DNA from: Nitrosarchaeum koreense MY1
GTDB taxonomy: Archaea; Thermoproteota; Nitrososphaeria; Nitrososphaerales; Nitrosopumilaceae
NCBI RefSeq assembly: GCF_000220175.1
Contig: NZ_AFPU01000001.1
Span: 1,151,512-1,215,511 of the forward strand
Length of the DNA: 64,000 bases
Direction of reading: 5' to 3'
Below are positions 1 to 64,000 of the stretch, in pieces (the first letter of the stretch is position 1; every line of letters begins with the position of its first letter). The position numbers and the translations under genes are program-made. Below the pieces are notes generated by a model that saw nothing but the letters and a program-made list of their open reading frames with translations, was not told where the DNA came from and searched no databases.

Positions 1-790
1 CTTGATTTTCAGGCATGCCAGCATTTGGTACCACCAGTAAATTATGCTCATTTTGCTCATCAAGCCATCTAACACTTGGAGTCATTTCAGCTGGACCAGT
101 AGAACAATTCAAACCAAAAACATCAATCCCCATATCAGATACGGTGGTATATGCAGCTTGAATATTTGTTCCAAGTAACATTTTTCCATATTGATCTAAA
201 GTAGTATTTGCAATAATCGGAACTTTTTTTCCAGTTTTCTTCATTGCATTATGACATGCCTCAATTACAAGTTTAACTTCCAAAATATCTTGACTTGTCT
301 CAATTAAGAGAGCATCAACTCCTCCAAGAATCAAACCTTCTGCTTGTAATTCAAATGCATTTCTAATTTCACCTAGAGGTTTTTGTCCTAAATCAGGATC
401 GTTTGAGCTTGGAAGATAACCAGATGGACCCATTGAACCAATTACATATCGAGGTTTGTCAGTATATTCTGAACAAACTTCAACTGCTAATTGTGCTATT
501 TTTTTATTAAACTCTATTGTTTGATCACCAAAACCATATTCATCCAATTTAATTTTGTTTGAGCCAAATGAATTAGTTTCAATGCAATCAGAACCTGCAT
601 CCAAATAATTTTTATGAATTTTTTTTATCCAATCAGGATGAGTGATAACTAAACCATCGTTAAACCCATCTTGATTATTTGGAAAATCTTCAGGTTTAGG
701 ATTATATTTTTGAATCTCTGTTCCCATTGCCCCATCAAAAAGCAATATTCTATTTTGTAATGCAGTAAGAAACGGTTCTTTTTGTACCAA
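1..790 (-). CDS. metH: Homocysteine S-methyltransferase domain of MetH-type methionine synthase, partial
   Basis: 263 N-terminal residues are visible; the 3' end lies outside the left edge. The start is a TTG at 790 placed immediately after an in-frame TAA. The protein opens with the family motif DGAMGTEIQ (residues about 19-27) and continues as a TIM barrel with IETNSFGSN, GSMGPSG and GLNCSTGPAEM; the Cys of the last motif matches the first zinc-ligand Cys of homocysteine methyltransferases. The other two zinc ligands (GGCCG) would lie beyond the edge. In thaumarchaea MetH is often split, with the cobalamin domains in a second gene; whether this one is split cannot be seen. It is transcribed divergently from the MFS gene at 901. 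Confidence 0.85.
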   Translation of the reverse strand, partial: MVQKEPFLTALQNRILLFDGAMGTEIQKYNPKPEDFPNNQDGFNDGLVITHPDWIKKIHKNYLDAGSDCIETNSFGSNKIKLDEYGFGDQTIEFNKKIAQLAVEVCSEYTDKPRYVIGSMGPSGYLPSSNDPDLGQKPLGEIRNAFELQAEGLILGGVDALLIETSQDILEVKLVIEACHNAMKKTGKKVPIIANTTLDQYGKMLLGTNIQAAYTTVSDMGIDVFGLNCSTGPAEMTPSVRWLDEQNEHNLLVVPNAGMPENQ

Positions 791-900
791 TTATTTTTAA
801 AATGTCCAAGTACAGTTTAACTCTTTTGAGAAAAACCCTCAAAGAATAGGGGGTTAATCCGTATATTGAAATTAGGTGAAATGAAGTTTCTAATACATTT

Positions 901-2025
901 ATGCAAAATATTCAATTAAACAATCTAGTTCGTAGTGCGACATTTTTTCAACATGCAGGAATCTCGATGGTTTTTGTATTCATGCCATTGATTGCAAAAG
1001 GAGTCACAAGTTCTATTTTTGAGATTGGTTTGATCATAGCATCATTTAGCTTTGCACAAATATTATCAGAAATTTATTTTGGCAGACATTCAGATAAGAA
1101 AGGAACTAGGCTCAAATTTATCAGAATTGGCTTTATTGGATGCGCTATTACCTTTGGTCTACACTATTTTGCAGACGATATAACATTGCTATTTCTAGTA
1201 AGAATTGCTGCAGGTGTTGCAAGCGGCATTATGATTCCAGCCATGATTGCCTATACCTATGAGGCAAATATTGAAAAGAGAAGAGCTGCAACTGTAATCT
1301 CATTTCATGCATTAGGATGGCTTGCAGGAATTGCAGCTGCAGGTCTTGCAAGTGATCTAAAGTTACTTTTCATGATGAGTGCTGCATCGTTTACAATTGG
1401 ATTAATTTTTACATTTAAAATGCCAAACCCGGTGCAAGAAAAGGAAATAGAACCAGGTACAACAAAAAAAGTTATTTCAAAAAATAAATTTCTGTTTACA
1501 TCATTATTACTAAGACATGTTGGAGCTGCTGCAGTATGGACTATATTTCCAATAATGTTAATGGAAAAATTAGGAGCAGAACTTTATCAAGTATCAATTG
1601 TATATGTTGCAAACACGTTGACTGCATTTATCCTGATGAATTTAATGGCAAGCAAAATCAAAATTTCAAATGTAACTAAATTTAAGATGGGCATAGGTTG
1701 TACAACATTTGTATTTGTGGGATTATCAATAATTACAGAATGGTGGATGGCAATGCCATTTATGGCACTTGTTGGAGGAACTTGGGCATTTTTATTTATT
1801 GGAGGAAACTTTCATCTTATGGATAACAATCCTCGTTCTACATCAACTGGAATATTCAGTTCAACAATATCAATCGCTACTGTAATCGGTCCTGTAATTG
1901 GAGGAAGTATTGCATTCGTATTTGATTATATTGCAGTGATGTATTTTGCCATAGCAGTAATCATTGTTGGATTTGTAGTGTCTCTAAAAATAAAAGCTGA
2001 AAAGATTAACGAAGTCCCCATCTAG
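901..2025 (+). CDS. Major facilitator superfamily permease
   Basis: A 374-residue protein made almost entirely of hydrophobic helices, consistent with the 12-helix MFS fold. The loop between helices 2 and 3 carries YFGRHSDKKGTR, the MFS signature, and a short charged central loop (residues about 175-195, rich in E and K) separates the two six-helix halves. The substrate is not evident. The gene has its own ATG start and ends convergently with the ABC permease gene, overlapping its 3' end by 20 nt. A second MFS gene of similar size lies at 25360. Likely a small-molecule or drug exporter, but no specific role can be supported. Confidence 0.8.
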   Translation: MQNIQLNNLVRSATFFQHAGISMVFVFMPLIAKGVTSSIFEIGLIIASFSFAQILSEIYFGRHSDKKGTRLKFIRIGFIGCAITFGLHYFADDITLLFLVRIAAGVASGIMIPAMIAYTYEANIEKRRAATVISFHALGWLAGIAAAGLASDLKLLFMMSAASFTIGLIFTFKMPNPVQEKEIEPGTTKKVISKNKFLFTSLLLRHVGAAAVWTIFPIMLMEKLGAELYQVSIVYVANTLTAFILMNLMASKIKISNVTKFKMGIGCTTFVFVGLSIITEWWMAMPFMALVGGTWAFLFIGGNFHLMDNNPRSTSTGIFSSTISIATVIGPVIGGSIAFVFDYIAVMYFAIAVIIVGFVVSLKIKAEKINEVPI

Positions 2026-2767
2026 ACATTACCTTATTTTCAATTCGCTTAAAGATAATTCCATCAATAACAATACCAATCATCATAATTACTAACATTA
2101 TTGCAAATACTTGGGAGATATCATTTAGTTGTCGTCCTACATTAAGTAAAAAGCCCAATCCTAGAAATGAAAATAGCAATTCTGCTCCAATTACACCTCG
2201 CCATGCAAAAGCCCAACCTTGTTTGAAACCTGAAATCAAATGAGGAAATGCTGCAGGAATTAAGACGTACGTGGCTAATTGAGTGCCTTTGGCTCCCATA
2301 TTTCGCGCAGCCTCAATATAGTGGGGGTTGATAGTTTTCACTCCAGTGTAGGTAGAGATTGTTATTGCAAACATTGAACTAACTGCCGTGACAAAAATAA
2401 TTCCACCATCAGTTAATCCAAACCACAGTATAGCTAATGGAACCCAAGCAACAGAAGGAATTGATTGCAATCCCAATACCAAAGAACCAATAGTTTGATT
2501 TACAGTTTCTATTCTAGCCATTAAAATTCCAAGCAACATTCCACCAACTATTGCAATAGTCAATCCAATCAATAATCGTAAAAGACTAGTTCCAATTCCA
2601 AAGAACAAGCTACCATCTGATGCAGTATAAACTAGATCTTCAGCAACTTCATAAGGTGACGGAAATAAATTATTCGGCCATACACTAGACATTGCAACAA
2701 GTTGCCAAATTACAACAATAGCAATATAGAAAATAATTTGTTTAACTAGAGAAGGCTTTTTCATCAT
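2006..2767 (-). CDS. ABC transporter permease, nitrate/sulfonate/taurine (SsuC/TauC) type
   Basis: A 253-residue inner-membrane subunit with about six transmembrane helices. The EAA loop (EAARNMGAKGTQLATYVLIPAA, about residues 151-172) is the contact site for the ATPase. The SsuC/TauC family is normally 250-270 residues, so the length is complete. It is the last gene of a minus-strand operon ordered binding protein, ATPase, permease, with a 6-nt gap from the ATPase. Two ATGs are adjacent at the start. The substrate class could be sulfonate, nitrate, bicarbonate or a thiamine precursor; the sequence alone does not decide. Confidence 0.87.
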   Translation of the reverse strand: MMKKPSLVKQIIFYIAIVVIWQLVAMSSVWPNNLFPSPYEVAEDLVYTASDGSLFFGIGTSLLRLLIGLTIAIVGGMLLGILMARIETVNQTIGSLVLGLQSIPSVAWVPLAILWFGLTDGGIIFVTAVSSMFAITISTYTGVKTINPHYIEAARNMGAKGTQLATYVLIPAAFPHLISGFKQGWAFAWRGVIGAELLFSFLGLGFLLNVGRQLNDISQVFAIMLVIMMIGIVIDGIIFKRIENKVMSRWGLR

Positions 2768-2773
2768 ACATCA

Positions 2774-3532
2774 CTAATTTTTCTTAACCTCAGGTCGTAA
2801 TTCTGATAAAATTTCTTGTTGAAGCGGAAATAAATTTTGATCCTCAACTAATCGTGGTCGTTTGTAATCAATGTTAATGACTTTTTTAATTGTGGATGGC
2901 CTATTGCTAAATACTGCAACTTTAGTTCCAAGTACTGTAGCTTCAGTTACATTGTGAGTTACAAATAAAATTGTCTTTTTTGTTTTCTCCCAAATCAATT
3001 GCATTTCAACGAGTAACAAATCTCTTGTTTGTGCATCAAGTGCTGCAAATGGTTCATCCATTAGTAACACATCAGGGTCCATAACAAGTGCTCTAGCTAT
3101 CGCTACTCTTTGTTTCATTCCAGTTGAAAGTTGGTATGTATACGAATCAGCAAATTTTGTCAACTGCATCATATCCAGATATCTTTTGGATATCTGAGCA
3201 CGTTCTTCTTTTGGAATTCCTGCCATTTTTAATCCAAATTCTACGTTGTCTTGAACTTTCAACCAAGGAAACAATGCACCCTCTTGAAAAACAATAATTC
3301 TTTCAGGGCCAGTTGATGTTACTGGTTTTCCATCAAAGAAAATTTCACCCTCATCAGGAGTTTCCAAACCTGCCACTATTCGTAAAAATGTAGATTTACC
3401 ACATCCAGATGGACCAACCAGGCATACAAATTCACCATCTTCAATTTGTAAATTCACGCCACCTAATGCCTTGAGACGATGACTGTCATGTTTGAAATAT
3501 TTTACAATATTTTTAGCCTCAAGTTTGGTCAT
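2774..3532 (-). CDS. ABC transporter ATP-binding protein, SsuB/TauB type
   Basis: A 252-residue ATPase with all expected motifs: Walker A GPSGCGKST (about 41-49), Q-loop VFQEGALFPW (about 82-91), signature LSTGMKQR (about 135-142), Walker B VLLMDEPFAALD (about 155-166) and H-loop FVTHNV (about 190-195). The signature is LSTGM rather than the usual LSGGM, a conservative change. It energises the permease encoded 6 nt downstream and overlaps the upstream binding-protein gene by 14 nt, so all three should be cotranscribed. Confidence 0.9.
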   Translation of the reverse strand: MTKLEAKNIVKYFKHDSHRLKALGGVNLQIEDGEFVCLVGPSGCGKSTFLRIVAGLETPDEGEIFFDGKPVTSTGPERIIVFQEGALFPWLKVQDNVEFGLKMAGIPKEERAQISKRYLDMMQLTKFADSYTYQLSTGMKQRVAIARALVMDPDVLLMDEPFAALDAQTRDLLLVEMQLIWEKTKKTILFVTHNVTEATVLGTKVAVFSNRPSTIKKVINIDYKRPRLVEDQNLFPLQQEILSELRPEVKKN

Positions 3533-4559
3533 TATTTACTAAAACCTCCTGTGATTGGGAATTTGAATTTTTGTCAAAGAAAAGCCCATCTAAGTTATAC
3601 CCATGTCTTCCTAGATAACCAAGCGAGTCCGCTCTTTTAGCGATTGTGTCAATTGAGCTTACAATTGGATCTGAAGTAATTTCTAAATTAGATAATGATT
3701 CATCAATTAATTCAACTGGTAATGATTTACCCATTTCATTTTTCATAAAATCAAAGAAAATAGTTTTAGTTTCTTCTTTATTGGAATTAATCCAATCTGC
3801 TGTTTGCTGATGTGCTTCAAGCCATTTCTGTATAATTTCAGGATGTGAATTCACATATTCTTCTTTAGCAATCAACACCACTGTTGCAAACTTATTTTCA
3901 GGCCAAAGTTCATTTTCATTAAACAATCTTGTTCCACCTAATTGTTGAACCAATATTGTAGCAGTAGGTTCTGGAACCCATGCACCATCAATATCCCCCT
4001 TTGCAAATAATATGTAGATATCAGAGTTACCAGTATTCAAAATAATTACAGAACCACCCTTTTCGGCAGGCTTTAATCCATTATCAGAAAGATATGTTCG
4101 AAGAGAAATATCCTGTGTGTTTCCAATTTGAGGAGCAGCGATTCTTTTTCCAGCAAAATCAGCAACAGATTTAATTTCAGATTTTGGATGAACAATAAAA
4201 CTAACACCTCCACTTGCAGCACCAGATAAAATTTTCACATCATGTTGTTCAGATTTCAAAAATGCATTGATTGCAGGTCCAGGACCAACATATGCAATAT
4301 CAACAGAACCGGCAAAAATCGATTCAATTACCTGAGGTCCAGAATCAAACAAGATCGGTTGAATATCAATGTCACTTCCAATGTGATTTGAAAAAAATCC
4401 TTTTTCAATTCCAACAATTGGTATTGCATGAGATATGTTGGGAAAGTATGCTACTCTAATCTTGTTTTCATGCGTATTTTGATCCTGATTTGTCATAATT
4501 CCTACAGAGATCAAAGTTAATACAACAACACCGATCAAAATATAGATCTGAATTTTCAT
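3519..4559 (-). CDS. ABC transporter substrate-binding protein, SsuA/NMT1-like
   Basis: A 346-residue extracytoplasmic binding protein. Residues about 4-23 form one hydrophobic helix with no lipobox Cys, so it is probably held by an uncleaved signal anchor. The body has the NMT1/SsuA pattern: KIRVAYFPNISHA at the first strand, GIEKGFF, a GSVDIAYVGPGPAINAF segment (about 88-104) and a later GDIDGAWVPEPTA lobe. It is the first gene of the operon and is divergent from argG across 126 nt. The ligand is unknown; the family takes up sulfonates, nitrate, bicarbonate or pyrimidine precursors. Confidence 0.87.
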   Translation of the reverse strand: MKIQIYILIGVVVLTLISVGIMTNQDQNTHENKIRVAYFPNISHAIPIVGIEKGFFSNHIGSDIDIQPILFDSGPQVIESIFAGSVDIAYVGPGPAINAFLKSEQHDVKILSGAASGGVSFIVHPKSEIKSVADFAGKRIAAPQIGNTQDISLRTYLSDNGLKPAEKGGSVIILNTGNSDIYILFAKGDIDGAWVPEPTATILVQQLGGTRLFNENELWPENKFATVVLIAKEEYVNSHPEIIQKWLEAHQQTADWINSNKEETKTIFFDFMKNEMGKSLPVELIDESLSNLEITSDPIVSSIDTIAKRADSLGYLGRHGYNLDGLFFDKNSNSQSQEVLVNNDQT

Positions 4560-4685
4560 AAAACAGCGTTATATTCTGGCTGTTAAATAATCATCGAATT
4601 TTAGCTCAAGCTAGTTTGAGAATTTTTTGATTTTTTCAGCGTAACACAAAAGATAAATTCCAAATTACGACGGGGAATATGTTTT

Positions 4686-5885
4686 ATGGCTGAAAAAGGA
4701 ATTCTTGCATTTTCTGGCGGATTGGACACATCAGTTGTGATAAAATACCTTCAAGAAGAATACAACATGGATGTCATCACAGTAACTGTTGATGTAGGTC
4801 AAGGCGATGATCAGAAAAAAATTGAAGCTAAAGCCAAAAAACTCGGAGTAATAAAACACTACAATATCGATGCCAGAAAAGAGTTTGTTGAAAATTTTAT
4901 TTTTCCGTCAATTAAAGCAAATGCACTCTATCAAAAAAAATATTGCTTAGCAACTGCATTAGCTAGACCATTAATTGCAGAAAAAGTTTTAGAAATTGCA
5001 AAAAAAGAAAAAGTAACATCATTAGCTCATGGTTGTTCAGGTAAAGGAAATGATCAAGTTAGATTCGACATTACATTACGTTCTGGTTCTGATTTACCAA
5101 TCATTGCACCAATTAGAGATAAAAATTTAGACAGAGTGACTGAATTAGAGTTTGCAAAAAAACACGGAATCGAAATTGACTCAGTTGCAAAGAGATTCAG
5201 CATTGATCAAAATTTGTGGGGACGTGCAATTGAAGGTGGAGTACTAGAAGACCCATACAATGAACCTCCAGAAGATGCATTCATTTGGGTAAAAACAAAA
5301 AATTTGCCAGATAAACCAACATACTTGGAAATAAAATTTGAGAAAGGAATACCAGTTTCAGTAGATGGAAAAATTCTTGAACCAATAAAATTAATTGAAT
5401 ATGTAAACAAAAAAGCAGGAGATGCAGGAGTCGGAATTGTTGATCATATAGAAGACAGAGTTGTCGGAATTAAATCTCGTGAAGTTTATGAAACACCAGG
5501 AGCATTATGTCTTATTGAAGCTCATTCAGATTTAGAAAAAATGGTCCATACTAAACATGAAAATAAATTCAAATCAATTATCGATGATGAATGGGCATAC
5601 CTTGCCTACTCAGGATTATGGCAAGACCCATTAAAACAGGATCTTGATGCATTCATTCAGGCATCACAAAAACCAGTATCTGGAACTGTAAAACTAAAGC
5701 TCTTCAAAGGAAGCATTCGTGTTGTTGGACGAAAATCAGACTATTCATTATACAATCACAAGATCGCCACTTATGGTACTGAATCAACTTTTGATCAAAG
5801 ATTGGCAAAAGGATTTGTAGAATTGTGGGGAATTCAATCAACAGAAGCTAATAAATTACAAAAGAAAAGGTCAACAAAAACATGA
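4686..5885 (+). CDS. argG: Argininosuccinate synthase
   Basis: Condenses citrulline and aspartate with ATP in the penultimate step of arginine synthesis. The 399-residue length is typical. The N-terminal PP-loop is AFSGGLDTSVVIKYL (about 8-22). Other family blocks are LAHGCSGKGNDQVRF (about 117-131), KRFSIDQNLWGRAIEGG (about 169-185) and YETPGA in the second half. The start is ATG 4686. The stop TGA overlaps the ATG of lysW (ATGA), which couples arginine synthesis to the LysW carrier pathway that makes ornithine, and argG is the first gene of the operon. Confidence 0.96.
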   Translation: MAEKGILAFSGGLDTSVVIKYLQEEYNMDVITVTVDVGQGDDQKKIEAKAKKLGVIKHYNIDARKEFVENFIFPSIKANALYQKKYCLATALARPLIAEKVLEIAKKEKVTSLAHGCSGKGNDQVRFDITLRSGSDLPIIAPIRDKNLDRVTELEFAKKHGIEIDSVAKRFSIDQNLWGRAIEGGVLEDPYNEPPEDAFIWVKTKNLPDKPTYLEIKFEKGIPVSVDGKILEPIKLIEYVNKKAGDAGVGIVDHIEDRVVGIKSREVYETPGALCLIEAHSDLEKMVHTKHENKFKSIIDDEWAYLAYSGLWQDPLKQDLDAFIQASQKPVSGTVKLKLFKGSIRVVGRKSDYSLYNHKIATYGTESTFDQRLAKGFVELWGIQSTEANKLQKKRSTKT

Positions 5886-6049
5886 ACTGTCAAGAATGTG
5901 ATGCAACTCTTAACATCCCAGACGACGCCTCTGTTGGAGAGATAATCTCCTGTCCTGATTGTGGCGCTGACTTTGAGATCGCAAAAAAAAATGGATCTAC
6001 TGTTGAGCTAAAACAAGCAGAAAGTGTAGGCGAAGACTGGGGAGAGTAA
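5882..6049 (+). CDS. lysW: Amino-group carrier protein LysW (copy 1, C-terminal Glu)
   Basis: A 55-residue acidic carrier protein. Two CxxC pairs (C3/C6 and C24/C27) make a zinc ribbon and the tail is EDWGE, as in characterised LysW proteins. In the known pathway the side-chain carboxyl of the final Glu is ligated to the amino group of glutamate or 2-aminoadipate, protecting it while LysZ, LysY and LysJ convert the side chain. The gene overlaps argG by 4 nt and its TAA overlaps the ATG of lysX by 1 nt. Its place next to argG suggests service in arginine synthesis, but it could serve both routes. Confidence 0.95.
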   Translation: MNCQECDATLNIPDDASVGEIISCPDCGADFEIAKKNGSTVELKQAESVGEDWGE

Positions 6050-6906
6050 TGTCAAAAATCTGTATTGTATTTGACCGCCTAAGATCAGAAGAGAAGATGC
6101 TCGAGAAAGAGGCATTGAATCTAGGTCACGAGGCAGTAATGCTAGATGCTAAGATTACCCAAATCAATACAGATAGTAAAAAAAGTGATTTTGATTTTGG
6201 AGATGTGGTTTTAGAAAGATGTGTTAGTTATTTTAGAGGACTTCATTTTACTGCCAGTCTTGAATTTATGGATGTGCCAGTACTCAACAAATTTTTTGTT
6301 GCAAATCAATGCGGAAATAAAATGTTCATGACTCTAATGCTAAAAAAATACAATGTACCAACACCAAAAACATATTTTTCATTTTCAAGTGAAAGTGCAT
6401 TAGAGAATATAGAAAAAATTGGATATCCACTAGTAATTAAACCAGTCATTGGAAGTTGGGGAAGAGGAGTTATGCAGATAAAAGACAAAGATACTGCCGA
6501 TGCACTATTTGAGATCAGAGACATTACAGATAGTCCACATGATAGAATTTTCTATCTTCAAGAGGTGATAAAGAGACCACCAAGAGACATCCGAGTAATC
6601 ACAATCGGGGACGAACCAATTGCAGCAATGTATAGAAAATCATCAGGCGGTTTTAAGACAAATATAGCATTAGGAGCAGATCCTGAATTATGTGAGATCA
6701 CAAAAGAGATCGAAGATGTAGCGATTAAAGCCTCAAAAGCTATGGGTGGAGGAATTTTAGGTATTGATATTATGGAAGACGAAAAACGCGGATTTGTCGT
6801 ACATGAAGTTAACAACACTGTAGAGTTTAAAGGACTCTCAAAAGTTTCAAAGCGAAATATTCCAAAAGAAATGGTAGAATTTGCTTTAAACTATGTTAGG
6901 AAATAA
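6049..6906 (+). CDS. lysX: LysW ligase, LysX/ArgX family ATP-grasp enzyme (copy 1)
   Basis: A 285-residue ATP-grasp ligase that joins an amino acid (glutamate for ArgX, 2-aminoadipate for LysX) to the C-terminus of LysW. Visible landmarks are VLNKFFVANQCGNKMFMT, the ATP-binding segment PLVIKPVIGSWGRGV (about 128-142), RPPRDIRV (about 179-186) and the metal-binding end VHEVNNTVEFK (about 251-261). It overlaps lysW by one base. The paralogue at 11837 is clearly homologous and also sits directly behind a lysW. Adjacency to argG favours the glutamate-specific ArgX role; this is an inference from context. Confidence 0.92.
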   Translation: MSKICIVFDRLRSEEKMLEKEALNLGHEAVMLDAKITQINTDSKKSDFDFGDVVLERCVSYFRGLHFTASLEFMDVPVLNKFFVANQCGNKMFMTLMLKKYNVPTPKTYFSFSSESALENIEKIGYPLVIKPVIGSWGRGVMQIKDKDTADALFEIRDITDSPHDRIFYLQEVIKRPPRDIRVITIGDEPIAAMYRKSSGGFKTNIALGADPELCEITKEIEDVAIKASKAMGGGILGIDIMEDEKRGFVVHEVNNTVEFKGLSKVSKRNIPKEMVEFALNYVRK

Positions 6907-6931
6907 ATTATAGTTCATTATCGGGAGAGTT

Positions 6932-7981
6932 ATGATAAAAGTCGGTGTTGTAGGAGCATCAGGTTATGTCGGAGGAGAAACACTTCGTCTTCTAGTAAAT
7001 CATCCAGATGTTGAGATCACAACGGTTACATCAAGACAACATGTTGGAGAATATCTCCATAGAATTCAACCTAGTTTGAAAGGATTTACCGATCTAACTT
7101 TCTCAGAATTAGATTATGATAAAATGACAGATAATTGCGACATTGTATTTACTGCAGTTCCACATGGAACTGCGACTGAAATTGTAAAAGCATTGTATGA
7201 CAGAGGCCTCAAAGTCATAGATTTGAGTGCAGATTATAGATTACACACTGCTACCGATTACGATAAATGGTATGGATGGGAACATCCACATCCAGACTAC
7301 TTACCAAAATCAGTATTTGGAGTACCAGAATTACATAGAGAGGCAATCAAGAAAGCTCAGCTAGTTTCTTGTCCAGGATGTATGGCAGTAACTTCCACAT
7401 TAGCCCTTGCACCACTAATTCGACATGACTTGATTGACACGGAACACATCATTGTAGATTCAAAGATTGGATCATCAGGTGCCGGTTCTGGTTCAGGAAC
7501 TGCTCATGCAATGAGAGCAGGAGTAATCAGACCATACAAACCAGCAAAACATAGACACACTGGAGAGATAGAACAAGAATTAAGTGAAATTGCAGGTAAA
7601 AAGATTCATGTTTCAATGAGTCCACATGCAGTAGATGTAGTTCGTGGAATTTTATGTACAAATCATACATTTATGAAAAAAGATATTGAAGAAAAAGAAT
7701 TATGGAAAATATTTCGTGAGGCTTATGGTCAAGAGAGATTTATTCGATTGATTAGAGATAAAAAAGGATTGTATAAATTTCCAGATCCAAAATTTGTAGT
7801 TGGTTCAAACTTTTGCGATATAGGTTTTGACATAGATGAAGAGAATCATAGATTGATTGTAATGTCAGCATCCGACAACCTAATGAAAGGCGCAGCAGGT
7901 TCTGCAATACAAAACATGAATGTGATGTGCGGCTTTGATGAAATGGATGGCTTGAAGTACACTCCACTCACTCCAGTATAG
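6932..7981 (+). CDS. lysY: LysW-aminoadipate/glutamate semialdehyde dehydrogenase (LysY/ArgC)
   Basis: NADPH-dependent reductase of the phosphorylated LysW-bound side chain to the semialdehyde. The 349-residue length is typical of ArgC. The N-terminal dinucleotide-binding motif is VGVVGASGYVGGETLRLL (about 4-21). The catalytic Cys lies in VSCPGCMAV (about 146-154), and a glycine/serine-rich SKIGSSGAGSGSG loop and the HRHTGEIEQEL block follow. Encoded 25 nt after lysX and 2 nt before lysZ. Only one copy is present, so it presumably serves both lysine and arginine. Confidence 0.94.
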   Translation: MIKVGVVGASGYVGGETLRLLVNHPDVEITTVTSRQHVGEYLHRIQPSLKGFTDLTFSELDYDKMTDNCDIVFTAVPHGTATEIVKALYDRGLKVIDLSADYRLHTATDYDKWYGWEHPHPDYLPKSVFGVPELHREAIKKAQLVSCPGCMAVTSTLALAPLIRHDLIDTEHIIVDSKIGSSGAGSGSGTAHAMRAGVIRPYKPAKHRHTGEIEQELSEIAGKKIHVSMSPHAVDVVRGILCTNHTFMKKDIEEKELWKIFREAYGQERFIRLIRDKKGLYKFPDPKFVVGSNFCDIGFDIDEENHRLIVMSASDNLMKGAAGSAIQNMNVMCGFDEMDGLKYTPLTPV

Positions 7982-7983
7982 AA

Positions 7984-8787
7984 ATGATCACAATTAAAAT
8001 CGGCGGAAGTGTAGTAGATAATTTACATTCATCAACTATTGCAGATATGAAAAAAGTTGCAGAGACAGAAGGATTAATCATAGTTCATGGTGGAGGAAAA
8101 GAAGTCACAAAAGTTTGTGAACAACTTGGAAAAGAACCAAAATTTGTAACATCACCTAGTGGAATAAAAAGTAGATACACAGACAAAGAAACTGCAGAGA
8201 TTTTTACAATGGTAATTTCAGGAAGAATAAACAAGACAATTGTTCAGATGCTTCAAAAAAATGGAATAAACGCAATTGGATTGTCAGGGGTGGATGCAAG
8301 AATTATCGAAGCTGAAAGAAAAAAGACATTATTAATTATCAATGAAAAAGGTCGAAAACAGGCAATTGATGGAGGATATACAGGTAAAATTACAAAAATC
8401 AATGCGAAATTCATTAAATCACTTTTAGCTCAGGGTCTAACACCTGTAATTTCACCCATTGCAATTAGCGAAGAGTCAGAGTTCCTCAATGTAGATGGAG
8501 ACAGAGCTGCAGCATATGTAGCAGGAAATGTAGGTTGTGACAAGATATTATTCATAACAAATGTAGATGGACTCTTGATGGACGATAAACTAGTAACAAA
8601 TCTAACATTAGCACAAGCAAAAGAAATTAGACCAAAAATAGGCCCAGGCATGGAAAAGAAGATACTAGCAGCTACTGAAGCTTTAGACATGGGAGTAAAA
8701 GAAGCACTTATTGGAAACGGTCAAAGAGAAAATCCTATATCATCAGCTATTTCACATGACAATTGTACGGTGATTCAAAATGACTGA
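7984..8787 (+). CDS. lysZ: LysW-aminoadipate/glutamate kinase (LysZ/ArgB)
   Basis: Amino-acid kinase that phosphorylates the side-chain carboxyl of the LysW-bound substrate. It has 267 residues with IKIGGSVVDN at the N-terminus (lysine phosphate anchor), IVHGGGKEVTKVC (about 34-46), GLSGVDARI and the C-terminal VDGLLMD and GPGMEKKILAA blocks of the acetylglutamate kinase family. The next gene, lysJ, begins 8 nt before its stop, indicating translational coupling. Confidence 0.94.
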   Translation: MITIKIGGSVVDNLHSSTIADMKKVAETEGLIIVHGGGKEVTKVCEQLGKEPKFVTSPSGIKSRYTDKETAEIFTMVISGRINKTIVQMLQKNGINAIGLSGVDARIIEAERKKTLLIINEKGRKQAIDGGYTGKITKINAKFIKSLLAQGLTPVISPIAISEESEFLNVDGDRAAAYVAGNVGCDKILFITNVDGLLMDDKLVTNLTLAQAKEIRPKIGPGMEKKILAATEALDMGVKEALIGNGQRENPISSAISHDNCTVIQND

Positions 8788-9955
8788 AGATGACTTTATG
8801 GGTGGTTTGTATCAGAGGTTTCCAGTTACAATTGAAAAGGGAATAGGGGCTCATGTTTGGGACATCAATGGAAAAGAATACATCGATTGTATGGGCGGAT
8901 ATGGTGTAGCGATTGTTGGACATCAAAATAAAAGAGTTGTAAATGCAATCAAAGAACAAGTAGATAAAATAATTACTGTACACAGTTCACTGTACAACAA
9001 AACAAGAGAAGAATTTCTCAAAACACTAATCAGTCTTGCACCAAAAGGCTTGACTCAAGTTCATCTAAACAATAGCGGAGCAGAAGCAATCGAAGCTGCA
9101 ATAAAATTTGCAAGAAAATTTACAGGTAAAAAAGGAATGGTTGCAATGAAAGGATCATATCATGGAAAATCACTTGGTGCATTATCATTAACATTTAATC
9201 CAAAATACAAAAAAGCATTTGAACCATTAGTTGAAAAAGTTTCTTTCGCATCATTTGGAGATATAGAATCTCTCCGTTCTACAATTGATGATGACACAGC
9301 ATTTGTTATCTTAGAACCAATACAAGGTGAAAGCGGAATCAACGTTGCGCCAGACGGATTTTTACAAGAAGTAAGAAAACTTTGTAATGAAAAAGGAATT
9401 CTTCTAATTTTTGACGAAATACAAGCTGGATTAGGTAGAACAGGACGACTTTGGGCATGTGACCATTGGAACACAGCGCCAGATATTTTATGTCTGGCAA
9501 AAGGAATTGCTGGTGGAGTACCAATGGGTGCAACTCTAGTAAGACCAGATATCCTTGCATCAATGAGTAAAGGCGAACATTCTTCAACGTTTGGTGGAAA
9601 TCCACTTTCTTGCGCTGCAGGAATTGCAACTCTACAAGCACTTACTCAAGATAATCTCATCGAGAATTCTGAAAAGATGGGAAAATTATTCAGAGAGGGA
9701 TTAGAGAAATTAAAAGAAAAACATTCCATAATCAGAGAGGTAAGAGGAAAAGGGTTGATGATAGGAGTTGAATTGAAGTTTGAGGTAAAAGATGTTTTGA
9801 TGAATCTTATGAAGGAAGGCGTTCTTATGCTTTATTCAGGTAGAAATATTCTCAGAATCCTTCCTCCACTTGTAATTTCTAAAGAAGACGTAGCGAAAGT
9901 ATTAGAAACCCTAGATGGGGTACTAACTATAGAGGAGCAAAAAAATAATGTATAA
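8780..9955 (+). CDS. lysJ: LysW-aminoadipate/glutamate semialdehyde aminotransferase (LysJ/ArgD)
   Basis: PLP-dependent class III aminotransferase, 391 residues. Visible landmarks are HSSLYNKTREEF, NNSGAEAIEAAIKFAR (about 96-111), ILEPIQGESGINVAP (about 177-191), LIFDEIQAGLGRTGR (about 209-223) and the PLP lysine in LCLAKGIAGGVPMG (about 236-249). It makes LysW-lysine or LysW-ornithine, which LysK then releases. It overlaps lysZ by 8 nt and the downstream regulator gene by 8 nt. Single copy, so it is probably shared by both pathways. Confidence 0.94.
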   Translation: MTEDDFMGGLYQRFPVTIEKGIGAHVWDINGKEYIDCMGGYGVAIVGHQNKRVVNAIKEQVDKIITVHSSLYNKTREEFLKTLISLAPKGLTQVHLNNSGAEAIEAAIKFARKFTGKKGMVAMKGSYHGKSLGALSLTFNPKYKKAFEPLVEKVSFASFGDIESLRSTIDDDTAFVILEPIQGESGINVAPDGFLQEVRKLCNEKGILLIFDEIQAGLGRTGRLWACDHWNTAPDILCLAKGIAGGVPMGATLVRPDILASMSKGEHSSTFGGNPLSCAAGIATLQALTQDNLIENSEKMGKLFREGLEKLKEKHSIIREVRGKGLMIGVELKFEVKDVLMNLMKEGVLMLYSGRNILRILPPLVISKEDVAKVLETLDGVLTIEEQKNNV

Positions 9956-10367
9956 AGACAAAGTAGATGAAAAGATAATTAACTTTCTCAAAGAAGATTC
10001 AAGAGAGTCATTTGTAGATATAGGTAAGAAACTAAAATTATCAGAATCTGCAGTTAGAAGAAGAGTAAAAAACCTAGTAGATAGTGGAACAATCAAAAGA
10101 TTCACAGTTGAGGTAGGAGAAGAAAATGCAACAAGCGCCATTGTATTGATATCAGTAGACTCTACAACTGAAACCTCAAAAGTGTCAGAGAAACTTGCAA
10201 AATTAGAAGGCGTGAAAATAGTTTATGAGATTACAGGTCAGTATGACATCATTACAATAATTAGTGCAACAAACATCTCTGAGATCAATACCAGTATAGA
10301 TGCTTTAAGAAAGATACCAGGAGTAATTGACACTAATACTGTGATTATTTTAAGAAAAGTGGCATAA
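9948..10367 (+). CDS. Lrp/AsnC-family transcriptional regulator (LysM-like)
   Basis: A 139-residue regulator. The N-terminal winged helix (residues about 5-55) contains DSRESFVDIGKKLKLSESAVRRRVKNL in the AsnC pattern, and the C-terminal RAM domain follows from residue 65 (VLISVDSTTE to TVIILRK). Its position as the last gene of the lysW-lysJ block, overlapping lysJ by 8 nt, matches LysM of Sulfolobus, which controls the lysW operon in response to lysine; the same role is inferred here. The 116-nt gap behind it is the probable control region for the lysS transcript. Confidence 0.88.
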   Translation: MYKDKVDEKIINFLKEDSRESFVDIGKKLKLSESAVRRRVKNLVDSGTIKRFTVEVGEENATSAIVLISVDSTTETSKVSEKLAKLEGVKIVYEITGQYDIITIISATNISEINTSIDALRKIPGVIDTNTVIILRKVA

Positions 10368-10449
10368 AACGACTTTCGGCACATAATTTCTATACTTAAC
10401 TAAATTAGGATCATCACAAGTAATTTTCAGCGAAGTTAGTACGATTATG

Positions 10450-10457
10450 TTTATATT
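10450..10457 (+). promoter_or_regulatory. TATA-box-like element before lysS
   Basis: The AT block TTTATATT lies 27-34 nt upstream of the lysS ATG at 10484. That is the spacing expected if transcription starts at or next to the ATG, so the transcript would be leaderless. It sits in the only sizeable gap of the lysine/arginine cluster, supporting a second promoter there. Inferred from position and composition only. Confidence 0.45.
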
Positions 10458-10483
10458 CTCAATCATTATCAACGTTTTCTGTA

Positions 10484-11650
10484 ATGAAAGATCCGAATCA
10501 CTATGCAGACATTTACAATGCATATGAAAAAAATCCAAGGAAGATTAGAGTGTTAGATAGTACTCTAAGAGAAGGAGAACAACACCCTGGAGTATCATTT
10601 ACAAATAAACAACGAATACAAATTGCATGGATGCTAGATTATTTTGGAGTAGATCAAATAGAAATTTCCCCAGTTGTTTCAACTGATCACAAAGAAGCAA
10701 CTAAGACAATTATCAAACAAGGATTAAAAGCAGACATTGTATCTCATGGAAGAGCTCTCAAAGAAGACATTGACATTTCATTGAGTTGTGATGCAAAGTG
10801 GTGCGCTGCATATCTTGGAATATCAGATATTCATCTTAAAGATAAATTACGAATAACAAGAGAAGAGGCACTTGACAGAGCAGTTGAAACAGTAGAGTAT
10901 GCAAAATCACATGGATTAAAAATCAGATTCACAGTAGAAGATGGAAGCAGAGCAGAACCAGAATTTCTACTCAAAGTATGCAAAGCAATCGAAGAAGCCG
11001 GAGTAGATAGAATAAGTCTTCCAGATACTGTAGGAATTATGAGACCTATTGGCATGTATAATTTTGTTAAAACTGTAAAAGAGGTAATTGATGTTCCACT
11101 TGATGCACATGTCCATAACGACATTGGATTTGCAGTAGCAAATGCATTTTCTGCATGTGATGCTGGAGTAGATCAGATACACACCACAATTGACGGAATT
11201 GGAGAACGAACCGGAATTCCACCTCTTGCCGAAGTTGCAGTTGCATTGACTTATCTTTACAAATCACCAAACGATTTCAGATTAGACATGTTGTTAGATT
11301 TATCAAGATTAATTGAAGATTACACTTCGATTAAACCATATGACTCAAAACCAATAGTAGGTTCTTCAGCTTACAAACACAAGGCAGGAACACATCTTGC
11401 AGCAATTCTACGAAATCCTGCAGCCTACGAACCAATTCCACCTAGAGCCGTTGGAAATACTCGTAGAATTGTATTTGGAGAGTTAGCTGGAAAAACAGGA
11501 GCTGCCTATTTGATGTCTATTTTAGGCCTTGAAAAAGATGATGAAGGAGCCAAAGCAGTTGCAACAGGTCTAAAAGAACTCAGAATGGGTGATTTAATCG
11601 AGATTCCACTAGCAGATAGACTCGAAAAAAAGATAATTAATGATAAATAA
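10484..11650 (+). CDS. lysS: Homocitrate synthase family protein (LysS)
   Basis: A 388-residue DRE-TIM metallolyase that joins acetyl-CoA and 2-oxoglutarate to start the aminoadipate route to lysine. The signature RVLDSTLREGEQHPGV (about 22-37) carries the catalytic and metal residues, and the metal-binding HVHNDIGFAVANAF (about 206-219) and GIGERTG blocks are present. The related isopropylmalate and citramalate synthases share these motifs; the homocitrate assignment rests on linkage to lysW, lysX and lysK. A short C-terminal part replaces the LeuA regulatory domain. lysW copy 2 follows after 22 nt. Confidence 0.85.
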   Translation: MKDPNHYADIYNAYEKNPRKIRVLDSTLREGEQHPGVSFTNKQRIQIAWMLDYFGVDQIEISPVVSTDHKEATKTIIKQGLKADIVSHGRALKEDIDISLSCDAKWCAAYLGISDIHLKDKLRITREEALDRAVETVEYAKSHGLKIRFTVEDGSRAEPEFLLKVCKAIEEAGVDRISLPDTVGIMRPIGMYNFVKTVKEVIDVPLDAHVHNDIGFAVANAFSACDAGVDQIHTTIDGIGERTGIPPLAEVAVALTYLYKSPNDFRLDMLLDLSRLIEDYTSIKPYDSKPIVGSSAYKHKAGTHLAAILRNPAAYEPIPPRAVGNTRRIVFGELAGKTGAAYLMSILGLEKDDEGAKAVATGLKELRMGDLIEIPLADRLEKKIINDK

Positions 11651-11672
11651 AGAGGGAAAGTTGAGAGATACC

Positions 11673-11840
11673 ATGTCAAAATGTGAAGAATGTGATGCAG
11701 ATATTTCCATTCCAAAGGATGCTATGGAAGGAGAAATTGTAACATGTCCGGAATGTGGCGCAAGTTTTGAATTAGCAAAAGGCTCAGAAGGTTTCCAATT
11801 AAAGCCTGCCCAATCGGTTGGCGAGGATTGGGGGCAGTGA
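11673..11840 (+). CDS. lysW: Amino-group carrier protein LysW (copy 2, C-terminal Gln)
   Basis: A 55-residue carrier with two CxxC pairs (C4/C7 and C25/C28) and the tail VGEDWGQ. The expected last residue is Glu, whose side-chain carboxyl is the attachment point. Here the final codon before TGA is CAG (11835-11837), giving Gln. The ATG at 11673 is chosen over an upstream in-frame TTG because it gives the same length as copy 1. It lies between lysS and the second lysX, which points to lysine synthesis. It may need deamidation before use, or use another linkage; see findings. Confidence 0.92.
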   Translation: MSKCEECDADISIPKDAMEGEIVTCPECGASFELAKGSEGFQLKPAQSVGEDWGQ

Positions 11841-12685
11841 GTCCTGACATTACAATTCTTTATGATACCATCCGTTGGGAAGAAAAAGCTCTGCTAGAAG
11901 CAGGTAAAAAAAAGAACATCAACATACAGATGGTAGATTGCAAGAATTTAGCTTTGGATTTAGATAAAAAACCAGAAGATTATGGTCCAGTAATTCAAAG
12001 ATGTGTTAGCTACTATCGAAATTTACATTCAACTGCTGCACTTGAAGGAATGGGGGTAAAGGTGGTTAATTGTCTAAATACAGGAATTTTTGCAGGAAAT
12101 AAATTATTTACACATATGTTATTAAAAAAATACGGAGTCCCAACACCATATGCATCTGTAGCATTTTCAAAAGATGCAGCAGTAGAACATTTAGAATCAC
12201 ACGGATATCCAAAAGTAATCAAACCAACTGTAGGTAGCTGGGGAAGATTAATTTCAAAATTAAATGATAAAGATTCAGCAGAAGGAATTATTGAAAGTAG
12301 AGAGAGTATGTATCCAATATACCAAGTTCATTATTTAGAAGAATTTGTAAATAGACCACCAAGAGACATTCGAGCTATCATGGTTGGAGATAAGATTGTT
12401 GCAGCCATTTATAGAACTTCAGGCAATGGAAATTGGAAAACAAACATGGCACTTGGAGGAACCGCAGAACCATGTAAAGTTACACCAGAGATGGAAGAAA
12501 TGTGCATAAAAGCTAAAAATGCAGTTCAAGGTGACATAGTTGGAGTGGATTTGATGGAAAGCAAAGAACGAGGATTAGTAGTTCATGAAGTTAACAATAC
12601 AACTGAATATAAAAATACGGTAAGAGTATGTGGAATAGACATACCTTCCTTGATGATTGACTACGTAATAAAAAATAAAAAGTGA
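11837..12685 (+). CDS. lysX: LysW ligase, LysX/ArgX family ATP-grasp enzyme (copy 2)
   Basis: A 282-residue ATP-grasp ligase, a paralogue of the enzyme at 6049. Landmarks in the same order are LYDTIRWEEKALLEAG, FAGNKLFTHMLLKKYGVPTP, PKVIKPTVGSWGRLI (about 131-145), RPPRDIRAI and the terminal VHEVNNTTEYK. The GTG at 11837 is preferred because it forms the usual GTGA overlap with the lysW stop; a TTG at 11828 would add three residues. Linkage with lysS and lysK suggests the 2-aminoadipate-specific LysX role, while the copy next to argG would be ArgX. Confidence 0.9.
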   Translation: MSPDITILYDTIRWEEKALLEAGKKKNINIQMVDCKNLALDLDKKPEDYGPVIQRCVSYYRNLHSTAALEGMGVKVVNCLNTGIFAGNKLFTHMLLKKYGVPTPYASVAFSKDAAVEHLESHGYPKVIKPTVGSWGRLISKLNDKDSAEGIIESRESMYPIYQVHYLEEFVNRPPRDIRAIMVGDKIVAAIYRTSGNGNWKTNMALGGTAEPCKVTPEMEEMCIKAKNAVQGDIVGVDLMESKERGLVVHEVNNTTEYKNTVRVCGIDIPSLMIDYVIKNKK

Positions 12686-12688
12686 GAA

Positions 12689-13816
12689 TTGGAAACAACA
12701 TTCACAGTAACACCAAGATTTGCAGTAAAGATGCTAGAGAAAGCACTTAGACTGTACACACCTTCACTTAATGAAAAAGCAATGGCGGAATTTCTTGCAG
12801 ATAAATGCGATGATTTAGGATTTGAAGACATTCACATAGATGAGGTAGGAAACATAATTGCAAAAAAAGGTACAGGTTCACCAAAAATATTACTATGTGG
12901 ACACATGGATGTAGTTCCAGGAAAAGTCAAAGTTAGAAAAGAAGGAGATTCACTTTATGGTCGTGGTGCTTCAGATGCAAAGGCCCCACTAATGGCAATG
13001 TTGTTTGCCGCAGCATCAGTGCAAAACAATAACGGTACTGTGATTTTTGTAGGTACTGTAGATGAAGAAGGAAATGCAACTGGAGTAAAAAATCTAGTAA
13101 AAAATCACATGGACATAGATTACGCAGTATTTGGTGAACCAAGTGGAATTAAACAAGTCACAATTGCATACAAAGGAAGATTAGCAATCAATCTCAAAGT
13201 AAGTGTCAATGACAGTGCACATGCAAGTGCACCATGGCTTTCAAAAAATGCAATTGAAGAAACAATGATCTTTTCAAAAGAACTCAAAAAAGGTTTAGAG
13301 GCAGATCAAGATAAAAAAAGTAAAGGAATGTTGCTTACTGCAACATTAACTGAAATAAATGGCGGAACTAGCCACAACGTTACACCAAAAGAATGTGTAT
13401 CCACTTTTGATATCAGAATTCCAGTAGATACGAATTGCAAGCTAGTCGAACAAAAAATTTCTGTACTTGTAAATGAAATAGCAAAAAAAAGACAAGTTGA
13501 AGCATATTATTCAATTATTGATGAGACAGAACCTTTTGAGGCGCCTCACAACTCTGCCATAGTCAGAGCATTTACTTTAGGAGTTATGGATGTGGAACAT
13601 ACAAGACCAACTTTAATTAGAAAAACTGGAACTGGAGACATGAATGTAATAGGAAACCAATGGAGCATTCCTGTAGTCACATATGGTCCAGGAGATCCAC
13701 ATGAAGCTCACACGATAGACGAAAAAGTATCCATCGACGAATATCTAAGAGGAATCGAAGTTTTAAAGAGAATGATACACCATTTAAAAAGACTACATGA
13801 TAAAAACATGCAGTAA
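12689..13816 (+). CDS. lysK: LysW-lysine/LysW-ornithine hydrolase (LysK)
   Basis: M20-family metallopeptidase that releases lysine or ornithine from LysW, the last carrier step. In 375 residues it shows LLCGHMDVVPG (about 70-80) with a metal-binding His and Asp, YGRGASDAKAPLMAM (about 90-104) with the bridging Asp, VDEEGNATG (about 123-131) with the catalytic Glu, and a distal GDPHEAHTIDE His. A TTG at 12689, 3 nt after the lysX stop, is the likely start. The dphB ATG follows with a 1-nt overlap. Confidence 0.92.
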   Translation: METTFTVTPRFAVKMLEKALRLYTPSLNEKAMAEFLADKCDDLGFEDIHIDEVGNIIAKKGTGSPKILLCGHMDVVPGKVKVRKEGDSLYGRGASDAKAPLMAMLFAAASVQNNNGTVIFVGTVDEEGNATGVKNLVKNHMDIDYAVFGEPSGIKQVTIAYKGRLAINLKVSVNDSAHASAPWLSKNAIEETMIFSKELKKGLEADQDKKSKGMLLTATLTEINGGTSHNVTPKECVSTFDIRIPVDTNCKLVEQKISVLVNEIAKKRQVEAYYSIIDETEPFEAPHNSAIVRAFTLGVMDVEHTRPTLIRKTGTGDMNVIGNQWSIPVVTYGPGDPHEAHTIDEKVSIDEYLRGIEVLKRMIHHLKRLHDKNMQ

Positions 13817-14853
13817 TGCTTTGGTTTGTAGGTTTAGGAATTTCAGGATCCAAATCAATTCCTGTTGAAGCTCTAGAAGTTTTATCAAAAGCAGACATCA
13901 TTTACCTTGAACAATTTACCAGTCCAATTGGAAAATCAGACTTGTTAAAAATCAAAAAAATGACAAACGGTGAAATCAGAGAAGGTAAAAGATGGCTAGT
14001 TGAAGATGGAACTGAGATTTTAAAACATGCAAAATCAAAAAAAGTAGCATTGTTATCCTATGGAGATCCTTACATTGCCACTACGCATATTGAATTAAGA
14101 ACGAGAGCCATTCAAGAAAAAATAAAGACCTACTCAATTCATGCATCTTCATCTTTAACCTCAATGATAGGAGAATGTGGGCTTCATTTTTACAAAGTTG
14201 GAAGAATTGCAACAATAATGAGCGAAATGAAATCACTGACAACCCCATACTATGTAATTTACAAAAACATCATAGAAGGCAATCATACAATATTACTATT
14301 AGAGTACAATCAAGACAAAAATTTCTTTATGGACCCAAAAGATGCGTTGGCGGGATTAATAGAAACTGAAAAAGGACAGAAAAGAAATGTGATAAATCTA
14401 TCAACGTACGCAATAGTCGCATCACGAATTGGATTTAAAGATCAATCAATCATATCAGGAAAAATTTCTAGTTTAAAAAAAATAGATTTTGGCAAACCGC
14501 CACACACAATCATCATAACTGGAAGACTTCATTTTACAGAGTCTGATGCGTTAAAAATACTAGGAAAATGTTTAGACGAACCAAAAGATAACTCTGAAGA
14601 AACAAAGAAAATTTCAATTCAAATGATGAAAAAATATGTTCCAATGGTAAGAGAAGCACTAGAAGAGATTACGCCATACTATAAAGATCAGAAAGAATTT
14701 AGTGTGATTCTTGAAAATGCAGAATTATACATTCAAGATGCAGAGAAATTTCTTGAAGAAGGTCAAGATGAAGTTGCAATTTTGAGCATAGGTTATGCAG
14801 ACGGTTTGGTAGATGCACTCAGATTGGCAAAAGGCCTAGAACCAAAAATGTGA
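13816..14853 (+). CDS. dphB: Diphthine synthase fused to a C-terminal DUF357-like domain
   Basis: Residues 1 to about 255 match diphthine synthase, the SAM-dependent methyltransferase that modifies a His of elongation factor 2: LWFVGLGISGSKSIPVEAL, YLEQFTSP, LLSYGDPYIATTH (about 75-87) and SSLTSMIGECGLHFYKVG (about 111-128). Archaeal DphB proteins are usually about 265 residues; this one has 345. The extra 80 residues (NSEETKKISIQMMKKY to the end, including ILSIGYADGLVDALRLAKG) resemble the helical DUF357 family. It overlaps lysK by one base although it has no known link to lysine synthesis. Confidence 0.87.
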   Translation: MLWFVGLGISGSKSIPVEALEVLSKADIIYLEQFTSPIGKSDLLKIKKMTNGEIREGKRWLVEDGTEILKHAKSKKVALLSYGDPYIATTHIELRTRAIQEKIKTYSIHASSSLTSMIGECGLHFYKVGRIATIMSEMKSLTTPYYVIYKNIIEGNHTILLLEYNQDKNFFMDPKDALAGLIETEKGQKRNVINLSTYAIVASRIGFKDQSIISGKISSLKKIDFGKPPHTIIITGRLHFTESDALKILGKCLDEPKDNSEETKKISIQMMKKYVPMVREALEEITPYYKDQKEFSVILENAELYIQDAEKFLEEGQDEVAILSIGYADGLVDALRLAKGLEPKM

Positions 14854-14898
14854 TAATTTATCGATGAATTAAAGTGAGAGTAGTTTTAAAAAAGAACA

Positions 14899-15516
14899 TT
14901 GGAATTAATTGAAAAAATAATTTTGACACAGATATACTTATCTGGAATTACCGGTAAATCATACAAAGATAATCTTAAAACAAAAAAAGGATTCACTGAA
15001 AATATTATCAATTCAAAAATTGATGAACTGGTAAAAAATAAATTAATTACTGAAGATAAAAGCGCTTTAACTGAATTAGGTAGGTCTTCACTTAGAGTTG
15101 TTTTAGCCGGAGGAGTTTTTGATATAATTCATCCAGGACACATTCATACTCTTAATGCCGCAAAAATATTGGGTGACGTTTTGGTAGTAGTCGTAGCCAC
15201 AGATAACACTGCAATAAAAATGAAAAAAAGACAACCATTACACAGTAAAGAACAAAGACAGGAGTTGGTCAATTCACTCTCCATGGTAGATCTTTGTCTC
15301 ATAGGTCAAGAAGACGACATTTTCAAGACTGTAAATCTTGTAAAACCACAGATAATTGCATTAGGGTATGATCAAGTACATCAAGAGAAATTCATCATAG
15401 AAGGATGTAAAAAAATAAATCTCGATGCAAAAGTCGCAAGACTGCAATCACCAATTCCTGAGAGTTCAAGCTCAAAAATTCAAAAAGAATATGGTGAATC
15501 TATTCACGGAATTTAG
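14899..15516 (+). CDS. ribL: FAD synthetase (RibL-like nucleotidyltransferase) with N-terminal winged helix
   Basis: Residues about 66-195 form a cytidylyltransferase-type fold with VVLAGGVFDIIHPGHIHTL (HxGH at about 77-80) and a KIxxxYG-type end (SSSSKIQKEYG), matching archaeal FAD synthetase RibL, which adenylates FMN. Archaeal RibL is about 150 residues; here the first 65 residues form a small winged-helix-like domain. The start is TTG 14899; no ATG is available upstream. The riboflavin kinase gene ends tail to tail only 12 nt away, so the two steps from riboflavin to FAD are neighbours. Other cytidylyltransferases of this fold are possible. Confidence 0.75.
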   Translation: MELIEKIILTQIYLSGITGKSYKDNLKTKKGFTENIINSKIDELVKNKLITEDKSALTELGRSSLRVVLAGGVFDIIHPGHIHTLNAAKILGDVLVVVVATDNTAIKMKKRQPLHSKEQRQELVNSLSMVDLCLIGQEDDIFKTVNLVKPQIIALGYDQVHQEKFIIEGCKKINLDAKVARLQSPIPESSSSKIQKEYGESIHGI

Positions 15517-15528
15517 AAGATAATAAAA

Positions 15529-16212
15529 TTATGAATTAATTGGAATTGATACAGTAACTGGTGAGCCATCCTCAAGTTTTCCAGTTTTTCTAATACATAC
15601 ATCAGAAATTAATTCAATTATAGAATCATCATGATGTGTTCTCTCAAGAATTATCAATTCACAGTTAATAGATTGATTAATTTTTGCATGAAAGCAATTA
15701 ACCCAACCATAGGTTCTTTTTCCATCTGAAAAACTATCAATTTTAATTCCATCTAGACTTTCAAATTGTTTTATAGCTTCTTGATGCACTTTTTTATTCA
15801 ATTTCACATTAAGAGTTCCAGGATATGGAATGTAACCAATTTTAGATTTGAATTGTTTTGTGTATCCTTTTAGCGACATGTAGTATGCTCCTTCACCCAT
15901 CCCAGAAACTATAGTTCCTTTAAGCTCAACAGATGATGGTGATGAGTGAAGACTTTTTTGGAGTGCAGTAGATAGTTTTACCATTTCAGAAAATCCCTTT
16001 GAAGTAATCTTTACAGAAATGTTTCTTCCATCGATTATCCTTTCAATGAATTGATTATCTTCTAGTTCAAGTAAGTGCTTTGATGCAGCCTGTTGTGATT
16101 TTTTTATATTTTTACCTAATGAATTAGTAGTAATTGTAACAAAATTATTCTTTGCACCTTTAGAAAGAAGATAAGTGAGGGTGAGTATGTGCTGAATTTT
16201 TAGTTCAGTCAT
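15529..16212 (-). CDS. ribK: CTP-dependent riboflavin kinase with N-terminal HTH
   Basis: Archaeal riboflavin kinase, which makes FMN with CTP. Residues about 1-85 are a winged helix (NSLGKNIKKSQQAASKHLLEL and GRNISVKITSKG). Residues about 95-227 are the kinase barrel with GTIVSGMGEGAYYMSL, GYIPYPGTLNVKLN (about 127-140) and a distal LERTHHDDSIIELIS block. The ATG at 16212 is chosen; a TTG directly upstream adds one residue. It lies 9 nt downstream of dnaG on the same strand, so it is probably cotranscribed with the primase gene, and faces ribL. Confidence 0.87.
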   Translation of the reverse strand: MTELKIQHILTLTYLLSKGAKNNFVTITTNSLGKNIKKSQQAASKHLLELEDNQFIERIIDGRNISVKITSKGFSEMVKLSTALQKSLHSSPSSVELKGTIVSGMGEGAYYMSLKGYTKQFKSKIGYIPYPGTLNVKLNKKVHQEAIKQFESLDGIKIDSFSDGKRTYGWVNCFHAKINQSINCELIILERTHHDDSIIELISDVCIRKTGKLEDGSPVTVSIPINS

Positions 16213-16221
16213 CAAGTAACC

Positions 16222-17367
16222 CTATGCTACGCCTAGGTCACCGAATGTTTTTAGATTTAGCCCATCAGAGTTTGTTAATTTTGCAACTCTGTGTCCAATA
16301 ACACATTGAATTCCAGCGTTTTTGGCGCCTTCTAAAAGCCTCTGTGTGATAATACCATCCAATAGAAGGTATTTGATGCCAGATTGTGTTGAGAGTTTGC
16401 TAACTACTTCACTGATTGGAACTTTGAAAATTTCTTTTTCATTCTCGTCTAATGCTACAGCCTCTAGTGTCTCATTTAGATTTGGAAAAATTCTTGATGC
16501 TATTTCAGCTACAGGTTTATCATCTGAGCTTTTCAAAACAGCTACAGGTTTTCCATGTTTAATTTCATCAGCAATTGGTCTTAGAATCTCATCTATTCTT
16601 TGTGGAGTTAGTTCTTCAACTTCTACTCCAGTATCTGCTCTTAACTCATAATCAATCTTTACAACAGATGTTAGTTCTTTTAGAATAAAACCACCAGCTC
16701 GATCTCCATCAATAAATGCAACTACGGTATCTTTTGAAGCACATAGCTCTTTAATTGATTCATCAATTTTTGCACCTTCTATTGCAATTGCATTATCATA
16801 ACCAGCTCTTAGAAGATTAATGACATCAGCCCTGCCTTCGACTAAAATTATCCATTTAGAATCAAACACTCCAGAACTACATGTTAATTTAGATGGACCA
16901 TAAGTTGATAGTCTTTTAGAATCACCTTCATGAACATCTTTTAACATACTTTCTCCTTCACTAACTGTTTTTGTAGCCCAACGTTGTTTGATTTCTTTAG
17001 CACGTCTTACAATGTCATCTTTTTTTGCTGCTCTTACATCATCGATTGCTTCTAATTTGAAGACACAGTCAAATGGACCAACTTTATCAATGCTTTCAAT
17101 TCCTGCTGCAATTAATGCGCAAGTATCAATATCAGTACTCATTGGAATAAGAGCATCACCGTTTGTAGTATTAGAAGTAGACTTTGTGTTTACTTCTATA
17201 CGACCTACTTTAGAAACTCGTTGTAGTTCGTTCAGATTCATCTCTGGGCCTAGTAATCCTTCGGTTTGACCGAAGATAGCCCCGATTATATCTGCTCGTT
17301 CAACAAGTCCGTCAACTTCAAAGGAAAGTTTAACATGATATTTGACAATTCCTGATTTATTGGACAT
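16222..17367 (-). CDS. dnaG: DnaG-like primase, archaeal Toprim protein
   Basis: A 381-residue archaeal DnaG with a central Toprim domain: WIILVEGRADVINLLRAG (about 168-185) with the catalytic Glu, AIEGAKI, and DTVVAFIDGDRAGGFI (about 210-225) with the DxD motif. In archaea DnaG makes RNA primers in vitro and associates with the RNA exosome. The N-terminal GQTEGLLGPEMNLNEL segment is the conserved archaeal opening. The start is ATG 17367. ribK follows 9 nt downstream. Confidence 0.92.
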   Translation of the reverse strand: MSNKSGIVKYHVKLSFEVDGLVERADIIGAIFGQTEGLLGPEMNLNELQRVSKVGRIEVNTKSTSNTTNGDALIPMSTDIDTCALIAAGIESIDKVGPFDCVFKLEAIDDVRAAKKDDIVRRAKEIKQRWATKTVSEGESMLKDVHEGDSKRLSTYGPSKLTCSSGVFDSKWIILVEGRADVINLLRAGYDNAIAIEGAKIDESIKELCASKDTVVAFIDGDRAGGFILKELTSVVKIDYELRADTGVEVEELTPQRIDEILRPIADEIKHGKPVAVLKSSDDKPVAEIASRIFPNLNETLEAVALDENEKEIFKVPISEVVSKLSTQSGIKYLLLDGIITQRLLEGAKNAGIQCVIGHRVAKLTNSDGLNLKTFGDLGVA

Positions 17368-17520
17368 ACTTTCTTCATCTCCTTAATTATCATAATTTTG
17401 GTGTCTATTCTCGATATATGAGGGTATCGCAAGTATTTTCAATAAAGAAATGTAATTTTATAAAAAATATTCCAAGTAGAGTTTACACTAGTTAATCAAA
17501 AAATGAAAAATGTTGTTTGT

Positions 17521-17871
17521 TTATTCAGTGCTAAAGGAATGACCACATGAACAGGATTTTGTAACATTTGGATTATTGATTTTAAATCCAGATCCCATTA
17601 GGCTTTCAATATAGTCTACATTTGCACCTTTTAGATGATCAACACTGTAACTATCTACAAGTAGCTTGATACCAGTTTCTTCCATGACTAGGTCATCTTC
17701 TTCTGGTGCTTTTTCAAAGCCCATGCCATAAGATAGACCAGAGCAGCCACCACCTTGAACATAGACTCTAAGGTATTGTGGGTTATCGGCTTCTTCTTTC
17801 ATGAATTCTTTGATCTTTTCAGCTGCTTTAGGTGAAACAGTGATCATTTTCTGTGTTTGTTCAGATGCCAT
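17521..17871 (-). CDS. Iron-sulfur cluster assembly/carrier protein, IscA/ErpA (HesB) family
   Basis: A 116-residue A-type carrier that passes Fe-S clusters to apoproteins. It has the three family cysteines: one in QGGGCSGLSYG (about residue 43) and two in the C-terminal KSCSCGHSF. Residues 8-20 (ITVSPKAAEKIKE) are the typical first helix. Monocistronic; 153 nt separate it from dnaG and 91 nt from the hydratase gene. Its location beside carbon-fixation genes may be chance. Confidence 0.92.
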   Translation of the reverse strand: MASEQTQKMITVSPKAAEKIKEFMKEEADNPQYLRVYVQGGGCSGLSYGMGFEKAPEEDDLVMEETGIKLLVDSYSVDHLKGANVDYIESLMGSGFKINNPNVTKSCSCGHSFSTE

Positions 17872-17962
17872 AATGATACAATTGATGATTCAAATTATAA
17901 TAAGCTTTTCACCCTGAGCCTACTAGTAATTCAATAAAATAAGAAAAGAAGTTAGGTATAGC

Positions 17963-18760
<798 letters not shown>

Positions 18761-20878
18761 CTATTTTCCGAGTACTTTGCCCCATTGAGCTAATGCAGAT
18801 GCAGCTGCAACCCAAGTGCGAAGATCACTATAAACAGGAACCTTATTTGCTTCAATTAGTTTTCTCATTTTCTCGGTATATGGACCCCCATTACCTCCAG
18901 CCAAAATTGGTTTTATTTTTTTATTTGATAATTCAGCTAGATGTTCAACTATTGTTTCTTCTAGTGGATCATCTTGGAAAACAAACCAAGGCATAGCAAT
19001 ATCGATATTCTTTTCGTCAAGAAATTGTTGAATGACAAACTTGTAATCATCTGCGTTTGCACCGCCACCAACATCGGCGGGATTACCATTATGAATTGGC
19101 ACTGTAGGTGGGAAGCGTTCTTTCATCTTTTTCAGTAGTGGTGGAGATAACTTTCCAATAGTAAGACCTAGTCTTTCTAATTGATCAATTCCACCAATCA
19201 TTGGACCTGCACCATTACTTGTCATGGCAACACGATTTCCTTTTGCAGGAGGTTGCCATGCTAGTGCCTTTAAGACTCCAACAAGTTCTTGATAGCTATC
19301 AACTGAAATTATTCCTGCTTGCTTGAATGAACCCATGATGATTGCATTGGAACCACCAAGAGAACCAGTATGAGATGCAGCTTGTTTTGCGCCTGCTGCA
19401 GTTCTTCCACTCTTCCAAATTACGATAGGTTTCTTTGTCTCTTTCATCACACGTTTAGCAGTATTGATGAATTTTCTACCATCACCAAATCCTTCAACAT
19501 ATAAGCCAATTACTTTGGTTTGAGGATCATTTGCAGCATACCAAATCATATCTGCTTCATCAACATCAGAACGATTACCAAAACTAATCATTTTAGATAA
19601 TCCAAATACATCAGCACTTTCCAGCATACTAATTCCCATAGTTCCACTTTGTGAGAAAAATGCAACATTCCCTAATTTTGAACGGACCATTCTCTCTTGT
19701 CCTTGGAATGCACAATCAAGACGATTTGCAGCATTGAACATTCCAATACAGTTTGGACCAATTACACGAATTTTGTGTTCTAGTGATAATTCTTTAACTC
19801 GAGCTTCCATTGCGGCTCTGTCACCACCAAGCTCTTTTCCTCCACCTGAAACAATTACAACATTATGAATTCCTTTCTTTGCACATGTCTCCATAATAGG
19901 CCCACACTCTGCAAGATCAATGCAAACAACAACCAAGTCAACCTTTTCAGTAATTGCATCTAGTGTTGGATAGCATTTGATTCCAAGAATTGATTCTTGT
20001 TTAGGATTAATTGGAAATACTTTACCTTTGTAATCTTGTTTACCAAGTGCAATCAATACCGAATTACCAATCTTTCCAGGTGTGGATGATGCACCTACTA
20101 GTGCAACAGACTCTGGAGTAAAAAATGACTCCATTGATTCAATGTTTGGTTTAGCTTTTGAGATTGAATTCTTTCTAATTTCTTTATTTAAAATAATTTT
20201 TGCGTCAACTACAAAATGAGATTTTGGATAAACAATTACAGGGTTGAAATCAATACTGTTGATGTAATCAGCATTATCTACTCCTAGTTTTCCGATTTGT
20301 ACAAGCATATTTGCAACCATGTTTGTATCAATTGGTTCACTTCCTCTGAATCCTTTGAGCAGTGCTGAACCTTTGAGTTCATTAATCATAGATTTTGCAT
20401 CTGAAGTTGTAATAGGTAACATGCGGAATGCAACGTCCTTCATGACTTCAGTCATAATGCCACCAAGTCCAACCATAATTACAGGACCAAATTGAGGATC
20501 ATTTTGAATACCAACGATTAGTTCAACACCTTTTGGAACCATCTTTTCAAGAAGAATTCCTTTAACTTCAACTCCTTTCTTTTTAGATAGTCTACCATAC
20601 ATGTCCTTGAATGTCTTTTTGACATCATTGACATTATCTAGACCAACTTTGACACCACCAACATCAGTTTTATGCAAAATTTGTGGAGATACAACTTTCA
20701 TAACAAGAGGAAATCCAATCTTTTTTGCTTGTTTGGCTGCATCTTCAGCAGTGGTAACAAGTGCAAAAGGAGGAACTTTGACACCATATGTTTTGAGTAT
20801 AGATTTTGATGATTCTTCTGTGATAACTTTATGACTTGTTTGAATTACTTCCTCGAAAACTTTTGTCACAGAATTCAT
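18761..20878 (-). CDS. 3-hydroxypropionate-CoA ligase (ADP-forming)
   Basis: A 705-residue ADP-forming acyl-CoA synthetase. The ATP-grasp part comes first (residues about 10-230: [21 protein letters not shown] and [14 protein letters not shown]). Then come the CoA-binding domain (about 250-370: [18 protein letters not shown]) and the ligase domains (about 380-700) with [23 protein letters not shown] and [10 protein letters not shown]. Thaumarchaea use this type at two steps of carbon fixation, spending one high-energy bond fewer than AMP-forming enzymes. Linkage to the hydratase gene points to the 3-hydroxypropionate-specific enzyme; the 4-hydroxybutyrate paralogue is the main alternative. 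Confidence 0.85.
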
Positions 20879-20920
20879 GGTTAGATCGATGAAACAAAAA
20901 CTCTGTATATTAAACTTTGG

Positions 20921-21604
20921 TCAAAGATGAAACATTGATTTGAAATTAGTGTAAAAATTATCCATATTATTTTTGACAATTGAAATATTTTCATCAATAT
21001 CAGAACGGATTTGCTTAGGATCGATGTATGGAATTAGTTCTAGTTTTTCCTGAGTCTTATCAAGCCAAAGATTAATCATTTCCTCATTAACTTCCATATG
21101 GAATTGCAATCCAACTGCACTGCCAATTTGAAAAGCTTGATTAGGATAATTTTTAGAATGAGCTAATCTAATTGCTTTTTCAGGTAAATCAAAAGTATCG
21201 CCATGCCAATGAAACACAGTAAATGGATTTGTAAATCCAGAAAATAATTTAGAATTATTATCAATTCTCAAATCATGGTAAAACCCAATTTCTTTTTGTG
21301 GTCCAGGATAGACTTTACCACCAAAAGTTTTTGCAATCAATTGAGAACCTAAACAAATTCCAAGTAATGGTGTGTTATTCTCTACAGTTTTTTTAATTAG
21401 TCGTTGTTCTGCTTTTAGATAATCAAAGTTATCGTTAGCACTTTCAGGAGCACCAAGTATCACTACAAGTGAATAATTTTTTTCTGGAAGTTTTTCATGT
21501 TTTGCATTTACAGAATCAATAAGAAACCCATCTTTTTGGAACAGTTCGCCCAAATACCCTGAACCTTCAATTCTGGTATTGTGAACAATCAAAACATCAG
21601 ACAT
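20921..21604 (-). CDS. Class I glutamine amidotransferase (GMP synthase-like)
   Basis: A 227-residue stand-alone glutaminase-fold protein. The nucleophile elbow is LLGICLGSQLIAKTFGG (Cys at about 84), and the catalytic His and Glu appear in GLQFHMEVNEE (about 172-182), so the triad is complete. FHWHGDTFDLP (about 139-149) is typical of the GMP-synthase-like subgroup that hydrolyses gamma-glutamyl compounds. The partner or substrate is unknown. It lies upstream of the ligase gene on the same strand with a 42-nt gap. Confidence 0.8.
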   Translation of the reverse strand: MSDVLIVHNTRIEGSGYLGELFQKDGFLIDSVNAKHEKLPEKNYSLVVILGAPESANDNFDYLKAEQRLIKKTVENNTPLLGICLGSQLIAKTFGGKVYPGPQKEIGFYHDLRIDNNSKLFSGFTNPFTVFHWHGDTFDLPEKAIRLAHSKNYPNQAFQIGSAVGLQFHMEVNEEMINLWLDKTQEKLELIPYIDPKQIRSDIDENISIVKNNMDNFYTNFKSMFHL

Positions 21605-21653
21605 AATTAATTTTTAGCAAAAGCGATTAATATGTTAAAGCAAGCATGATGCT

Positions 21654-22031
21654 GTGCTTGTTACAGAACAGGAAATTCAAGATCTTAAAAAATTTGTATT
21701 TCAACTAAATTTATTGAAAGATAGTGTTGTCGTAGTAGAAGGAAAAAATGACGCTACTGCGTTAAAAAATATAGGATTTTCTGGTAAAATAATCGAGTTT
21801 CATAAATTTGGAGGAGTTGTAAACTTTGCAGACTCTGTTGCCCATTATGAAAAATTAATAATTTTATTTGACAGAGATCGAAAAGGTAGACATCTTACAG
21901 GAAAAACAATTCAGCTTTTAGAACGTAGAATCAAAATCGATCTTTCTTTTAAAAGAAGGCTTACAACAATCACCAAGGGAAAAATAAGATTTGTTGAACA
22001 GCTAGTATGTTACGAATCGTATCTAGTCTAA
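21654..22031 (+). CDS. Small stand-alone Toprim-domain protein
   Basis: A 125-residue protein consisting of one Toprim fold: DSVVVVEGKNDATALKNIG (about 22-40) with the conserved Glu, and LIILFDRDRKGRHLTGKTI (about 68-86) with the D-x-D pair. Small archaeal Toprim proteins are related to RNase M5 and to primase cores; the exact role is not known. The start is a GTG at 21654. It is divergent from the amidotransferase gene and converges with the gdhA gene, stopping 2 nt before the latter's end. Confidence 0.75.
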   Translation: MLVTEQEIQDLKKFVFQLNLLKDSVVVVEGKNDATALKNIGFSGKIIEFHKFGGVVNFADSVAHYEKLIILFDRDRKGRHLTGKTIQLLERRIKIDLSFKRRLTTITKGKIRFVEQLVCYESYLV

Positions 22032-22033
22032 GA

Positions 22034-23308
22034 TTATGGCCAAATGCCTTTTTGATTAAAGGCTTCCACAACTCTACCTACTGCTAAAGCCATAGTAGCT
22101 CGTCTCATGTCAATTTTATGCTTTTTTGCTAATGCATATGCATCTTTGAAACCTTTTGTAATGTTACCTTCCATCTTGTTTGCAACTTCATCAAAAGACC
22201 AATAGTAACCCATGTTATTTTGAACCCATTCCAAGTATGAAATGCATACACCGCCAGAGTTTGCCAAAATATCTGGAATTACTAAAATATTCTTTTTGAA
22301 AATTATTGGATCTGCTTCAGGTAATGTTGGACCGTTTGCAGCTTCTGCAATAATTTTACATTTAAGATTATTTGCAATCTTTGCATTGATTTGATTCTCT
22401 AAGGCACCTGGAACTAGAACATCACATTTTGTTGTTAACAATTCCTCTGTTGAAATTTTCTTGCTACCAGGGAATCCAACTACAGTCTTATTCTTTTCTT
22501 TAAATTCAAGTAACTTGCTGACCTTTGCTCCATTTGGAATTGAGATTGAACCTTTAGAATCACTTGCACCAATTACTTTAGCACCCATCTTTTCTAAATA
22601 TTCTCCAGCAAATGTAGATGCATTTCCAAACCCTTGTAAAACAACTTTAGCGCCTTTCAAATTAAGCTTGATTGCTTTTGCTGCTTCTCTTACACAATAT
22701 GCAACACCTAAACCAGTTGCAACGTTTCTTGCAAGTGAACCTCCCATTGAAATTGGCTTTCCAGTAATTACACCAGGAGCATACACATTTCCATTTAATT
22801 TGCTAAATGTATCCATAATCTGAGTCATCTCCCTACCAGTTGTGTAAACATCTGGTGCAGGAATATCTTTACCTGGTCCAATTATTTCAAATATTTTATA
22901 TGCGAATCCTCTGGTGAGTCTTTCCATTTCACCATCACTTAGTTTTTCAGTTTTTGGATTAACATAGATTCCACCTTTACCTCCTCCCAATGGAATATCC
23001 ACAATTGCACATTTCCAAGTCATCCAAGAAGATAATGCCATGACTTCACGTTCCATATATTCAACTCCACCTTCAGGGTTAAAGTATCGAATTCCACCTT
23101 TGTATGGACCTCTATCATTATTATGCTGACTTCTAAAACCAATAAAATTTCTAATTTGTCCATTATCCATTCGGACTGGAATTTTTACTCTAAGAACTTT
23201 ATTTGGTGTTGCTAAATATTCTCGTAAACCTTTATCCTTAATTCCAAGAACATCGCATGCATCGTTTACTTGTTTTGTTGCATTTGCAAATGGATCTAGA
23301 CTTACCAA
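22034..23308 (-). CDS. gdhA: Glutamate dehydrogenase
   Basis: A 424-residue enzyme that interconverts 2-oxoglutarate plus ammonium with glutamate, a major ammonium-assimilation step in this kind of organism. It shows PYKGGIRYFNPEGGVEYMEREVMALSSWM with the substrate Lys (about 69-71), CAIVDIPLGGGKGGI (about 101-115) with the catalytic Lys, DVYTTGREM, and the nucleotide-binding VLQGFGNASTFAGEYL (about 224-239). The first codon is TTG at 23308 with a TATA-like block about 25-30 nt upstream, indicating a leaderless transcript. Confidence 0.95.
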   Translation of the reverse strand: MVSLDPFANATKQVNDACDVLGIKDKGLREYLATPNKVLRVKIPVRMDNGQIRNFIGFRSQHNNDRGPYKGGIRYFNPEGGVEYMEREVMALSSWMTWKCAIVDIPLGGGKGGIYVNPKTEKLSDGEMERLTRGFAYKIFEIIGPGKDIPAPDVYTTGREMTQIMDTFSKLNGNVYAPGVITGKPISMGGSLARNVATGLGVAYCVREAAKAIKLNLKGAKVVLQGFGNASTFAGEYLEKMGAKVIGASDSKGSISIPNGAKVSKLLEFKEKNKTVVGFPGSKKISTEELLTTKCDVLVPGALENQINAKIANNLKCKIIAEAANGPTLPEADPIIFKKNILVIPDILANSGGVCISYLEWVQNNMGYYWSFDEVANKMEGNITKGFKDAYALAKKHKIDMRRATMALAVGRVVEAFNQKGIWP

Positions 23309-23330
23309 GACGATCGATTTTGAAACAGCA

Positions 23331-23340
23331 TATTATATTA
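23331..23340 (-). promoter_or_regulatory. TATA-box-like element before gdhA
   Basis: Reads TAATATAATA on the minus strand, 23-32 nt upstream of the gdhA TTG start. Its composition and distance match an archaeal TATA box serving a leaderless transcript. Inferred from position only. Confidence 0.45.
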
Positions 23341-23387
23341 AGTTTAGTTCAAAGTATCAGATCGCATACCATACAGATAGGATTTGA

Positions 23388-23774
23388 TTAAAGGTAAACC
23401 TTTTTTTGATTTATTTTCCAATCTAGCTTATCTATTGCCATATCAAGAGCACTGATGTTAACTTCTAAAAATGTAGATAAGTGAAAAATTGCGCCATATT
23501 TATCACCAAGTTTTAAGATCATGTTATTTTTTTCAAGTACTTTCATGTGATGCTGAACAGCCTTGTAATCCAAATCAAGTTCCTGTGCTAATTGATGTGT
23601 GTTATATGATCTTTCAAGTAAGAGCATAATTATTCTCAATCGTGTAAATCCACCTCTGGTACTTGTGAATAAATAAAATAGCAGTTTACTTGTCTGTTTA
23701 TCGATTTTTCTTTGTTCAGTTTTGGTTTTAGATCTCAAAAGTTCTTTGAATTCTAATAATTGTGCACTTGACAT
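23388..23774 (-). CDS. Winged-helix transcriptional regulator (ArsR-like)
   Basis: A 128-residue protein with a helix-turn-helix at residues about 41-90: RGGFTRLRIIMLLLERSYNTHQLAQELDLDYKAVQHHMKVLEKNNMI, in the ArsR/HTH_20 pattern. The C-terminus (YGAIFHLSTFLEVNISALDMAI) may mediate dimerisation. No metal-binding cysteines are visible, so a metal sensor is unlikely. It sits between gdhA and the proteasome gene, transcribed towards gdhA with a 79-nt gap; its target is unknown. Confidence 0.82.
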   Translation of the reverse strand: MSSAQLLEFKELLRSKTKTEQRKIDKQTSKLLFYLFTSTRGGFTRLRIIMLLLERSYNTHQLAQELDLDYKAVQHHMKVLEKNNMILKLGDKYGAIFHLSTFLEVNISALDMAIDKLDWKINQKKVYL

Positions 23775-23895
23775 GTTCCTTGCGTATTATGTGAGAAATT
23801 TGCTTAAAACACTATTTCCAGATCCTATCCAAATCTATTACAAATTAACGAACGACAATTACCCTTAAATTGACTAAGAAGAGAATCGATACAAT

Positions 23896-24621
23896 ATGAT
23901 GGCATCACGTGGGTACGACATGACCCCTACAATGTATTCCCCTGATGGGCGAATTTATCAAGTCGAATATGCCATTGAGACAGTAAAAAGAGGCACACTG
24001 GCAATAGGCATTTGCAGTAAAGAAGGAGTAATCATGGCAGTTGAGGAGAAACCAAGAGCCTTACAAACATTAAACGTTACACAGAAAATTTTTCAAGTAG
24101 ATTATCATATAGGAGTAGCAGCTGCAGGATACATTCCAGATGCACGTGTTCAAGTTGACAATGCTAGATTTTTTTCACAAGGCAATAAAATGACTTATGA
24201 TGAATCGGTAGAGGTTGCAACTGTTGCCAAGCACTTAGCTGATCAGTCTCATCAATTTACACAGTATTCAGGAGTAAGACCTAACGGAGTTGCTCTGATA
24301 ATTGCCGGAGTTGATCAAAAAGGAGAGTCAATTTACGTAACTGATCCTAGTGGAACTTATGTTCAATATGCAGCAGTTGCAATAGGATCAGGTTCTGATG
24401 ATGTTAATGCATTTTTAGAAAAACATTACAATGAAAACATGTCCTTAAGTGATGCTGCATCACTTGCAATTGCGGCAATTAATCTAAAAGCCGAACAAAA
24501 AGAAAGTTTGAATCACATTAAAATGGCCAAAGTCACTACTGAGAAAAAAATATTTGAGAAAGTATCAGAATCAGATTTACTTAATTATTCTAAAAATGCA
24601 TCTAAATTTCCAACATCTTAA
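23896..24621 (+). CDS. psmA: Proteasome alpha subunit
   Basis: Structural outer-ring subunit of the 20S proteasome, 241 residues. The opening YDMTPTMYSPDGRIYQVEYAIETVKRG (about 6-32) is the alpha-subunit signature that forms the gated pore, followed by GTLAIGICSKEGVIMAVE and the YTQYSGVRPNGVALIIAG-type block. Two ATGs are adjacent (MM); the second could also be used. Monocistronic. No beta-subunit gene is in the window. Confidence 0.95.
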   Translation: MMASRGYDMTPTMYSPDGRIYQVEYAIETVKRGTLAIGICSKEGVIMAVEEKPRALQTLNVTQKIFQVDYHIGVAAAGYIPDARVQVDNARFFSQGNKMTYDESVEVATVAKHLADQSHQFTQYSGVRPNGVALIIAGVDQKGESIYVTDPSGTYVQYAAVAIGSGSDDVNAFLEKHYNENMSLSDAASLAIAAINLKAEQKESLNHIKMAKVTTEKKIFEKVSESDLLNYSKNASKFPTS

Positions 24622-24673
24622 GTTTGAATTTAGATTTGAAAACTATTCAAACTAGTCTGTAAGAAAGATAAAC

Positions 24674-25363
24674 ATGGGATTAGGAAGTTATTGGGGAGAA
24701 GTCATTGAAGTACTTCGTGAAATTATACCAATTTATGATAAAGTAAATTCATACATATCTCTTGGAAAAGATGTCGAACACAGGAACAGAGGAATTACAG
24801 GGAGAGTATTTCCAGGAAATAAAATTCTTGATGCAGGTTCAGGTTTTGGAAACATGTCCAAAACCGCCTTAAAGATATGTGATGGAAAAATTTCAATCAC
24901 ACTTTACGATCCTCTTGTACCAATGTTAAAAAATACTGGAACTCATTTTGAGAATGTGCCGGATTTGGTGAATGGTGTTTTTGAACACATTCCATTTAAA
25001 AATGAAGAATTTGATGCGGTTTTGTGCGGATATTCTCTAAGAGATGCCATTAATTTAAGAATTGCAATTTCAGAGATTCACCGAGTACTAAAAAATGAGG
25101 GTAGATTTGTAATTGTAGATTTAGGAAAACCAGATGAAGTAATAATTAGAGCTGGAGTTTCATTTTATCTTAAATTTATTCTTCCAGTACTAGCATTGAT
25201 TGCAGGAGGAAGATTAGGTTTGAAATTTGGTACTCTTTATGGAACATACAAAAGATGGCCACAAAACAAAAAGTTGGAAAAATTATTGCTTGAAAAATTT
25301 TCCAAAGTAGAATTTGAGAAAGATCTTATGGGCGGAGCAATAATGGTTGCCGCATACAAATGA
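24674..25363 (+). CDS. Class I SAM-dependent methyltransferase (UbiE/COQ5-like)
   Basis: A 229-residue methyltransferase. Motif I is KILDAGSGFGNMSKTAL (about 51-67), the acidic end of strand 2 is ITLYDPLVPML, the motif IV region is FDAVLCGYSLRDAINL (about 115-130), and RVLKNEGRFVIVDLGKPD follows. The order and the SLRD segment resemble menaquinone/ubiquinone methyltransferases (UbiE-like), so quinone synthesis is possible. The stop overlaps the ATG of the downstream MFS gene by 4 nt, so the two are cotranscribed. Confidence 0.8.
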   Translation: MGLGSYWGEVIEVLREIIPIYDKVNSYISLGKDVEHRNRGITGRVFPGNKILDAGSGFGNMSKTALKICDGKISITLYDPLVPMLKNTGTHFENVPDLVNGVFEHIPFKNEEFDAVLCGYSLRDAINLRIAISEIHRVLKNEGRFVIVDLGKPDEVIIRAGVSFYLKFILPVLALIAGGRLGLKFGTLYGTYKRWPQNKKLEKLLLEKFSKVEFEKDLMGGAIMVAAYK

Positions 25364-26517
25364 ACAAGACTCTAGTACTTGTAAATCTCACAGGTTTAAT
25401 CATAGGAATTTCATATGGATTACATGGTCCAATATTACCAGTATTTGCAAAAAATATAATCGGAGCATCATACTCTGAACTTGGTTTTATTGGATTAGCA
25501 AATTTCATTCCATACATGTTCATTCCAATATTTGTAGGGATTCTTCTTGACAAATTCAATAATGGTTACATTTTAGCAATAGGTGCATCAATCAATTCAG
25601 TATCAGTCTATCTTCTATCAATAGCACAAACAGTTCCAGAGATAATGGGATTTAGAGTAATGACAGGAATAGCTCATGCATTTTTTTGGCCTCCATGTCA
25701 ATCCATTATTGCTAATGAAAGCAACGAAAAAACTAGAGTTAGAAACATCTCATGGTTTACAATGTTTTTTGTGATGGGATTTATGATAGGCCCATTATTA
25801 GGTACGGTATTTCTTGAAGGACTAGACATCACATATAGAATTCTATTTCAAATAACGGCATTTATTTTGGCTAGCGCCATAATTGTTTCTCTTTTGATTT
25901 CAAGAAAGAGTGTAACAAAGTATCATGAGAAATTCTCATTTTTATCAATCAAAGAGATGAAAAGATTTCCAGAAGTTATAATATTATTAATTTTTTGTAC
26001 GTCTTCTTTTGGAATAATTCTATCAATTTATCCAGCATTCTTAAATGACAGCGGAATGTCAGATACAGATATTTTGCTATTGTACTTTGCATTTGGAATT
26101 TCAAGAGTAATCTCACTTGCATTAGTAGGCAAGTTCTCAAAAAGAACTAGTCAGACATTGATCGCAGCTACAATTGCAGTTTCTATTGGATTGTTAATTT
26201 CTGCAGTTTCAGATTCAATCATCATGTTTGCAGTGGCACTTGTATTGATGGGATTTGGGTTCAGCATATTTTTCCCATTGACTCTAGAAATAATTCTCAG
26301 TAAAACAAGCAAAACAATATCAGGAAAGATAATTGGAGCATATGAAACAGTTTTTGGAATAGGTTGGGTAATTGGACCTACATTAGGAGGACCTATAGCA
26401 CAATCATTTGGAAATCAATCACCATATATTGTATTTTTTATAATCGGAATCGCAATTACAATTTTAGCTATCATACATAGAAATAAACTGGAACCAAAAA
26501 AAATACAAAATATCTAA
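25360..26517 (+). CDS. Major facilitator superfamily permease
   Basis: A 385-residue protein with about 12 transmembrane helices. It opens with TLVLVNLTGLIIGISYGLHGPILPVFAKNIIGASYSELG, typical of drug-efflux-type MFS proteins, with FVGILLDKFNNG in loop 2-3 and a central basic loop (RKSVTKYHEK, about 184-193). It is translationally coupled to the methyltransferase gene. Substrate unknown. It converges with the PII gene. Confidence 0.8.
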   Translation: MNKTLVLVNLTGLIIGISYGLHGPILPVFAKNIIGASYSELGFIGLANFIPYMFIPIFVGILLDKFNNGYILAIGASINSVSVYLLSIAQTVPEIMGFRVMTGIAHAFFWPPCQSIIANESNEKTRVRNISWFTMFFVMGFMIGPLLGTVFLEGLDITYRILFQITAFILASAIIVSLLISRKSVTKYHEKFSFLSIKEMKRFPEVIILLIFCTSSFGIILSIYPAFLNDSGMSDTDILLLYFAFGISRVISLALVGKFSKRTSQTLIAATIAVSIGLLISAVSDSIIMFAVALVLMGFGFSIFFPLTLEIILSKTSKTISGKIIGAYETVFGIGWVIGPTLGGPIAQSFGNQSPYIVFFIIGIAITILAIIHRNKLEPKKIQNI

Positions 26518-26539
26518 TTAAATAATTGAAATTAAAAAA

Positions 26540-26854
26540 CTAAATTGAGGTAGTTCCTCGTTTTTGTGTACAGATATCAAGTGCGTCTTCTACTGCAGTG
26601 ACAAAGACTTTACCATCACCTTTTGTTTTTGTACATGCAGCTTTTGCAATTGCATTTAAGATGTCATTTAATTTCGGATCATCTACAACACAGATTATCA
26701 AATCTTTAGAGAAATATTGTCCAACTAATGGCGGATCATCTGAACCCTGACCTTGAACATGGCAGATAGTTATACCTCCAACACCAATTTTTTTAATTGC
26801 AGCTACAGTTTTGTCTTTAAGTTCAGGTCTAACAATTACTTCTATTTTTTTCAT
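26540..26854 (-). CDS. PII-family nitrogen regulatory protein, divergent T-loop
   Basis: A 104-residue trimeric signal protein of the GlnB/GlnK family. The first strand and helix (KKIEVIVRPELKDKTVAAIKKIGVGGITICHVQGQG) and the nucleotide-binding KTKGDGKVFV (about 76-85) are typical. The T-loop, residues about 37-52 (GSDDPPLVGQYF), is not the usual form with a modifiable Tyr, and the C-terminal end TQKRGTTSI departs from the RTGE pattern. It is not next to an ammonium transporter gene here. It probably senses ATP/ADP/2-oxoglutarate with a changed partner interface. Confidence 0.82.
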   Translation of the reverse strand: MKKIEVIVRPELKDKTVAAIKKIGVGGITICHVQGQGSDDPPLVGQYFSKDLIICVVDDPKLNDILNAIAKAACTKTKGDGKVFVTAVEDALDICTQKRGTTSI

Positions 26855-26992
26855 TAATTAATGTAAGAATAGTTGTTTTTTAAAACAATAGGGACATTCT
26901 CGAAGTTGATTTTCAGGGATGAATTTGTGAAGAATAAAGATTTGAAATTTCAAAAACATTACATTTAATTTCAAATAAGTCGATTTTATTTT

Positions 26993-27340
26993 ATGTTTGA
27001 TTATTCATTAAATATAATGGGTAGTGAATGGATAATCATAATTTTTGTTGCCCTAGTATTGATTTTAGGAACTAATCAACTTCCAAGTGCTGCAAGGAAA
27101 TTGGGAAAAGCTGTAAATGAATTTAACAGAGCAAAAAATGAGGTTCAAAGTCAGATGAAAAATGTTTCAGATTCAAATCTAGATACATCAGAACCAATGG
27201 AGACAGAGAGACAAAAGCTAGAGATGATTGCAAAATCACTTGGAATAAACTCTAAAGAAAAATCAGACGATGAACTTCGGAAAATAATTTCAGATAAAAT
27301 GGGACCAAAAAAAACAGATAGTTCAGAAAATAAAATATAG
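26993..27340 (+). CDS. tatA: Sec-independent translocase TatA/TatE-like protein
   Basis: A 115-residue protein: a transmembrane helix (about 11-27, SEWIIIIFVALVLILG), then the TatA hinge and amphipathic helix TNQLPSAARKLGKAVNEFNRA (about 28-48), then a charged, probably disordered tail. TatA oligomers form the export path for folded proteins such as Rieske and copper proteins. The first ATG gives 8 extra residues before the second Met at position 9; either could be used. No tatC is adjacent. Confidence 0.85.
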   Translation: MFDYSLNIMGSEWIIIIFVALVLILGTNQLPSAARKLGKAVNEFNRAKNEVQSQMKNVSDSNLDTSEPMETERQKLEMIAKSLGINSKEKSDDELRKIISDKMGPKKTDSSENKI

Positions 27341-28114
27341 TTATTCAGATTTAATTCGATAGAGATTTTTATCTAGTCTTTTTTTTGCAAATTTATAATA
27401 TTCGGGGACAATTTCAAATCCAAGATATTGTCTATTCAATGATTTGCTAACTACTGCAACTTGTCCTGACCCTAAAAATGGATCAAATACGATATCTTTT
27501 TTATCACTAGAATAATCCAATAGTTTTTCAATTAATTCAGCAGGTAATTTAGTGGGTGTTTTTTCATCACCTGTCCAATATTCACGTTTAATTTCCCATA
27601 CATCTTCTTTGTCCCTATAATGCAGACTTCGTCCTTCTTTGGTTTTAGAATCTTTTTTAAATCTAGAAAATGGATAAAATTTTCTCTGTTTATCATTTTT
27701 GCAAACGTAAATACAATGATAATGTGAAGTAACAAATTTTCTTTTGGTTACAACACCAAATTGATATTTCCAAATAATATGGTTAACGGTGATAAAACCT
27801 ACATCATCTAATGCCTTTAGAATATCTTTGAGATTATTCCATCCAGAAAAAACATACATGCTTCCTGTATCTTTAAGAATTCGAAATGCTTCTTTCATCC
27901 AATTATATGTAAAATCATAATAATCGACAGACTTTATTTCGTTATAACCTTGCATCACTCTAGAAGAAGTTCGATTATAATTTGCCTTGGTGGCCTTAAA
28001 ATTAATAGCAAATGGAGGATCAGTAATAATCAAATCAATTTTATTTTTAGGTATTAAGCCCATACCTTCAATACAATTCATATTGTAAATTTTGTTAATT
28101 TCGATTTCCTTCAT
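27341..28114 (-). CDS. DNA methyltransferase, beta-class N4-cytosine/N6-adenine type
   Basis: A 257-residue enzyme. The catalytic motif is DLIITDPPFAINF (DPPF, about 26-38) near the N-terminus and the SAM-binding FDPFLGSGQVAVV (about 217-229) near the C-terminus, an order typical of the beta class. The target-recognition region lies between and contains CKNDKQRKFYPFSRF. ATG 28114 is preferred; an in-frame TTG at 28126 would add four residues. No cognate restriction nuclease is visible, so it may be an orphan epigenetic methylase. It is divergent from the helicase gene at 28215. Confidence 0.87.
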   Translation of the reverse strand: MKEIEINKIYNMNCIEGMGLIPKNKIDLIITDPPFAINFKATKANYNRTSSRVMQGYNEIKSVDYYDFTYNWMKEAFRILKDTGSMYVFSGWNNLKDILKALDDVGFITVNHIIWKYQFGVVTKRKFVTSHYHCIYVCKNDKQRKFYPFSRFKKDSKTKEGRSLHYRDKEDVWEIKREYWTGDEKTPTKLPAELIEKLLDYSSDKKDIVFDPFLGSGQVAVVSKSLNRQYLGFEIVPEYYKFAKKRLDKNLYRIKSE

Positions 28115-28214
28115 TTTTAAAATCAAGGTGGTATCCTCGTTTAATAATGTCGTGAAATACTGTTTTTGCCAATATTAACAGTCAACCAATAAATCTTGAG
28201 TAAATTAAATCAAG

Positions 28215-30731
28215 TTGAACTTGAAATTTTCATGTCCAAAATGCAAATCCAAATTAGAGATACAAAAAACATTCAACAAAAAAATTCACATTTCATGTAG
28301 TTGCGGAATAGAGGATTTACTTGAATTTTCAAAAAACATTGATGAGGTATTTTTAGAATTTCTTTCAAGATTTGATGAGGGGTTAGTTACAAAAAAAGGA
28401 ATTTCAGAAGGTCTAAAAAATGAGGGAATCATCAGGGACGAAAAAGAGATCAAGAAGATGATTGGAAAAAATAATCCAGACAAGACTACAGAAGATATTC
28501 TTTTTTCAAAAAGAGATTTCATTTCACAGTACAAGGTTCTGACTAATCCCGAGCCTAAAATGGGCAGTGACGTAGAAGATATGGGACTAGATGAATCAAT
28601 AAGCAACCACCTAAAAGAGATTGGAATTAATCAGTTTTACAAATTTCAAGAAGAGGCAATTCAAGAGGTTTCATTTGGGGAAAATGTAATCATTGAAGCA
28701 CCTACGGCATCTGGAAAGACAGAAGCATTTTTGATTCCAGTAATTCAAAAAATAAAAAAAGAATCAAACAATGTAAGAGGTGTTTTTGCAGTATTTGTTT
28801 ATCCTACAAAAGCTCTTTCAAGGGATCAATATCCAAAAATCTTAAAGTTTGCAGAAAAAATTGGAATCAAAGTAAAAGTTTTTGATGGAGACACGGAACA
28901 AATAGAGCGAAGAGAAATTCTAGAGAGTCCGCCACACATACTTGTTACAAATTTTGATGTAATACATTACCATCTTTGGCATCAAACAAGATTTTCATCT
29001 TTGCTTTCAACTATCAAAGTATTGGTGGTAGATGAGACACATGTGTACTCTGGAATTTTTGGCTCAAACGTCCATTACATAATTAAAAGACTGAAAAGAA
29101 TTTGTAGCAATAAAATACAATTCGTTGCGGCATCTGCAACTCTAGAAGATGCTAAAAATTTTTGCGAACAATTGTTTGGAGTGAAGATGAAAATAATTCA
29201 TGGTTCTGGCAAAAAAGGACAAACAGATTTTGTTATGTTATTTCCATCACTTAGAACTCAAAGGTCTCTAATGATTGATTTGACAAAGAAGATGACTGAA
29301 AAAAATCACAAAACAATGGTATTCAATAACTCACATCTTAATTCAGAACTCTTGGCAATTCAAGCAAAAAAACAAAAAATCAACATCAAAGTTCACAGGG
29401 CAGGCCTAATGGCAAATTATAGAAAATCAGTTGAACAAGAGTTCAAGAGTGATAAACTCCAGGCTATTTCATGCACACCTACGCTTGAACTTGGAATTGA
29501 TGTCGGAAACGTGGATTGTGTGATTTCTTCAACTATTCCAGTAAACAGACTGATTCAAAGAATTGGTAGAGCAGCACGAAAAGGACAGCGAGGATATGCA
29601 TTTTTAGCACTTGGAAATGATCCAATTTCACAATATTACAAGAATCATCCAGATGATTATTTTGAAGATGTTGAAAAAACATACATTGATCCAAAGAATC
29701 CATTTGTAGAAGAATTTCAAGTATTGGCAATGGCATGTGATAGACCAATTTCAAAACACGAATTAAAAGAACATGAAGGAATTATCAAACAACATATAGA
29801 AAATGAAAATTTAATAATTCACAACAACAGAATTATACCAAATTTTGACAAGATCTCTTCTTTGTTAAATGATTACAGCATAAGAGGAATTGGAAAATCA
29901 CTAGATATTTTCTTAAATGAAAAAAAGGTTGGAGATAGAGTACTTCCAATTGCTTTAGAAGAACTTCATAAAGATGCAATCTATTTTCTTGCGGGTATCA
30001 GATACAGAGTAAAAGAATGCGGATATCCTCAAAGAAATTTTGCAAAGCTAGAAAGAATTTCAAGAGATTATCCGTATTATACCAAAGCATTAACAGAAGA
30101 ATGGCCAACAATTGAAACGGTTTTTGAGACAAGAAAAGCATATGGAATAGAAGTTGCATTCTGCAAATTACACATTCAAAAGAAAGTTTATGGTTATGTC
30201 AACATAGAATTGGGACAAGAGATCACTCAAGGACAAAAAGTCTTACTAGATTCACCTTTAGAATATGATTTTATCACAAAAGGAATTGTGTTTCATGCTC
30301 CAAGACCTATAGACCAAATCAAAAAAGCTGAAGATGAAGAATACACTGAAGCAAGTGGATATCATGCAACAGAACATGTTGTAATTGAAGGCAGTAACAT
30401 GATAACTGGAGGAGTATCTCAAGATTTAGGAGGCATATCTTTGGGGACTTCAGGCTTGATTTTCATCTATGATGGAGCAATTGGTGGAAATGGTGCAAGT
30501 AAGGCATTATTTGATAGATTTGAAAAAGCACTTGAGCGAAGTATGTTCATTGTAAAAGAGTGTCCATGTCAAAGTGAGGCAGGTTGTCCACGCTGTACTT
30601 TCTCCTATAGATGTGGAAATAACAATGAATATCTTCACAAATATTCTGCATTAGAAATTCTTCAAAGAATCAACAAGGGTGAAGAAACTAAACTAGAAGA
30701 ACCAACAGAAGGAGACAAACCACTAGTCTAA
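28215..30731 (+). CDS. DEAD/DEAH-type helicase with C-terminal DUF1998 zinc module (Hrq1/YprA-like)
   Basis: An 838-residue SF2 helicase. An N-terminal zinc ribbon (FSCPKCKSKL and ISCSCG, about 5-36) is followed by RecA domain 1 with APTASGKTEAF (about 163-173), VVDETHVYSG (about 271-280, DETH box) and AASATLEDA. RecA domain 2 carries TPTLELGIDVGNVD and RIGRAARKGQRG. The C-terminal region ends in a four-Cys cluster, CPCQSEAGCPRC (about 783-794), typical of the DUF1998/MZB module of Hrq1-like repair helicases. Start TTG 28215. Probably genome maintenance; a defence role beside the methylase is only a possibility. Confidence 0.85.
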   Translation: MNLKFSCPKCKSKLEIQKTFNKKIHISCSCGIEDLLEFSKNIDEVFLEFLSRFDEGLVTKKGISEGLKNEGIIRDEKEIKKMIGKNNPDKTTEDILFSKRDFISQYKVLTNPEPKMGSDVEDMGLDESISNHLKEIGINQFYKFQEEAIQEVSFGENVIIEAPTASGKTEAFLIPVIQKIKKESNNVRGVFAVFVYPTKALSRDQYPKILKFAEKIGIKVKVFDGDTEQIERREILESPPHILVTNFDVIHYHLWHQTRFSSLLSTIKVLVVDETHVYSGIFGSNVHYIIKRLKRICSNKIQFVAASATLEDAKNFCEQLFGVKMKIIHGSGKKGQTDFVMLFPSLRTQRSLMIDLTKKMTEKNHKTMVFNNSHLNSELLAIQAKKQKINIKVHRAGLMANYRKSVEQEFKSDKLQAISCTPTLELGIDVGNVDCVISSTIPVNRLIQRIGRAARKGQRGYAFLALGNDPISQYYKNHPDDYFEDVEKTYIDPKNPFVEEFQVLAMACDRPISKHELKEHEGIIKQHIENENLIIHNNRIIPNFDKISSLLNDYSIRGIGKSLDIFLNEKKVGDRVLPIALEELHKDAIYFLAGIRYRVKECGYPQRNFAKLERISRDYPYYTKALTEEWPTIETVFETRKAYGIEVAFCKLHIQKKVYGYVNIELGQEITQGQKVLLDSPLEYDFITKGIVFHAPRPIDQIKKAEDEEYTEASGYHATEHVVIEGSNMITGGVSQDLGGISLGTSGLIFIYDGAIGGNGASKALFDRFEKALERSMFIVKECPCQSEAGCPRCTFSYRCGNNNEYLHKYSALEILQRINKGEETKLEEPTEGDKPLV

Positions 30732-30772
30732 AATCAAAATGGGATAAATAGAACAAAATTTCTATAAATTGT

Positions 30773-31603
30773 ATGGAAAAAGTAGCAATTGTAACTGGAG
30801 CAACATCGGGAATTGGATATGAAACTTGTCTGTCACTTGCAAGAGACGGATTTTACACATTTGCCACAGTTAGAGATGTAAAAAAAGCAGAAAAAATATT
30901 ACAAATTGCAAAAAAAGAAAATCTAAAGATAGAGATTATTGAACTAGATGTTGATGATGAAAAATCAATCAGTACTGCAATTCAAAAAATTCTTTCAAAA
31001 AAACAACAGATTGATGTTTTAGTAAATAATGCGGGATGGGGATTGTTTGGAAGTGTGGAAGATGTACCGCTAAAAAACTTCAGAGCGCAGTTTGAAACAA
31101 ATTTTTTTGGAATAATAAGTATAATTCAAAAAGTTGCACCAGTGATGAGAAAACAAAAATCAGGAGTAATTGTAAACATCAGCTCAGTTGCAGGAAGAAT
31201 TGGTTTTCCAGGATCGCCTGCATACATTAGCTCAAAATTTGCTCTAGAGGGATTATCTGAATCATTAAGATATGAGTTGGGACAATTTGGAGTCAAAGTA
31301 GTTATCATTGAACCAGGGGTGATTAAAACAAACTTTTTCTCATCTATGAAGATTGCAGAGCCTAAACCAGATTCACCATACAAAGAGATTACTGAAAAGG
31401 TGATCATGGGGGTAAAGATGATGGCAGAGCTTGGAACTCCCCCATCAGAAGTGGCTACAACAATATTGAAGGCAATTAAAGAAAAAGATCCAAAACCAAG
31501 ATACATCGTAGGTAATGATGCACAGATGTTTTTGGAAGCAAAAAGGGCAAAAACAGATACAGAATTTGAAAATTATCTTAAAAAAGAACTATTTCCAAGT
31601 TAA
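30773..31603 (+). CDS. Short-chain dehydrogenase/reductase
   Basis: A 276-residue SDR with the cofactor motif VTGATSGIGYETC (about 7-19), the NNAGWG motif (about 86-91), the catalytic Ser in VNISSVAG (about 135-142) and the catalytic YISSK (about 155-159). Its length and the EPGVIKTNFF block resemble classical SDRs acting on hydroxysteroids, retinol or acyl chains. The substrate is unknown. It follows the helicase gene after 41 nt and could be cotranscribed with it. Confidence 0.88.
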   Translation: MEKVAIVTGATSGIGYETCLSLARDGFYTFATVRDVKKAEKILQIAKKENLKIEIIELDVDDEKSISTAIQKILSKKQQIDVLVNNAGWGLFGSVEDVPLKNFRAQFETNFFGIISIIQKVAPVMRKQKSGVIVNISSVAGRIGFPGSPAYISSKFALEGLSESLRYELGQFGVKVVIIEPGVIKTNFFSSMKIAEPKPDSPYKEITEKVIMGVKMMAELGTPPSEVATTILKAIKEKDPKPRYIVGNDAQMFLEAKRAKTDTEFENYLKKELFPS

Positions 31604-31678
31604 AACCATATCTACGTTAAATTGATATACACATAGAATAGAGTTTTTGTCAAAGTCCGCAATTTTAACTGATGAAAA

Positions 31679-33346
31679 ATGAAATGGAAAACACTACAAC
31701 ATAACGGAATCTTGTTTCCTCCTGCCTATGAAGCGCATGGAATTAAGATAAAGATCAAAGGAGAGAATGTAGACCTTAATCTCAATCAAGAGGAGATGGC
31801 ATACCAGTGGGCAAAAAAGAAAGATACTCCTTATGCACAAGACAAAGTTTTTCAGAAAAATTTTACAGAAGATTTTGCTAAAACATTGCCAGCAAAATTC
31901 AAAAATATTTCATATCAAGACATTGACTTTTCTCATGCTTACAAGATAGTCGACAAAGAAAAAGATCTCAGAGAGATGATGACAAAAGAGGAAAAGAAAG
32001 CCCTAGCTCTTAAACGAAAAGAGTTACGAGAAAAACTTGTTCAAAAGTATGGCAAAGCAATCATGGATGGAAAAGAAGTCGATGTTGCTAATTACATGGC
32101 AGAACCTCCTGGAATTTTTATCGGTAGAGGGGATCATCCACTTAGAGGGAGATGGAAACCCAGAGTCACTGCAAAAGATGTAACGCTAAATCTCGGTAAA
32201 GAAGCCAAGGTTCCAGAAGGAAATTGGGGCAAAATTGTTCACGATAATGATTCCATGTGGCTAGCTGGATGGACAGACTATCTTACTGAAAAAAGAAAGT
32301 ACGTCTGGCTTGCAGATACAGCTGGATTAAAGCAAGACAGGGACAAAGCAAAATATGAAAAAGCTGTAAAGCTATCAAAAGAGATCGAGAAAATTAAGGA
32401 AAGAATTGTCAAAGACATGAAGAGCAAAGATCCAAAAATCAGCAGAATTGCAACTGTGTGTTATTTGATTTATAGGACTGCAATGAGAGTAGGCGACGAA
32501 AAAGATCCTGATGAGGCAGATACAGTTGGTGCAACCACATTAAGAAAAGAACACATCAACATTACAGAAAATACAATTGAATTTGATTTCTTGGGAAAAG
32601 ATAGTGTAAGATGGCAAGAAACAGTCAAAGCAGAAGGCAATGATAAGCAATTCCAAGAAAATCTAAAAAAACTAATTCAGAATAAAAAACCCAAAGATGA
32701 GATTTTTGAAGACATAACTTCAAGACATGTAAATGCATATTATTCTAGCATAGTAAGCGGGCTAACTGCCAAGGTTTTCAGAACCTATCTTGCTACTACA
32801 ATGGTAAAAAATTATCTAAAAGAGCATGACAACATCAAAGGAAAAACACCTAATGAAAAACTGTATCATGCAAAATTAGCAAATTTAGAAGCAGCTATAA
32901 TGTGTAATCATAAAAGAACCATCCCGAAAACCTATGAGGATGCACTTCAAAAGAAAAGAGATACGCTAAAAAATATAGCCAAAGAACAACCTTGGAAGAA
33001 AACCATGGATGCATTAAAGAAAGCAGAAGCCATGGAAGCTAAGACCGATGCTCAAAAAAAGAATAAGGCAAAAAAAATTAAAACACTAAATGAACAAATA
33101 AAAAAACAGAAAGAAAAACACAGTGAACGAGCAGAAAAGCTACAATTACAAATTGACTTGTCAGAGAAAACTAAAGATTACAATCTCGGGACATCATTAA
33201 GAAACTACATAGATCCACGTATCTTCAAAGCTTGGACCAATGAAGTAGGCGTAGAATGGGAGAAATTATACACTGCAGCATTGCAAAAAAAATTCCTTTG
33301 GGTACAAAATGAAAAAGTATTGTGGTCTGAATTAGCTAAAAATTAA
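31679..33346 (+). CDS. top1: DNA topoisomerase IB, eukaryote-like
   Basis: A 555-residue type IB topoisomerase that relaxes supercoils through a 3'-phosphotyrosine link. The N-terminal core shows WKTLQHNGILFPPAYEAHG and the PPGIFIGRGDHPLRG and RGRWKPR blocks (about 142-161). The catalytic part has RTAMRVGDEKDPDEADTVGATTL (about 263-285) and HKRTIPK (about 413-419). The nucleophile Tyr is in LGTSLRNYIDPRI (about 501-513). A lysine-rich coiled linker (about 430-490) precedes it. This enzyme in archaea is a recognised marker of Thaumarchaeota. Confidence 0.95.
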   Translation: MKWKTLQHNGILFPPAYEAHGIKIKIKGENVDLNLNQEEMAYQWAKKKDTPYAQDKVFQKNFTEDFAKTLPAKFKNISYQDIDFSHAYKIVDKEKDLREMMTKEEKKALALKRKELREKLVQKYGKAIMDGKEVDVANYMAEPPGIFIGRGDHPLRGRWKPRVTAKDVTLNLGKEAKVPEGNWGKIVHDNDSMWLAGWTDYLTEKRKYVWLADTAGLKQDRDKAKYEKAVKLSKEIEKIKERIVKDMKSKDPKISRIATVCYLIYRTAMRVGDEKDPDEADTVGATTLRKEHINITENTIEFDFLGKDSVRWQETVKAEGNDKQFQENLKKLIQNKKPKDEIFEDITSRHVNAYYSSIVSGLTAKVFRTYLATTMVKNYLKEHDNIKGKTPNEKLYHAKLANLEAAIMCNHKRTIPKTYEDALQKKRDTLKNIAKEQPWKKTMDALKKAEAMEAKTDAQKKNKAKKIKTLNEQIKKQKEKHSERAEKLQLQIDLSEKTKDYNLGTSLRNYIDPRIFKAWTNEVGVEWEKLYTAALQKKFLWVQNEKVLWSELAKN

Positions 33347-33427
33347 GAATTGGTTTAAAAATCATCAGTAGTCATTTGGTGTGATATACGTAGCATTTAA
33401 TTTCTCAAATTATCTGAAATACTTTAT

Positions 33428-33542
33428 GCCGGGGTAGCTCAGCCTGGTTAGAGTGCCAGTTGATTGGTAAACTCTACCGGTTCTTCCAAAAAAGGCAATA
33501 CTCATAATCTGGAGGTCGTGGGTTCGAAACCCATCCCCGGCA
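33428..33542 (+). tRNA. tRNA-Met (anticodon CAU) with a 40-nt intron
   Basis: Acceptor strands GCCGGGG and CCCCGGC, D arm GCTC/GAGT, variable AGGTC and T arm GTGGG-TTCGAAA-CCCAT fold normally. The anticodon arm is interrupted: the 5' strand CCAG (33456-33459) is followed by about 40 extra nucleotides, and the arm resumes at A33500 with loop CTCATAA and strand TCTGG. The mature anticodon is CAU (33503-33505). The intron lies at 30/31 or shifted by 1-2 nt, not at the canonical 37/38. G1-C72 argues for an elongator rather than an initiator; tRNA-Ile2 (CAU with modified C34) is the alternative. CCA is not encoded. Confidence 0.87.
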
Positions 33543-33551
33543 TACACAATT
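33532..33551 (+). other. Attachment site attL at the tRNA 3' end
   Basis: The last 11 nt of the tRNA plus 9 nt beyond it (CATCCCCGGCA-T-ACACAATT) recur at 49128-49147 with a single change (T to C). A tyrosine integrase gene begins 35 nt downstream. A tRNA 3' end duplicated at a distance next to an integrase is the usual signature of site-specific integration, with the tRNA kept intact. Confidence 0.85.
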
Positions 33552-33585
33552 GTGTTTAATACCCTGACAATCACTCTGATGGTTT

Positions 33586-34704
33586 ATGCCTAAATTACAG
33601 CCAGAAAAGCCTACATCTGACATCTACTCGTACGATATACAGATTCAGGGAATCTTTAGACGAATAGAAAATGACCTTCCAAAAAATACAGTGGAGTTAA
33701 TTCACAAATACGACAGGGTAATGATTAACACCTCAAAGGCAAAGGGGACAAGACGAAAGCATCTGCAAACACTTTACATCTTATCAAAATTAGTTGAAAA
33801 GGAATGGAGTCAAGTAACTAAAGACGATATTGATATTTTGGTTTCAAAAATAATGGAACAGTTTGCGGAATCCAATGGACAGGAATCAAACTATTCCTAT
33901 GATCACAAAAAAGTTCTAAAGATATTTTTCAGATGGTTCAAGCTTGGCTCAAGGGAATTAAATGATGTGGGGGATCCTGAAGAGACAAAGAAAGTAAAAC
34001 TTGGAAAAATAAGAGATAAGATAGTTAGAGAAGATCTGATTACAGATGAAGATAGAGAAAAATTATTACTGGGTTGTTCGGGTAGTCTCAGAGACAGAGC
34101 ATTGATTGATGTTCAATGTGAAGCGGGGACAAGACCTGGAGAATTGCTGACTCTAAAAATTAAACATGTAAAATTTGATGAATATGGTGCAATTATTCAT
34201 GTCGATGGTAAGACAGGAGCTAGACCAGTTAGACTAATTCGCTCCACACCAAACCTTTCCTTATGGATGGATTCTCATCCACTAAAAGAAAGTCCTAATG
34301 CACCATTATGGATTAACATGTCAAAAAGAGATTTTGGAAAACAACTCAGTGCAGCTAGTGCAAGACAAATTGTAAAGAAAGTTTGCGAAAAGACAAAGAT
34401 CTCAAAGCGAATCTATTTGAATCTATTTCGCCATTCTGAGGCAACAAATTCAGCTAGATTTCTTACAGAAGCACAACTAAAGAAACGTCATGGGTGGTCT
34501 TCTGTATCACGAATGCCTGCTAGATACGTTCACTTGGTTGACGCAGATGTGGATGAAGCAATTTTGAGACATAATGGGATTGTCACTAAAGACAAAGAAA
34601 TTACAAACATGCCTAAAATATGCCATATTTGCAAAAGATCGTGCAGGATTGACTGCAAAATACGAGTCAACCAAAAGACATCACATATCGCTTCATACGT
34701 TTAG
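33586..34704 (+). CDS. Tyrosine recombinase/integrase
   Basis: A 372-residue integrase. Residues about 35-125 are an N-terminal SAM-like core-binding domain. The catalytic part has the first Arg in CEAGTRPGELLTLK (about 182-195), the box II LFRHSEAT (about 280-287, where the usual first His of HxxR is Asn), a later KKRHGW and the nucleophile in ARYVHL (Tyr at about 311). A KICHICK zinc-finger-like start follows at about 345. The last 25 residues read through, in the wrong frame, a remnant of another integrase, so the natural C-terminus is probably lost. It starts 43 nt after the tRNA. Confidence 0.88.
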   Translation: MPKLQPEKPTSDIYSYDIQIQGIFRRIENDLPKNTVELIHKYDRVMINTSKAKGTRRKHLQTLYILSKLVEKEWSQVTKDDIDILVSKIMEQFAESNGQESNYSYDHKKVLKIFFRWFKLGSRELNDVGDPEETKKVKLGKIRDKIVREDLITDEDREKLLLGCSGSLRDRALIDVQCEAGTRPGELLTLKIKHVKFDEYGAIIHVDGKTGARPVRLIRSTPNLSLWMDSHPLKESPNAPLWINMSKRDFGKQLSAASARQIVKKVCEKTKISKRIYLNLFRHSEATNSARFLTEAQLKKRHGWSSVSRMPARYVHLVDADVDEAILRHNGIVTKDKEITNMPKICHICKRSCRIDCKIRVNQKTSHIASYV

Positions 34705-34864
34705 ATCCTATTTTTTTATTCGAGCTAGAAGAGTCCATGATACAGATGTAGCTCATGCTATGGTAGGTCATACTACCTATCTGGACATGTATGACAGGAA
34801 AGAAGATTCTGAAAAATTAGAGTTGTTCCTGAAAGTTGAGCCCAGTCTTAGAATTCTCAATTAA
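34634..34864 (+). pseudogene. Remnant of a second tyrosine recombinase (C-terminal catalytic part)
   Basis: In the +2 frame relative to the intact integrase, about 76 codons read as the C-terminal end of another integrase: AGLTAKYESTKRHHISLHTFRSYFF contains box II HTFR, and VAHAMVGHTTYLDMYDR contains the GH and the catalytic Tyr. No start or first Arg belongs to it. It overlaps the last 70 nt of the integrase ORF. The simplest reading is a deletion or recombination between two related integrase genes placed in tandem, leaving one head and one tail. Confidence 0.75.
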
Positions 34865-34874
34865 ATGGAACAGA

Positions 34875-34905
34875 GGGGGTGTCTAACCTATTTGACACAA
34901 CTCAT
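34875..34905 (+). repeat. 31-bp repeat, copy a (degenerate)
   Basis: Matches copies b, c and d at most positions around a GTCTAACC-TTGACA core and ends in ACTCAT. It lies 11 nt downstream of the integrase remnant, so it marks the left side of the cargo. Its orientation is inverted relative to copy b. Confidence 0.6.
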
Positions 34906-34961
34906 TGGCAGTATGTTTTGAAGTGAGAGTTTCAAACTAAAAGAATGATGCCGCAGTAGGG

Positions 34962-35026
34962 TTCAACTCCACAGTGACTCACATACCATTATGGGAAATA
35001 AAATGGACGCAGATAGGTGTGAAAAT
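34962..35026 (+). repeat. 65-bp direct repeat, copy 1
   Basis: The last 42 nt are identical to 37974-38015 and the preceding 23 nt differ at about six positions. It contains GGACGCAGATAGG. It reads open in one frame (ending ...PLWEIKWTQIGVKI) in both copies, so it may be a scrap of a former coding region. The two copies flank the antiporter genes. Confidence 0.85.
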
Positions 35027-35063
35027 CAAAATATAATTTTTATTTCTAAATATGTGAAACTCA

Positions 35064-36323
35064 TTAGCTTGATGTTTTGTCTACAGATTCATCTTTTCCA
35101 AATCTTTCAGAAAACTTCCATCCATATTTAATAATATATGGTGATAGAAATGTGGTAATTATCGTCATAGTTCCTACAAGCGGTAGGAGCATTGAGCTAG
35201 TTACAGATACATCTGCACCACCTTTTGCAGCAACTAACGCTAATTCGCCTCCTGATGAAGACAAACCAATTCCCGAACGAAAAGATATTTTTTTATTAAA
35301 TCCTAACAATTTAGCAGAAATCCAAACGGTGAAAAACTTAGAAGAGATAGACACTAGAATAAGCGCAATAGCTGGAAGAATAAACAAAGGTAGCTGTTTA
35401 ACATCCATGAGTGCTCCCACCGATATGAAAAATAAAGCTGCAAACATATCTCTGATTGGTATAGCCATTGCTTTTGTAGGAATTCCTATTTTAGTTCCAG
35501 CTACAAGAACACCTGCAAAAAAAGCACCAGTAGCAACGGATATTCCAAGTTTAAAGGCAATCACTGATAATCCAAATGCAAGACCAAGCATTGCTACAAG
35601 TATGAATTCATTATGTCCAGTTTTTTTTACAATTCTTGTATAATATGGAACAGTTCTAGTTCCTACCACTATTGCTCCAATTATGAATGCAAGAACAAAT
35701 CCAATTGCCACACCAACTTCAGTGTAAGATAACTGTTCGGTAGCTACAACTGATTGTATAACAGCTAACATTGAAATTATAATTATATCTTCAATTATCG
35801 AAACACCAACAATAAGATTAAATGATTTATCATCAACTAAACCCATTTCTTCTAAAACGCGCATCACAATTACAGTGCTTGTTACAGAGATGGCAAGGGC
35901 TACAAACATACTATCAAATGAAGAAAAGCCCATAGCCTGAGCAGCGAAATAACCTAACGCAAAAGTTCCTAAAGCTTCCGCAGATGCGATAATTGTTGCC
36001 TTTTTTCCAATGTTTTTCAGTTTTTCTATAGGAAATCCCATTCCAATTACAAATAGCAATACAATAATTCCAATTTCTGCAAAAACATTGAGGATCTCCA
36101 GATTTGTAATTAAGCTAAAAGGAGGGGTGTATGGACCAATTATCATTCCTGCAGCGATATATGCAATTACCATTGGTTGTTTTAGCTTAAATGAAATGAG
36201 TGCCATGACAGATGCAATTATCATTATGACTGCAAAATCTTGAACTATTAATTCCGAATGAGTGGGTTCTGCAAGAATCTTATTTGATATTGGTCCAAGG
36301 ATGGAAACAATGTCAAATTCCAC
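35064..36323 (-). CDS. CPA2-family cation/proton antiporter (KefB/NapA type)
   Basis: A 419-residue membrane protein with about 12 helices, starting at residue 27. The N-terminal half has the KQPMVIAYIAAGMIIGP helix typical of KefB/NapA antiporters. The core has SVTSTVIVMRVLEEMGLVDD and IVGVSIIEDIIIISML (about 172-187), where ED replaces the ND or DD ion-binding pair of relatives, and FFAGVLVAGT follows. No C-terminal TrkA-N domain is present. It exchanges Na+ or K+ for H+. A second, related antiporter gene lies upstream with a 120-nt gap. Confidence 0.87.
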   Translation of the reverse strand: MEFDIVSILGPISNKILAEPTHSELIVQDFAVIMIIASVMALISFKLKQPMVIAYIAAGMIIGPYTPPFSLITNLEILNVFAEIGIIVLLFVIGMGFPIEKLKNIGKKATIIASAEALGTFALGYFAAQAMGFSSFDSMFVALAISVTSTVIVMRVLEEMGLVDDKSFNLIVGVSIIEDIIIISMLAVIQSVVATEQLSYTEVGVAIGFVLAFIIGAIVVGTRTVPYYTRIVKKTGHNEFILVAMLGLAFGLSVIAFKLGISVATGAFFAGVLVAGTKIGIPTKAMAIPIRDMFAALFFISVGALMDVKQLPLFILPAIALILVSISSKFFTVWISAKLLGFNKKISFRSGIGLSSSGGELALVAAKGGADVSVTSSMLLPLVGTMTIITTFLSPYIIKYGWKFSERFGKDESVDKTSS

Positions 36324-36443
36324 ATAACTTTCTTAATTTTATGTTAAATAAACTAAATCATTTATCGAATATAATATCTAAAATCAACACAATGAGTAAT
36401 TGAATATGTTAATCGTACATTTTAGTATCTTTTAAAATTTTTA

Positions 36444-37610
36444 TCATTCGTATAGTTCTACTGTCTTTATTCCTTTTTTTGCCATCAATACACCAAGGAA
36501 TGTAGTTAATACAACTACCATGCCAACTATCGGAAAGAGGTTATCACTCACTACTCCTAGATCCATTCCTGTTTTCAACACAATAAATGAAAACTCCCCT
36601 AATGACGCCATGCTTAGACCTATGGCAAGTGCATATTGTTTGCCACTGCCAAAAAGTTTTACTCCCATATACACACCAAGAATTTTTCCAAATATTGTCA
36701 ATATTGTAATCACAATAATTGGAATCCAAAATGTCCCTATTGCAGATAAATTCATCAAAGCGCCAATCGTTACAAAAAATATTGCAACAAATACTTCTCT
36801 GATCGGAGTAATCAGAGTAGATACATCATCAGAAAATTTAGAACCTGCAATCATAACACCTGCCAAAAATGCTCCCGTGGCAGCTGAAAATCCAAGTTCA
36901 TGAGTCAGAAAAGACAAGCCAAATGCTAGTCCTAATGCAAAGGTCATAGTTATCTCAAATCTTTCTAGTTTTGCAATAAGACCAAACAATTTTGGAACTA
37001 ACAAAATTCCAAGACCTAGTGTAACTGCAAAAAATATGCCAATTTTTGCAATTGTCCATATTACGACTGAATATTCAAAAGAACCAGTAACTACTCCAGA
37101 ATGTAATGTACTTATCAAGATTATAGCGATAATGTCTTCAATTATCAAAACCCCAGTCAATAACATTCCAGAAGTAGTTTCAATACTTCCCCTATCTTCC
37201 AACACCTTGATTATTACAGCCGTAGAACTGATTGATAGAGCAGCAGCTAAGAACATTGAATCATAAAAGGACCATCCAAACAACTGCCCTATTACAAATC
37301 CGATTCCAAGCATTACCATTACCTCGATTACTGCAATTGTAACTCCAACTTTTCCAACATTACGTAATTTAGATAAGGGGAATGTCAATCCAACACCAAA
37401 CAATAACAAAACGATTGCAATATCTGAAAAATTATTTAACATGTCAATATTTTTGATAAGACTGAACGGACCAAACGGACCAATCAGTATACCTGCGGCA
37501 AGAAAGCCAAGAATCAACGGCTGCCGTAAAACATATGCCAGTGTTCCTACACCTGCACATGCTATTAACAAAAATGCCAGATCCCCCAGTAGTTCAATCC
37601 CTAAATTCAT
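36444..37610 (-). CDS. CPA2-family cation/proton antiporter, second copy
   Basis: A 388-residue paralogue of the protein at 35064 with the same landmarks in order: RQPLILGFLAAGILIGPFGP, SISSTAVIIKVLEDRGSIE, LTGVLIIEDIIAIIL (again an ED pair) and FLAGVMIAGSKF, plus an SLGEFSFIVLKTGMDLG segment near the C-terminus. It lacks a regulatory domain. The two antiporters are similar but not near-identical, so they are an old duplication or separate acquisitions. Together with the permease at 47034 they give the element three potential ion transporters. Confidence 0.87.
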   Translation of the reverse strand: MNLGIELLGDLAFLLIACAGVGTLAYVLRQPLILGFLAAGILIGPFGPFSLIKNIDMLNNFSDIAIVLLLFGVGLTFPLSKLRNVGKVGVTIAVIEVMVMLGIGFVIGQLFGWSFYDSMFLAAALSISSTAVIIKVLEDRGSIETTSGMLLTGVLIIEDIIAIILISTLHSGVVTGSFEYSVVIWTIAKIGIFFAVTLGLGILLVPKLFGLIAKLERFEITMTFALGLAFGLSFLTHELGFSAATGAFLAGVMIAGSKFSDDVSTLITPIREVFVAIFFVTIGALMNLSAIGTFWIPIIVITILTIFGKILGVYMGVKLFGSGKQYALAIGLSMASLGEFSFIVLKTGMDLGVVSDNLFPIVGMVVVLTTFLGVLMAKKGIKTVELYE

Positions 37611-37911
37611 TGAGACATATGACCAACGAGAGATTCAACACCATAAGCATATTATCAGATGTCAAAATATTTTATTTACAGTGTTATTTTTTATCTATTT
37701 GAATGAAGAGTGAAATCGCAATTAAATTCAAAGATAAAAATATCTTATTTTAATAAAATTTTAAATGAATCTGATCTAATTCTTAAAGAAAATACAAGAA
37801 AATGTATAATATTACTAATTATTGAAAGAAACAGAAAAAATTAATAAAAAAGTTCTGAATAGAAAATCTAGTAGGAATTGGAGATAAGGCTAAGATCAAC
37901 GAATACCATTA

Positions 37912-37942
37912 ATGAGTTCTGTCAAGTTAGTTAGATACTCCC
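37912..37942 (-). repeat. 31-bp repeat, copy b
   Basis: On the minus strand it reads GGGAG followed by TATCTAACTAACTTGACA and ends AGAACTCAT, identical over its whole length to copy d at 49100. It lies 8 nt from the second 65-bp repeat. With copy a it forms an inward-facing inverted pair around the two antiporter genes. Confidence 0.85.
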
Positions 37943-37950
37943 ACTATAGA

Positions 37951-38015
37951 TTCAATTCCACAGGGACTCGACCACCATTATGGGAAATAAAATGGACGCA
38001 GATAGGTGTGAAAAT
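37951..38015 (+). repeat. 65-bp direct repeat, copy 2
   Basis: Partner of 34962-35026, with 42 identical nucleotides at its right end. It lies on the other side of the antiporter pair in the same orientation, so recombination between the two would excise or amplify the antiporter genes (about 3.0 kb). Confidence 0.85.
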
Positions 38016-38129
38016 TGATTTAAAAATAAAAAAGAAACTCTTGTTATGTTATGGATATATCAAAAAAATAAAGTGGGGGTATGCTCTAATGTACGGTGTT
38101 CATTTTTTCGAATTATCTTCATTATGTCG

Positions 38130-39230
38130 CTATAACTCTTCATTAATTGTGAGATGTTGGGCCTTTCTTCCTGCTTTTACAATTTCTTCTTGACTTAGAT
38201 GTTGCTGTAATACTATTTTTGCCATATCTATGCTTCTTCGAACTAGATCCTTTGCGCCATTTTTTAGATCATCACTTTCTGCAACATAAGCAATATTGTT
38301 TTCCATGTCTTCTGCATCCCATCCTCTCGTATGAGCAATAAATGGAAATGGAGGAAACACAAATCCAATCTCTGAGAAAAATCCCAACATGTGCCCTGCA
38401 ACATCTTGTACATTGTCCTGTCCTCCAGTTATGATAAAAGAGGCAACCTTGTTTTGAATCAAAACCTTGTTGTTTATTGTAATCTGATTCTGAACACAGT
38501 TCATCCTCTCAATCATTTTGTGATATAGAGAACTTGCAGCACCCCAGCGAATAGGTGTTGCGACAATTACCACATCAGCCCAATGAATCAATGCCTCATA
38601 CACCTGAGTAAGCTGGTCTGTCTCATCCATTTGTGTAATGGAGCAAGGCCAAGTGCAAGCAAAGGCACTTTTAGAATAAAATCCCTCACACGCTCTGAAT
38701 TTTAAATCATTTAGGCGGATAAACATGGTTTGTGCTCCAAGTTCATTTTTTGCGTGGTTAATTGCAACTTCAAGTAATTTATCTGAAGTCGAATAGCGTG
38801 GATTTTTAGAATCCATAATTGTAGTTGATATTCCAACCACTCTGATTGGACCCTCCTCTCGTTTTACATCTCTTGCAAGCAGATGAGGTGGATGTACACT
38901 TTTGTGTCCTTTAGTTATTGGAACAGTATTTATGAAAAGATGATTGTTTTCAATTTTGAGCTCATATTGTGAAACTTTGTCTTCATATCCTGGTTGAGCA
39001 GAACCTGTTGTTCTATGAAACTGCCAATAATGCCAAGGACATACAATGTAATCTCCTTCTAGTTTTCCTTTGCCAAGTGGTCCTCCGACATGTGTACATA
39101 CCCCCAATATTGCACCAAACTGTCCGTCTTTGTATGATAATGCAACAGGTTTTCCCTGCACTGTGATTTCTCTTAATGGCGGATCTTTTAGCGAGTCAAC
39201 TAAACCAATATCTGACCAACTTTTTTCCAA
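38130..39230 (-). CDS. Rieske [2Fe-2S] domain fused to a flavodoxin-like NAD(P)H-dependent FMN reductase domain
   Basis: A 366-residue two-part redox protein. Residues about 4-106 are a Rieske ferredoxin domain with both ligand pairs, C45/H47 in CTHVGGPL and C64/H67 in CPWHYWQF. Residues about 130-330 are flavodoxin-like: RVVGISTT opening, a cysteine-bearing CEGFYSKSAFACTWPC segment (about 193-208) reminiscent of iron-sulfur flavoproteins, and ADVVIVATPIRWGAASS (about 228-244). No transmembrane or signal segment is seen, so it is cytoplasmic. It would pass electrons between FMN and the 2Fe-2S centre; the partner is unknown. A CDGSH gene lies 163 nt away, divergent. Confidence 0.85.
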   Translation of the reverse strand: MEKSWSDIGLVDSLKDPPLREITVQGKPVALSYKDGQFGAILGVCTHVGGPLGKGKLEGDYIVCPWHYWQFHRTTGSAQPGYEDKVSQYELKIENNHLFINTVPITKGHKSVHPPHLLARDVKREEGPIRVVGISTTIMDSKNPRYSTSDKLLEVAINHAKNELGAQTMFIRLNDLKFRACEGFYSKSAFACTWPCSITQMDETDQLTQVYEALIHWADVVIVATPIRWGAASSLYHKMIERMNCVQNQITINNKVLIQNKVASFIITGGQDNVQDVAGHMLGFFSEIGFVFPPFPFIAHTRGWDAEDMENNIAYVAESDDLKNGAKDLVRRSIDMAKIVLQQHLSQEEIVKAGRKAQHLTINEEL

Positions 39231-39393
39231 TGTTGATTATTAACAATGTAAAATTAAAAGGATTTGTGTTGTTATTTCTTTTTGGAGTTTTCATCATGTT
39301 ATACTAACGTGTTCTCAGTGTCAAGTTTATCCCAAATACCCTGAAAAATGGAATTTGGCAATTATTATTACAAAGTAAAGCGTACCCCCAACA

Positions 39394-39564
39394 ATGACAA
39401 AAATCGTAATTAAGGCAACTGAAAATGGTCCATGTCTCATAGAAGTTGATGGGAAAAAAGTAGCTGCCTTGTGCAGATGTGGTGCATCAAATAACAAACC
39501 TCATTGCGATGGATCTCACATAAAGATAGGATTCAAAGCAAATGCAACAGAAATCAAGGTTTAG
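39394..39564 (+). CDS. CDGSH iron-sulfur domain protein (mitoNEET-type)
   Basis: A 56-residue protein with the complete CDGSH motif CRCGASNNKPHCDGSH (residues 27-42), giving the 3-Cys/1-His ligands of a redox-active 2Fe-2S cluster. It has no transmembrane anchor. Start ATG 39394. Such proteins act in Fe-S/redox homeostasis; placed beside the Rieske-flavodoxin gene it may belong to the same electron-transfer function. Short stand-alone CDGSH proteins are known in archaea. Confidence 0.9.
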   Translation: MTKIVIKATENGPCLIEVDGKKVAALCRCGASNNKPHCDGSHIKIGFKANATEIKV

Positions 39565-39785
39565 AATTTTTCTTTTTTTATAATAATATTCTTCGCCATT
39601 ATGGTTTTTGAAGGAAAAATCCAGATACCAGCAAAATATTCTTTCAACCCTTAAATCATATCATCTAATGGAAATATCGTATGACACCAAACAACGAGAT
39701 AATAATGAAACAGTAACAATTTCTAATTATTAAAAATACAAATTTGTCAGTGGAATCAATTCATGTTTGCAGTAAGATAAGAATA

Positions 39786-40643
39786 TTATTGAATAGTCAA
39801 ATGAATTGATATTTTGTCATTATCGAATATACTAAATGAACCATCTCCTAAATCATTCACATCTATTTTATGAGATTCTAATGTTTTTATCACATTACCT
39901 AGTTTGTCTCTGTTTGAAAATTGAATTGTAAAGTAATCCAATCCTACAGATTCTGGTGATGCTTGTGATATGTCTTCTCCAAGCCAAATATTAGTGGCAA
40001 TATGATGATGATATTTTCCTGCTGCAAAAAACAATGCACCTTTCATGCTTGCAGTATTTGAAAGACCTAAAACTTCTGAATAGAATTTCTTTGCCTTTGC
40101 AAGATTAGACACATGTAAGTGAACATGTCCTATTGATGTATCAGTTGGAAATTCATTCCAAGATTTAGTTGATTCTGCAAGTAATCCTTCCATATCGAGG
40201 GGTTCTATTGACATCACCACTTGGTTACTATTCCATTTCCATTCAGATGGTATTCGGTCGCAGTAAATTTCTATTCCAATATTGTCAGGATCACGAATGT
40301 AAATTGCTTCAGATACAAGATGGTCTGAAAAACCATCAATCTTTATCGTATCTTTGTGTTTTAGTAAATGTGAGAGAAAATCACCCAAATCTTCTCTATG
40401 TGGAAGTAGTATTGCAAAATGATACAATCCAGCTCTTGGAGTCAAATCAAGAGGTTTTGCAGTAGAAAGAGCAACAAGATAAGGCAGTTTACCATCACAT
40501 GAAAGAAATACAGAATGATCTGTTTGTTCAACTATTTTAAAACCAAGAAAGGATTTGTAAAATTCCAGAGATTTGTTAATGTCAGATACTTTAAGATGAA
40601 CTTGACCTATTTTGGCATTTTGATCAATAGGAATATCATTCAC
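39786..40643 (-). CDS. Two-domain VOC protein (glyoxalase / extradiol dioxygenase-like)
   Basis: A 285-residue protein with two VOC (vicinal oxygen chelate) modules. Module 1 begins IGQVHLKVSDINKSLEFYKSFLGF (about 12-35) and ends IRDPDNIGIEIYCDR (about 117-131). Module 2 begins IGHVHLHVSNLAKAKKFYSEVLGL (about 170-193). The His of each opening motif and the Glu in IEIYCD match the usual metal ligands. The layout resembles CatE-type catechol 2,3-dioxygenases. A substrate cannot be named. Confidence 0.82.
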   Translation of the reverse strand: MNDIPIDQNAKIGQVHLKVSDINKSLEFYKSFLGFKIVEQTDHSVFLSCDGKLPYLVALSTAKPLDLTPRAGLYHFAILLPHREDLGDFLSHLLKHKDTIKIDGFSDHLVSEAIYIRDPDNIGIEIYCDRIPSEWKWNSNQVVMSIEPLDMEGLLAESTKSWNEFPTDTSIGHVHLHVSNLAKAKKFYSEVLGLSNTASMKGALFFAAGKYHHHIATNIWLGEDISQASPESVGLDYFTIQFSNRDKLGNVIKTLESHKIDVNDLGDGSFSIFDNDKISIHLTIQ

Positions 40644-40692
40644 ATTAGTAATTAAAAATTCAACGATATAATGACTATGTAAAAATAATTAT

Positions 40693-40821
40693 TTAAATTC
40701 GTTTTTTAATCTGCCAGACAGTTACAGCGGGGGCTGCAATGTATATTCCCAAGTTCAACAAAATTACAGATATTCCCAATCCTAAGACTTGAGCATCAGA
40801 ACCATCTTCTGCCAATGTCAT
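40693..40821 (-). CDS. Small one-helix membrane protein (42 aa)
   Basis: Starts MTLAEDGSDAQVLG and contains one hydrophobic helix (about 12-36, LGLGISVILLNLGIYIAAPAV), ending in a basic tail QIKKRI. The charge pattern puts the C-terminus in the cytoplasm. No family is recognised. It lies between the VOC gene and a zinc-ribbon gene. Predicted from an open frame with a clear membrane pattern only. Confidence 0.55.
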   Translation of the reverse strand: MTLAEDGSDAQVLGLGISVILLNLGIYIAAPAVTVWQIKKRI

Positions 40822-40963
40822 GATAGATAAAAGTGACACAAAAAGGCGTGATTTTAATTATTTAGTTTCAATAACCTTTGAGATTGTTTTGTTCAGCTGT
40901 AACTGTGAAAATACAGCTAAATTTGTTACCTGAACTAATGAATAACCAAAACATAACATAGAC

Positions 40964-41101
40964 ATGGAAAAATGCCCAAAGTGTTCAAACCAAATTATTG
41001 TTAGCAACACAAACGTAGCAGTAAATGTAGAACAACCATGGAAAAAAGTTCAAGCAAAAATTTGCCTAGATTGTAACTTTATGGAGTTATTCCGCAATTG
41101 A
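40964..41101 (+). CDS. Small zinc-ribbon protein (45 aa)
   Basis: Has two CxxC pairs, CPKC (residues 4-7) and CLDC (34-37), separated by a basic/hydrophobic hairpin, a typical rubredoxin-like zinc ribbon. No other domain is present. Its stop overlaps the TTG start of the next gene (TTGA), suggesting cotranslation. Function unknown; similar very small zinc ribbons occur throughout this region. Confidence 0.65.
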   Translation: MEKCPKCSNQIIVSNTNVAVNVEQPWKKVQAKICLDCNFMELFRN

Positions 41102-41544
41102 CTTTTTATGAGCAAAATGCAATGAGAAATGAAATGAAAATGATTTCTCATCTTGATAAGACAAGTTATCTAAACTTGTGCAAATCTATCTTGCGTTTGG
41201 ATCAGAATGTCTTATTTGTTGGAATAATCAATGACCACGGAAGATTGGTTGACTTTGCCAAAAAGCAAAACAAGATGATACAAAATCTAGAAAACATAGA
41301 TTTGGATATGATATGTATGCAAGCCAGGCTATACATATCAATGCAAAGCGATCACGATAAGAATCTTGGCAGATTTGGTCATTGCATCACCGAAAGAGAG
41401 AAAATCACAACGCTAACAATTCCCACCATTTATGGAACTGTGCTTGTCATATCTTCCAACAAGACAGATTCAAAAGAATTGGTAAAAAAAATTTTTCGGG
41501 TGACAGACGATAGTTGTTTTGCACAGATGCTAGACCCTTGTTGA
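41098..41544 (+). CDS. Conserved thaumarchaeal-type protein, possibly Roadblock-like fold
   Basis: A 148-residue protein with CKSILRLDQNVLFVGIINDHGRLVDFAKKQ (about 27-56) and TIPTIYGTVLVISSNK (about 111-126) in an alpha/beta pattern. The smaller protein at 49620 shows the same order of elements, so they appear to be members of one family. This pattern is frequent in Nitrosopumilus-type genomes as I recall; the function is not known. The start may be TTG 41098 (overlapping the zinc-ribbon gene) or the ATG eight codons later at 41122. Confidence 0.6.
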   Translation: MTFYEQNAMRNEMKMISHLDKTSYLNLCKSILRLDQNVLFVGIINDHGRLVDFAKKQNKMIQNLENIDLDMICMQARLYISMQSDHDKNLGRFGHCITEREKITTLTIPTIYGTVLVISSNKTDSKELVKKIFRVTDDSCFAQMLDPC

Positions 41545-41581
41545 AGCAAGGTTTAGATTCTGTACGCCTGTAAATAATAAA

Positions 41582-42388
41582 ATGGGAAATAACTACAAGA
41601 GTGCAAGTAGTGACTTTCTGGATCTTGCAAGCGAGCAGCGACTTGATATTTTGTTTCACTTGATGCAAGAAAAATCAAAAGTGTCCCCAATGGCAAAGAC
41701 ACTTGATTCTACCGTACAGGAAGTCCACAGAAACTTTGAGAGATTGGCAAAATCAGGATTTATTGAAAAAGATAATGAGGGTTACTATCATCTTACAATT
41801 TATGGAACTACAATGTGCACTCAGATTCCTACAATGATGTTTTTCTCAAATAATAGAAAGTATTTCCAGGAACATGACTTTGGAGATCTTCCTGTAAAAT
41901 TTATCGAACGTATAGGTGCACTGTCAACTGGAACTTACATCAAGGGTTTTACCAAAGTGATCGAACAGTGGAAATCAATTTACAAAAACGCTAACGAATA
42001 CATCTATGAAATGCATTCAGAGGTTTCAAATGATCTTATAGAACCTTTGATAAAAAAAGCTAAAGATGATAAAGTAAAGATAAACTACATTTTGTCAGAA
42101 GATTGTATCGTTCCAAGGGGAAGAAAAAAGACGTTGGAGAAATTTGGTTTTAGTAGTCTCTTAGAAAATGGAATAGTTGAAAGAAAAATGTCAAAACAAG
42201 TTTTGGTAGTAGTTGCCTTAAATGAAAAAGAGGCATGTGTCTCATTTCCTGACAGAAAAGGTGAATCAAACATCGGGTATGCGTTTTATGGAAACGATGT
42301 TAGATTTCATGAGTGGTGTCTTGACTATTTCAGATATAGTTGGCACAATTCAGGTACATTCAGGGAAAGCAAACTAAAAGAAGAATAG
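41582..42388 (+). CDS. FilR1-type HTH transcriptional regulator
   Basis: A 268-residue archaeal regulator. Residues about 12-75 are a winged helix (SEQRLDILFHLMQEK, MAKTLDSTVQEVHRNFERLAKSGFIEKD). The remaining part matches the archaeal FilR1/DUF1724 sensor domain pattern, including IYEMHSEVSNDLIEPLIKKA and an RKMSKQVLVVVALNEKEACVSFPD strand pair with a final GNDVRFHEWCLDYFRYSW. Regulators of this kind act in filament and methanogenesis control in other archaea. Its target may be the small-gene cluster next to it; that is inference. Confidence 0.72.
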   Translation: MGNNYKSASSDFLDLASEQRLDILFHLMQEKSKVSPMAKTLDSTVQEVHRNFERLAKSGFIEKDNEGYYHLTIYGTTMCTQIPTMMFFSNNRKYFQEHDFGDLPVKFIERIGALSTGTYIKGFTKVIEQWKSIYKNANEYIYEMHSEVSNDLIEPLIKKAKDDKVKINYILSEDCIVPRGRKKTLEKFGFSSLLENGIVERKMSKQVLVVVALNEKEACVSFPDRKGESNIGYAFYGNDVRFHEWCLDYFRYSWHNSGTFRESKLKEE

Positions 42389-42390
42389 AT

Positions 42391-42531
42391 TCACTCCAGT
42401 GGAAAATCTGATCCACATCCAAGGCACCATCCTCGTTCTCCTTTGTAACTATCACTATAATATTGAATGATTTCAATTCCACACACAAAACATGTTGTCT
42501 CCACAGTTCTCTTTTTTACATTTTTTATCAT
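42391..42531 (-). CDS. Small zinc-ribbon protein (46 aa)
   Basis: Contains CFVCG (residues 14-18) and CLGCG (36-40), a two-knuckle zinc ribbon, with an intervening IEIIQYYSDSYKGERGW. It starts at ATG 42531 and ends 2 nt from the convergent FilR1-like gene. It is the third gene of a minus-strand row beginning at 42884, after a one-helix membrane protein and another small membrane protein. No family is recognised beyond the zinc ribbon. Confidence 0.65.
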   Translation of the reverse strand: MIKNVKKRTVETTCFVCGIEIIQYYSDSYKGERGWCLGCGSDFPLE

Positions 42532-42580
42532 TGATTCTGTTTTTTGATGATTGTGAGTTTTGTGAGACAATTATTCTTCC

Positions 42581-42715
42581 TCACAACATGATGGTGAGTA
42601 AAATAATTGAAACCACTGCAACTATGTGAAATAAATAATAAGATGTTTTGTGCCTTGGCATTCTTTTCAGACTTTGTCTTTTCTTATGTTTTATTTCCTG
42701 TACTAAATCGATCAT
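42581..42715 (-). CDS. Small one-helix membrane protein (44 aa)
   Basis: A basic N-terminal half (EIKHKKRQSLKRMPRHK, residues 7-23) is followed by one hydrophobic helix (about 26-43, YYLFHIVAVVSIILLTIM). It begins 4 nt after the stop of the paralogous gene at 42720, so it is almost certainly cotranscribed with it. Its coding signal is supported by that spacing and by the clean membrane pattern. Function unknown. Confidence 0.6.
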   Translation of the reverse strand: MIDLVQEIKHKKRQSLKRMPRHKTSYYLFHIVAVVSIILLTIML

Positions 42716-42719
42716 TTTT

Positions 42720-42884
42720 TCATACTCCTGGCATTTCTAGCACGATAAATGCCCCCAATCCAATCCCAATCACTACACCAATTCCAGTGCAGATAAGACC
42801 GAATTTTACAACCTTTTTGATTGGAGCATGTACCATCATGTCCCAAGTGCTGATTGATTTTTGTGTTTGAATATTGTTGTTCAT
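42720..42884 (-). CDS. Small membrane protein, paralogue family member A (54 aa)
   Basis: Polar N-terminus with STWDMMVHAPIKKVVKFGL (residues 12-30), then a glycine-zipper helix ICTGIGVVIGIGLGAFIVL (31-49). Proteins B (43432) and C (43777) share the W-x3-VHxPxxKVV-x3-L core and the glycine-rich helix at the same spacing. It heads a row of minus-strand small genes. The 52 nt starting 20 nt upstream of its ATG are about 85% identical to those upstream of member C. No known family is recognised. Confidence 0.72.
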   Translation of the reverse strand: MNNNIQTQKSISTWDMMVHAPIKKVVKFGLICTGIGVVIGIGLGAFIVLEMPGV

Positions 42885-42903
42885 ATTATGTAATACACAC
42901 TGC

Positions 42904-42955
42904 TTAATGATAGACTGTACTCATCAAATGTTATGATGATTAAGCTGTATCTGTT
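42904..42955 (-). promoter_or_regulatory. Shared upstream element of the small-gene operons, copy A
   Basis: This 52-nt block begins 20 nt before the ATG of member A. It matches 43955-44006 (upstream of member C) at roughly 85% of positions. On the minus strand it contains CTATCATTAA, which could include the TATA box, and an ATCATCATAACATTTG block. Conservation outside the coding sequence suggests a common promoter or operator, or a recent duplication of gene plus promoter. Confidence 0.6.
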
Positions 42956-43097
42956 AATTTACAAGATTACATTGTAATATACAACATGCTAATTTTCAAA
43001 AAAAATGTTGGGATAAATAGGAAATTTTGACAGATTTCTAACTATTTGCTATGATGATAGAAACTTTTAATCAAAAATATATCTGATTAATGTCGAT

Positions 43098-43271
43098 TTA
43101 CCCTTTTATTGTTTTTTTGTGGAATGTTCTAACATATTTTTTTCTTGTTTTGGTAGGATTCCTGTTTACAAATGTCTTAAAACCATTTGTAACTATTCCA
43201 CAGGCAACACACAATATTTCTCGTGTACTTGTGTCATGCACAGTATTTTTGTGATTGCATCTTGGATTCAT
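43098..43271 (-). CDS. Stand-alone TFB/TFIIB-like zinc-ribbon protein (57 aa)
   Basis: Residues 5-26 read CNHKNTVHDTSTREILCVAC followed by GIV, which follows the transcription factor B zinc-ribbon pattern (ligand pair, VHD, then ExxCxxCGxV), with the first pair as C-x-H. The rest (FKTFVNRNPTKTRKKYVRTFHKK) is strongly basic and would bind nucleic acid. The cyclin folds of TFB are absent, so it is not a full general factor. Start ATG 43271, TAA at 43098-43100. It lies inside the small-gene cluster. Confidence 0.65.
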   Translation of the reverse strand: MNPRCNHKNTVHDTSTREILCVACGIVTNGFKTFVNRNPTKTRKKYVRTFHKKTIKG

Positions 43272-43298
43272 TTTCATTATTCCTAATGCTCACCAAGA

Positions 43299-43348
43299 TT
43301 AATGATAGTTAGTATCAAAAACAGCTGTATCATCATAAATTCAGCTTA
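43299..43348 (-). promoter_or_regulatory. Shared upstream element, diverged copy
   Basis: It begins 28 nt before the ATG of the TFB-like gene and shares TTAATGATAG and CAGCTGTATC with the other two copies, with a different middle. It also lies upstream of paralogue B on the other strand, so it could act in both directions. Weaker than the A/C match. Confidence 0.4.
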
Positions 43349-43431
43349 GAGCGGTATCTCATTCAAATTGTCTCATTAGTGATGGTCTGAATACGCTAAC
43401 TATAATACACAACATATTCTGAATACAGATT

Positions 43432-43581
43432 ATGCCTGATGAGATTAAAAAAGAAAGTTCGTGGGATAAAATGGTTCATGCATCTTTTAGAAAAGTGGTT
43501 GCATTTGATCTATTATGTATCGGAATTGGCATTGTTATAGGAATAGGAATAGGCGTTTACCTAATTGCTGGTTCCCCTTAG
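43432..43581 (+). CDS. Small membrane protein, paralogue family member B (49 aa)
   Basis: MPDEIKKESSWDKMVHASFRKVV (residues 1-23 in sequence) precedes the helix LLCIGIGIVIGIGIGVYLIA. The W, MVHA, KVV and GIG-IGIG pattern aligns with member A without gaps. It is on the plus strand, opposite to A and C. ATG 43432 to TAG 43581. Function unknown; the glycine zipper suggests helix packing in the membrane. Confidence 0.72.
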   Translation: MPDEIKKESSWDKMVHASFRKVVAFDLLCIGIGIVIGIGIGVYLIAGSP

Positions 43582-43663
43582 TCTTTTTATTATTTACTTG
43601 TGATGGCATAATTCATTTGTTATTCACTAAGTTCTAAAGACCATTTTAACATGTAAAAAATGA

Positions 43664-43765
43664 TCAAATGTCAAGCTTGCAACTCTTTGAGCAATAGTCA
43701 TACTGCGTACTACTTGACACATCAGAGCTATGAAACCTTCCACACATGATGCAAATCTTTTTCAT
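43664..43765 (-). CDS. Very small zinc-finger protein (33 aa)
   Basis: Contains CIMCG (residues 5-9) and YCSKSCKLDI at the C-terminus, the two halves of a treble-clef-like finger also seen in the 54-residue protein at 50104 (FCSQGC). It begins 11 nt after the stop of paralogue C, so it is probably in its operon, just as paralogue A is followed by small genes. A 29-codon plus-strand frame over the same bases is less convincing. Confidence 0.55.
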   Translation of the reverse strand: MKKICIMCGRFHSSDVSSSTQYDYCSKSCKLDI

Positions 43766-43776
43766 GATTCTCATGT

Positions 43777-43935
43777 TCATACTCCAATTACCTTTCCGTA
43801 AACTAAAACTTCGAACCCAATCCAGATTATTGCTCCAATCCCCAACAAAAAAAGATCATGTTTCACCACTTTTTTGAACGGTACATGAATCAGTGTGCTC
43901 CATGGGCTGGCAAATTTTTCTACATTATTATTCAT
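43777..43935 (-). CDS. Small membrane protein, paralogue family member C (52 aa)
   Basis: ASPWSTLIHVPFKKVVKHDL (residues 9-28) aligns with members A and B, followed by a helix FLLGIGAIIWIGFEVLVYG in which some helix glycines are replaced. Both A and C begin MNNN and end with an -I/P-GV tail, showing recent common origin. It is divergent from the gene at 44044, with the shared upstream element between them. Confidence 0.72.
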   Translation of the reverse strand: MNNNVEKFASPWSTLIHVPFKKVVKHDLFLLGIGAIIWIGFEVLVYGKVIGV

Positions 43936-43954
43936 ACAATACATTATGTAATTC

Positions 43955-44006
43955 TTAATGATAGATGATACTCAACAAATGTTATGATGAATCAGCTGAA
44001 TCTGTT
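43955..44006 (-). promoter_or_regulatory. Shared upstream element of the small-gene operons, copy C
   Basis: Begins 20 nt before the ATG of member C, exactly the distance seen for member A, and is about 85% identical to 42904-42955. It also lies within the 108-nt divergent region before the gene at 44044, so it may control both directions. Confidence 0.6.
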
Positions 44007-44043
44007 AATACCATTAATACAAAATTATAATGCATAGCACAAT

Positions 44044-44430
44044 ATGCAAGCAATACAAAATAATCAAGATTTTTTACGAAGATACGGATATTCAGATAAC
44101 ATAAAAGTAGAAAAGGCAATAGAATTACTTTTGATTAATAGACGTCACGAATTAAGAACCATAGCAGAGTCAGTGTTAAACCACATACCTGGACAAATCA
44201 TTTTATCTGAATGGAGTGAGTTTATTCTTCACATGTGTCTTGATGTAGAAGAATGTTTTTCCATATGGAAAGGCGATGTAGAGCCACCTCAAAATTTCTA
44301 TCTCAAGTCATTTATAATATTAAAACAATTTAGTAAAGGAAAAACATCGATGAATCAATTAACTCAATTTTTGAATTTGGCTTATAGTATTGCCCAAGAA
44401 TTTAGAGTGATTTACAAAAGAGTGGAATAA
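44044..44430 (+). CDS. Hypothetical protein, mostly helical (128 aa)
   Basis: No family is recognised. It is predicted to be all-helical and soluble, with FLRRYGYSDNIKVEKAIELLL near the N-terminus and a short acidic CLDVEECFSIWKGDVEPPQ stretch (about 63-81). The ATG start is 108 nt from the divergent paralogue C gene, with the shared element between them. Codon use looks like the neighbours. It may be regulatory or structural; nothing decides this. Confidence 0.6.
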   Translation: MQAIQNNQDFLRRYGYSDNIKVEKAIELLLINRRHELRTIAESVLNHIPGQIILSEWSEFILHMCLDVEECFSIWKGDVEPPQNFYLKSFIILKQFSKGKTSMNQLTQFLNLAYSIAQEFRVIYKRVE

Positions 44431-44457
44431 AGATGAATCCTATCAATCCTTCAATCC

Positions 44458-44483
44458 TAGATTCAGCGCCGTAGGGACTCACC
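44458..44483 (+). repeat. Short match to the left part of the 65-bp repeat
   Basis: TAGATTCAGCGCCGTAGGG resembles the left end of repeat copy 2 (TAGATTCAATTCCACAGGG), and both continue GACTC. About 21 of 26 positions match. It could be a third, decayed copy. Low confidence. Confidence 0.35.
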
Positions 44484-44588
44484 TAAGAGATTATTTTGAT
44501 GCTAGCGGCTTGGCTAGTAACATTATTTTTGTAATTACGATTAGAGATCAAAACACATTATTAATGAACAATGATTGCAGGATAACAC

Positions 44589-45122
44589 TTGACTGATGAA
44601 CAAAAAAAGAAGACAGAAACTATGTCATTTAGACTAGACAGTAATATTTTAGATAAGATTAGGAAAGAATCAGAATCTCAAGGAATAAGCTTGAATGTTT
44701 TAGCCAATAGGATTTTTTCAAGATATACAGAATGGGATATGTTTGAGCCTAAAGTAGGCATGGTACCAATTGCAAAACCAATTGTAAGTGCATTGTTTAA
44801 AAAATTAACTGAGAAAGAAACTGTTGAATTGGCAGAAAAAATTGGACATAGCATAGTATCAGATATTGCAACTTTTATGAAAGGAACTATGGATATTGAT
44901 TCGTTTGTATCATGGTTTGTAACAAGAATGAAGATTTCAGATTTTGAAATGAATCATACAGAAGAAAATAGAAAACATACCTATATCATAAAACATGATT
45001 TAGGATACAATTGGTCATTGTATCACAAAACAGTACTACAATTAATTTTCAATGATGTTTTAGAAAAAAAGATAGATTCTGAAATAAATGACAATATGAT
45101 GAAAATTGTATTTGAAAAATAA
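44589..45122 (+). CDS. Ribbon-helix-helix DNA-binding protein with unknown C-terminal domain
   Basis: A 177-residue protein. Residues about 10-45 follow the Arc/CopG ribbon-helix-helix pattern: TMSFRLDSNILDKIRKESESQGISLNVLANRIFSR with a beta strand then two helices. The remaining 130 residues are alpha/beta with no family that I recognise, ending in a KHTYIIKHDLGYNWSLYHKTV-type block. Start TTG 44589. It converges with the multicopper oxidase gene, stopping one base before that gene's end. A regulator of the oxidase is a reasonable guess. Confidence 0.7.
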   Translation: MTDEQKKKTETMSFRLDSNILDKIRKESESQGISLNVLANRIFSRYTEWDMFEPKVGMVPIAKPIVSALFKKLTEKETVELAEKIGHSIVSDIATFMKGTMDIDSFVSWFVTRMKISDFEMNHTEENRKHTYIIKHDLGYNWSLYHKTVLQLIFNDVLEKKIDSEINDNMMKIVFEK

Positions 45123-46469
45123 TCATACTGACTTTATTGTTCCAGTCATCCATGGATGAAGCATACAATAATAGTCATACAACCCAACATCAGCAAATTT
45201 TTGCTTAAATGTATCGCCTGGCATCATCATTCCAGAATCAAATAAATCGTCTTTACTTGTTACAGTATGAACCGATACGTCTTTGTTTGTCCACGAAATA
45301 GTATCTCCTGATTTTATCTGAGTTAGTTTAGGATAGTATGATTTATTGGATGTCTTTACAGCAGAGTCTTTTTCAATATCACAAATATTTGTCTCAATTA
45401 TTTCAGACTCAACTTGAATTTGAGCTAGAATATTATGTTGTTCATGTCCAGATGTAACTGTAGTTGTTTGCGTAATCTTTGCATCAGAATCTGCTTGTTG
45501 CAAATCAGTCAAGATTTGTTTTTGCCAATTCCACATATCAATTGATTTTGTTTTTGAAACATCTATCCCATCAATTGCATTTGTCGGTGGATTTTTTACA
45601 TCAAAGTATGCCATTGTGCCTCGCTCCTCAGGAGTTCCGTGTAAATGAAATAGATACCTTCCAGGCTCCTTCCATTTAGCCTCAAATATTGCAGCATTTC
45701 CAGGACTTACCTCCCATGTTTGAGTTTTAATTGGTTCATTTTCCCAAATACCAGATATTATAGTATCAAAGATTGTTCCATGAATATGAAATCCAAATGC
45801 AGGTATTGCACCCATGTCAATATAGTATAATCTAACTAACTCATTTGTAACTGCAGGTAATGGGTTAGACCAATATTGATCAGCGTATCCATTAAAGAAA
45901 ACATAATCTGGTGTCCACGTCTCTTGGTCTTCTAAATCATACTCTCCTTTGACTAGAACATATTCTCTGGCAGGTTCCACTCCTTCTTTTGGGTCTACAA
46001 TGAATGCACCATACAATCCATTTCTGATATGAGATGATACTGGCATTACATGGCAGTGATACATAAAAGCACCAGCTGGTTCTGCAATAAAGTCATAAGT
46101 GTATGATTCTCCTGGAAGAACTTCTTGAAATACGCCGTCATTTTTTTCATTATGATCACCATGAAAATGCATTGTATGCGGTAATTTTCCATTGTTGATA
46201 AAATTAATAATCACTCTGTCTCCCTCTGTTGCTCTTAATGTTGGACCAGGGATAGTTCCATTGTATGTCCAAGCTTCAACTCTAGTATCAGGAGCAATCT
46301 CAAGTGTAGTATCTTCAGCTATAACAGTATAGGTTCGTGTTATGGGAGAATTGTGGACAGATTGATTTTCTGCAAACGACTGTAATGGAGTATCCATTAC
46401 GAAAAAAACCATACCAAGGGCAACACCAAAGCATGCAACTACAATCATCATGGTAATAGTTCTGTCCAC
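45123..46469 (-). CDS. Two-domain multicopper oxidase with a fused C-terminal plastocyanin-like domain
   Basis: A 448-residue exported copper protein. An N-terminal helix (about 7-25) anchors or exports it. Cupredoxin domain 1 has PHTMHFHGDH (97-106) and MYHCHV (136-141), H147 and an axial Leu at 152. Domain 2 has FGFHIHG and YLFHLHG. Four HxH motifs fit a trinuclear copper cluster, which argues against a NirK-type reductase. Residues about 365-448 form a third cupredoxin with SVHTV and YYCMLHPWM (all four blue-copper ligands), an in-built electron donor. The substrate is unknown. Confidence 0.87.
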   Translation of the reverse strand: MDRTITMMIVVACFGVALGMVFFVMDTPLQSFAENQSVHNSPITRTYTVIAEDTTLEIAPDTRVEAWTYNGTIPGPTLRATEGDRVIINFINNGKLPHTMHFHGDHNEKNDGVFQEVLPGESYTYDFIAEPAGAFMYHCHVMPVSSHIRNGLYGAFIVDPKEGVEPAREYVLVKGEYDLEDQETWTPDYVFFNGYADQYWSNPLPAVTNELVRLYYIDMGAIPAFGFHIHGTIFDTIISGIWENEPIKTQTWEVSPGNAAIFEAKWKEPGRYLFHLHGTPEERGTMAYFDVKNPPTNAIDGIDVSKTKSIDMWNWQKQILTDLQQADSDAKITQTTTVTSGHEQHNILAQIQVESEIIETNICDIEKDSAVKTSNKSYYPKLTQIKSGDTISWTNKDVSVHTVTSKDDLFDSGMMMPGDTFKQKFADVGLYDYYCMLHPWMTGTIKSV

Positions 46470-46575
46470 AAAACAAATGGTTCAATATTACTTTTAATGA
46501 AGACGTTTATTGTGCAAACATTTGCAAGTAATTGTATACATCAATCTTATCTGGAATAGATTTTGTAGATTTATC

Positions 46576-46788
46576 TTGGCACCAAGATGTAAGGGACAAT
46601 GTGTAGATTTTAAAACAAAACGATTTGACGGAGGATTAAAGTATCAAAATGGATTAAAATGGTGCTCAATTTGTGCCCGTTTTTTGCAAACAGAGTTTAT
46701 TCGCTGTATTTGTTGTAATACAAAATTACGAGTTAGAGCCAAGCATAGAATACATCAAAACCAAACAAATGTAGAACATATTTTATAA
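46576..46788 (+). CDS. Small zinc-binding protein, CxxxC/CxxC ribbon (70 aa)
   Basis: Contains CKGQC, WCSIC and CICC, with the basic stretches FKTKRFDGGLKYQNGLKW and RVRAKHRIHQ. The spacing suggests two zinc sites and nucleic-acid binding. The same cysteine pattern is one I associate with thaumarchaeal proteins of unknown function. Start uncertain: the TTG at 46576 directly precedes the conserved part, while an in-frame ATG at 46510 would add 22 residues. It diverges from the multicopper oxidase gene. Confidence 0.6.
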   Translation: MAPRCKGQCVDFKTKRFDGGLKYQNGLKWCSICARFLQTEFIRCICCNTKLRVRAKHRIHQNQTNVEHIL

Positions 46789-46800
46789 TATGTTAATTTT

Positions 46801-46826
46801 AGGTTCGAATCCGCAAAGGCCTGAAC
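46801..46826 (+). other. tRNA 3'-end-like fragment
   Basis: AGGTTCGAATCC has the invariant T-loop sequence of a tRNA and is followed by an acceptor-like GCAAAGGCCTGA. There is no 5' part of a tRNA upstream and the T stem pairs only partly. This is what remains of a tRNA 3' end when an element brings its own att copy. It lies 48 nt from repeat c, inside the element. Confidence 0.4.
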
Positions 46827-46873
46827 CGTTTTTGGGATGAAATTATTTTAGATTTCACATCACAGAACTCATC

Positions 46874-46904
46874 ATGAGTTTTGTCAAGTTAGTTAGATAC
46901 CCAC
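46874..46904 (-). repeat. 31-bp repeat, copy c
   Basis: Minus-strand sequence with the full TATCTAACTAACTTGACA core, differing from copies b and d at a few end positions. It lies just upstream of the ArsB/NhaD-type permease gene. Together with copy d it encloses the permease and UspA genes. Confidence 0.85.
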
Positions 46905-47033
46905 CACTTTTGTTTATAAGCATAATCAATTTTTATCAAAAAACGGTACCACGGCACACACAAATCAGTTTAAAGATCTAGGATATCAGTCAAATCATAT
47001 CTTTAAAACGTCATACTAAAATAGAAAATAAAA

Positions 47034-48329
47034 ATGGATTTTGATTCTAGTTTTTTCTCAATTCTAATAGTTTTTGTAATTGTATATGGATTAATTATTT
47101 TTAGAAATGTAAGGGGAATAAATATTCCAATTTGGGCAAGTATGTCTTGTGGTGCTATCACAGTATTGGTTTTGCAGATCATAACTCCTGAAGATGCATT
47201 TTTAGCCATAAATTTTGATGTGATATTTTTTCTTCTTGGGATGTTCATTCTAGTTTCAGGATTAGAATCTTCAGGAATGTTAAACCAAATTGTAACTAGA
47301 ATTTTGTCATTTGCAAAGACACCTAATCAAATTTTATTTTTTATTTTGTTTGTGATGGGATTATTATCTGCATTTCTAATCAATGATACAATTGCTCTTG
47401 TAGCAACTCCTATCGTTATTGGATTGGCAAAACCAATGAACATTCGTCCAGCTCCAATGTTGATTTGTTTAGCATTTGGAATTACCATAGGCAGTATGAT
47501 GACACCAATGGGAAACCCCCAAAACTTGTTGATTTCGCTTCATAGTGGAATGGAGTTTCCTTTGTTTACTTTTCTTAGGTATCTCTTTTTGCCAACTATT
47601 ACCTGTTTGCTTGTTACGTTTTTTATTCTGAAATGGTATTACAAAAAGGAATTTTCAAGTGCAGTCATGCTACAAATAACATCTCCAAAAATAATTTTAG
47701 ATTCTAGTCTTGCAAAAAAATCCTCAATTCTAATCATGATTACTATAATAGGGTTTTTTGTCACAGGATTGATAAAATTATTCGGCATCTCAACAGAATT
47801 GAATTTTAGTCATGTTGCAATATTTGGAGGACTTGCATTGTTGGTAATTGGCAATAAAAGAAGACAAATAGTAAAAGGAATCAATTGGCAGATAATTGTA
47901 TTTTTTTTAGCAATGTTTGTGTTTATGCAAGGAGTATGGAATGGTGGAATCATAGAATTGTTTCAAATGCTTTTACCATTTGACCAAAATCCAAACTCAG
48001 CTACGGCATCAATTAACATAATCGGAACGAGTATTCTAACAAGCCAGGTAGTCAGTAATGTGCCATTTGTTGCATTATCTATCCCAATTTTACAAAACTA
48101 TGGATTTTCTGCAATTGATACAATACCATGGATTGCGCTAGCTGCAGGAAGTACGATTGCTGGAACATTAACTATACTAGGGGCTGCAAGTAATGTGATA
48201 ATTTTAGAAACTGCAGAAAGAAGACACAGAGTAACTTTTACTTTTAAGGAGTTTTTTAGAATTGGAATAATAATTACTGCAGTGAACAGTATAATTTTGA
48301 TATTTTTTATAACATTTCCATTCTTGTAA
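47034..48329 (+). CDS. ArsB/NhaD superfamily ion transporter
   Basis: A 431-residue membrane protein with about 11-12 helices. It has the superfamily landmarks NFDVIFFLLGMFILVSGLESSG (about 59-80), a LINDTIALVATPIVIGLA helix (about 114-131), GSMMTPMGNPQNLLIS (about 152-167) and a repeated SQVVSNVPFVALSIP plus ALAAGSTIAGTLTILGAASN in the second half. Members are arsenite permeases, sodium/proton antiporters of the NhaD type or carboxylate transporters. With the other antiporters in the element, Na+/H+ exchange is a reasonable inference. Confidence 0.82.
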   Translation: MDFDSSFFSILIVFVIVYGLIIFRNVRGINIPIWASMSCGAITVLVLQIITPEDAFLAINFDVIFFLLGMFILVSGLESSGMLNQIVTRILSFAKTPNQILFFILFVMGLLSAFLINDTIALVATPIVIGLAKPMNIRPAPMLICLAFGITIGSMMTPMGNPQNLLISLHSGMEFPLFTFLRYLFLPTITCLLVTFFILKWYYKKEFSSAVMLQITSPKIILDSSLAKKSSILIMITIIGFFVTGLIKLFGISTELNFSHVAIFGGLALLVIGNKRRQIVKGINWQIIVFFLAMFVFMQGVWNGGIIELFQMLLPFDQNPNSATASINIIGTSILTSQVVSNVPFVALSIPILQNYGFSAIDTIPWIALAAGSTIAGTLTILGAASNVIILETAERRHRVTFTFKEFFRIGIIITAVNSIILIFFITFPFL

Positions 48330-48430
48330 GGTATTACAATTAATTTACCACCTGTTATCAAAATTGATAATCATAAAATACCATAAAAATAATCTCGCAA
48401 GAAGATTATTCATAAATCCCCAATCGCTCG

Positions 48431-48463
48431 AGACTCTCCCTTATGATAAGTAAGGGGGAGTCT
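48431..48463. terminator. Strong hairpin between convergent genes, possible bidirectional terminator
   Basis: AGACTCTCCCTTA and TAAGGGGGAGTCT pair over 13 positions with one G-U pair, closing a 7-nt loop. The hairpin lies in the 231-nt gap between the permease (plus) and UspA (minus) genes, where transcripts converge. Archaeal termination does not usually depend on hairpins, so a regulatory or mobile-element role is also possible. Confidence 0.5.
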
Positions 48464-48560
48464 AAATTTATCTAAAATTTGTGAGTAACAAACTGATTTG
48501 TTATAATGTATGAAAGATTTCTTTTCTCACCGTCAATAAAAAACAGAATAACTGAAAAAA

Positions 48561-48983
48561 TTATTTGATTAGATATACTGGTATCTTTGATTTGTGTACA
48601 ACATAGTTTGATACACTCCCAAGCATTTCACCTGTAGCAGAACCAGAACCTGTTGTGCTCATAATTATATCATCAAACTTTCCACTTTGTGATAATTTTA
48701 TTATTTCATGACCGGGTGAACCTCGAATTATTTTTGTCTTGAGTTTTGCATTTTTGTTTCCAGCGTGTGCAGATGCCTTTTTTAGAAGAATATTTCCCTC
48801 AGAGATAATTTGTGCATCAATTGCTTTTGTTCTAGGTCCTCCCTCTTTGATAACATGTGGGATTACATTGAGACATGTAACTTCACCATGTGTGAATCCA
48901 GCCAAAGTCAATGCTCTATCTAGTGCCTCAAAGGATTTTTTTGAACCATCAATAGGTACCAAAATTTTATGTAGTTTATCCAT
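48561..48983 (-). CDS. Universal stress protein UspA family
   Basis: A 140-residue UspA protein. It starts KILVPIDGSKKSFEALDRAL (nucleotide-binding first strand) and ends in the ATP-binding block STTGSGSATGEMLGSVSNYVVHKSKIPVYLIK (GxGx9GS pattern, about 105-136). ATP-binding Usp proteins help stress survival. The ATG at 48983 is preferred over a TTG 12 nt upstream. It converges with the permease gene inside the element. Confidence 0.9.
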   Translation of the reverse strand: MDKLHKILVPIDGSKKSFEALDRALTLAGFTHGEVTCLNVIPHVIKEGGPRTKAIDAQIISEGNILLKKASAHAGNKNAKLKTKIIRGSPGHEIIKLSQSGKFDDIIMSTTGSGSATGEMLGSVSNYVVHKSKIPVYLIK

Positions 48984-49099
48984 AACAAACGGCAAAAATA
49001 TTGATTATATTAAGCCCAATCTAGAATATCAATTTCAGTATTACAATAAATCAAACATTGTTAGAATTAAATTTCACTCATTAATGTTCCCAAAAGGAC

Positions 49100-49130
49100 G
49101 GGAGTATCTAACTAACTTGACAGAACTCAT
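49100..49130 (+). repeat. 31-bp repeat, copy d
   Basis: Identical to copy b in the opposite orientation. Its last three bases (CAT) are the first three bases of the attR core at 49128, so it abuts the integration boundary on the element side. That position suggests these repeats are integrase arm sites or ends of earlier integrations. Confidence 0.85.
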
Positions 49131-49147
49131 CCCCGGCACACACAATT
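49128..49147 (+). other. Attachment site attR
   Basis: CATCCCCGGCA-C-ACACAATT matches the tRNA 3' end at 33532-33551 at 19 of 20 positions. No tRNA 5' part precedes it. It marks the far end of the integrated element; sequence from 49148 onwards is chromosome. Confidence 0.85.
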
Positions 49148-49282
49148 TCATGAAATAAAATTGTACGGATCTTATCGATTATAGCATTATGATTATAATT
49201 AGAAATATCATGTTTAGAAATAATTTTCAATAAAGTTGCTCAAAATCTTATTAATAAGAAACAGGTAGTATAGGTGAAAATA

Positions 49283-49537
49283 ATGGCTAAAATAAAAGTA
49301 CGATCAGGAAGAGGTACAAGAATTGTTGAAGTCGATGATTCTTCAAATTGGGCAGGTTCTGAATTCAAAAAAATTCAAGAAGCAAAAAAAGCAGAATCAA
49401 AAGACAAGTATGTTTCCGTAGGACGTGGAACTGGCAAGATAAAATTTAGCGACATTCCATCTACTGAATCCAAGTCAACAAAAGGCATGTGGGTTAGTTC
49501 AGGAAGAGGAACTAAGAAAAGAAAACTCGACGATTAG
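49283..49537 (+). CDS. Basic protein with three SGRGT-type repeats (84 aa)
   Basis: Three related segments appear: IKVRSGRGTRIVEVDD, KYVSVGRGTGKIKFSD and MWVSSGRGTKKRKLDD. Each has V-x-GRGT plus a basic stretch, spaced by about 30 residues of charged helix. The protein is very basic and probably binds nucleic acid, but no family is recognised. ATG 49283 is used; a GTG at 49274 would add three residues. It begins 136 nt outside the element boundary. Confidence 0.65.
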   Translation: MAKIKVRSGRGTRIVEVDDSSNWAGSEFKKIQEAKKAESKDKYVSVGRGTGKIKFSDIPSTESKSTKGMWVSSGRGTKKRKLDD

Positions 49538-49619
49538 AGAAAACATATTCGCCTCGAAAAATACGTTTGCGTGTATAGCATTAGCTAAATTAAAAATAGA
49601 AAAAAGTAAGGCGTGGTAA

Positions 49620-49967
49620 TTATTTGAATGAACGTACCTTACGAATTACTTTGTTATGATCAAATGAAGCAGTGGTAGTTACATACACAATATGATCTTT
49701 GCCAGCAGGAATTACTATCCTCTTGACTTTATCATATTCTGCAACTACGTATTTACATGGTCCAAGTGATTTCAACAATTTTTTTCTTTGTTTCCAGTCA
49801 TATGCTGCAGCCTTTAATGATGCCAAACTTTGTTTCTTTGAAACCAAAATCCGTACTTTCTTTGAACGAGCAGAAAATACCAATTTGCCTTTCAGATCAC
49901 ACAAACTGACAATTCTGACAGATGGACTGATCTTCAAAATTTTTTCAACTGCTTGTTGAATTTCCAT
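49620..49967 (-). CDS. Conserved thaumarchaeal-type protein, possibly Roadblock-like (115 aa)
   Basis: VEKILKISPSVRIVSLCDLKGKLVFSARSKK (about 7-37) and YVVAEYDKVKRIVIPAGKDHIVYVTTT (about 73-99) give an alpha/beta pattern shared with the larger protein at 41098 (helix, FVGIINDHGRLVDFAKK, later strands). It is more basic than that protein. Function unknown; small GTPase-regulating Roadblock domains have a similar layout, but the match is by eye. It stands alone between two plus-strand small genes. Confidence 0.6.
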   Translation of the reverse strand: MEIQQAVEKILKISPSVRIVSLCDLKGKLVFSARSKKVRILVSKKQSLASLKAAAYDWKQRKKLLKSLGPCKYVVAEYDKVKRIVIPAGKDHIVYVTTTASFDHNKVIRKVRSFK

Positions 49968-50103
49968 AATTATAAGAAAACTTTCTAGGTGATAAAATTT
50001 TCTATAAAAATTTTAAATAGCAATCTTTAGTAACAAATTGGCTCATTTTTGAACAAATAGAATAATAATAGAATCAAAAAGTATCATTTGAAAGTAGATA
50101 ATA

Positions 50104-50268
50104 TTGAATTTAATTTGTATGCATTGCAGTAAACCATTTGAAGGTGAAAATACAAAATTTTGCTCTCAGGGTTGTAGAGATTCTCAAATAGTTGCTCTAG
50201 AGAGAAAAATACGAGAGATTGTAGACAATGATACTAGTCATACCAAAAAATTTAGTCGAGGTTACTAG
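50104..50268 (+). CDS. Small zinc-finger protein (54 aa)
   Basis: CMHC (residues 5-8) and FCSQGC (19-24) form a treble-clef-like finger, followed by a charged helix SQIVALERKIREIVDND (27-43). The 33-residue protein at 43664 has the same finger pattern. Start TTG 50104; the Met at residue 6 (ATG 50119) lies inside the finger and is less likely. No other features. Confidence 0.65.
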   Translation: MNLICMHCSKPFEGENTKFCSQGCRDSQIVALERKIREIVDNDTSHTKKFSRGY

Positions 50269-50485
50269 AATATCCACGGTCAACTAATTTTGCAATACTT
50301 TCAGATTTAACACATACAGGATGAAATGAAATAAAACCTATTGAAAAAATACCGAAAATAAAAAAGAAAATTTTAAGCACAGAAATACTTTGATGCTATC
50401 AAATTAAAACATGATCTTGTATAAATTAAACAAAATATATTTCAAATTTAAATTGTGGATTTAGAGATCGTCAATAAATAAAAAA

Positions 50486-51130
50486 CTATTGTGGGGATAA
50501 ATCAGCATTGCCAAAAAGAACCCCAAAAGCCTTACACCAAATCAAGACTTTACTATATTTTTCAAGATCGGTATTTTCTGGTATGTCATAATTTTGGTTT
50601 CCATTATTTGCTTTAAGCTTACCAAGACTAACAAATTCAGAGGCTTTGTTATCTGTAGACAAATAGACATACAAATCAGGACCGTTAGTTGCTTTGAAAT
50701 TTTCTAATCTTAGAACATTATTGCCATCATTTAATGGAAGTGTTCTTACCATCCCTTGTGCATCGTGTATTCCATCGCCTACTCCAACAAATGTGCCTGC
50801 GTATGTTTGCATTTGCATATCTTTCATCATGGATTCATCTTTCATCATGGATTCATCTTTCATCATGGATTCATCTTTCATCATGGATTCATCTTTCATC
50901 ATGGATTCATCTTTCATCATGGATTCATCTTTCATCATGGATTCATCTTTCATCATGGATTCATCTTTCATCATGGATTCATCTTTCATTGTTGTATCTT
51001 CTGTTTTTAATGGAATTGCAGAATTAGGCAGTGCTTCATTTACAGTACTACTTGTAAAGTATGGAGAAATTGCATATGCCACTCCCATTCCAATTATTGC
51101 AACTAATGCAACAATTATCAATTTGTTCAT
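50486..51130 (-). CDS. Exported DM13-domain protein with nine MKDESM-type repeats
   Basis: A 214-residue protein. A signal peptide or anchor (about 1-20, LIIVALVAIIGMGVAYA) is followed by a linker made of tandem M-K-D-E-S-M units (about 50-108). Residues about 110-214 are a DM13 electron-transfer-like domain (YAGTFVGVGDGIHDAQGMV, PDLYVYLSTDNKASEFV, VLIWCKAFGVLFG with its conserved Cys). The ATG at 51130 directly precedes the hydrophobic helix; the upstream ATG is unlikely. The repeat is Met/Asp/Glu-rich and may bind copper or simply space the domain from the membrane. Confidence 0.8.
   Translation of the reverse strand: MNKLIIVALVAIIGMGVAYAISPYFTSSTVNEALPNSAIPLKTEDTTMKDESMMKDESMMKDESMMKDESMMKDESMMKDESMMKDESMMKDESMMKDESMMKDMQMQTYAGTFVGVGDGIHDAQGMVRTLPLNDGNNVLRLENFKATNGPDLYVYLSTDNKASEFVSLGKLKANNGNQNYDIPENTDLEKYSKVLIWCKAFGVLFGNADLSPQ
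50825..50986 (-). repeat. Nine tandem 18-bp repeats inside the DM13 gene
   Basis: The unit CATCATGGATTCATCTTT on the plus strand is present nine times in a row without any change that I see. Each unit encodes six residues (MKDESM in rotation). Because 18 is a multiple of three, copy-number changes keep the frame and only vary linker length. Confidence 0.95.
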
Positions 51131-51223
51131 AATGTAGAATTTTCTTAAAGATATAAAACGAATTATCCAAATTATATCCAATTCTTTTTGAATATTATTT
51201 TAAATGAAGAGTAAAAAATTGCA

Positions 51224-51403
51224 TTATTGTTTTAAAATACACCACTCACAAGGAGAAAAATTTTGACTTTTTGCGTTTTCCAGTGTATCAGGAGTGAAAT
51301 ATTGCCTATCAGTGATTTTCATTTCACTAATTTTACATTCTTTTTTCAAGCCATCTAAGTGATGTACAAGTTTAGTTTTTTTATCACCTAATAATCCAAT
51401 CAT
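51224..51403 (-). CDS. Hypothetical small protein with terminal CxxC (59 aa)
   Basis: ATG 51403 to TAA 51224. It contains HHLDGLKKECKISEMKITDRQ and ends SPCEWCILKQ, so three cysteines could bind a metal. No family is recognised. The frame is clean and stands alone in a 394-nt gap between the DM13 gene and a methyltransferase gene, which supports it being coding. Confidence 0.55.
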   Translation of the reverse strand: MIGLLGDKKTKLVHHLDGLKKECKISEMKITDRQYFTPDTLENAKSQNFSPCEWCILKQ

Positions 51404-51524
51404 ACTAAATTAGATCATAACTGGAATATAAGGTAAGAATTTCAAAATCTAGATTTTCAAATGTATCTAAAAATCAATTACTTGATAGATATGCTTACAA
51501 ATTCATGATTTATTCTGAAATGTT

Positions 51525-52406
51525 TTATTGTGATAATTTTTTTGCCACTATCAAATCTACTTTATAGGTTAAAGTTGAGCGTGAATTTAGTTTTAAATTC
51601 CAAGTAATAAAAGAAGGTTTTTTTGTCTTTTTAGTAATTGAAAACATCATCTTTTCCAAGTTCGATCTCAATGTCGATTCATCAAGGAATTTTTTAACAG
51701 AATTTTTACCTCTGTCATAATCATAAGGGTCAGATATTACAAATGTACCTGCATGAATTTGTTCAGAGACTTTTTTTAGATAATCTATAGGTTCAACTAA
51801 TTCTAAAACATTTAATGCTAAAATCAAATCAAATTTTGTCTTACCAAAAACATCAGATAGAAAATCAGCTACAAAATAATCCAAATTATCCTTAGATGTT
51901 TTTTTTGCCATACTTAATGCATTAAAAGATCTGTCAATTCCAAATACAATTTGATTGGTATCTGCAAGATAATTACTCATAGTTCCAATAGAGCAGCCAT
52001 ATTCTAACACAAGTTTTGATTTTGGTAATGCATTCAATTCATTTTTAATATTGGAATAAAATTTTGATTTTTGACTATTTTGATAGATTTTACTCCATCT
52101 CTCTTCAAGTAATGTTCTATCGTCAGTTTTTCGTACACAATTTGACAATGAATGTTTGAGAAATTTTTTCATTTTTTCGTGAGATGCAGAATTAAATAAT
52201 TTCCCTCCCAACATAATTCTCTCAGAGAGATATTTTGAAAAATCATCCCAAAGAATCGGAATTTTATTAATTATTGGAAATGATAACGAACATTTTTTGC
52301 ATTCCAAAATACCTTCTTCAATTTCATTTTCTTTTTTAAATACATCAAGATCTAACTTTGAGCTACATCTAACACATCTAAGAAAATCAAGACTAAATTC
52401 ATGCAT
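51525..52406 (-). CDS. SAM-dependent methyltransferase with N-terminal Trm112-like zinc domain
   Basis: A 293-residue protein. Residues about 1-50 are a Trm112-like zinc module with LRCVRCSSKL and ECKKCSLSFPIINKIPILW. The methyltransferase fold follows, with motif I KLVLEYGCSIGTMSNYL (about 131-147), FGIDRSFNALSMAKK (about 153-167) and FDLILALNVLELVEP (about 187-201). The ATG at 52406 is preferred; a TTG at 52424 adds six residues. Substrate unknown. It is divergent from the gene at 52486. Confidence 0.8.
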   Translation of the reverse strand: MHEFSLDFLRCVRCSSKLDLDVFKKENEIEEGILECKKCSLSFPIINKIPILWDDFSKYLSERIMLGGKLFNSASHEKMKKFLKHSLSNCVRKTDDRTLLEERWSKIYQNSQKSKFYSNIKNELNALPKSKLVLEYGCSIGTMSNYLADTNQIVFGIDRSFNALSMAKKTSKDNLDYFVADFLSDVFGKTKFDLILALNVLELVEPIDYLKKVSEQIHAGTFVISDPYDYDRGKNSVKKFLDESTLRSNLEKMMFSITKKTKKPSFITWNLKLNSRSTLTYKVDLIVAKKLSQ

Positions 52407-52485
52407 TTTTGTATACCAATCCAAACAAGTTGGAATTAATAATTTCTTTTAGATACAATAGAGGAATAATGTTAAATGGAGTATT

Positions 52486-53700
52486 TTGAAGATTTTATGC
52501 GATTTGGGAGAATTTGAAGAATTTGCAGAGGCGTTGTTTGGTCAATTATCTGTAGAAATCAATGAGGAAAAAGAAATTGCCAAACTTGCAAACTTGGCAA
52601 AAGAGGATCTCTCACAGAAAGTCACATTTGAAAAATTAGAAGACATAGCTAATCAGGCATATCCAATATTAAAGAAAAAGGTCGAGGAATTTCTAGGAAT
52701 TAAAATTGCAGATAATTTAAAAATAGAATTTCCAGAGTTGATTGAATTAAAAAAATTAAAAGGTGAAAAAGTATTTTCAGACGAAAAATCAAAAGTGTTT
52801 GTAAGAGAATTATTTGGTGCAGTTGCAAATGAGGATCTTAATAAAATTGCAGAGTTGATGAAAAAAGATACTGCAAAATATCTTGTCTATTCTACTTATG
52901 CCATACAATACATCTCAAAAATATCTACAACCTATGGAGATTATCTAGACTCCATAATTTACCTTAACAAATTCGTACTTTCCAGATACCCACAAATTAT
53001 CTTACACAAACAGGGAGAACCTTATGAATCAAGATTTGCAAATGTAAATTCAGGCTATTTAGGAGCTGTTAAAATGACTGTACTTGAAGAATTAATCCAT
53101 TCAACCCAAGAAAAATTACATCAATTAAACAAAAATGCTGCAACTCAGGTTAATCTAATTAATGAAGAATTGGCAACAATAATCTTAGGATTAGATAATC
53201 AAGCTGTAAATAATCTGTCAGAATATTTGCAACTCCAAGCTGTCCCAGATGATTTTCCATTTGCAAAAAAAGCAAATCTATTTTTCTTTTTAAATCCTGA
53301 TCACTTCTTAATTGAGCAGATTGGTCCTGATGTAATGACATTTACACATGTGGAAATTGATCCTAAAATTTCAAATGCAATTCCTCAATTGCTAGACATT
53401 TATAAAAAATGGTTAAATCCAATTCAACAGCACCATGCAGCTTTTACATTAATGGAAGGAATGGCAGGATTTGCAATAGAAAATATCTTAAAAGATGATC
53501 AAGACTTTCAAAATTATCTGACCACCTTTATGGGCACAGATTTCTCGTCATACCAGGTTCGAAAAAGCATGGGAAAAGACTTTACAAGAATAATCTACGA
53601 GAAATTTGGGGAAAATGCATTCAAAAAATTAATTGAATACCCACCAAATACAAGAGAGATAAAAGAGCCACAATTATACCTGAACAGGATAAAACAGTAA
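52486..53700 (+). CDS. Uncharacterised protein with a possible zincin-like motif (404 aa)
   Basis: No family is recognised with certainty. It is largely helical and acidic. A VLEELIHSTQEKLHQ stretch (about 204-218) resembles a degenerate metalloprotease helix (E-x2-H with a following H), and a distal EGMAGFAIENIL segment (about 323-334) could supply a Glu. Start TTG 52486. The stop is 3 nt before the SirB1-like gene, so the two are cotranscribed and probably act together. Confidence 0.6.
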   Translation: MKILCDLGEFEEFAEALFGQLSVEINEEKEIAKLANLAKEDLSQKVTFEKLEDIANQAYPILKKKVEEFLGIKIADNLKIEFPELIELKKLKGEKVFSDEKSKVFVRELFGAVANEDLNKIAELMKKDTAKYLVYSTYAIQYISKISTTYGDYLDSIIYLNKFVLSRYPQIILHKQGEPYESRFANVNSGYLGAVKMTVLEELIHSTQEKLHQLNKNAATQVNLINEELATIILGLDNQAVNNLSEYLQLQAVPDDFPFAKKANLFFFLNPDHFLIEQIGPDVMTFTHVEIDPKISNAIPQLLDIYKKWLNPIQQHHAAFTLMEGMAGFAIENILKDDQDFQNYLTTFMGTDFSSYQVRKSMGKDFTRIIYEKFGENAFKKLIEYPPNTREIKEPQLYLNRIKQ

Positions 53701-53703
53701 CAA

Positions 53704-54522
53704 TTGCCAGAAAAATTTGATCCCTTAGTAGCTGAATGGCTTTCATTTGCAAAAAACCCAAACTTCAATTTAGTCGAAAAGTGTCTCAAATTTGCCCAAA
53801 TTCTAGAATATCCTGATCTAGAAATTGAAAAATACATTCAAAAGATTGCAGTAATTGGAAAGTCATTAAAAGAATCAATCAGTGACGTAAAAAACCCTAC
53901 ATACCAGGTTTCAATTTTAAATGAACATCTTTTTCAAAATTTAGGATATAGTGGCGATACTGATGATTACTATAATCCAAAAAATAATTTTTTAAATGAA
54001 GTAATTGATAAAAAATCAGGACTTCCAATAACAATCTCTATACTATATGCTGAAATTGCAAAATTTATTGGATTAGAGCTTAAGATAGTAGGATTTCCAA
54101 GCCACATATTGGTAAAATATAATGAAGAAATGATTTTAGATCCGTTTAACGATGGAATGCTATTAGATATAGATGACCTTCAAGATATTTTAGATGAAAA
54201 TTTTGGTGGAGAATTGGAATTCAAACCAGAGTTTCTTGATGAAATAAGTCACGAGCAAATTCTTGTCAGATTAGCTAGAAATTTAAAAAATTCATATGTT
54301 CAATCTTTTGTTTATGACAAAGCACTAAGATGTACAAACATGGTGTTAGCAGTTGAGCCAAATTCACCAGACGACATCAGAGATAAAGGAATACTAGAAG
54401 AAAGACTATTGAATTCAGACATAGCGCTGGAATATTTGAACCGATATTTAGAAATTAATCCAAACGCAGAAGACGTAGATTTTATTTTAGAACTAATAAG
54501 AAGTATTAAAACAAAAAACTAG
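53704..54522 (+). CDS. SirB1-like transglutaminase-fold protein with TPR tail
   Basis: A 272-residue protein. Residues about 30-190 match the SirB1 pattern: LNEHLFQNLGYSGDTDDYYNPKNNFLNEVIDKKSGLPITISILYAEIAKFIGL and then VGFPSHILVKY and LDPFNDG. Family members often lack the catalytic Cys, and here the position after GLPIT is Ile-Ser. Residues about 195-272 look like two TPR-type helical pairs (RCTNMVLAVEPNSPD, YLNRYLEINPNAED). Start TTG 53704. It is translated behind the 404-residue protein. Confidence 0.75.
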   Translation: MPEKFDPLVAEWLSFAKNPNFNLVEKCLKFAQILEYPDLEIEKYIQKIAVIGKSLKESISDVKNPTYQVSILNEHLFQNLGYSGDTDDYYNPKNNFLNEVIDKKSGLPITISILYAEIAKFIGLELKIVGFPSHILVKYNEEMILDPFNDGMLLDIDDLQDILDENFGGELEFKPEFLDEISHEQILVRLARNLKNSYVQSFVYDKALRCTNMVLAVEPNSPDDIRDKGILEERLLNSDIALEYLNRYLEINPNAEDVDFILELIRSIKTKN

Positions 54523-54689
54523 TCAATAATAGAACTAATATCTTGTCCATTTTTGATCATTGATATCTCGTGTCGGGCAATCTTGTTTCTTAATGCTCTT
54601 TTAAGAATATCAACTTCGCTTCTAAGTAATGCAATTTCATCTTCTAACTTTGCTACTCTCTCATAGATTGTTTCTGCTTCTGAACTCAT
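54519..54689 (-). CDS. Small coiled-coil protein (56 aa)
   Basis: Residues 8-40 form an uninterrupted heptad pattern (IYERVAKLEDEIALLRSEVDILKRALRNKI) with hydrophobic residues every three to four positions. It probably dimerises. ATG 54689; the stop overlaps the stop of the convergent SirB1-like gene. No other domain. Confidence 0.6.
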   Translation of the reverse strand: MSSEAETIYERVAKLEDEIALLRSEVDILKRALRNKIARHEISMIKNGQDISSIID

Positions 54690-54763
54690 GATTATCTATC
54701 ATAAAAAAATTGTCTTAAAAAGTTATGGGTAAATATTTTGATGGGCTGGTTAGTTTTTTGTAA

Positions 54764-54925
54764 CTACAATTCAAATTCCTGGCGACATTTCTCGCATTTT
54801 CCTCTTTCTTGCCCAGGAGGACCAAGAAGGAATACCTTACCAATGGTCTTACATAAAGGACACATTCCAGTAGTTGCATTTTTTGGGCCACTACGAATGA
54901 TTTTCTGAGTTTTTCTACGTCCCAT
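54764..54925 (-). CDS. Small zinc-ribbon protein (53 aa)
   Basis: A basic N-terminus (MGRRKTQKIIRSGPK) precedes a zinc ribbon with CPLC (22-25) and CEKC (44-47). The basic tail and ribbon suggest binding to RNA or ribosome, as in small archaeal ribosomal-type proteins, but no named family is recognised. The frame is clean with ATG 54925 and TAG 54764. Confidence 0.68.
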   Translation of the reverse strand: MGRRKTQKIIRSGPKNATTGMCPLCKTIGKVFLLGPPGQERGKCEKCRQEFEL

Positions 54926-55144
54926 ACGTTTACTTCTGAAATCGGTCTATTAAGTTTAATTTTTCAATGCCTAAACGAATACAAAATAGACCTGAATTTA
55001 ATACAAAAACTATCAGTCATGTATGAAAAATATCAATTAATTGAAGATTCAAGTAAAATATCTTAGATTTTCTTCAATTTGAACATATTCTTAAAAATTC
55101 AAGAATTTATAAAAAATTAGAAAAGGAAAAAAGATTCAGAAAAA

Positions 55145-55621
55145 TTACAATTTAGGGATGAATCCTAGTGAATTGTAAAGTTCCATTAGTCTTTTTATCG
55201 ATGTATCCTTTTTTGTAGTAGATGGTAATTTAGACAGTATACTTTGGGCCTCGGCTAATGCATCGGTTTTGAGAATCAATGTTGCACCAAGTGTTTTACC
55301 ATCATTTGCTTTCATTACAGCACCATAGAAAGAACAGTGTCCTTTTGGAATGACATTGTTTACACCAAGTGTTACTTTCTCTACATCTGATTTAAGATCA
55401 ATCATAGCAACAGCTAATGGGTAATCTGTAGCACATGCCTTCACAATATAACTCCAATACGGAGAACCCTTCTTGTATTGTTCAACTTTTATTTTAGTCA
55501 AGTACTTACTAATAGATCCATCACCACTTACATACGGTGCAGCCTCTGTGCTTTGCAGAGGAGCTATAACTAACGAACCTACCAATGCAGCTAATGTAAA
55601 GAAGATTATTTTTTTATTCAT
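55145..55621 (-). CDS. Exported protein of unknown function (158 aa)
   Basis: A cleavable-looking signal peptide (about 1-27, KKIIFFTLAALVGSLVIAPLQSTEAAPY) precedes a 130-residue domain with two cysteines (VKACATDYP and KGHCSFYGA) that may form a disulfide. The pattern with KVEQYKKGSPYWSYIVKACA and KSDVEKVTLGVN is one I associate with secreted thaumarchaeal proteins of unknown role. It overlaps the upstream gene by 4 nt. Confidence 0.7.
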   Translation of the reverse strand: MNKKIIFFTLAALVGSLVIAPLQSTEAAPYVSGDGSISKYLTKIKVEQYKKGSPYWSYIVKACATDYPLAVAMIDLKSDVEKVTLGVNNVIPKGHCSFYGAVMKANDGKTLGATLILKTDALAEAQSILSKLPSTTKKDTSIKRLMELYNSLGFIPKL

Positions 55622-55962
55622 AAATTCACCCCCTCAGAGAATTGACTAGTGTGAAATTTGTTCTTAGCAAAAGAAATCAAAGTATCACATGATAAATGAG
55701 TACCTGTGATGATGTCCCTTTGGCAATGAAGACATTTTCTAATAGATGCTCTTTTACAAACCAAGCATAAAGCTATAGGGGCCAGAGGACCATCACAGTT
55801 TTCACATGCATACAAAAAATTACATGGAAAATTAGAAGAAACAAAATTGTTTTCTGCTCTGTTTTCAAATGCAGGGGAGCCTGGTAAATGAGGGGAATGA
55901 TGATTATTTGAAATCAGTTTTGGATTTTGTTCTTCTATGTGACTCATTAAATCATATTTCAC
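55618..55962 (-). CDS. Cysteine-rich zinc-binding protein (114 aa)
   Basis: The N-terminal half is low in pattern (SNNHHSPHLPGSPAFENR). The C-terminal half has CNFLYACENCDGP, CLVC and CLHCQRD, enough for two zinc knuckles (about 47-90). The stop overlaps the ATG of the secreted protein gene (ATGA), so the pair is one operon. An ATG six codons downstream (MSHIEE) is an alternative start. Function unknown. Confidence 0.6.
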   Translation of the reverse strand: MKYDLMSHIEEQNPKLISNNHHSPHLPGSPAFENRAENNFVSSNFPCNFLYACENCDGPLAPIALCLVCKRASIRKCLHCQRDIITGTHLSCDTLISFAKNKFHTSQFSEGVNL

Positions 55963-56050
55963 AGTTTGTTATTAGACAATAACTTAGAATTTGTGGCATG
56001 CCTTAATTTCGATTATTTTTAAAACAGTTTAAATCACTGAATGACTTGAT

Positions 56051-57937
56051 GTGAATTCATTGAAATTATCTACAATGTTAATTATAGGAACGTTTGGAAT
56101 TTTTCTAATTTTTGGAGTTTATGGATATTATTCATTTTCAATATCAATTCAAGAGGTAAATAAGTTACTTACAACTAGAAATGAAGGATTCGCATTTAAC
56201 ATGATGCAAGATCTTGATGAGTATATTGATAAAAGAATTGAAGATTTTAGACAGCTAACAAAACTTCCAATAATTCAAGAATCATTAATGAAATCTAATC
56301 AGGAGTTTCTTCATAGACAACAAGTACAAAAAATAATGAAAGAACAAGATCCTCTTACAAATATTGAAAATCAACCATTTATTTCACCAACTGTCAATAC
56401 AGAATTGATATCAGAATTAACTGATGTAATAGATTTCTATAAATCAGAATACGATTACGATGTAATATCAGAATTATACATTACAAATATCTACGGTGCA
56501 AACGTTGTATTAGATTCTGAAACATCAGATTATAGACACGATGATGAAAAATGGTGGCAAGAAGCAAAAGCTAAAGGTACCTATATAGGAGAAACAGAGT
56601 ATGACGAAAAATTAGGAAATTATATCATAACAATAGGTTTGAGAATAGATGATCAAAATAGAGAATTTTTAGGAGTACTTAGAGTTTCATTAACACTAAA
56701 TGATTTAATTCATGAATTTATTAATGATGCAGAAATTCTCAATTTACAAAACAGATCAATATTATTAATTAATGAAAAAGGGCAAACAATATACTCAAAT
56801 GGAATTCAAGATTTTAGAGAAACTAAAGCTGTTACGTATTTTGATTTAATTCAATCTTTGAAAGATGTAGGAACTGTAAACATTTCGGATAATCCAGACG
56901 ATCCAATTTTCATATCATATGCAAAATCTACAGGGTATAAGCAGTTTGAAGGTTTTGGATGGACATCAATAGTTGATCAATCCAATTCTTCATTTACTGA
57001 AGAATTTGTTGATCTGAAAAATTCTTTTCTTGTAATATCGATTTTGGGAATGGTATCATCAGTAATGATTGGACTTATTTTATCATATTTTATTTCAAAT
57101 CCATTACGTCTGTTAAGTAAAATGGCAAAGCAGTTCTCAGGAGGAGATTTTGACTCTAATTTCAAAGGCTCAAAAATTATGGAAATCAATATGATCGGTA
57201 ATTCATTTAATTCAATGGGTCAGTCTCTTAAAAAATTAATTGAAACTGAAAAAAAATTAGCTGAATCTCATGCAATGATGAAAAATGAAAGATTAGGAGC
57301 TATTGGCCAACTTTCAGCAAGTATGGCACATGATCTAAAAAACCCACTTGCCACAATTAAAACATCAGCAACTATAATTCAAAAACAGGTAATCAACACA
57401 GATCCTGAAATAGAAAAGGCAATGCAAAGAATGGATAGAGCCATATTCCGTATGTCTCATCAAATAGACGATGTTTTAAATTTTGTACGAATCACTCCGT
57501 TAAATTTATCTGAAAAAAGAATTACAGATATCATAAATGAATCAATTGATTTGTTAGAAATACCAAATAATATTAAATTAAAAATAATAGATTCTGATTT
57601 CACAATTTTATGTGATGTAAAAAAACTAGAAATTGTTTTTACAAACATCATTTTAAATGCAATTCAGGCAATTGGTAAAGTAGAAGGACAGATAGACATA
57701 AAATCACAGGTCATAGATGACAATATCAAAATAGAAATATCGGATTCTGGACCAAAAATACCTTCTGAAATATTAGATAAAGTGTTTGAACCACTTTTCA
57801 CAACCAAAGAAAAAGGAACAGGTTTAGGTCTTTCATCATGCAAAAATATCATAGAACAACATGGAGGAACTATCTCAGCTCATAACAATCCAACCACATT
57901 TACAATAATACTTCCAAAAAAGACAAAGAATCAGTAA
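56051..57937 (+). CDS. Membrane sensor histidine kinase with extracellular Cache-like domain
   Basis: A 628-residue sensor kinase. TM1 is about 9-28 and an extracellular dCache-like sensor covers about 30-325, with DDEKWWQEAKAKGTYIGE as the typical block. TM2 is about 331-353, followed by HAMP (about 354-405). The phosphoacceptor is His 427 in SMAHDLKNPLATIK. The ATPase part has NIILNAIQAIG (N box), DSGPKIP and GTGLGLSSCKNI. GTG 56051 is the likely start. A response regulator gene follows 32 nt downstream. The ligand is unknown; dCache sensors usually bind small organic molecules. Confidence 0.9.
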   Translation: MNSLKLSTMLIIGTFGIFLIFGVYGYYSFSISIQEVNKLLTTRNEGFAFNMMQDLDEYIDKRIEDFRQLTKLPIIQESLMKSNQEFLHRQQVQKIMKEQDPLTNIENQPFISPTVNTELISELTDVIDFYKSEYDYDVISELYITNIYGANVVLDSETSDYRHDDEKWWQEAKAKGTYIGETEYDEKLGNYIITIGLRIDDQNREFLGVLRVSLTLNDLIHEFINDAEILNLQNRSILLINEKGQTIYSNGIQDFRETKAVTYFDLIQSLKDVGTVNISDNPDDPIFISYAKSTGYKQFEGFGWTSIVDQSNSSFTEEFVDLKNSFLVISILGMVSSVMIGLILSYFISNPLRLLSKMAKQFSGGDFDSNFKGSKIMEINMIGNSFNSMGQSLKKLIETEKKLAESHAMMKNERLGAIGQLSASMAHDLKNPLATIKTSATIIQKQVINTDPEIEKAMQRMDRAIFRMSHQIDDVLNFVRITPLNLSEKRITDIINESIDLLEIPNNIKLKIIDSDFTILCDVKKLEIVFTNIILNAIQAIGKVEGQIDIKSQVIDDNIKIEISDSGPKIPSEILDKVFEPLFTTKEKGTGLGLSSCKNIIEQHGGTISAHNNPTTFTIILPKKTKNQ

Positions 57938-57969
57938 GAGATTTTAACAGAAAACTAACATACTTTACA

Positions 57970-58335
57970 ATGGATAAAAAAAAGATCGTTCTTATCGTTG
58001 ATGATGATGTAGATCTTTTAGAAAATACTGTATTTTTGATAAAAAGTGCAGGATATGATGTAGTAATGGCTCAAAATGGTGTTGAAGCGGTTCAAAAATA
58101 CAAAGAAACTAATCCAAATCTAGTCTTAATGGATGTAAGGATGCCTATCATGGATGGATATGACGCATTTTTTAAGATTAACCAATATGATTCCAATGCC
58201 AAAGTAATTTTAATAACAGCATATGCACATGATGAAAAAAAACATACCAAAGCGAAAAATCTTAATCTAATTGATACAATCTCAAAACCTTATACTATTG
58301 AACAGCTTGAAGATATCATCTCAAAAAATATTTAG
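57970..58335 (+). CDS. Single-domain response regulator (CheY-like)
   Basis: A 121-residue receiver domain with no output domain. The acidic pocket is LIVDDDVDLL (about 8-17), the phosphoacceptor Asp is in LVLMDVRMPIMDG (about 53-65), the switch Thr is in ILITAYAHD, and the conserved Lys is in ISKPYTIEQ (about 105-113). It is encoded directly behind the kinase and should be its partner. Its stop overlaps the 3' end of the convergent gene by 4 nt. Confidence 0.93.
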   Translation: MDKKKIVLIVDDDVDLLENTVFLIKSAGYDVVMAQNGVEAVQKYKETNPNLVLMDVRMPIMDGYDAFFKINQYDSNAKVILITAYAHDEKKHTKAKNLNLIDTISKPYTIEQLEDIISKNI

Positions 58336-59177
58336 GATTTTAGCTTCTTTATTTGTTTGAATCTGTTTGTATAAAACGATATTGCCTCATCGACGAATTT
58401 GTAGTACCATTTTTTTAATTCAGGATCATTGTCTAGTAATTTTTTCCATTGTTTAGTGTAATTATTTGATTTCTTTGAGGAGATCAAAAGATTGGTATAA
58501 AACCAATAAGATATTTGATTTGCAAGATCTTCTTCATTTATCTGCTCAAAATTATTCTGATATTTTACATTAATGTATGTCATCAATTCGTAAATTGGCA
58601 AAGCTGTAATATTAGAAATTTGAATATTATCCATAAACATTCCAGATGCCAATGTCTTTAATCTGTCTGTATCATTTCCTATGATTGATTTTACATAGTT
58701 CCATTTTCCAAAAATCTGTGGCAACACATCGGAATATTTTTCTGCCATCTTTTCAATGTCTTTTTCGGATAAATTCATCACATCTAGGCAATACAATATT
58801 CCATGAAGAGATAATCGGTAAAGATCTGATGGTGCTTTTTGAATATTTTTTCCATCTTTTACTACTAATCCAACATCTAACAAACCCATAGTATGTTTTC
58901 CTCTAGCCATTCTTCCAACCAATAGTCTACGATAGTCTTTTTCTTGTGTTCTTATATTAGAAGAATCTGAAAGATGTGTTTTTGCCATACCCCATGTAGT
59001 GAGTCTGCCATTTACTGCTAGAATCTCTAGTAATCTTTGTACGTTTTCATGGTGTTTGGGACCTTTTCTATTTTGGTACGAATATTGTCCAAAAATACGA
59101 TGCGCGGTAGGCCTAGTGTATTGTTTGTATGCTGAAAGATTCCCATAAACTGCACCTTGTTCTTTTATTGATGGCAT
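58332..59177 (-). CDS. Winged-helix protein of unknown function (281 aa)
   Basis: Residues about 45-115 form an HTH-like unit (NVQRLLEILAVNGRLTTWGMAKTHLSD, then a basic RMARGKHTMGLLDVGLVVKDG wing). The rest is helical with acidic stretches and no recognised domain. The ATG at 59177 is preferred; a TTG at 59189 adds four residues. The start region overlaps a 21-nt sequence repeated in inverse orientation at 62657, so its promoter may be duplicated. Probably a regulator. Confidence 0.65.
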   Translation of the reverse strand: MPSIKEQGAVYGNLSAYKQYTRPTAHRIFGQYSYQNRKGPKHHENVQRLLEILAVNGRLTTWGMAKTHLSDSSNIRTQEKDYRRLLVGRMARGKHTMGLLDVGLVVKDGKNIQKAPSDLYRLSLHGILYCLDVMNLSEKDIEKMAEKYSDVLPQIFGKWNYVKSIIGNDTDRLKTLASGMFMDNIQISNITALPIYELMTYINVKYQNNFEQINEEDLANQISYWFYTNLLISSKKSNNYTKQWKKLLDNDPELKKWYYKFVDEAISFYTNRFKQIKKLKS

Positions 59178-59191
59178 GCCACAAACCAATA
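59171..59191 (-). repeat. 21-bp inverted repeat containing the palindrome GGCATGCC, copy 1
   Basis: The minus strand reads TATTGGTTTGTGGCATGCC followed by AT. The same 21 nt occur on the plus strand at 62657-62677. Copy 1 covers the start codon of the winged-helix gene. A shorter 13-nt match (TTTGTGGCATGCC) lies at 55990-56002. Confidence 0.8.
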
Positions 59192-59304
59192 TGTATGAGC
59201 ATATAATAAGCTACAAAAGCAAATTTATGATAAAAACCATAAAAATACATATTTTAGAATTTAGCTCATGTGATTTAAAAAATTAGAACTGGATGATATA
59301 GATT

Positions 59305-59514
59305 ATGGAATCAAGAAACACGTATGTATTAGCAATCTTAGGTTGCATCATCATAATTATTGCAATGTTTTTTAGTTTAAGTTTAGATAAAATAATTATC
59401 AAACCTCTTATCAAAAATTATGCAATACTAGATACGTACATAAGATTAGATCAATCAAAATCGCTTACTTTATTGACAACAAATATTTTAGATGCAGTGC
59501 CACATGAAAAATAA
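59305..59514 (+). CDS. Small membrane protein (69 aa)
   Basis: One transmembrane helix (about 7-28, YVLAILGCIIIIIAMFFSLSL) followed by a hydrophilic tail (LDKIIIKPLIKNYAILDTYIRLDQ). It starts at ATG 59305 and overlaps the start of the secreted repeat-protein gene by 11 nt, which suggests cotranslation. No family recognised. Confidence 0.55.
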   Translation: MESRNTYVLAILGCIIIIIAMFFSLSLDKIIIKPLIKNYAILDTYIRLDQSKSLTLLTTNILDAVPHEK

Positions 59515-60511
59515 AAAAGATGTTTTTGCTATGAATTTTATTTTCACATTATTAATAATTGGAATTATAATGTATCCAGTAGCTAGTTTTGCAGAATCAT
59601 ATGTCAGTTTAGATAAAAAGTCATATACAATTGGAGATGAAATTAAAATTTCAGGAAGAGTCGTTTATGAAGAAAACGTACCTATAGTGATTCAGGTTCG
59701 TAGTATTTCAGATTTAGTTGCAATAAAGCAATTTTTCCCGTTAAAATCAGGATCATTTTCAACAGATATTGATATAATTGGTCCTAAATGGACACAATCA
59801 GGATCATATACTGTAATAATTTCATATGATGATGAAAAATTCGAAAAGATTTTTAGTTTTTCTACTAACACATCTGAAAAAAATGAATCTGAACAAACAA
59901 GACATACTCAAGAAACAATCCAATCTCAAAAACCTAAATCAAAAATTTCAATATCAGATTTTCCAGATCCCACACTTTCTCCAAACTATTACATTAACTT
60001 GTATAACACTGATTCCGATTTTAAAAAATTATTTGATACTTCGTTCCCCGAATATAGAATTCAAGAAGTAGTAGGGTATGAGTTAACAGATATTCCAGGA
60101 TTTCCTGATTATAATTTATCCCCACAATATTATGTGGATAGATATTCAAATGAGCCTAGATTTAGAGTATGGTTTGATTCACAATTTCCTGACAAAACAA
60201 TTTATGATATCGTAGGTATGTCTGAAAAAACTAGACCTACGATACCCAGTTGGATTAAACAATACGTTCAACTATGGTCTACAGGAGAAATAACAGATTC
60301 GCAGTTCACTTCAGGAATTACAGAATTAATTCAAAAAAAGATACTCATACTTAGTGACGACATAATAAAAACAAAGAATTTAGATGACAACATTCCATCA
60401 TGGTTTAAGAATACTGCAACATGGTATTCAAATGAAACAATTACAGAAGATGATTTTTTACTTGGATTGCAGTTTCTTATTGAAAAAAAGATAATCACAA
60501 TTCAAACTTAG
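59504..60511 (+). CDS. Exported thaumarchaeal repeat protein (335 aa)
   Basis: A signal peptide or anchor (about 8-30, MNFIFTLLIIGIIMYPVASFAES) is followed by an Ig-like domain (YVSLDKKSYTIGDEIKISGRV, about 31-115). Then come two copies of a Pro/Tyr-rich unit (FPDPTLSPNYYINLY and FPDYNLSPQYYVDRY, each ending in an FP-x4-I motif), and two copies of an IPSW-helix unit (IPSWIKQYVQLWSTGEIT and IPSWFKNTATWYSNETIT). The IPSW unit is common in secreted Nitrosopumilus proteins as I recall. ATG 59504 is chosen over 59492. Probably a cell-surface protein. Confidence 0.75.
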   Translation: MKNKKDVFAMNFIFTLLIIGIIMYPVASFAESYVSLDKKSYTIGDEIKISGRVVYEENVPIVIQVRSISDLVAIKQFFPLKSGSFSTDIDIIGPKWTQSGSYTVIISYDDEKFEKIFSFSTNTSEKNESEQTRHTQETIQSQKPKSKISISDFPDPTLSPNYYINLYNTDSDFKKLFDTSFPEYRIQEVVGYELTDIPGFPDYNLSPQYYVDRYSNEPRFRVWFDSQFPDKTIYDIVGMSEKTRPTIPSWIKQYVQLWSTGEITDSQFTSGITELIQKKILILSDDIIKTKNLDDNIPSWFKNTATWYSNETITEDDFLLGLQFLIEKKIITIQT

Positions 60512-60593
60512 ATAATTCATGCTAGTTAAAAATCAAAAATACTTGAATAATTGAAATGTAACTTTTAATAATCAAGTACAATATAAGAGAATA

Positions 60594-61871
60594 TTGAATT
60601 TAAAGATATTATTTCTAATTGTTACAGTATTTACTTTTGCAGGATTGTTATTTTCAACGTCATACGCTGATGTAGCATCACCAAAAAAGCAATTATCTTT
60701 TGGGATCGATCTAGAAGATATTTCATGCAAGGAAGGATTTATGCGCGTATATTTACTAGAACATGAAACGCCTTCATGCATAAAGATTTCATCAGTAAAA
60801 AAATTAGTGCAGAGATATATGATTTCAGATTTTGATCTAAAGCAGTTTGAAAAGAAAGAAAAAACAACACTTCAAGAAGTTGGTTCTGTTAAAATAGAAT
60901 CCACTGTTCAATCCCTTTCAAAATCTGGTAAATCGCAGATTCCGGTATATGATGTGATATTCAATGTTTGTTCCATATCGCAATCTATTGAATCACCAGT
61001 AATTGAACTTAAATCAAATGCCGAAAAAAAACAAATCCAACTTGCAAATAGTATAGAAGCAAAATCATGCCAAATATCTGTAGGACAAATTCAGGCTACC
61101 AATCCAGAATCAATATCAATACAGCTAATTAACAAGGGTACAATTTCTCAAAAAATTAATGATTTAACGATAACCATTAATAATTTACAACTTGAGCTTG
61201 AAATTCAAAGAAAAAATCTATCAGAATTAATCAAGTCTGAAAAATCACTTGAAGTAAGCTCAACAATTGAACAGATTTCTAAACTAAGAAAACAGACTAA
61301 TGATGTACGTGATGAACTTAATTCATATTTATTATCATTGAATCTTACACCTACAACTACTAAAGATACTTTAAAGATACCAACACCAACGCCGCGAAAA
61401 GCATCAGAAGGAATGACTGTTAAAATTATTTCAAAATACGATAATCCAATAAAAAATAATTACGATATTGCATTTGAAGCATGTTCAGGAAAAGAAATTT
61501 TGAGAATCCCCATAGTTACAGTAAGTTCAGATTTAGAATCAAAGACAACTCAATTAGGGGATAAAATATCTCCAAACTCTTGTTTGATTTCTGGAACTAA
61601 GATAAGTGCCAGTGATCCAAATACTATCCAAATAAGATATCAAGATAGCGGTGTAAAAGCCCAACAAGTAGATGATTTAGATAAAAAACTAGATGAATTA
61701 AATAAACAATTCTCAGAAGTGAAAAAATCGCTTAATGACTTAATCAATCTCAAACCTCGTCCAGTAGACTTTGCTAAAAAGGCAGATGATATATCACAAA
61801 ATATCATTAAATTAAGAGACGAAATTTTACACACAAAGTCTTTAAAATATAAAATTTTGAGTACTGAATAA
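60594..61871 (+). CDS. Exported two-module protein with coiled coils (425 aa)
   Basis: A signal peptide (about 4-24, KILFLIVTVFTFAGLLFSTSYA) is followed by two similar modules. Each has a beta-rich part with paired cysteines (YDVIFNVCSISQSIESP and YDIAFEACSGKEILRIP, then a later Cys in KSCQISVGQI and NSCLISGTKI), and each ends in a coiled coil (about 185-245 and 355-415). The internal duplication is clear. Start TTG 60594. Probably surface-exposed; function unknown. Confidence 0.72.
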   Translation: MNLKILFLIVTVFTFAGLLFSTSYADVASPKKQLSFGIDLEDISCKEGFMRVYLLEHETPSCIKISSVKKLVQRYMISDFDLKQFEKKEKTTLQEVGSVKIESTVQSLSKSGKSQIPVYDVIFNVCSISQSIESPVIELKSNAEKKQIQLANSIEAKSCQISVGQIQATNPESISIQLINKGTISQKINDLTITINNLQLELEIQRKNLSELIKSEKSLEVSSTIEQISKLRKQTNDVRDELNSYLLSLNLTPTTTKDTLKIPTPTPRKASEGMTVKIISKYDNPIKNNYDIAFEACSGKEILRIPIVTVSSDLESKTTQLGDKISPNSCLISGTKISASDPNTIQIRYQDSGVKAQQVDDLDKKLDELNKQFSEVKKSLNDLINLKPRPVDFAKKADDISQNIIKLRDEILHTKSLKYKILSTE

Positions 61872-61925
61872 TTTCTTGTTTGAAAATTTCTTGTAGATAA
61901 AAAAATAATAAATTTTTAAAGAAAA

Positions 61926-62507
61926 TTAGATTTTAAGATTACCAGATTTGATATGTTTGTATTTTGATAAATCTAAAATATTATCTATTTTAATATCGGA
62001 TTGATATTTAGCGTTTACATATGTCCTATAATCATTACATGTGTCCTTTTTTAGAATTTTGTTTGTGACCCCAATGTATTGTTCAGATTTTGACTGTATT
62101 AGAAAAGAAGGTTTTAGAATTGTGGAATCTGCACATGCTTTGAATTTAACTAAAAACTTTTCAGAATCGGTAGGAATTGAATACAATATCTTAACATCTG
62201 CTTTTTTACCCAGTTTATTGTGAGATAATAATTCAAGATTTGAATAATATTTATCAATTTTACTTTTTCCGACAAAATTCCAATCTGAATTTTTGTAAAG
62301 TTTTATACAATTGTATATAGATTGTCTGTCCTTATATTTTTCTTGGAATTTCTGATTTCCCATCTCTTTGTATCGAACATACATTTGTTTACACATATTT
62401 TCATCGACTTTCACCTCAGCGAAGGATAACGGAAGTACAATCACAGGTAACAATAATAAAAAAATAGAAAAAATACCCAATCGGTTTAGATTATGTTTAG
62501 TTTTCAT
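61926..62507 (-). CDS. Exported protein of unknown function (193 aa)
   Basis: A signal peptide (about 10-30, LGIFSIFLLLLPVIVLPLSFAEV) precedes a domain with four cysteines (MCKQMY, YNCIKLY, FKACADS and DTCNDYR) likely forming disulfides. The KFLVKFKACADS part resembles the cysteine modules of the neighbouring protein at 60594, so the two convergent genes may encode related surface domains. ATG 62507 is chosen; a TTG just before adds one residue. Confidence 0.65.
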   Translation of the reverse strand: MKTKHNLNRLGIFSIFLLLLPVIVLPLSFAEVKVDENMCKQMYVRYKEMGNQKFQEKYKDRQSIYNCIKLYKNSDWNFVGKSKIDKYYSNLELLSHNKLGKKADVKILYSIPTDSEKFLVKFKACADSTILKPSFLIQSKSEQYIGVTNKILKKDTCNDYRTYVNAKYQSDIKIDNILDLSKYKHIKSGNLKI

Positions 62508-62656
62508 CAAATCACTTGAAAAAAATTTGAAGAAGCAAATACAATTATTGAAGATAAAAGAACTTGGGCTGTAAACGATGCCGGTGTATAATTGATTTCT
62601 TCGATTTTTTGTATTTTCGTATTTGATTTGCTAAATTAATAGTATTATTGTATAAT

Positions 62657-62677
62657 TATTGGTTTGTGGCATGCCAT
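62657..62677 (+). repeat. 21-bp inverted repeat containing GGCATGCC, copy 2
   Basis: Identical to the minus strand at 59171-59191. Here the open frame after ATGCCA stops at once (TAG), so no gene starts; it looks like a duplicated promoter/start region. It lies 42 nt from the CCA end of tRNA-Ser. Confidence 0.8.
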
Positions 62678-62718
62678 AGATGAGAAAAGAGTATTTCTCA
62701 TTTAGATAATGAATTCTA

Positions 62719-62805
62719 TGGCGCGGGGAGAGGGATTTGAACCCACGGGTCATTGCTGACATGGGATTAGCAATCCCACGCCCTACCAAGCTAGGCGATC
62801 CCCGC
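62719..62805 (-). tRNA. tRNA-Ser (anticodon GCU)
   Basis: On the minus strand the acceptor strands GCGGGGA and TCCCCGC pair fully, the D arm is GCC/GGC, and the anticodon arm is TGGGA-TTGCTAA-TCCCA with anticodon GCU. A long variable arm (TGTCAGCAATGACC) shows a class II tRNA, as expected for Ser. The T arm has one mismatched pair. G73 and an encoded CCA (62719-62721) follow. There is no intron. Confidence 0.93.
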
Positions 62806-62837
62806 ACAGACTGCCTTGAATTAATCTGTAAATAAAT

Positions 62838-63584
62838 TCATTCGTCCCCAAATTGGTGGTAATTAGTCACAATATCATCAAGTTTCATTCTTTTCCCACC
62901 CACAATTTTTAGTTCAACATTGATAGATTTGTTGGAGATAGTAATGATGTTGTATGTGTTTTCAAACAATCCTCTAACCCTTTCAGATGTAGCAGTTCCG
63001 GCATTTACAACCATTAGTTTTCCAAAATTCCATTCCCACGGTCTATGTTTATGACCACATAAAACAAGATCAACTTTAGTATCAAGTATAGTTCTTAAAA
63101 CATCTCCTGCATCTACTACAGTTAATTGATCAGAACCAGTATCTGGAATTGCTATCAAATGATGATGCATTGCCAAGATCTTTATTTTGTCTTTGTATTT
63201 TTTCATGGTTCGCTCAAGCCACAAGTTTTGACGATATCCCACCTCACCTTCATTTCTATCAGGACGAGCAGTTCCAAGTGTTACCAAAACAACGTCATCA
63301 CTTAATTCATTTATTGCTTCAAAGGGGAAAAATTTTTTGAATAATAGATAACCGGTGTTTCTATAGTCATGATTCCCGCTAATAGTAATAATTTTTTTAG
63401 TGTTAAATTTTGTCAATAATGTCTTACATTCTTCATATTCTTGCATTAGTCCTTCATTTGTAAGATCACCAGTAACAACGATAACATCTGGATTAAGTTG
63501 ATTTACCTCATCAACAAGTTGATCAAACTTATTTTGAAGAAATTGTGAACCTACATGAAGATCAGAAATTTGTACAATTAGCAT
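62838..63584 (-). CDS. Metallophosphoesterase (class III cyclic nucleotide phosphodiesterase-like)
   Basis: A 248-residue calcineurin-type phosphoesterase with the whole dimetal motif set: QISDLHVGS (about 5-13), VVTGDLTNEG (about 39-48), TISGNHDYRN (about 68-77), MHHHLIA (about 140-146) and CGHKHRPW (about 184-191). The layout matches Icc/CpdA-like enzymes. ATG 63584, directly before the first motif strand, is the right start; an upstream in-frame ATG would add 32 residues with no family match. It is divergent from the dehydrogenase gene. Confidence 0.87.
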   Translation of the reverse strand: MLIVQISDLHVGSQFLQNKFDQLVDEVNQLNPDVIVVTGDLTNEGLMQEYEECKTLLTKFNTKKIITISGNHDYRNTGYLLFKKFFPFEAINELSDDVVLVTLGTARPDRNEGEVGYRQNLWLERTMKKYKDKIKILAMHHHLIAIPDTGSDQLTVVDAGDVLRTILDTKVDLVLCGHKHRPWEWNFGKLMVVNAGTATSERVRGLFENTYNIITISNKSINVELKIVGGKRMKLDDIVTNYHQFGDE

Positions 63585-63692
63585 TTTTCTTAATGTAGTA
63601 AATTCCGCTATTAAACTATCTCTATAGTATCTATGTAAACAATCCAGACTCAAGGTAGGATTAAATAATAAACACCGCAACTTTTTCCAGTT

Positions 63693-64000
63693 TTGAGCAA
63701 AAAAGCTGCAGTGATGAGAGGGGATGGTATAGGTCCTGAAGTAGTAGATTCTATGCTCAGAGTTTTAAAAGAATGCAATTCCCAAACAGAAATTATTCTT
63801 TGCGAGGCAGGCTCTGAACAGTGGGATAAAAACGGAAGAAAAGATAAATCATACATCCCAGATGCCACAATGAAGACTCTAGAAGAGACAGATGCTTGTT
63901 TTAAAGGGCCGACAACAACAATACCGGTACCAGATGCACCAAGAAGTGTAGCTGTTACATTACGTCAAAAATTTGAATTATACTCTAACATTAGACCAAC
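63693..64000 (+). CDS. Isocitrate/isopropylmalate dehydrogenase family protein, partial
   Basis: Only the first 102 codons are inside the window. It opens KAAVMRGDGIGPEVVDSMLRVL, the beta-decarboxylating dehydrogenase start with GDGIGPE (nucleotide and substrate contacts), and continues with FKGPTTTIP, then RQKFELYSNIRP (about 91-102), which has one of the substrate Arg residues. It could be isocitrate, homoisocitrate or 3-isopropylmalate dehydrogenase; the substrate-specifying part lies beyond the edge. In a genome using the aminoadipate route, homoisocitrate activity is possible. Start TTG 63693. Confidence 0.82.
   Translation, partial: MSKKAAVMRGDGIGPEVVDSMLRVLKECNSQTEIILCEAGSEQWDKNGRKDKSYIPDATMKTLEETDACFKGPTTTIPVPDAPRSVAVTLRQKFELYSNIRP

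Follow-up and report, generated by a model that had tools for sequence, protein, structure and literature searches.

What do seven very small reading frames, crowded within 1.55 kb of the genome of Nitrosarchaeum koreense MY1, code for, and do they belong to a common system? The frames (A to G, positions 42391-43935) lie in a stretch of 64,000 nucleotides, hereafter called the window, and had been read in an earlier note, made from the sequence alone, as a membrane-linked regulatory or toxin-like system. All seven are present at these positions, and their layout is the one described in that note, with two operons on the minus strand (C-B-A and G-F) plus the single, divergent genes D and E (Table 1). 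The feature extends past this interval, because an operator, the TrmB-like regulator I, and the gene H are located at or outside its edges.

Table 1. Positions of the small genes, the H-L-I operon, and the putative regulatory elements in the window.
Feature	Position	Strand	Description
Operator AGCT-N16-AGCT	40895-40918		-69/-49 of the H start codon; promoter of H-L-I
H	40964-41101	+	45-aa zinc-ribbon-like protein; first gene of H-L-I; outside the interval of the earlier note
L	41098-41544	+	148 aa, DUF6659 type just under the Pfam cut-off; 4 bp overlap with H
I	41582-42388	+	268-aa winged-helix protein, predicted TrmB-like fold; candidate regulator of the set
A	42391-42570	-	Small zinc-ribbon protein with two CxxC pairs; 59 aa if started at TTG, 46 aa if at an internal ATG
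B	42581-42715	-	44-aa one-helix membrane protein, PRHKK family
C	42720-42884	-	GZ one-helix membrane protein, 54 aa; first gene of C-B-A; family-wide profile matches
C promoter element	42918-42946	-	One half site at -62 plus a 22-mer (TCATCATAACATTTGWTGAGTA) common to G
D	43098-43277	-	59 aa; resembles the zinc ribbon of TFIIB/TFB only
Operator AGCT-N16-AGCT	43323-43346		-69/-49 of D (in register); -109/-89 of E
E	43432-43581	+	GZ one-helix membrane protein, 49 aa; profile match; predicted helix 19-46
F	43664-43780	-	38 aa, cysteine-rich, probably zinc-binding
G	43777-43935	-	Divergent GZ member, 52 aa; W in place of one zipper glycine; profile match
G promoter element	43969-43997	-	One half site at -62 plus the same 22-mer as C

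The frames are kept in relatives. In the almost identical genome G007 all seven are intact (96-100% identity), and in the more distant Nitrosarchaeum sp. G002 the frames of A, B, C, D, E, and G have nearly equal lengths and share 55-93% amino-acid identity, while F is absent from the block. Broken frames in relatives had been named in the earlier note as the finding that would speak against these genes; six of the seven are open in G002, with no frameshift or internal stop. The dN/dS values, which stem from few relatives (comparison to G002), are 0.12 for B, 0.13 for E, 0.40 for C, 0.44 for A, 0.50 for G, and 0.60 for D, and for the neighbours 0.05 (H), 0.04 (I), and 0.17 (L). B and E are clearly under purifying selection; for A, C, D, and G the signal is weak or the data are short. 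C, E, and G are further backed by the conservation of their whole family, and A and B by distant homologues, those of A being found directly before I in Nitrosotalea-like and other loci. B, E, and C stand on firm footing as genes, and the footing of D, F, and G is weaker. D has no clear relative beyond the genus and was found only in G000, G007, and G002. It matches Pfam Zn_Ribbon_TF under the cut-off (E 6e-5) and, at 59 residues with a zinc ribbon and without the cyclin-fold core, is not a TFB. The only look-alike of F is a similar 31-aa protein after the H homologue of genome G142 (locus L258). Possibly, the working core is smaller (C, E, B, and A), and D, F, and G are local duplicates or genes in decay, as the dN/dS values of D and G, the altered C-terminus of D, the missing F in G002, and the lost zipper glycine of G could indicate. 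We are doubtful of this, because D retains its cysteines and has an in-register operator in its promoter, and the promoter element of G is nearly unchanged over G000, G007, and G002 despite the divergence of the gene.

The proposed kinship of C, E, and G was borne out, as a search with C retrieves E and G plus two further copies elsewhere in the genome. None of the three matches a Pfam family. They have in common the signature W-x3-[VI][HR]-A-[PS]-F-[KR]-[KR]-V followed by one glycine-rich helix, in which G deviates. A profile of this family, here called GZ, matched 47 of 397 genomes of the phylum at E<=0.01; strong matches are found in 40 genomes with 1-5 copies each, all of them Nitrosopumilaceae by matching of record names, and the matches elsewhere are marginal. 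Judged from these profile matches, GZ is an undescribed one-helix family of the Nitrosopumilaceae. AlphaFold2 predicts a short helix (residues 10-15) and a long one (19-46) with moderate confidence (pTM 0.43), this model being of the helix as a monomer only. Basic residues precede the helix and suggest, according to the positive-inside rule, a cytoplasmic N-terminus, with a net charge that is not positive in every copy. By its sequence, B is a member of a second one-helix family, in which a P-R-H-K-rich stretch precedes the helix. It has homologues in 18 of 27 genomes. All 25 B copies in the fetched loci, which had been selected by GZ or I, share their locus with GZ, mostly within 160 bp and either divergent or directly downstream; a whole-genome search revealed B copies apart from GZ, too. 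Proteins of both families would insert into the membrane N-in via their one helix. There they may join larger complexes of the membrane or envelope as accessory subunits or modulate them, and GZ would pack with its glycine face against the helix of a partner.

Some small membrane proteins depart from this common pattern. GZ copies of a subtype with the tail AMGMPIGAGIATAFLTGDIY (L117, L118, L120, and L121) are located just after an Hsp20 gene and are without the operator. In another subgroup (L114, L115, L147, L148, and L155), GZ is preceded by the ribosome-binding site GAGGTGA and a TTGATT...AATCAAC-like element replaces the AGCT sites; some of these copies adjoin genes of universal stress proteins. 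The Nitrosotalea-like loci L276 and L287 encode, 38 bp behind an N16 operator and divergent from an agmatinase-like gene, a protein of 37 aa with one helix (PHWMEIIAGVLIGTSLILISHK), which possibly represents a third mini-protein family.

Promoter elements tie these genes together. The pattern AGCT-N16-AGCT occurs at three places in the 64 kb, where about 0.5 would be expected by chance. Two of them lie in the promoter regions of H and D, the latter being out of register for E. The site before H is kept in G007, G002, and L174, in G002 despite changed sequence further upstream. C and G have only half sites within the window; the exact 22-mer next to these occurs twice in the window and never in shuffles, and the element of C is conserved in G007 and G002. 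The third place (16507-16550, with another AGCT nearby) is inside an ORF (16222-17367) and was taken as chance.

Across genomes, the consensus upstream of GZ is GGTMAGCT-N4-AGCTTACC, then a CTATNA box, and then the ATG. The operator exists in two forms, one with a TMAGCT-N4-AGCTTA core (GGTMAGCTNNNNAGCTTACC), whose half sites are mostly found at -69/-61 or -49/-41 in Nitrosopumilus and Nitrosarchaeum, and AGCT-N16-AGCT in Nitrosotalea/Nitrosotenuis-like genomes with half sites at -61/-41. Of 86 GZ upstream regions, 57 contain an operator of either form, compared to 14 of 616 control regions, where some of the 14 are the same site viewed from the divergent gene. About a third of the GZ upstream regions are without either form, and the Hsp20-adjacent GZ subgroup has a different leader. 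Exact TMAGCT-N4-AGCTTA sites number 43, in 19 of the 26 genomes searched, with 0.4 sites per genome expected from a first-order chance model. Of these sites, 35 are within 300 bp upstream of GZ (11 also near B) and 5 precede B alone, so that GZ or B follows within 300 bp downstream of 40 of the 43. As for the remaining three, one faces an H-F-like gene pair, one a universal stress protein, and one a membrane protein, across from which another universal stress protein is encoded. Six genomes that lack GZ contain no exact N4 site; there is also none in G020, which has GZ. For the N16 form, 35 sites were found in 14 genomes compared to 3 for the reversed pattern, a control that is not composition-matched, and where GZ follows such a site its ATG is almost always 36-37 bp past it. 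The final N16 pattern, with T before AGCT, was tuned on known GZ sites from aligned promoters; a pattern demanding A or C in this position missed most true sites. Since both forms were derived from inspected GZ promoters, the GZ counts are descriptive. The B-only sites provide an independent check, because they were not used to define the motif, and together with the H-L-I site and the GZ-less genomes they put the motif to tests it might not have passed. Like the GZ and B families, their conservation, and the linkage of the genes, the operator and its specificity can be read from the DNA itself. Its position upstream of the presumed BRE/TATA region suggests activation rather than repression.

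Which protein may read the operator? The candidate is I. Its N-terminal winged helix scores 27.7 bits against Pfam HVO_A0114 (cut-off 27.6), and homologues exceed the cut-off of HVO_A0261_N. The AlphaFold2 model (pLDDT 93.5) has TrmBL2 as best Foldseek match (5bpd, E 3e-10), followed by TrmB (E 7e-5) and, at E 7e-4, the TrmB sugar-binding domain; the predicted TrmB-like fold includes the C-terminal effector domain. We call I "TrmB-like" and not "TrmB", because its score against Pfam Regulator_TrmB (PF11495) is 14.9 bits and thus under the cut-off of 22.2. PADLOC reported for I a weak HTH-type similarity and nothing more. A paralogue of I, 57% identical to it, is located at 229,097 in this genome. 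I is the commonest neighbour of GZ (34 loci in 27 genomes), at distances of 9 bp to 1.5 kb and in several orientations. In the reverse search starting from I, GZ was found within 4 kb in 26 of 80 loci. Other families of the phylum sample have I without having GZ, and I is therefore probably the older partner. Homologues of H occur in L174, in L177, and behind the operator in L258.

Two side observations concern I and its relatives. In L244, L246, and L248, other I paralogues have an AGCT-N16-AGCT site in common with a divergent nucleotide-cyclase-like gene. Locus L174, filed under a Phycisphaerae bacterium MAG, carries thaumarchaeal genes, among them a 90% identical I, H, B, and a partial GZ, and these are probably binning contamination.

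The same operator stands before H-L-I in the window, before A-I in L250 and L251, and before B-MCO4a-hemerythrin-I in L258. Furthermore, it was found in 32 of the 34 GZ genomes that have a strong I and in one of the four that do not (p=0.005; like the other tests here, this one ignores shared ancestry), and the exception among the latter, G427, has a broken I. This co-occurrence and the gene linkage support I as the reader of the operator, although they are not proof. A different regulator might do the reading instead, for example the ribbon-helix-helix-like K (44589-45122) or a dedicated TFB, and I would then merely be a frequent target. K, too, recurs near GZ (nine loci in nine genomes), I is found where GZ is missing, and its binding to the operator is a prediction. 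Yet I is by far the commoner neighbour, and the operator tracks a strong I down to the broken gene of G427; we thus regard another reader as rather unlikely. If I is the reader, it would bind the AGCT-containing half sites that immediately precede the basal promoters of its targets, would probably act as an activator there, and would also regulate its own operon. Its targets would comprise the GZ and B families and small zinc-ribbon proteins (A, D, H, and others), and the cluster in the window would be one place of accumulation for a regulon found again and again in the Nitrosopumilaceae. Of the interpretation given in the earlier note, the membrane-linked regulatory system is thus strengthened by small membrane proteins with a common operator and by a conserved regulator gene next to them. 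The toxin-like part is not.

GZ proteins are small hydrophobic peptides with glycine-rich helices, they occur in several copies, and glycine-zipper proteins of bacteria can be toxins (PMC5380434). A role as toxin- or bacteriocin-like peptides is nevertheless very improbable in our opinion. The family is conserved throughout one archaeal family with several copies per genome, and its operator is common to metabolic and stress genes, including redox enzymes. No antitoxin-, immunity- or export-like gene is among the recurrent neighbours of GZ. This speaks against a glycine-zipper bacteriocin as well as against a type I toxin-antitoxin system, for which Rfam reported in the window tRNAs only (an unknown antisense RNA is conceivable). 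A toxin or mobile-element origin was also rejected after a scan of viral contigs with the GZ profile found no relative and a search of PHROGs returned none for GZ, B, and A.

The genes on the other side of the cluster were also inspected. J (128 aa) and K (177 aa, with a CopG/Arc-like N-terminus), together at 44044-45122, recur near GZ and B-MCO4a in other genomes. A multicopper oxidase (45123-46469) converges on K with a 1-bp junction; it is unlike MCO4a and has a C-terminal cupredoxin domain, and oxidases of its class are conserved beside K in other genomes. It was considered as a member of the regulon and rejected, because it lacks an upstream AGCT pair and is only ~40% identical to MCO4a. 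Against NCBIfam Cu_nitrite_red it scores 138.6 bits, below the cut-off of 296.3. Elsewhere in the window, a 115 bp tRNA (33428-33542, plus strand) called by Rfam and missed by ARAGORN probably contains an intron.

The function of the regulon may be approached through its larger members. Genes behind operator sites code for GZ, B, and zinc mini-proteins, and also for MCO4a, hemerythrin, universal stress proteins, a mechanosensitive-channel-like protein, DoxX, and a protein with an AsnC-type effector domain. In many Nitrosopumilus genomes, GZ is directly followed by a nitroreductase and then by I. Genome G142 with locus L258 is probably N. maritimus, and its hemerythrin-MCO4a neighbourhood matches the one described for this organism. 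According to a biofilm study (PMC12448741), MCO4a (Nmar_1354) and hemerythrin (Nmar_1353) are upregulated in biofilms of N. maritimus, and a nitroreductase family is up in biofilms of all three strains tested. MCO4a has been reported to produce HNO from hydroxylamine (cited through PMC12448741), and its induction was read by the authors of the biofilm study as a sign of nitrosative stress. The biofilm induction of MCO4a, hemerythrin, and nitroreductase favours a response to reactive nitrogen or redox stress, and a signal of this kind would then induce the regulon. MCO4a, hemerythrin, nitroreductase, universal stress proteins, the mechanosensitive-channel-like protein, and DoxX would be targets that depend on the genome. 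No publication on small membrane proteins of Nitrosopumilus, or on nirK together with universal stress proteins, turned up in searches of the literature.

The main rival is a regulon that answers envelope or osmotic stress, where GZ and B would stabilise the membrane or tune a channel and reactive nitrogen would be incidental. Operator linkage of the mechanosensitive-channel-like protein, DoxX, and several small membrane proteins fits this scenario, as does a phosphatase-like membrane protein on the divergent side of an operator. However, MCO4a and hemerythrin are the enzymes encoded behind the Nitrosopumilus operator, and the nitroreductase follows GZ, which is in better agreement with nitrogen and oxygen chemistry; we give the envelope a minor chance. 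On balance we consider it probable, but by no means certain, that the TrmB-like regulator I controls an AGCT-site regulon of membrane and zinc mini-proteins, which likely responds to reactive-nitrogen or redox stress. A bolder version is tentative: it proposes a dedicated reactive-nitrogen regulon of the Nitrosopumilaceae, in which the TrmB-like sensor governs MCO4a, hemerythrin, and nitroreductase, and GZ and B are membrane subunits or modulators of nitrogen oxidation.

Ammonia-oxidising archaea are abundant and genetically hard to manipulate, and targets are known for only a few of their regulators. In the present case, the analysis of sequence alone yields a candidate regulator, a well-defined operator, and a list of targets that includes enzymes handling nitrogen intermediates. 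It also adds two conserved families of membrane mini-proteins, whose size is such that standard annotation often drops them. The operator motif offers a route to more small genes that have been missed, and DNA binding, co-expression, and interaction partners become directly testable. A reactive-nitrogen regulon, if it exists, would make a part of archaeal ammonia oxidation that is poorly understood accessible through genetics.

Several known systems resemble parts of this arrangement. AcrZ, MgtS, KdpF, and CydX are small one-helix membrane regulators or subunits of bacteria that are co-expressed with larger systems. GZ and B are like them in size, in the single helix, and in the short tails. 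The DosR dormancy regulon of mycobacteria comprises universal stress proteins, Hsp20, and nitroreductases, and responds to NO and low oxygen. Its gene cast is similar, but its regulator is of a different type and mini-protein families are not its main targets, so that DosR serves as an analogy only. The Cdz bacteriocins of Caulobacter (PMC5380434) are short and have glycine-zipper helices as GZ does; they are exported surface-associated toxins, whereas GZ has no recurring export or immunity gene and the conservation of a core family. The MCO4a/hemerythrin group of N. maritimus biofilms, which the consulted passages of its published description present without mention of an operator, I, GZ, or B, is probably the same operon as B-MCO4a-hemerythrin-I of L258 (PMC12448741). 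Thaumarchaeota have been noted to possess TrmB proteins, without characterisation (PMC4158304). TrmB, TrmBL1, and TrmBL2 have the same two-domain arrangement as I, and TrmBL2 is the closest solved fold. The TM-score to full TrmBL2 is only ~0.43, and thus the orientation of the domains in I differs. I also differs from the TrmB family in its proposed targets, which are stress genes and mini-proteins rather than sugar genes.
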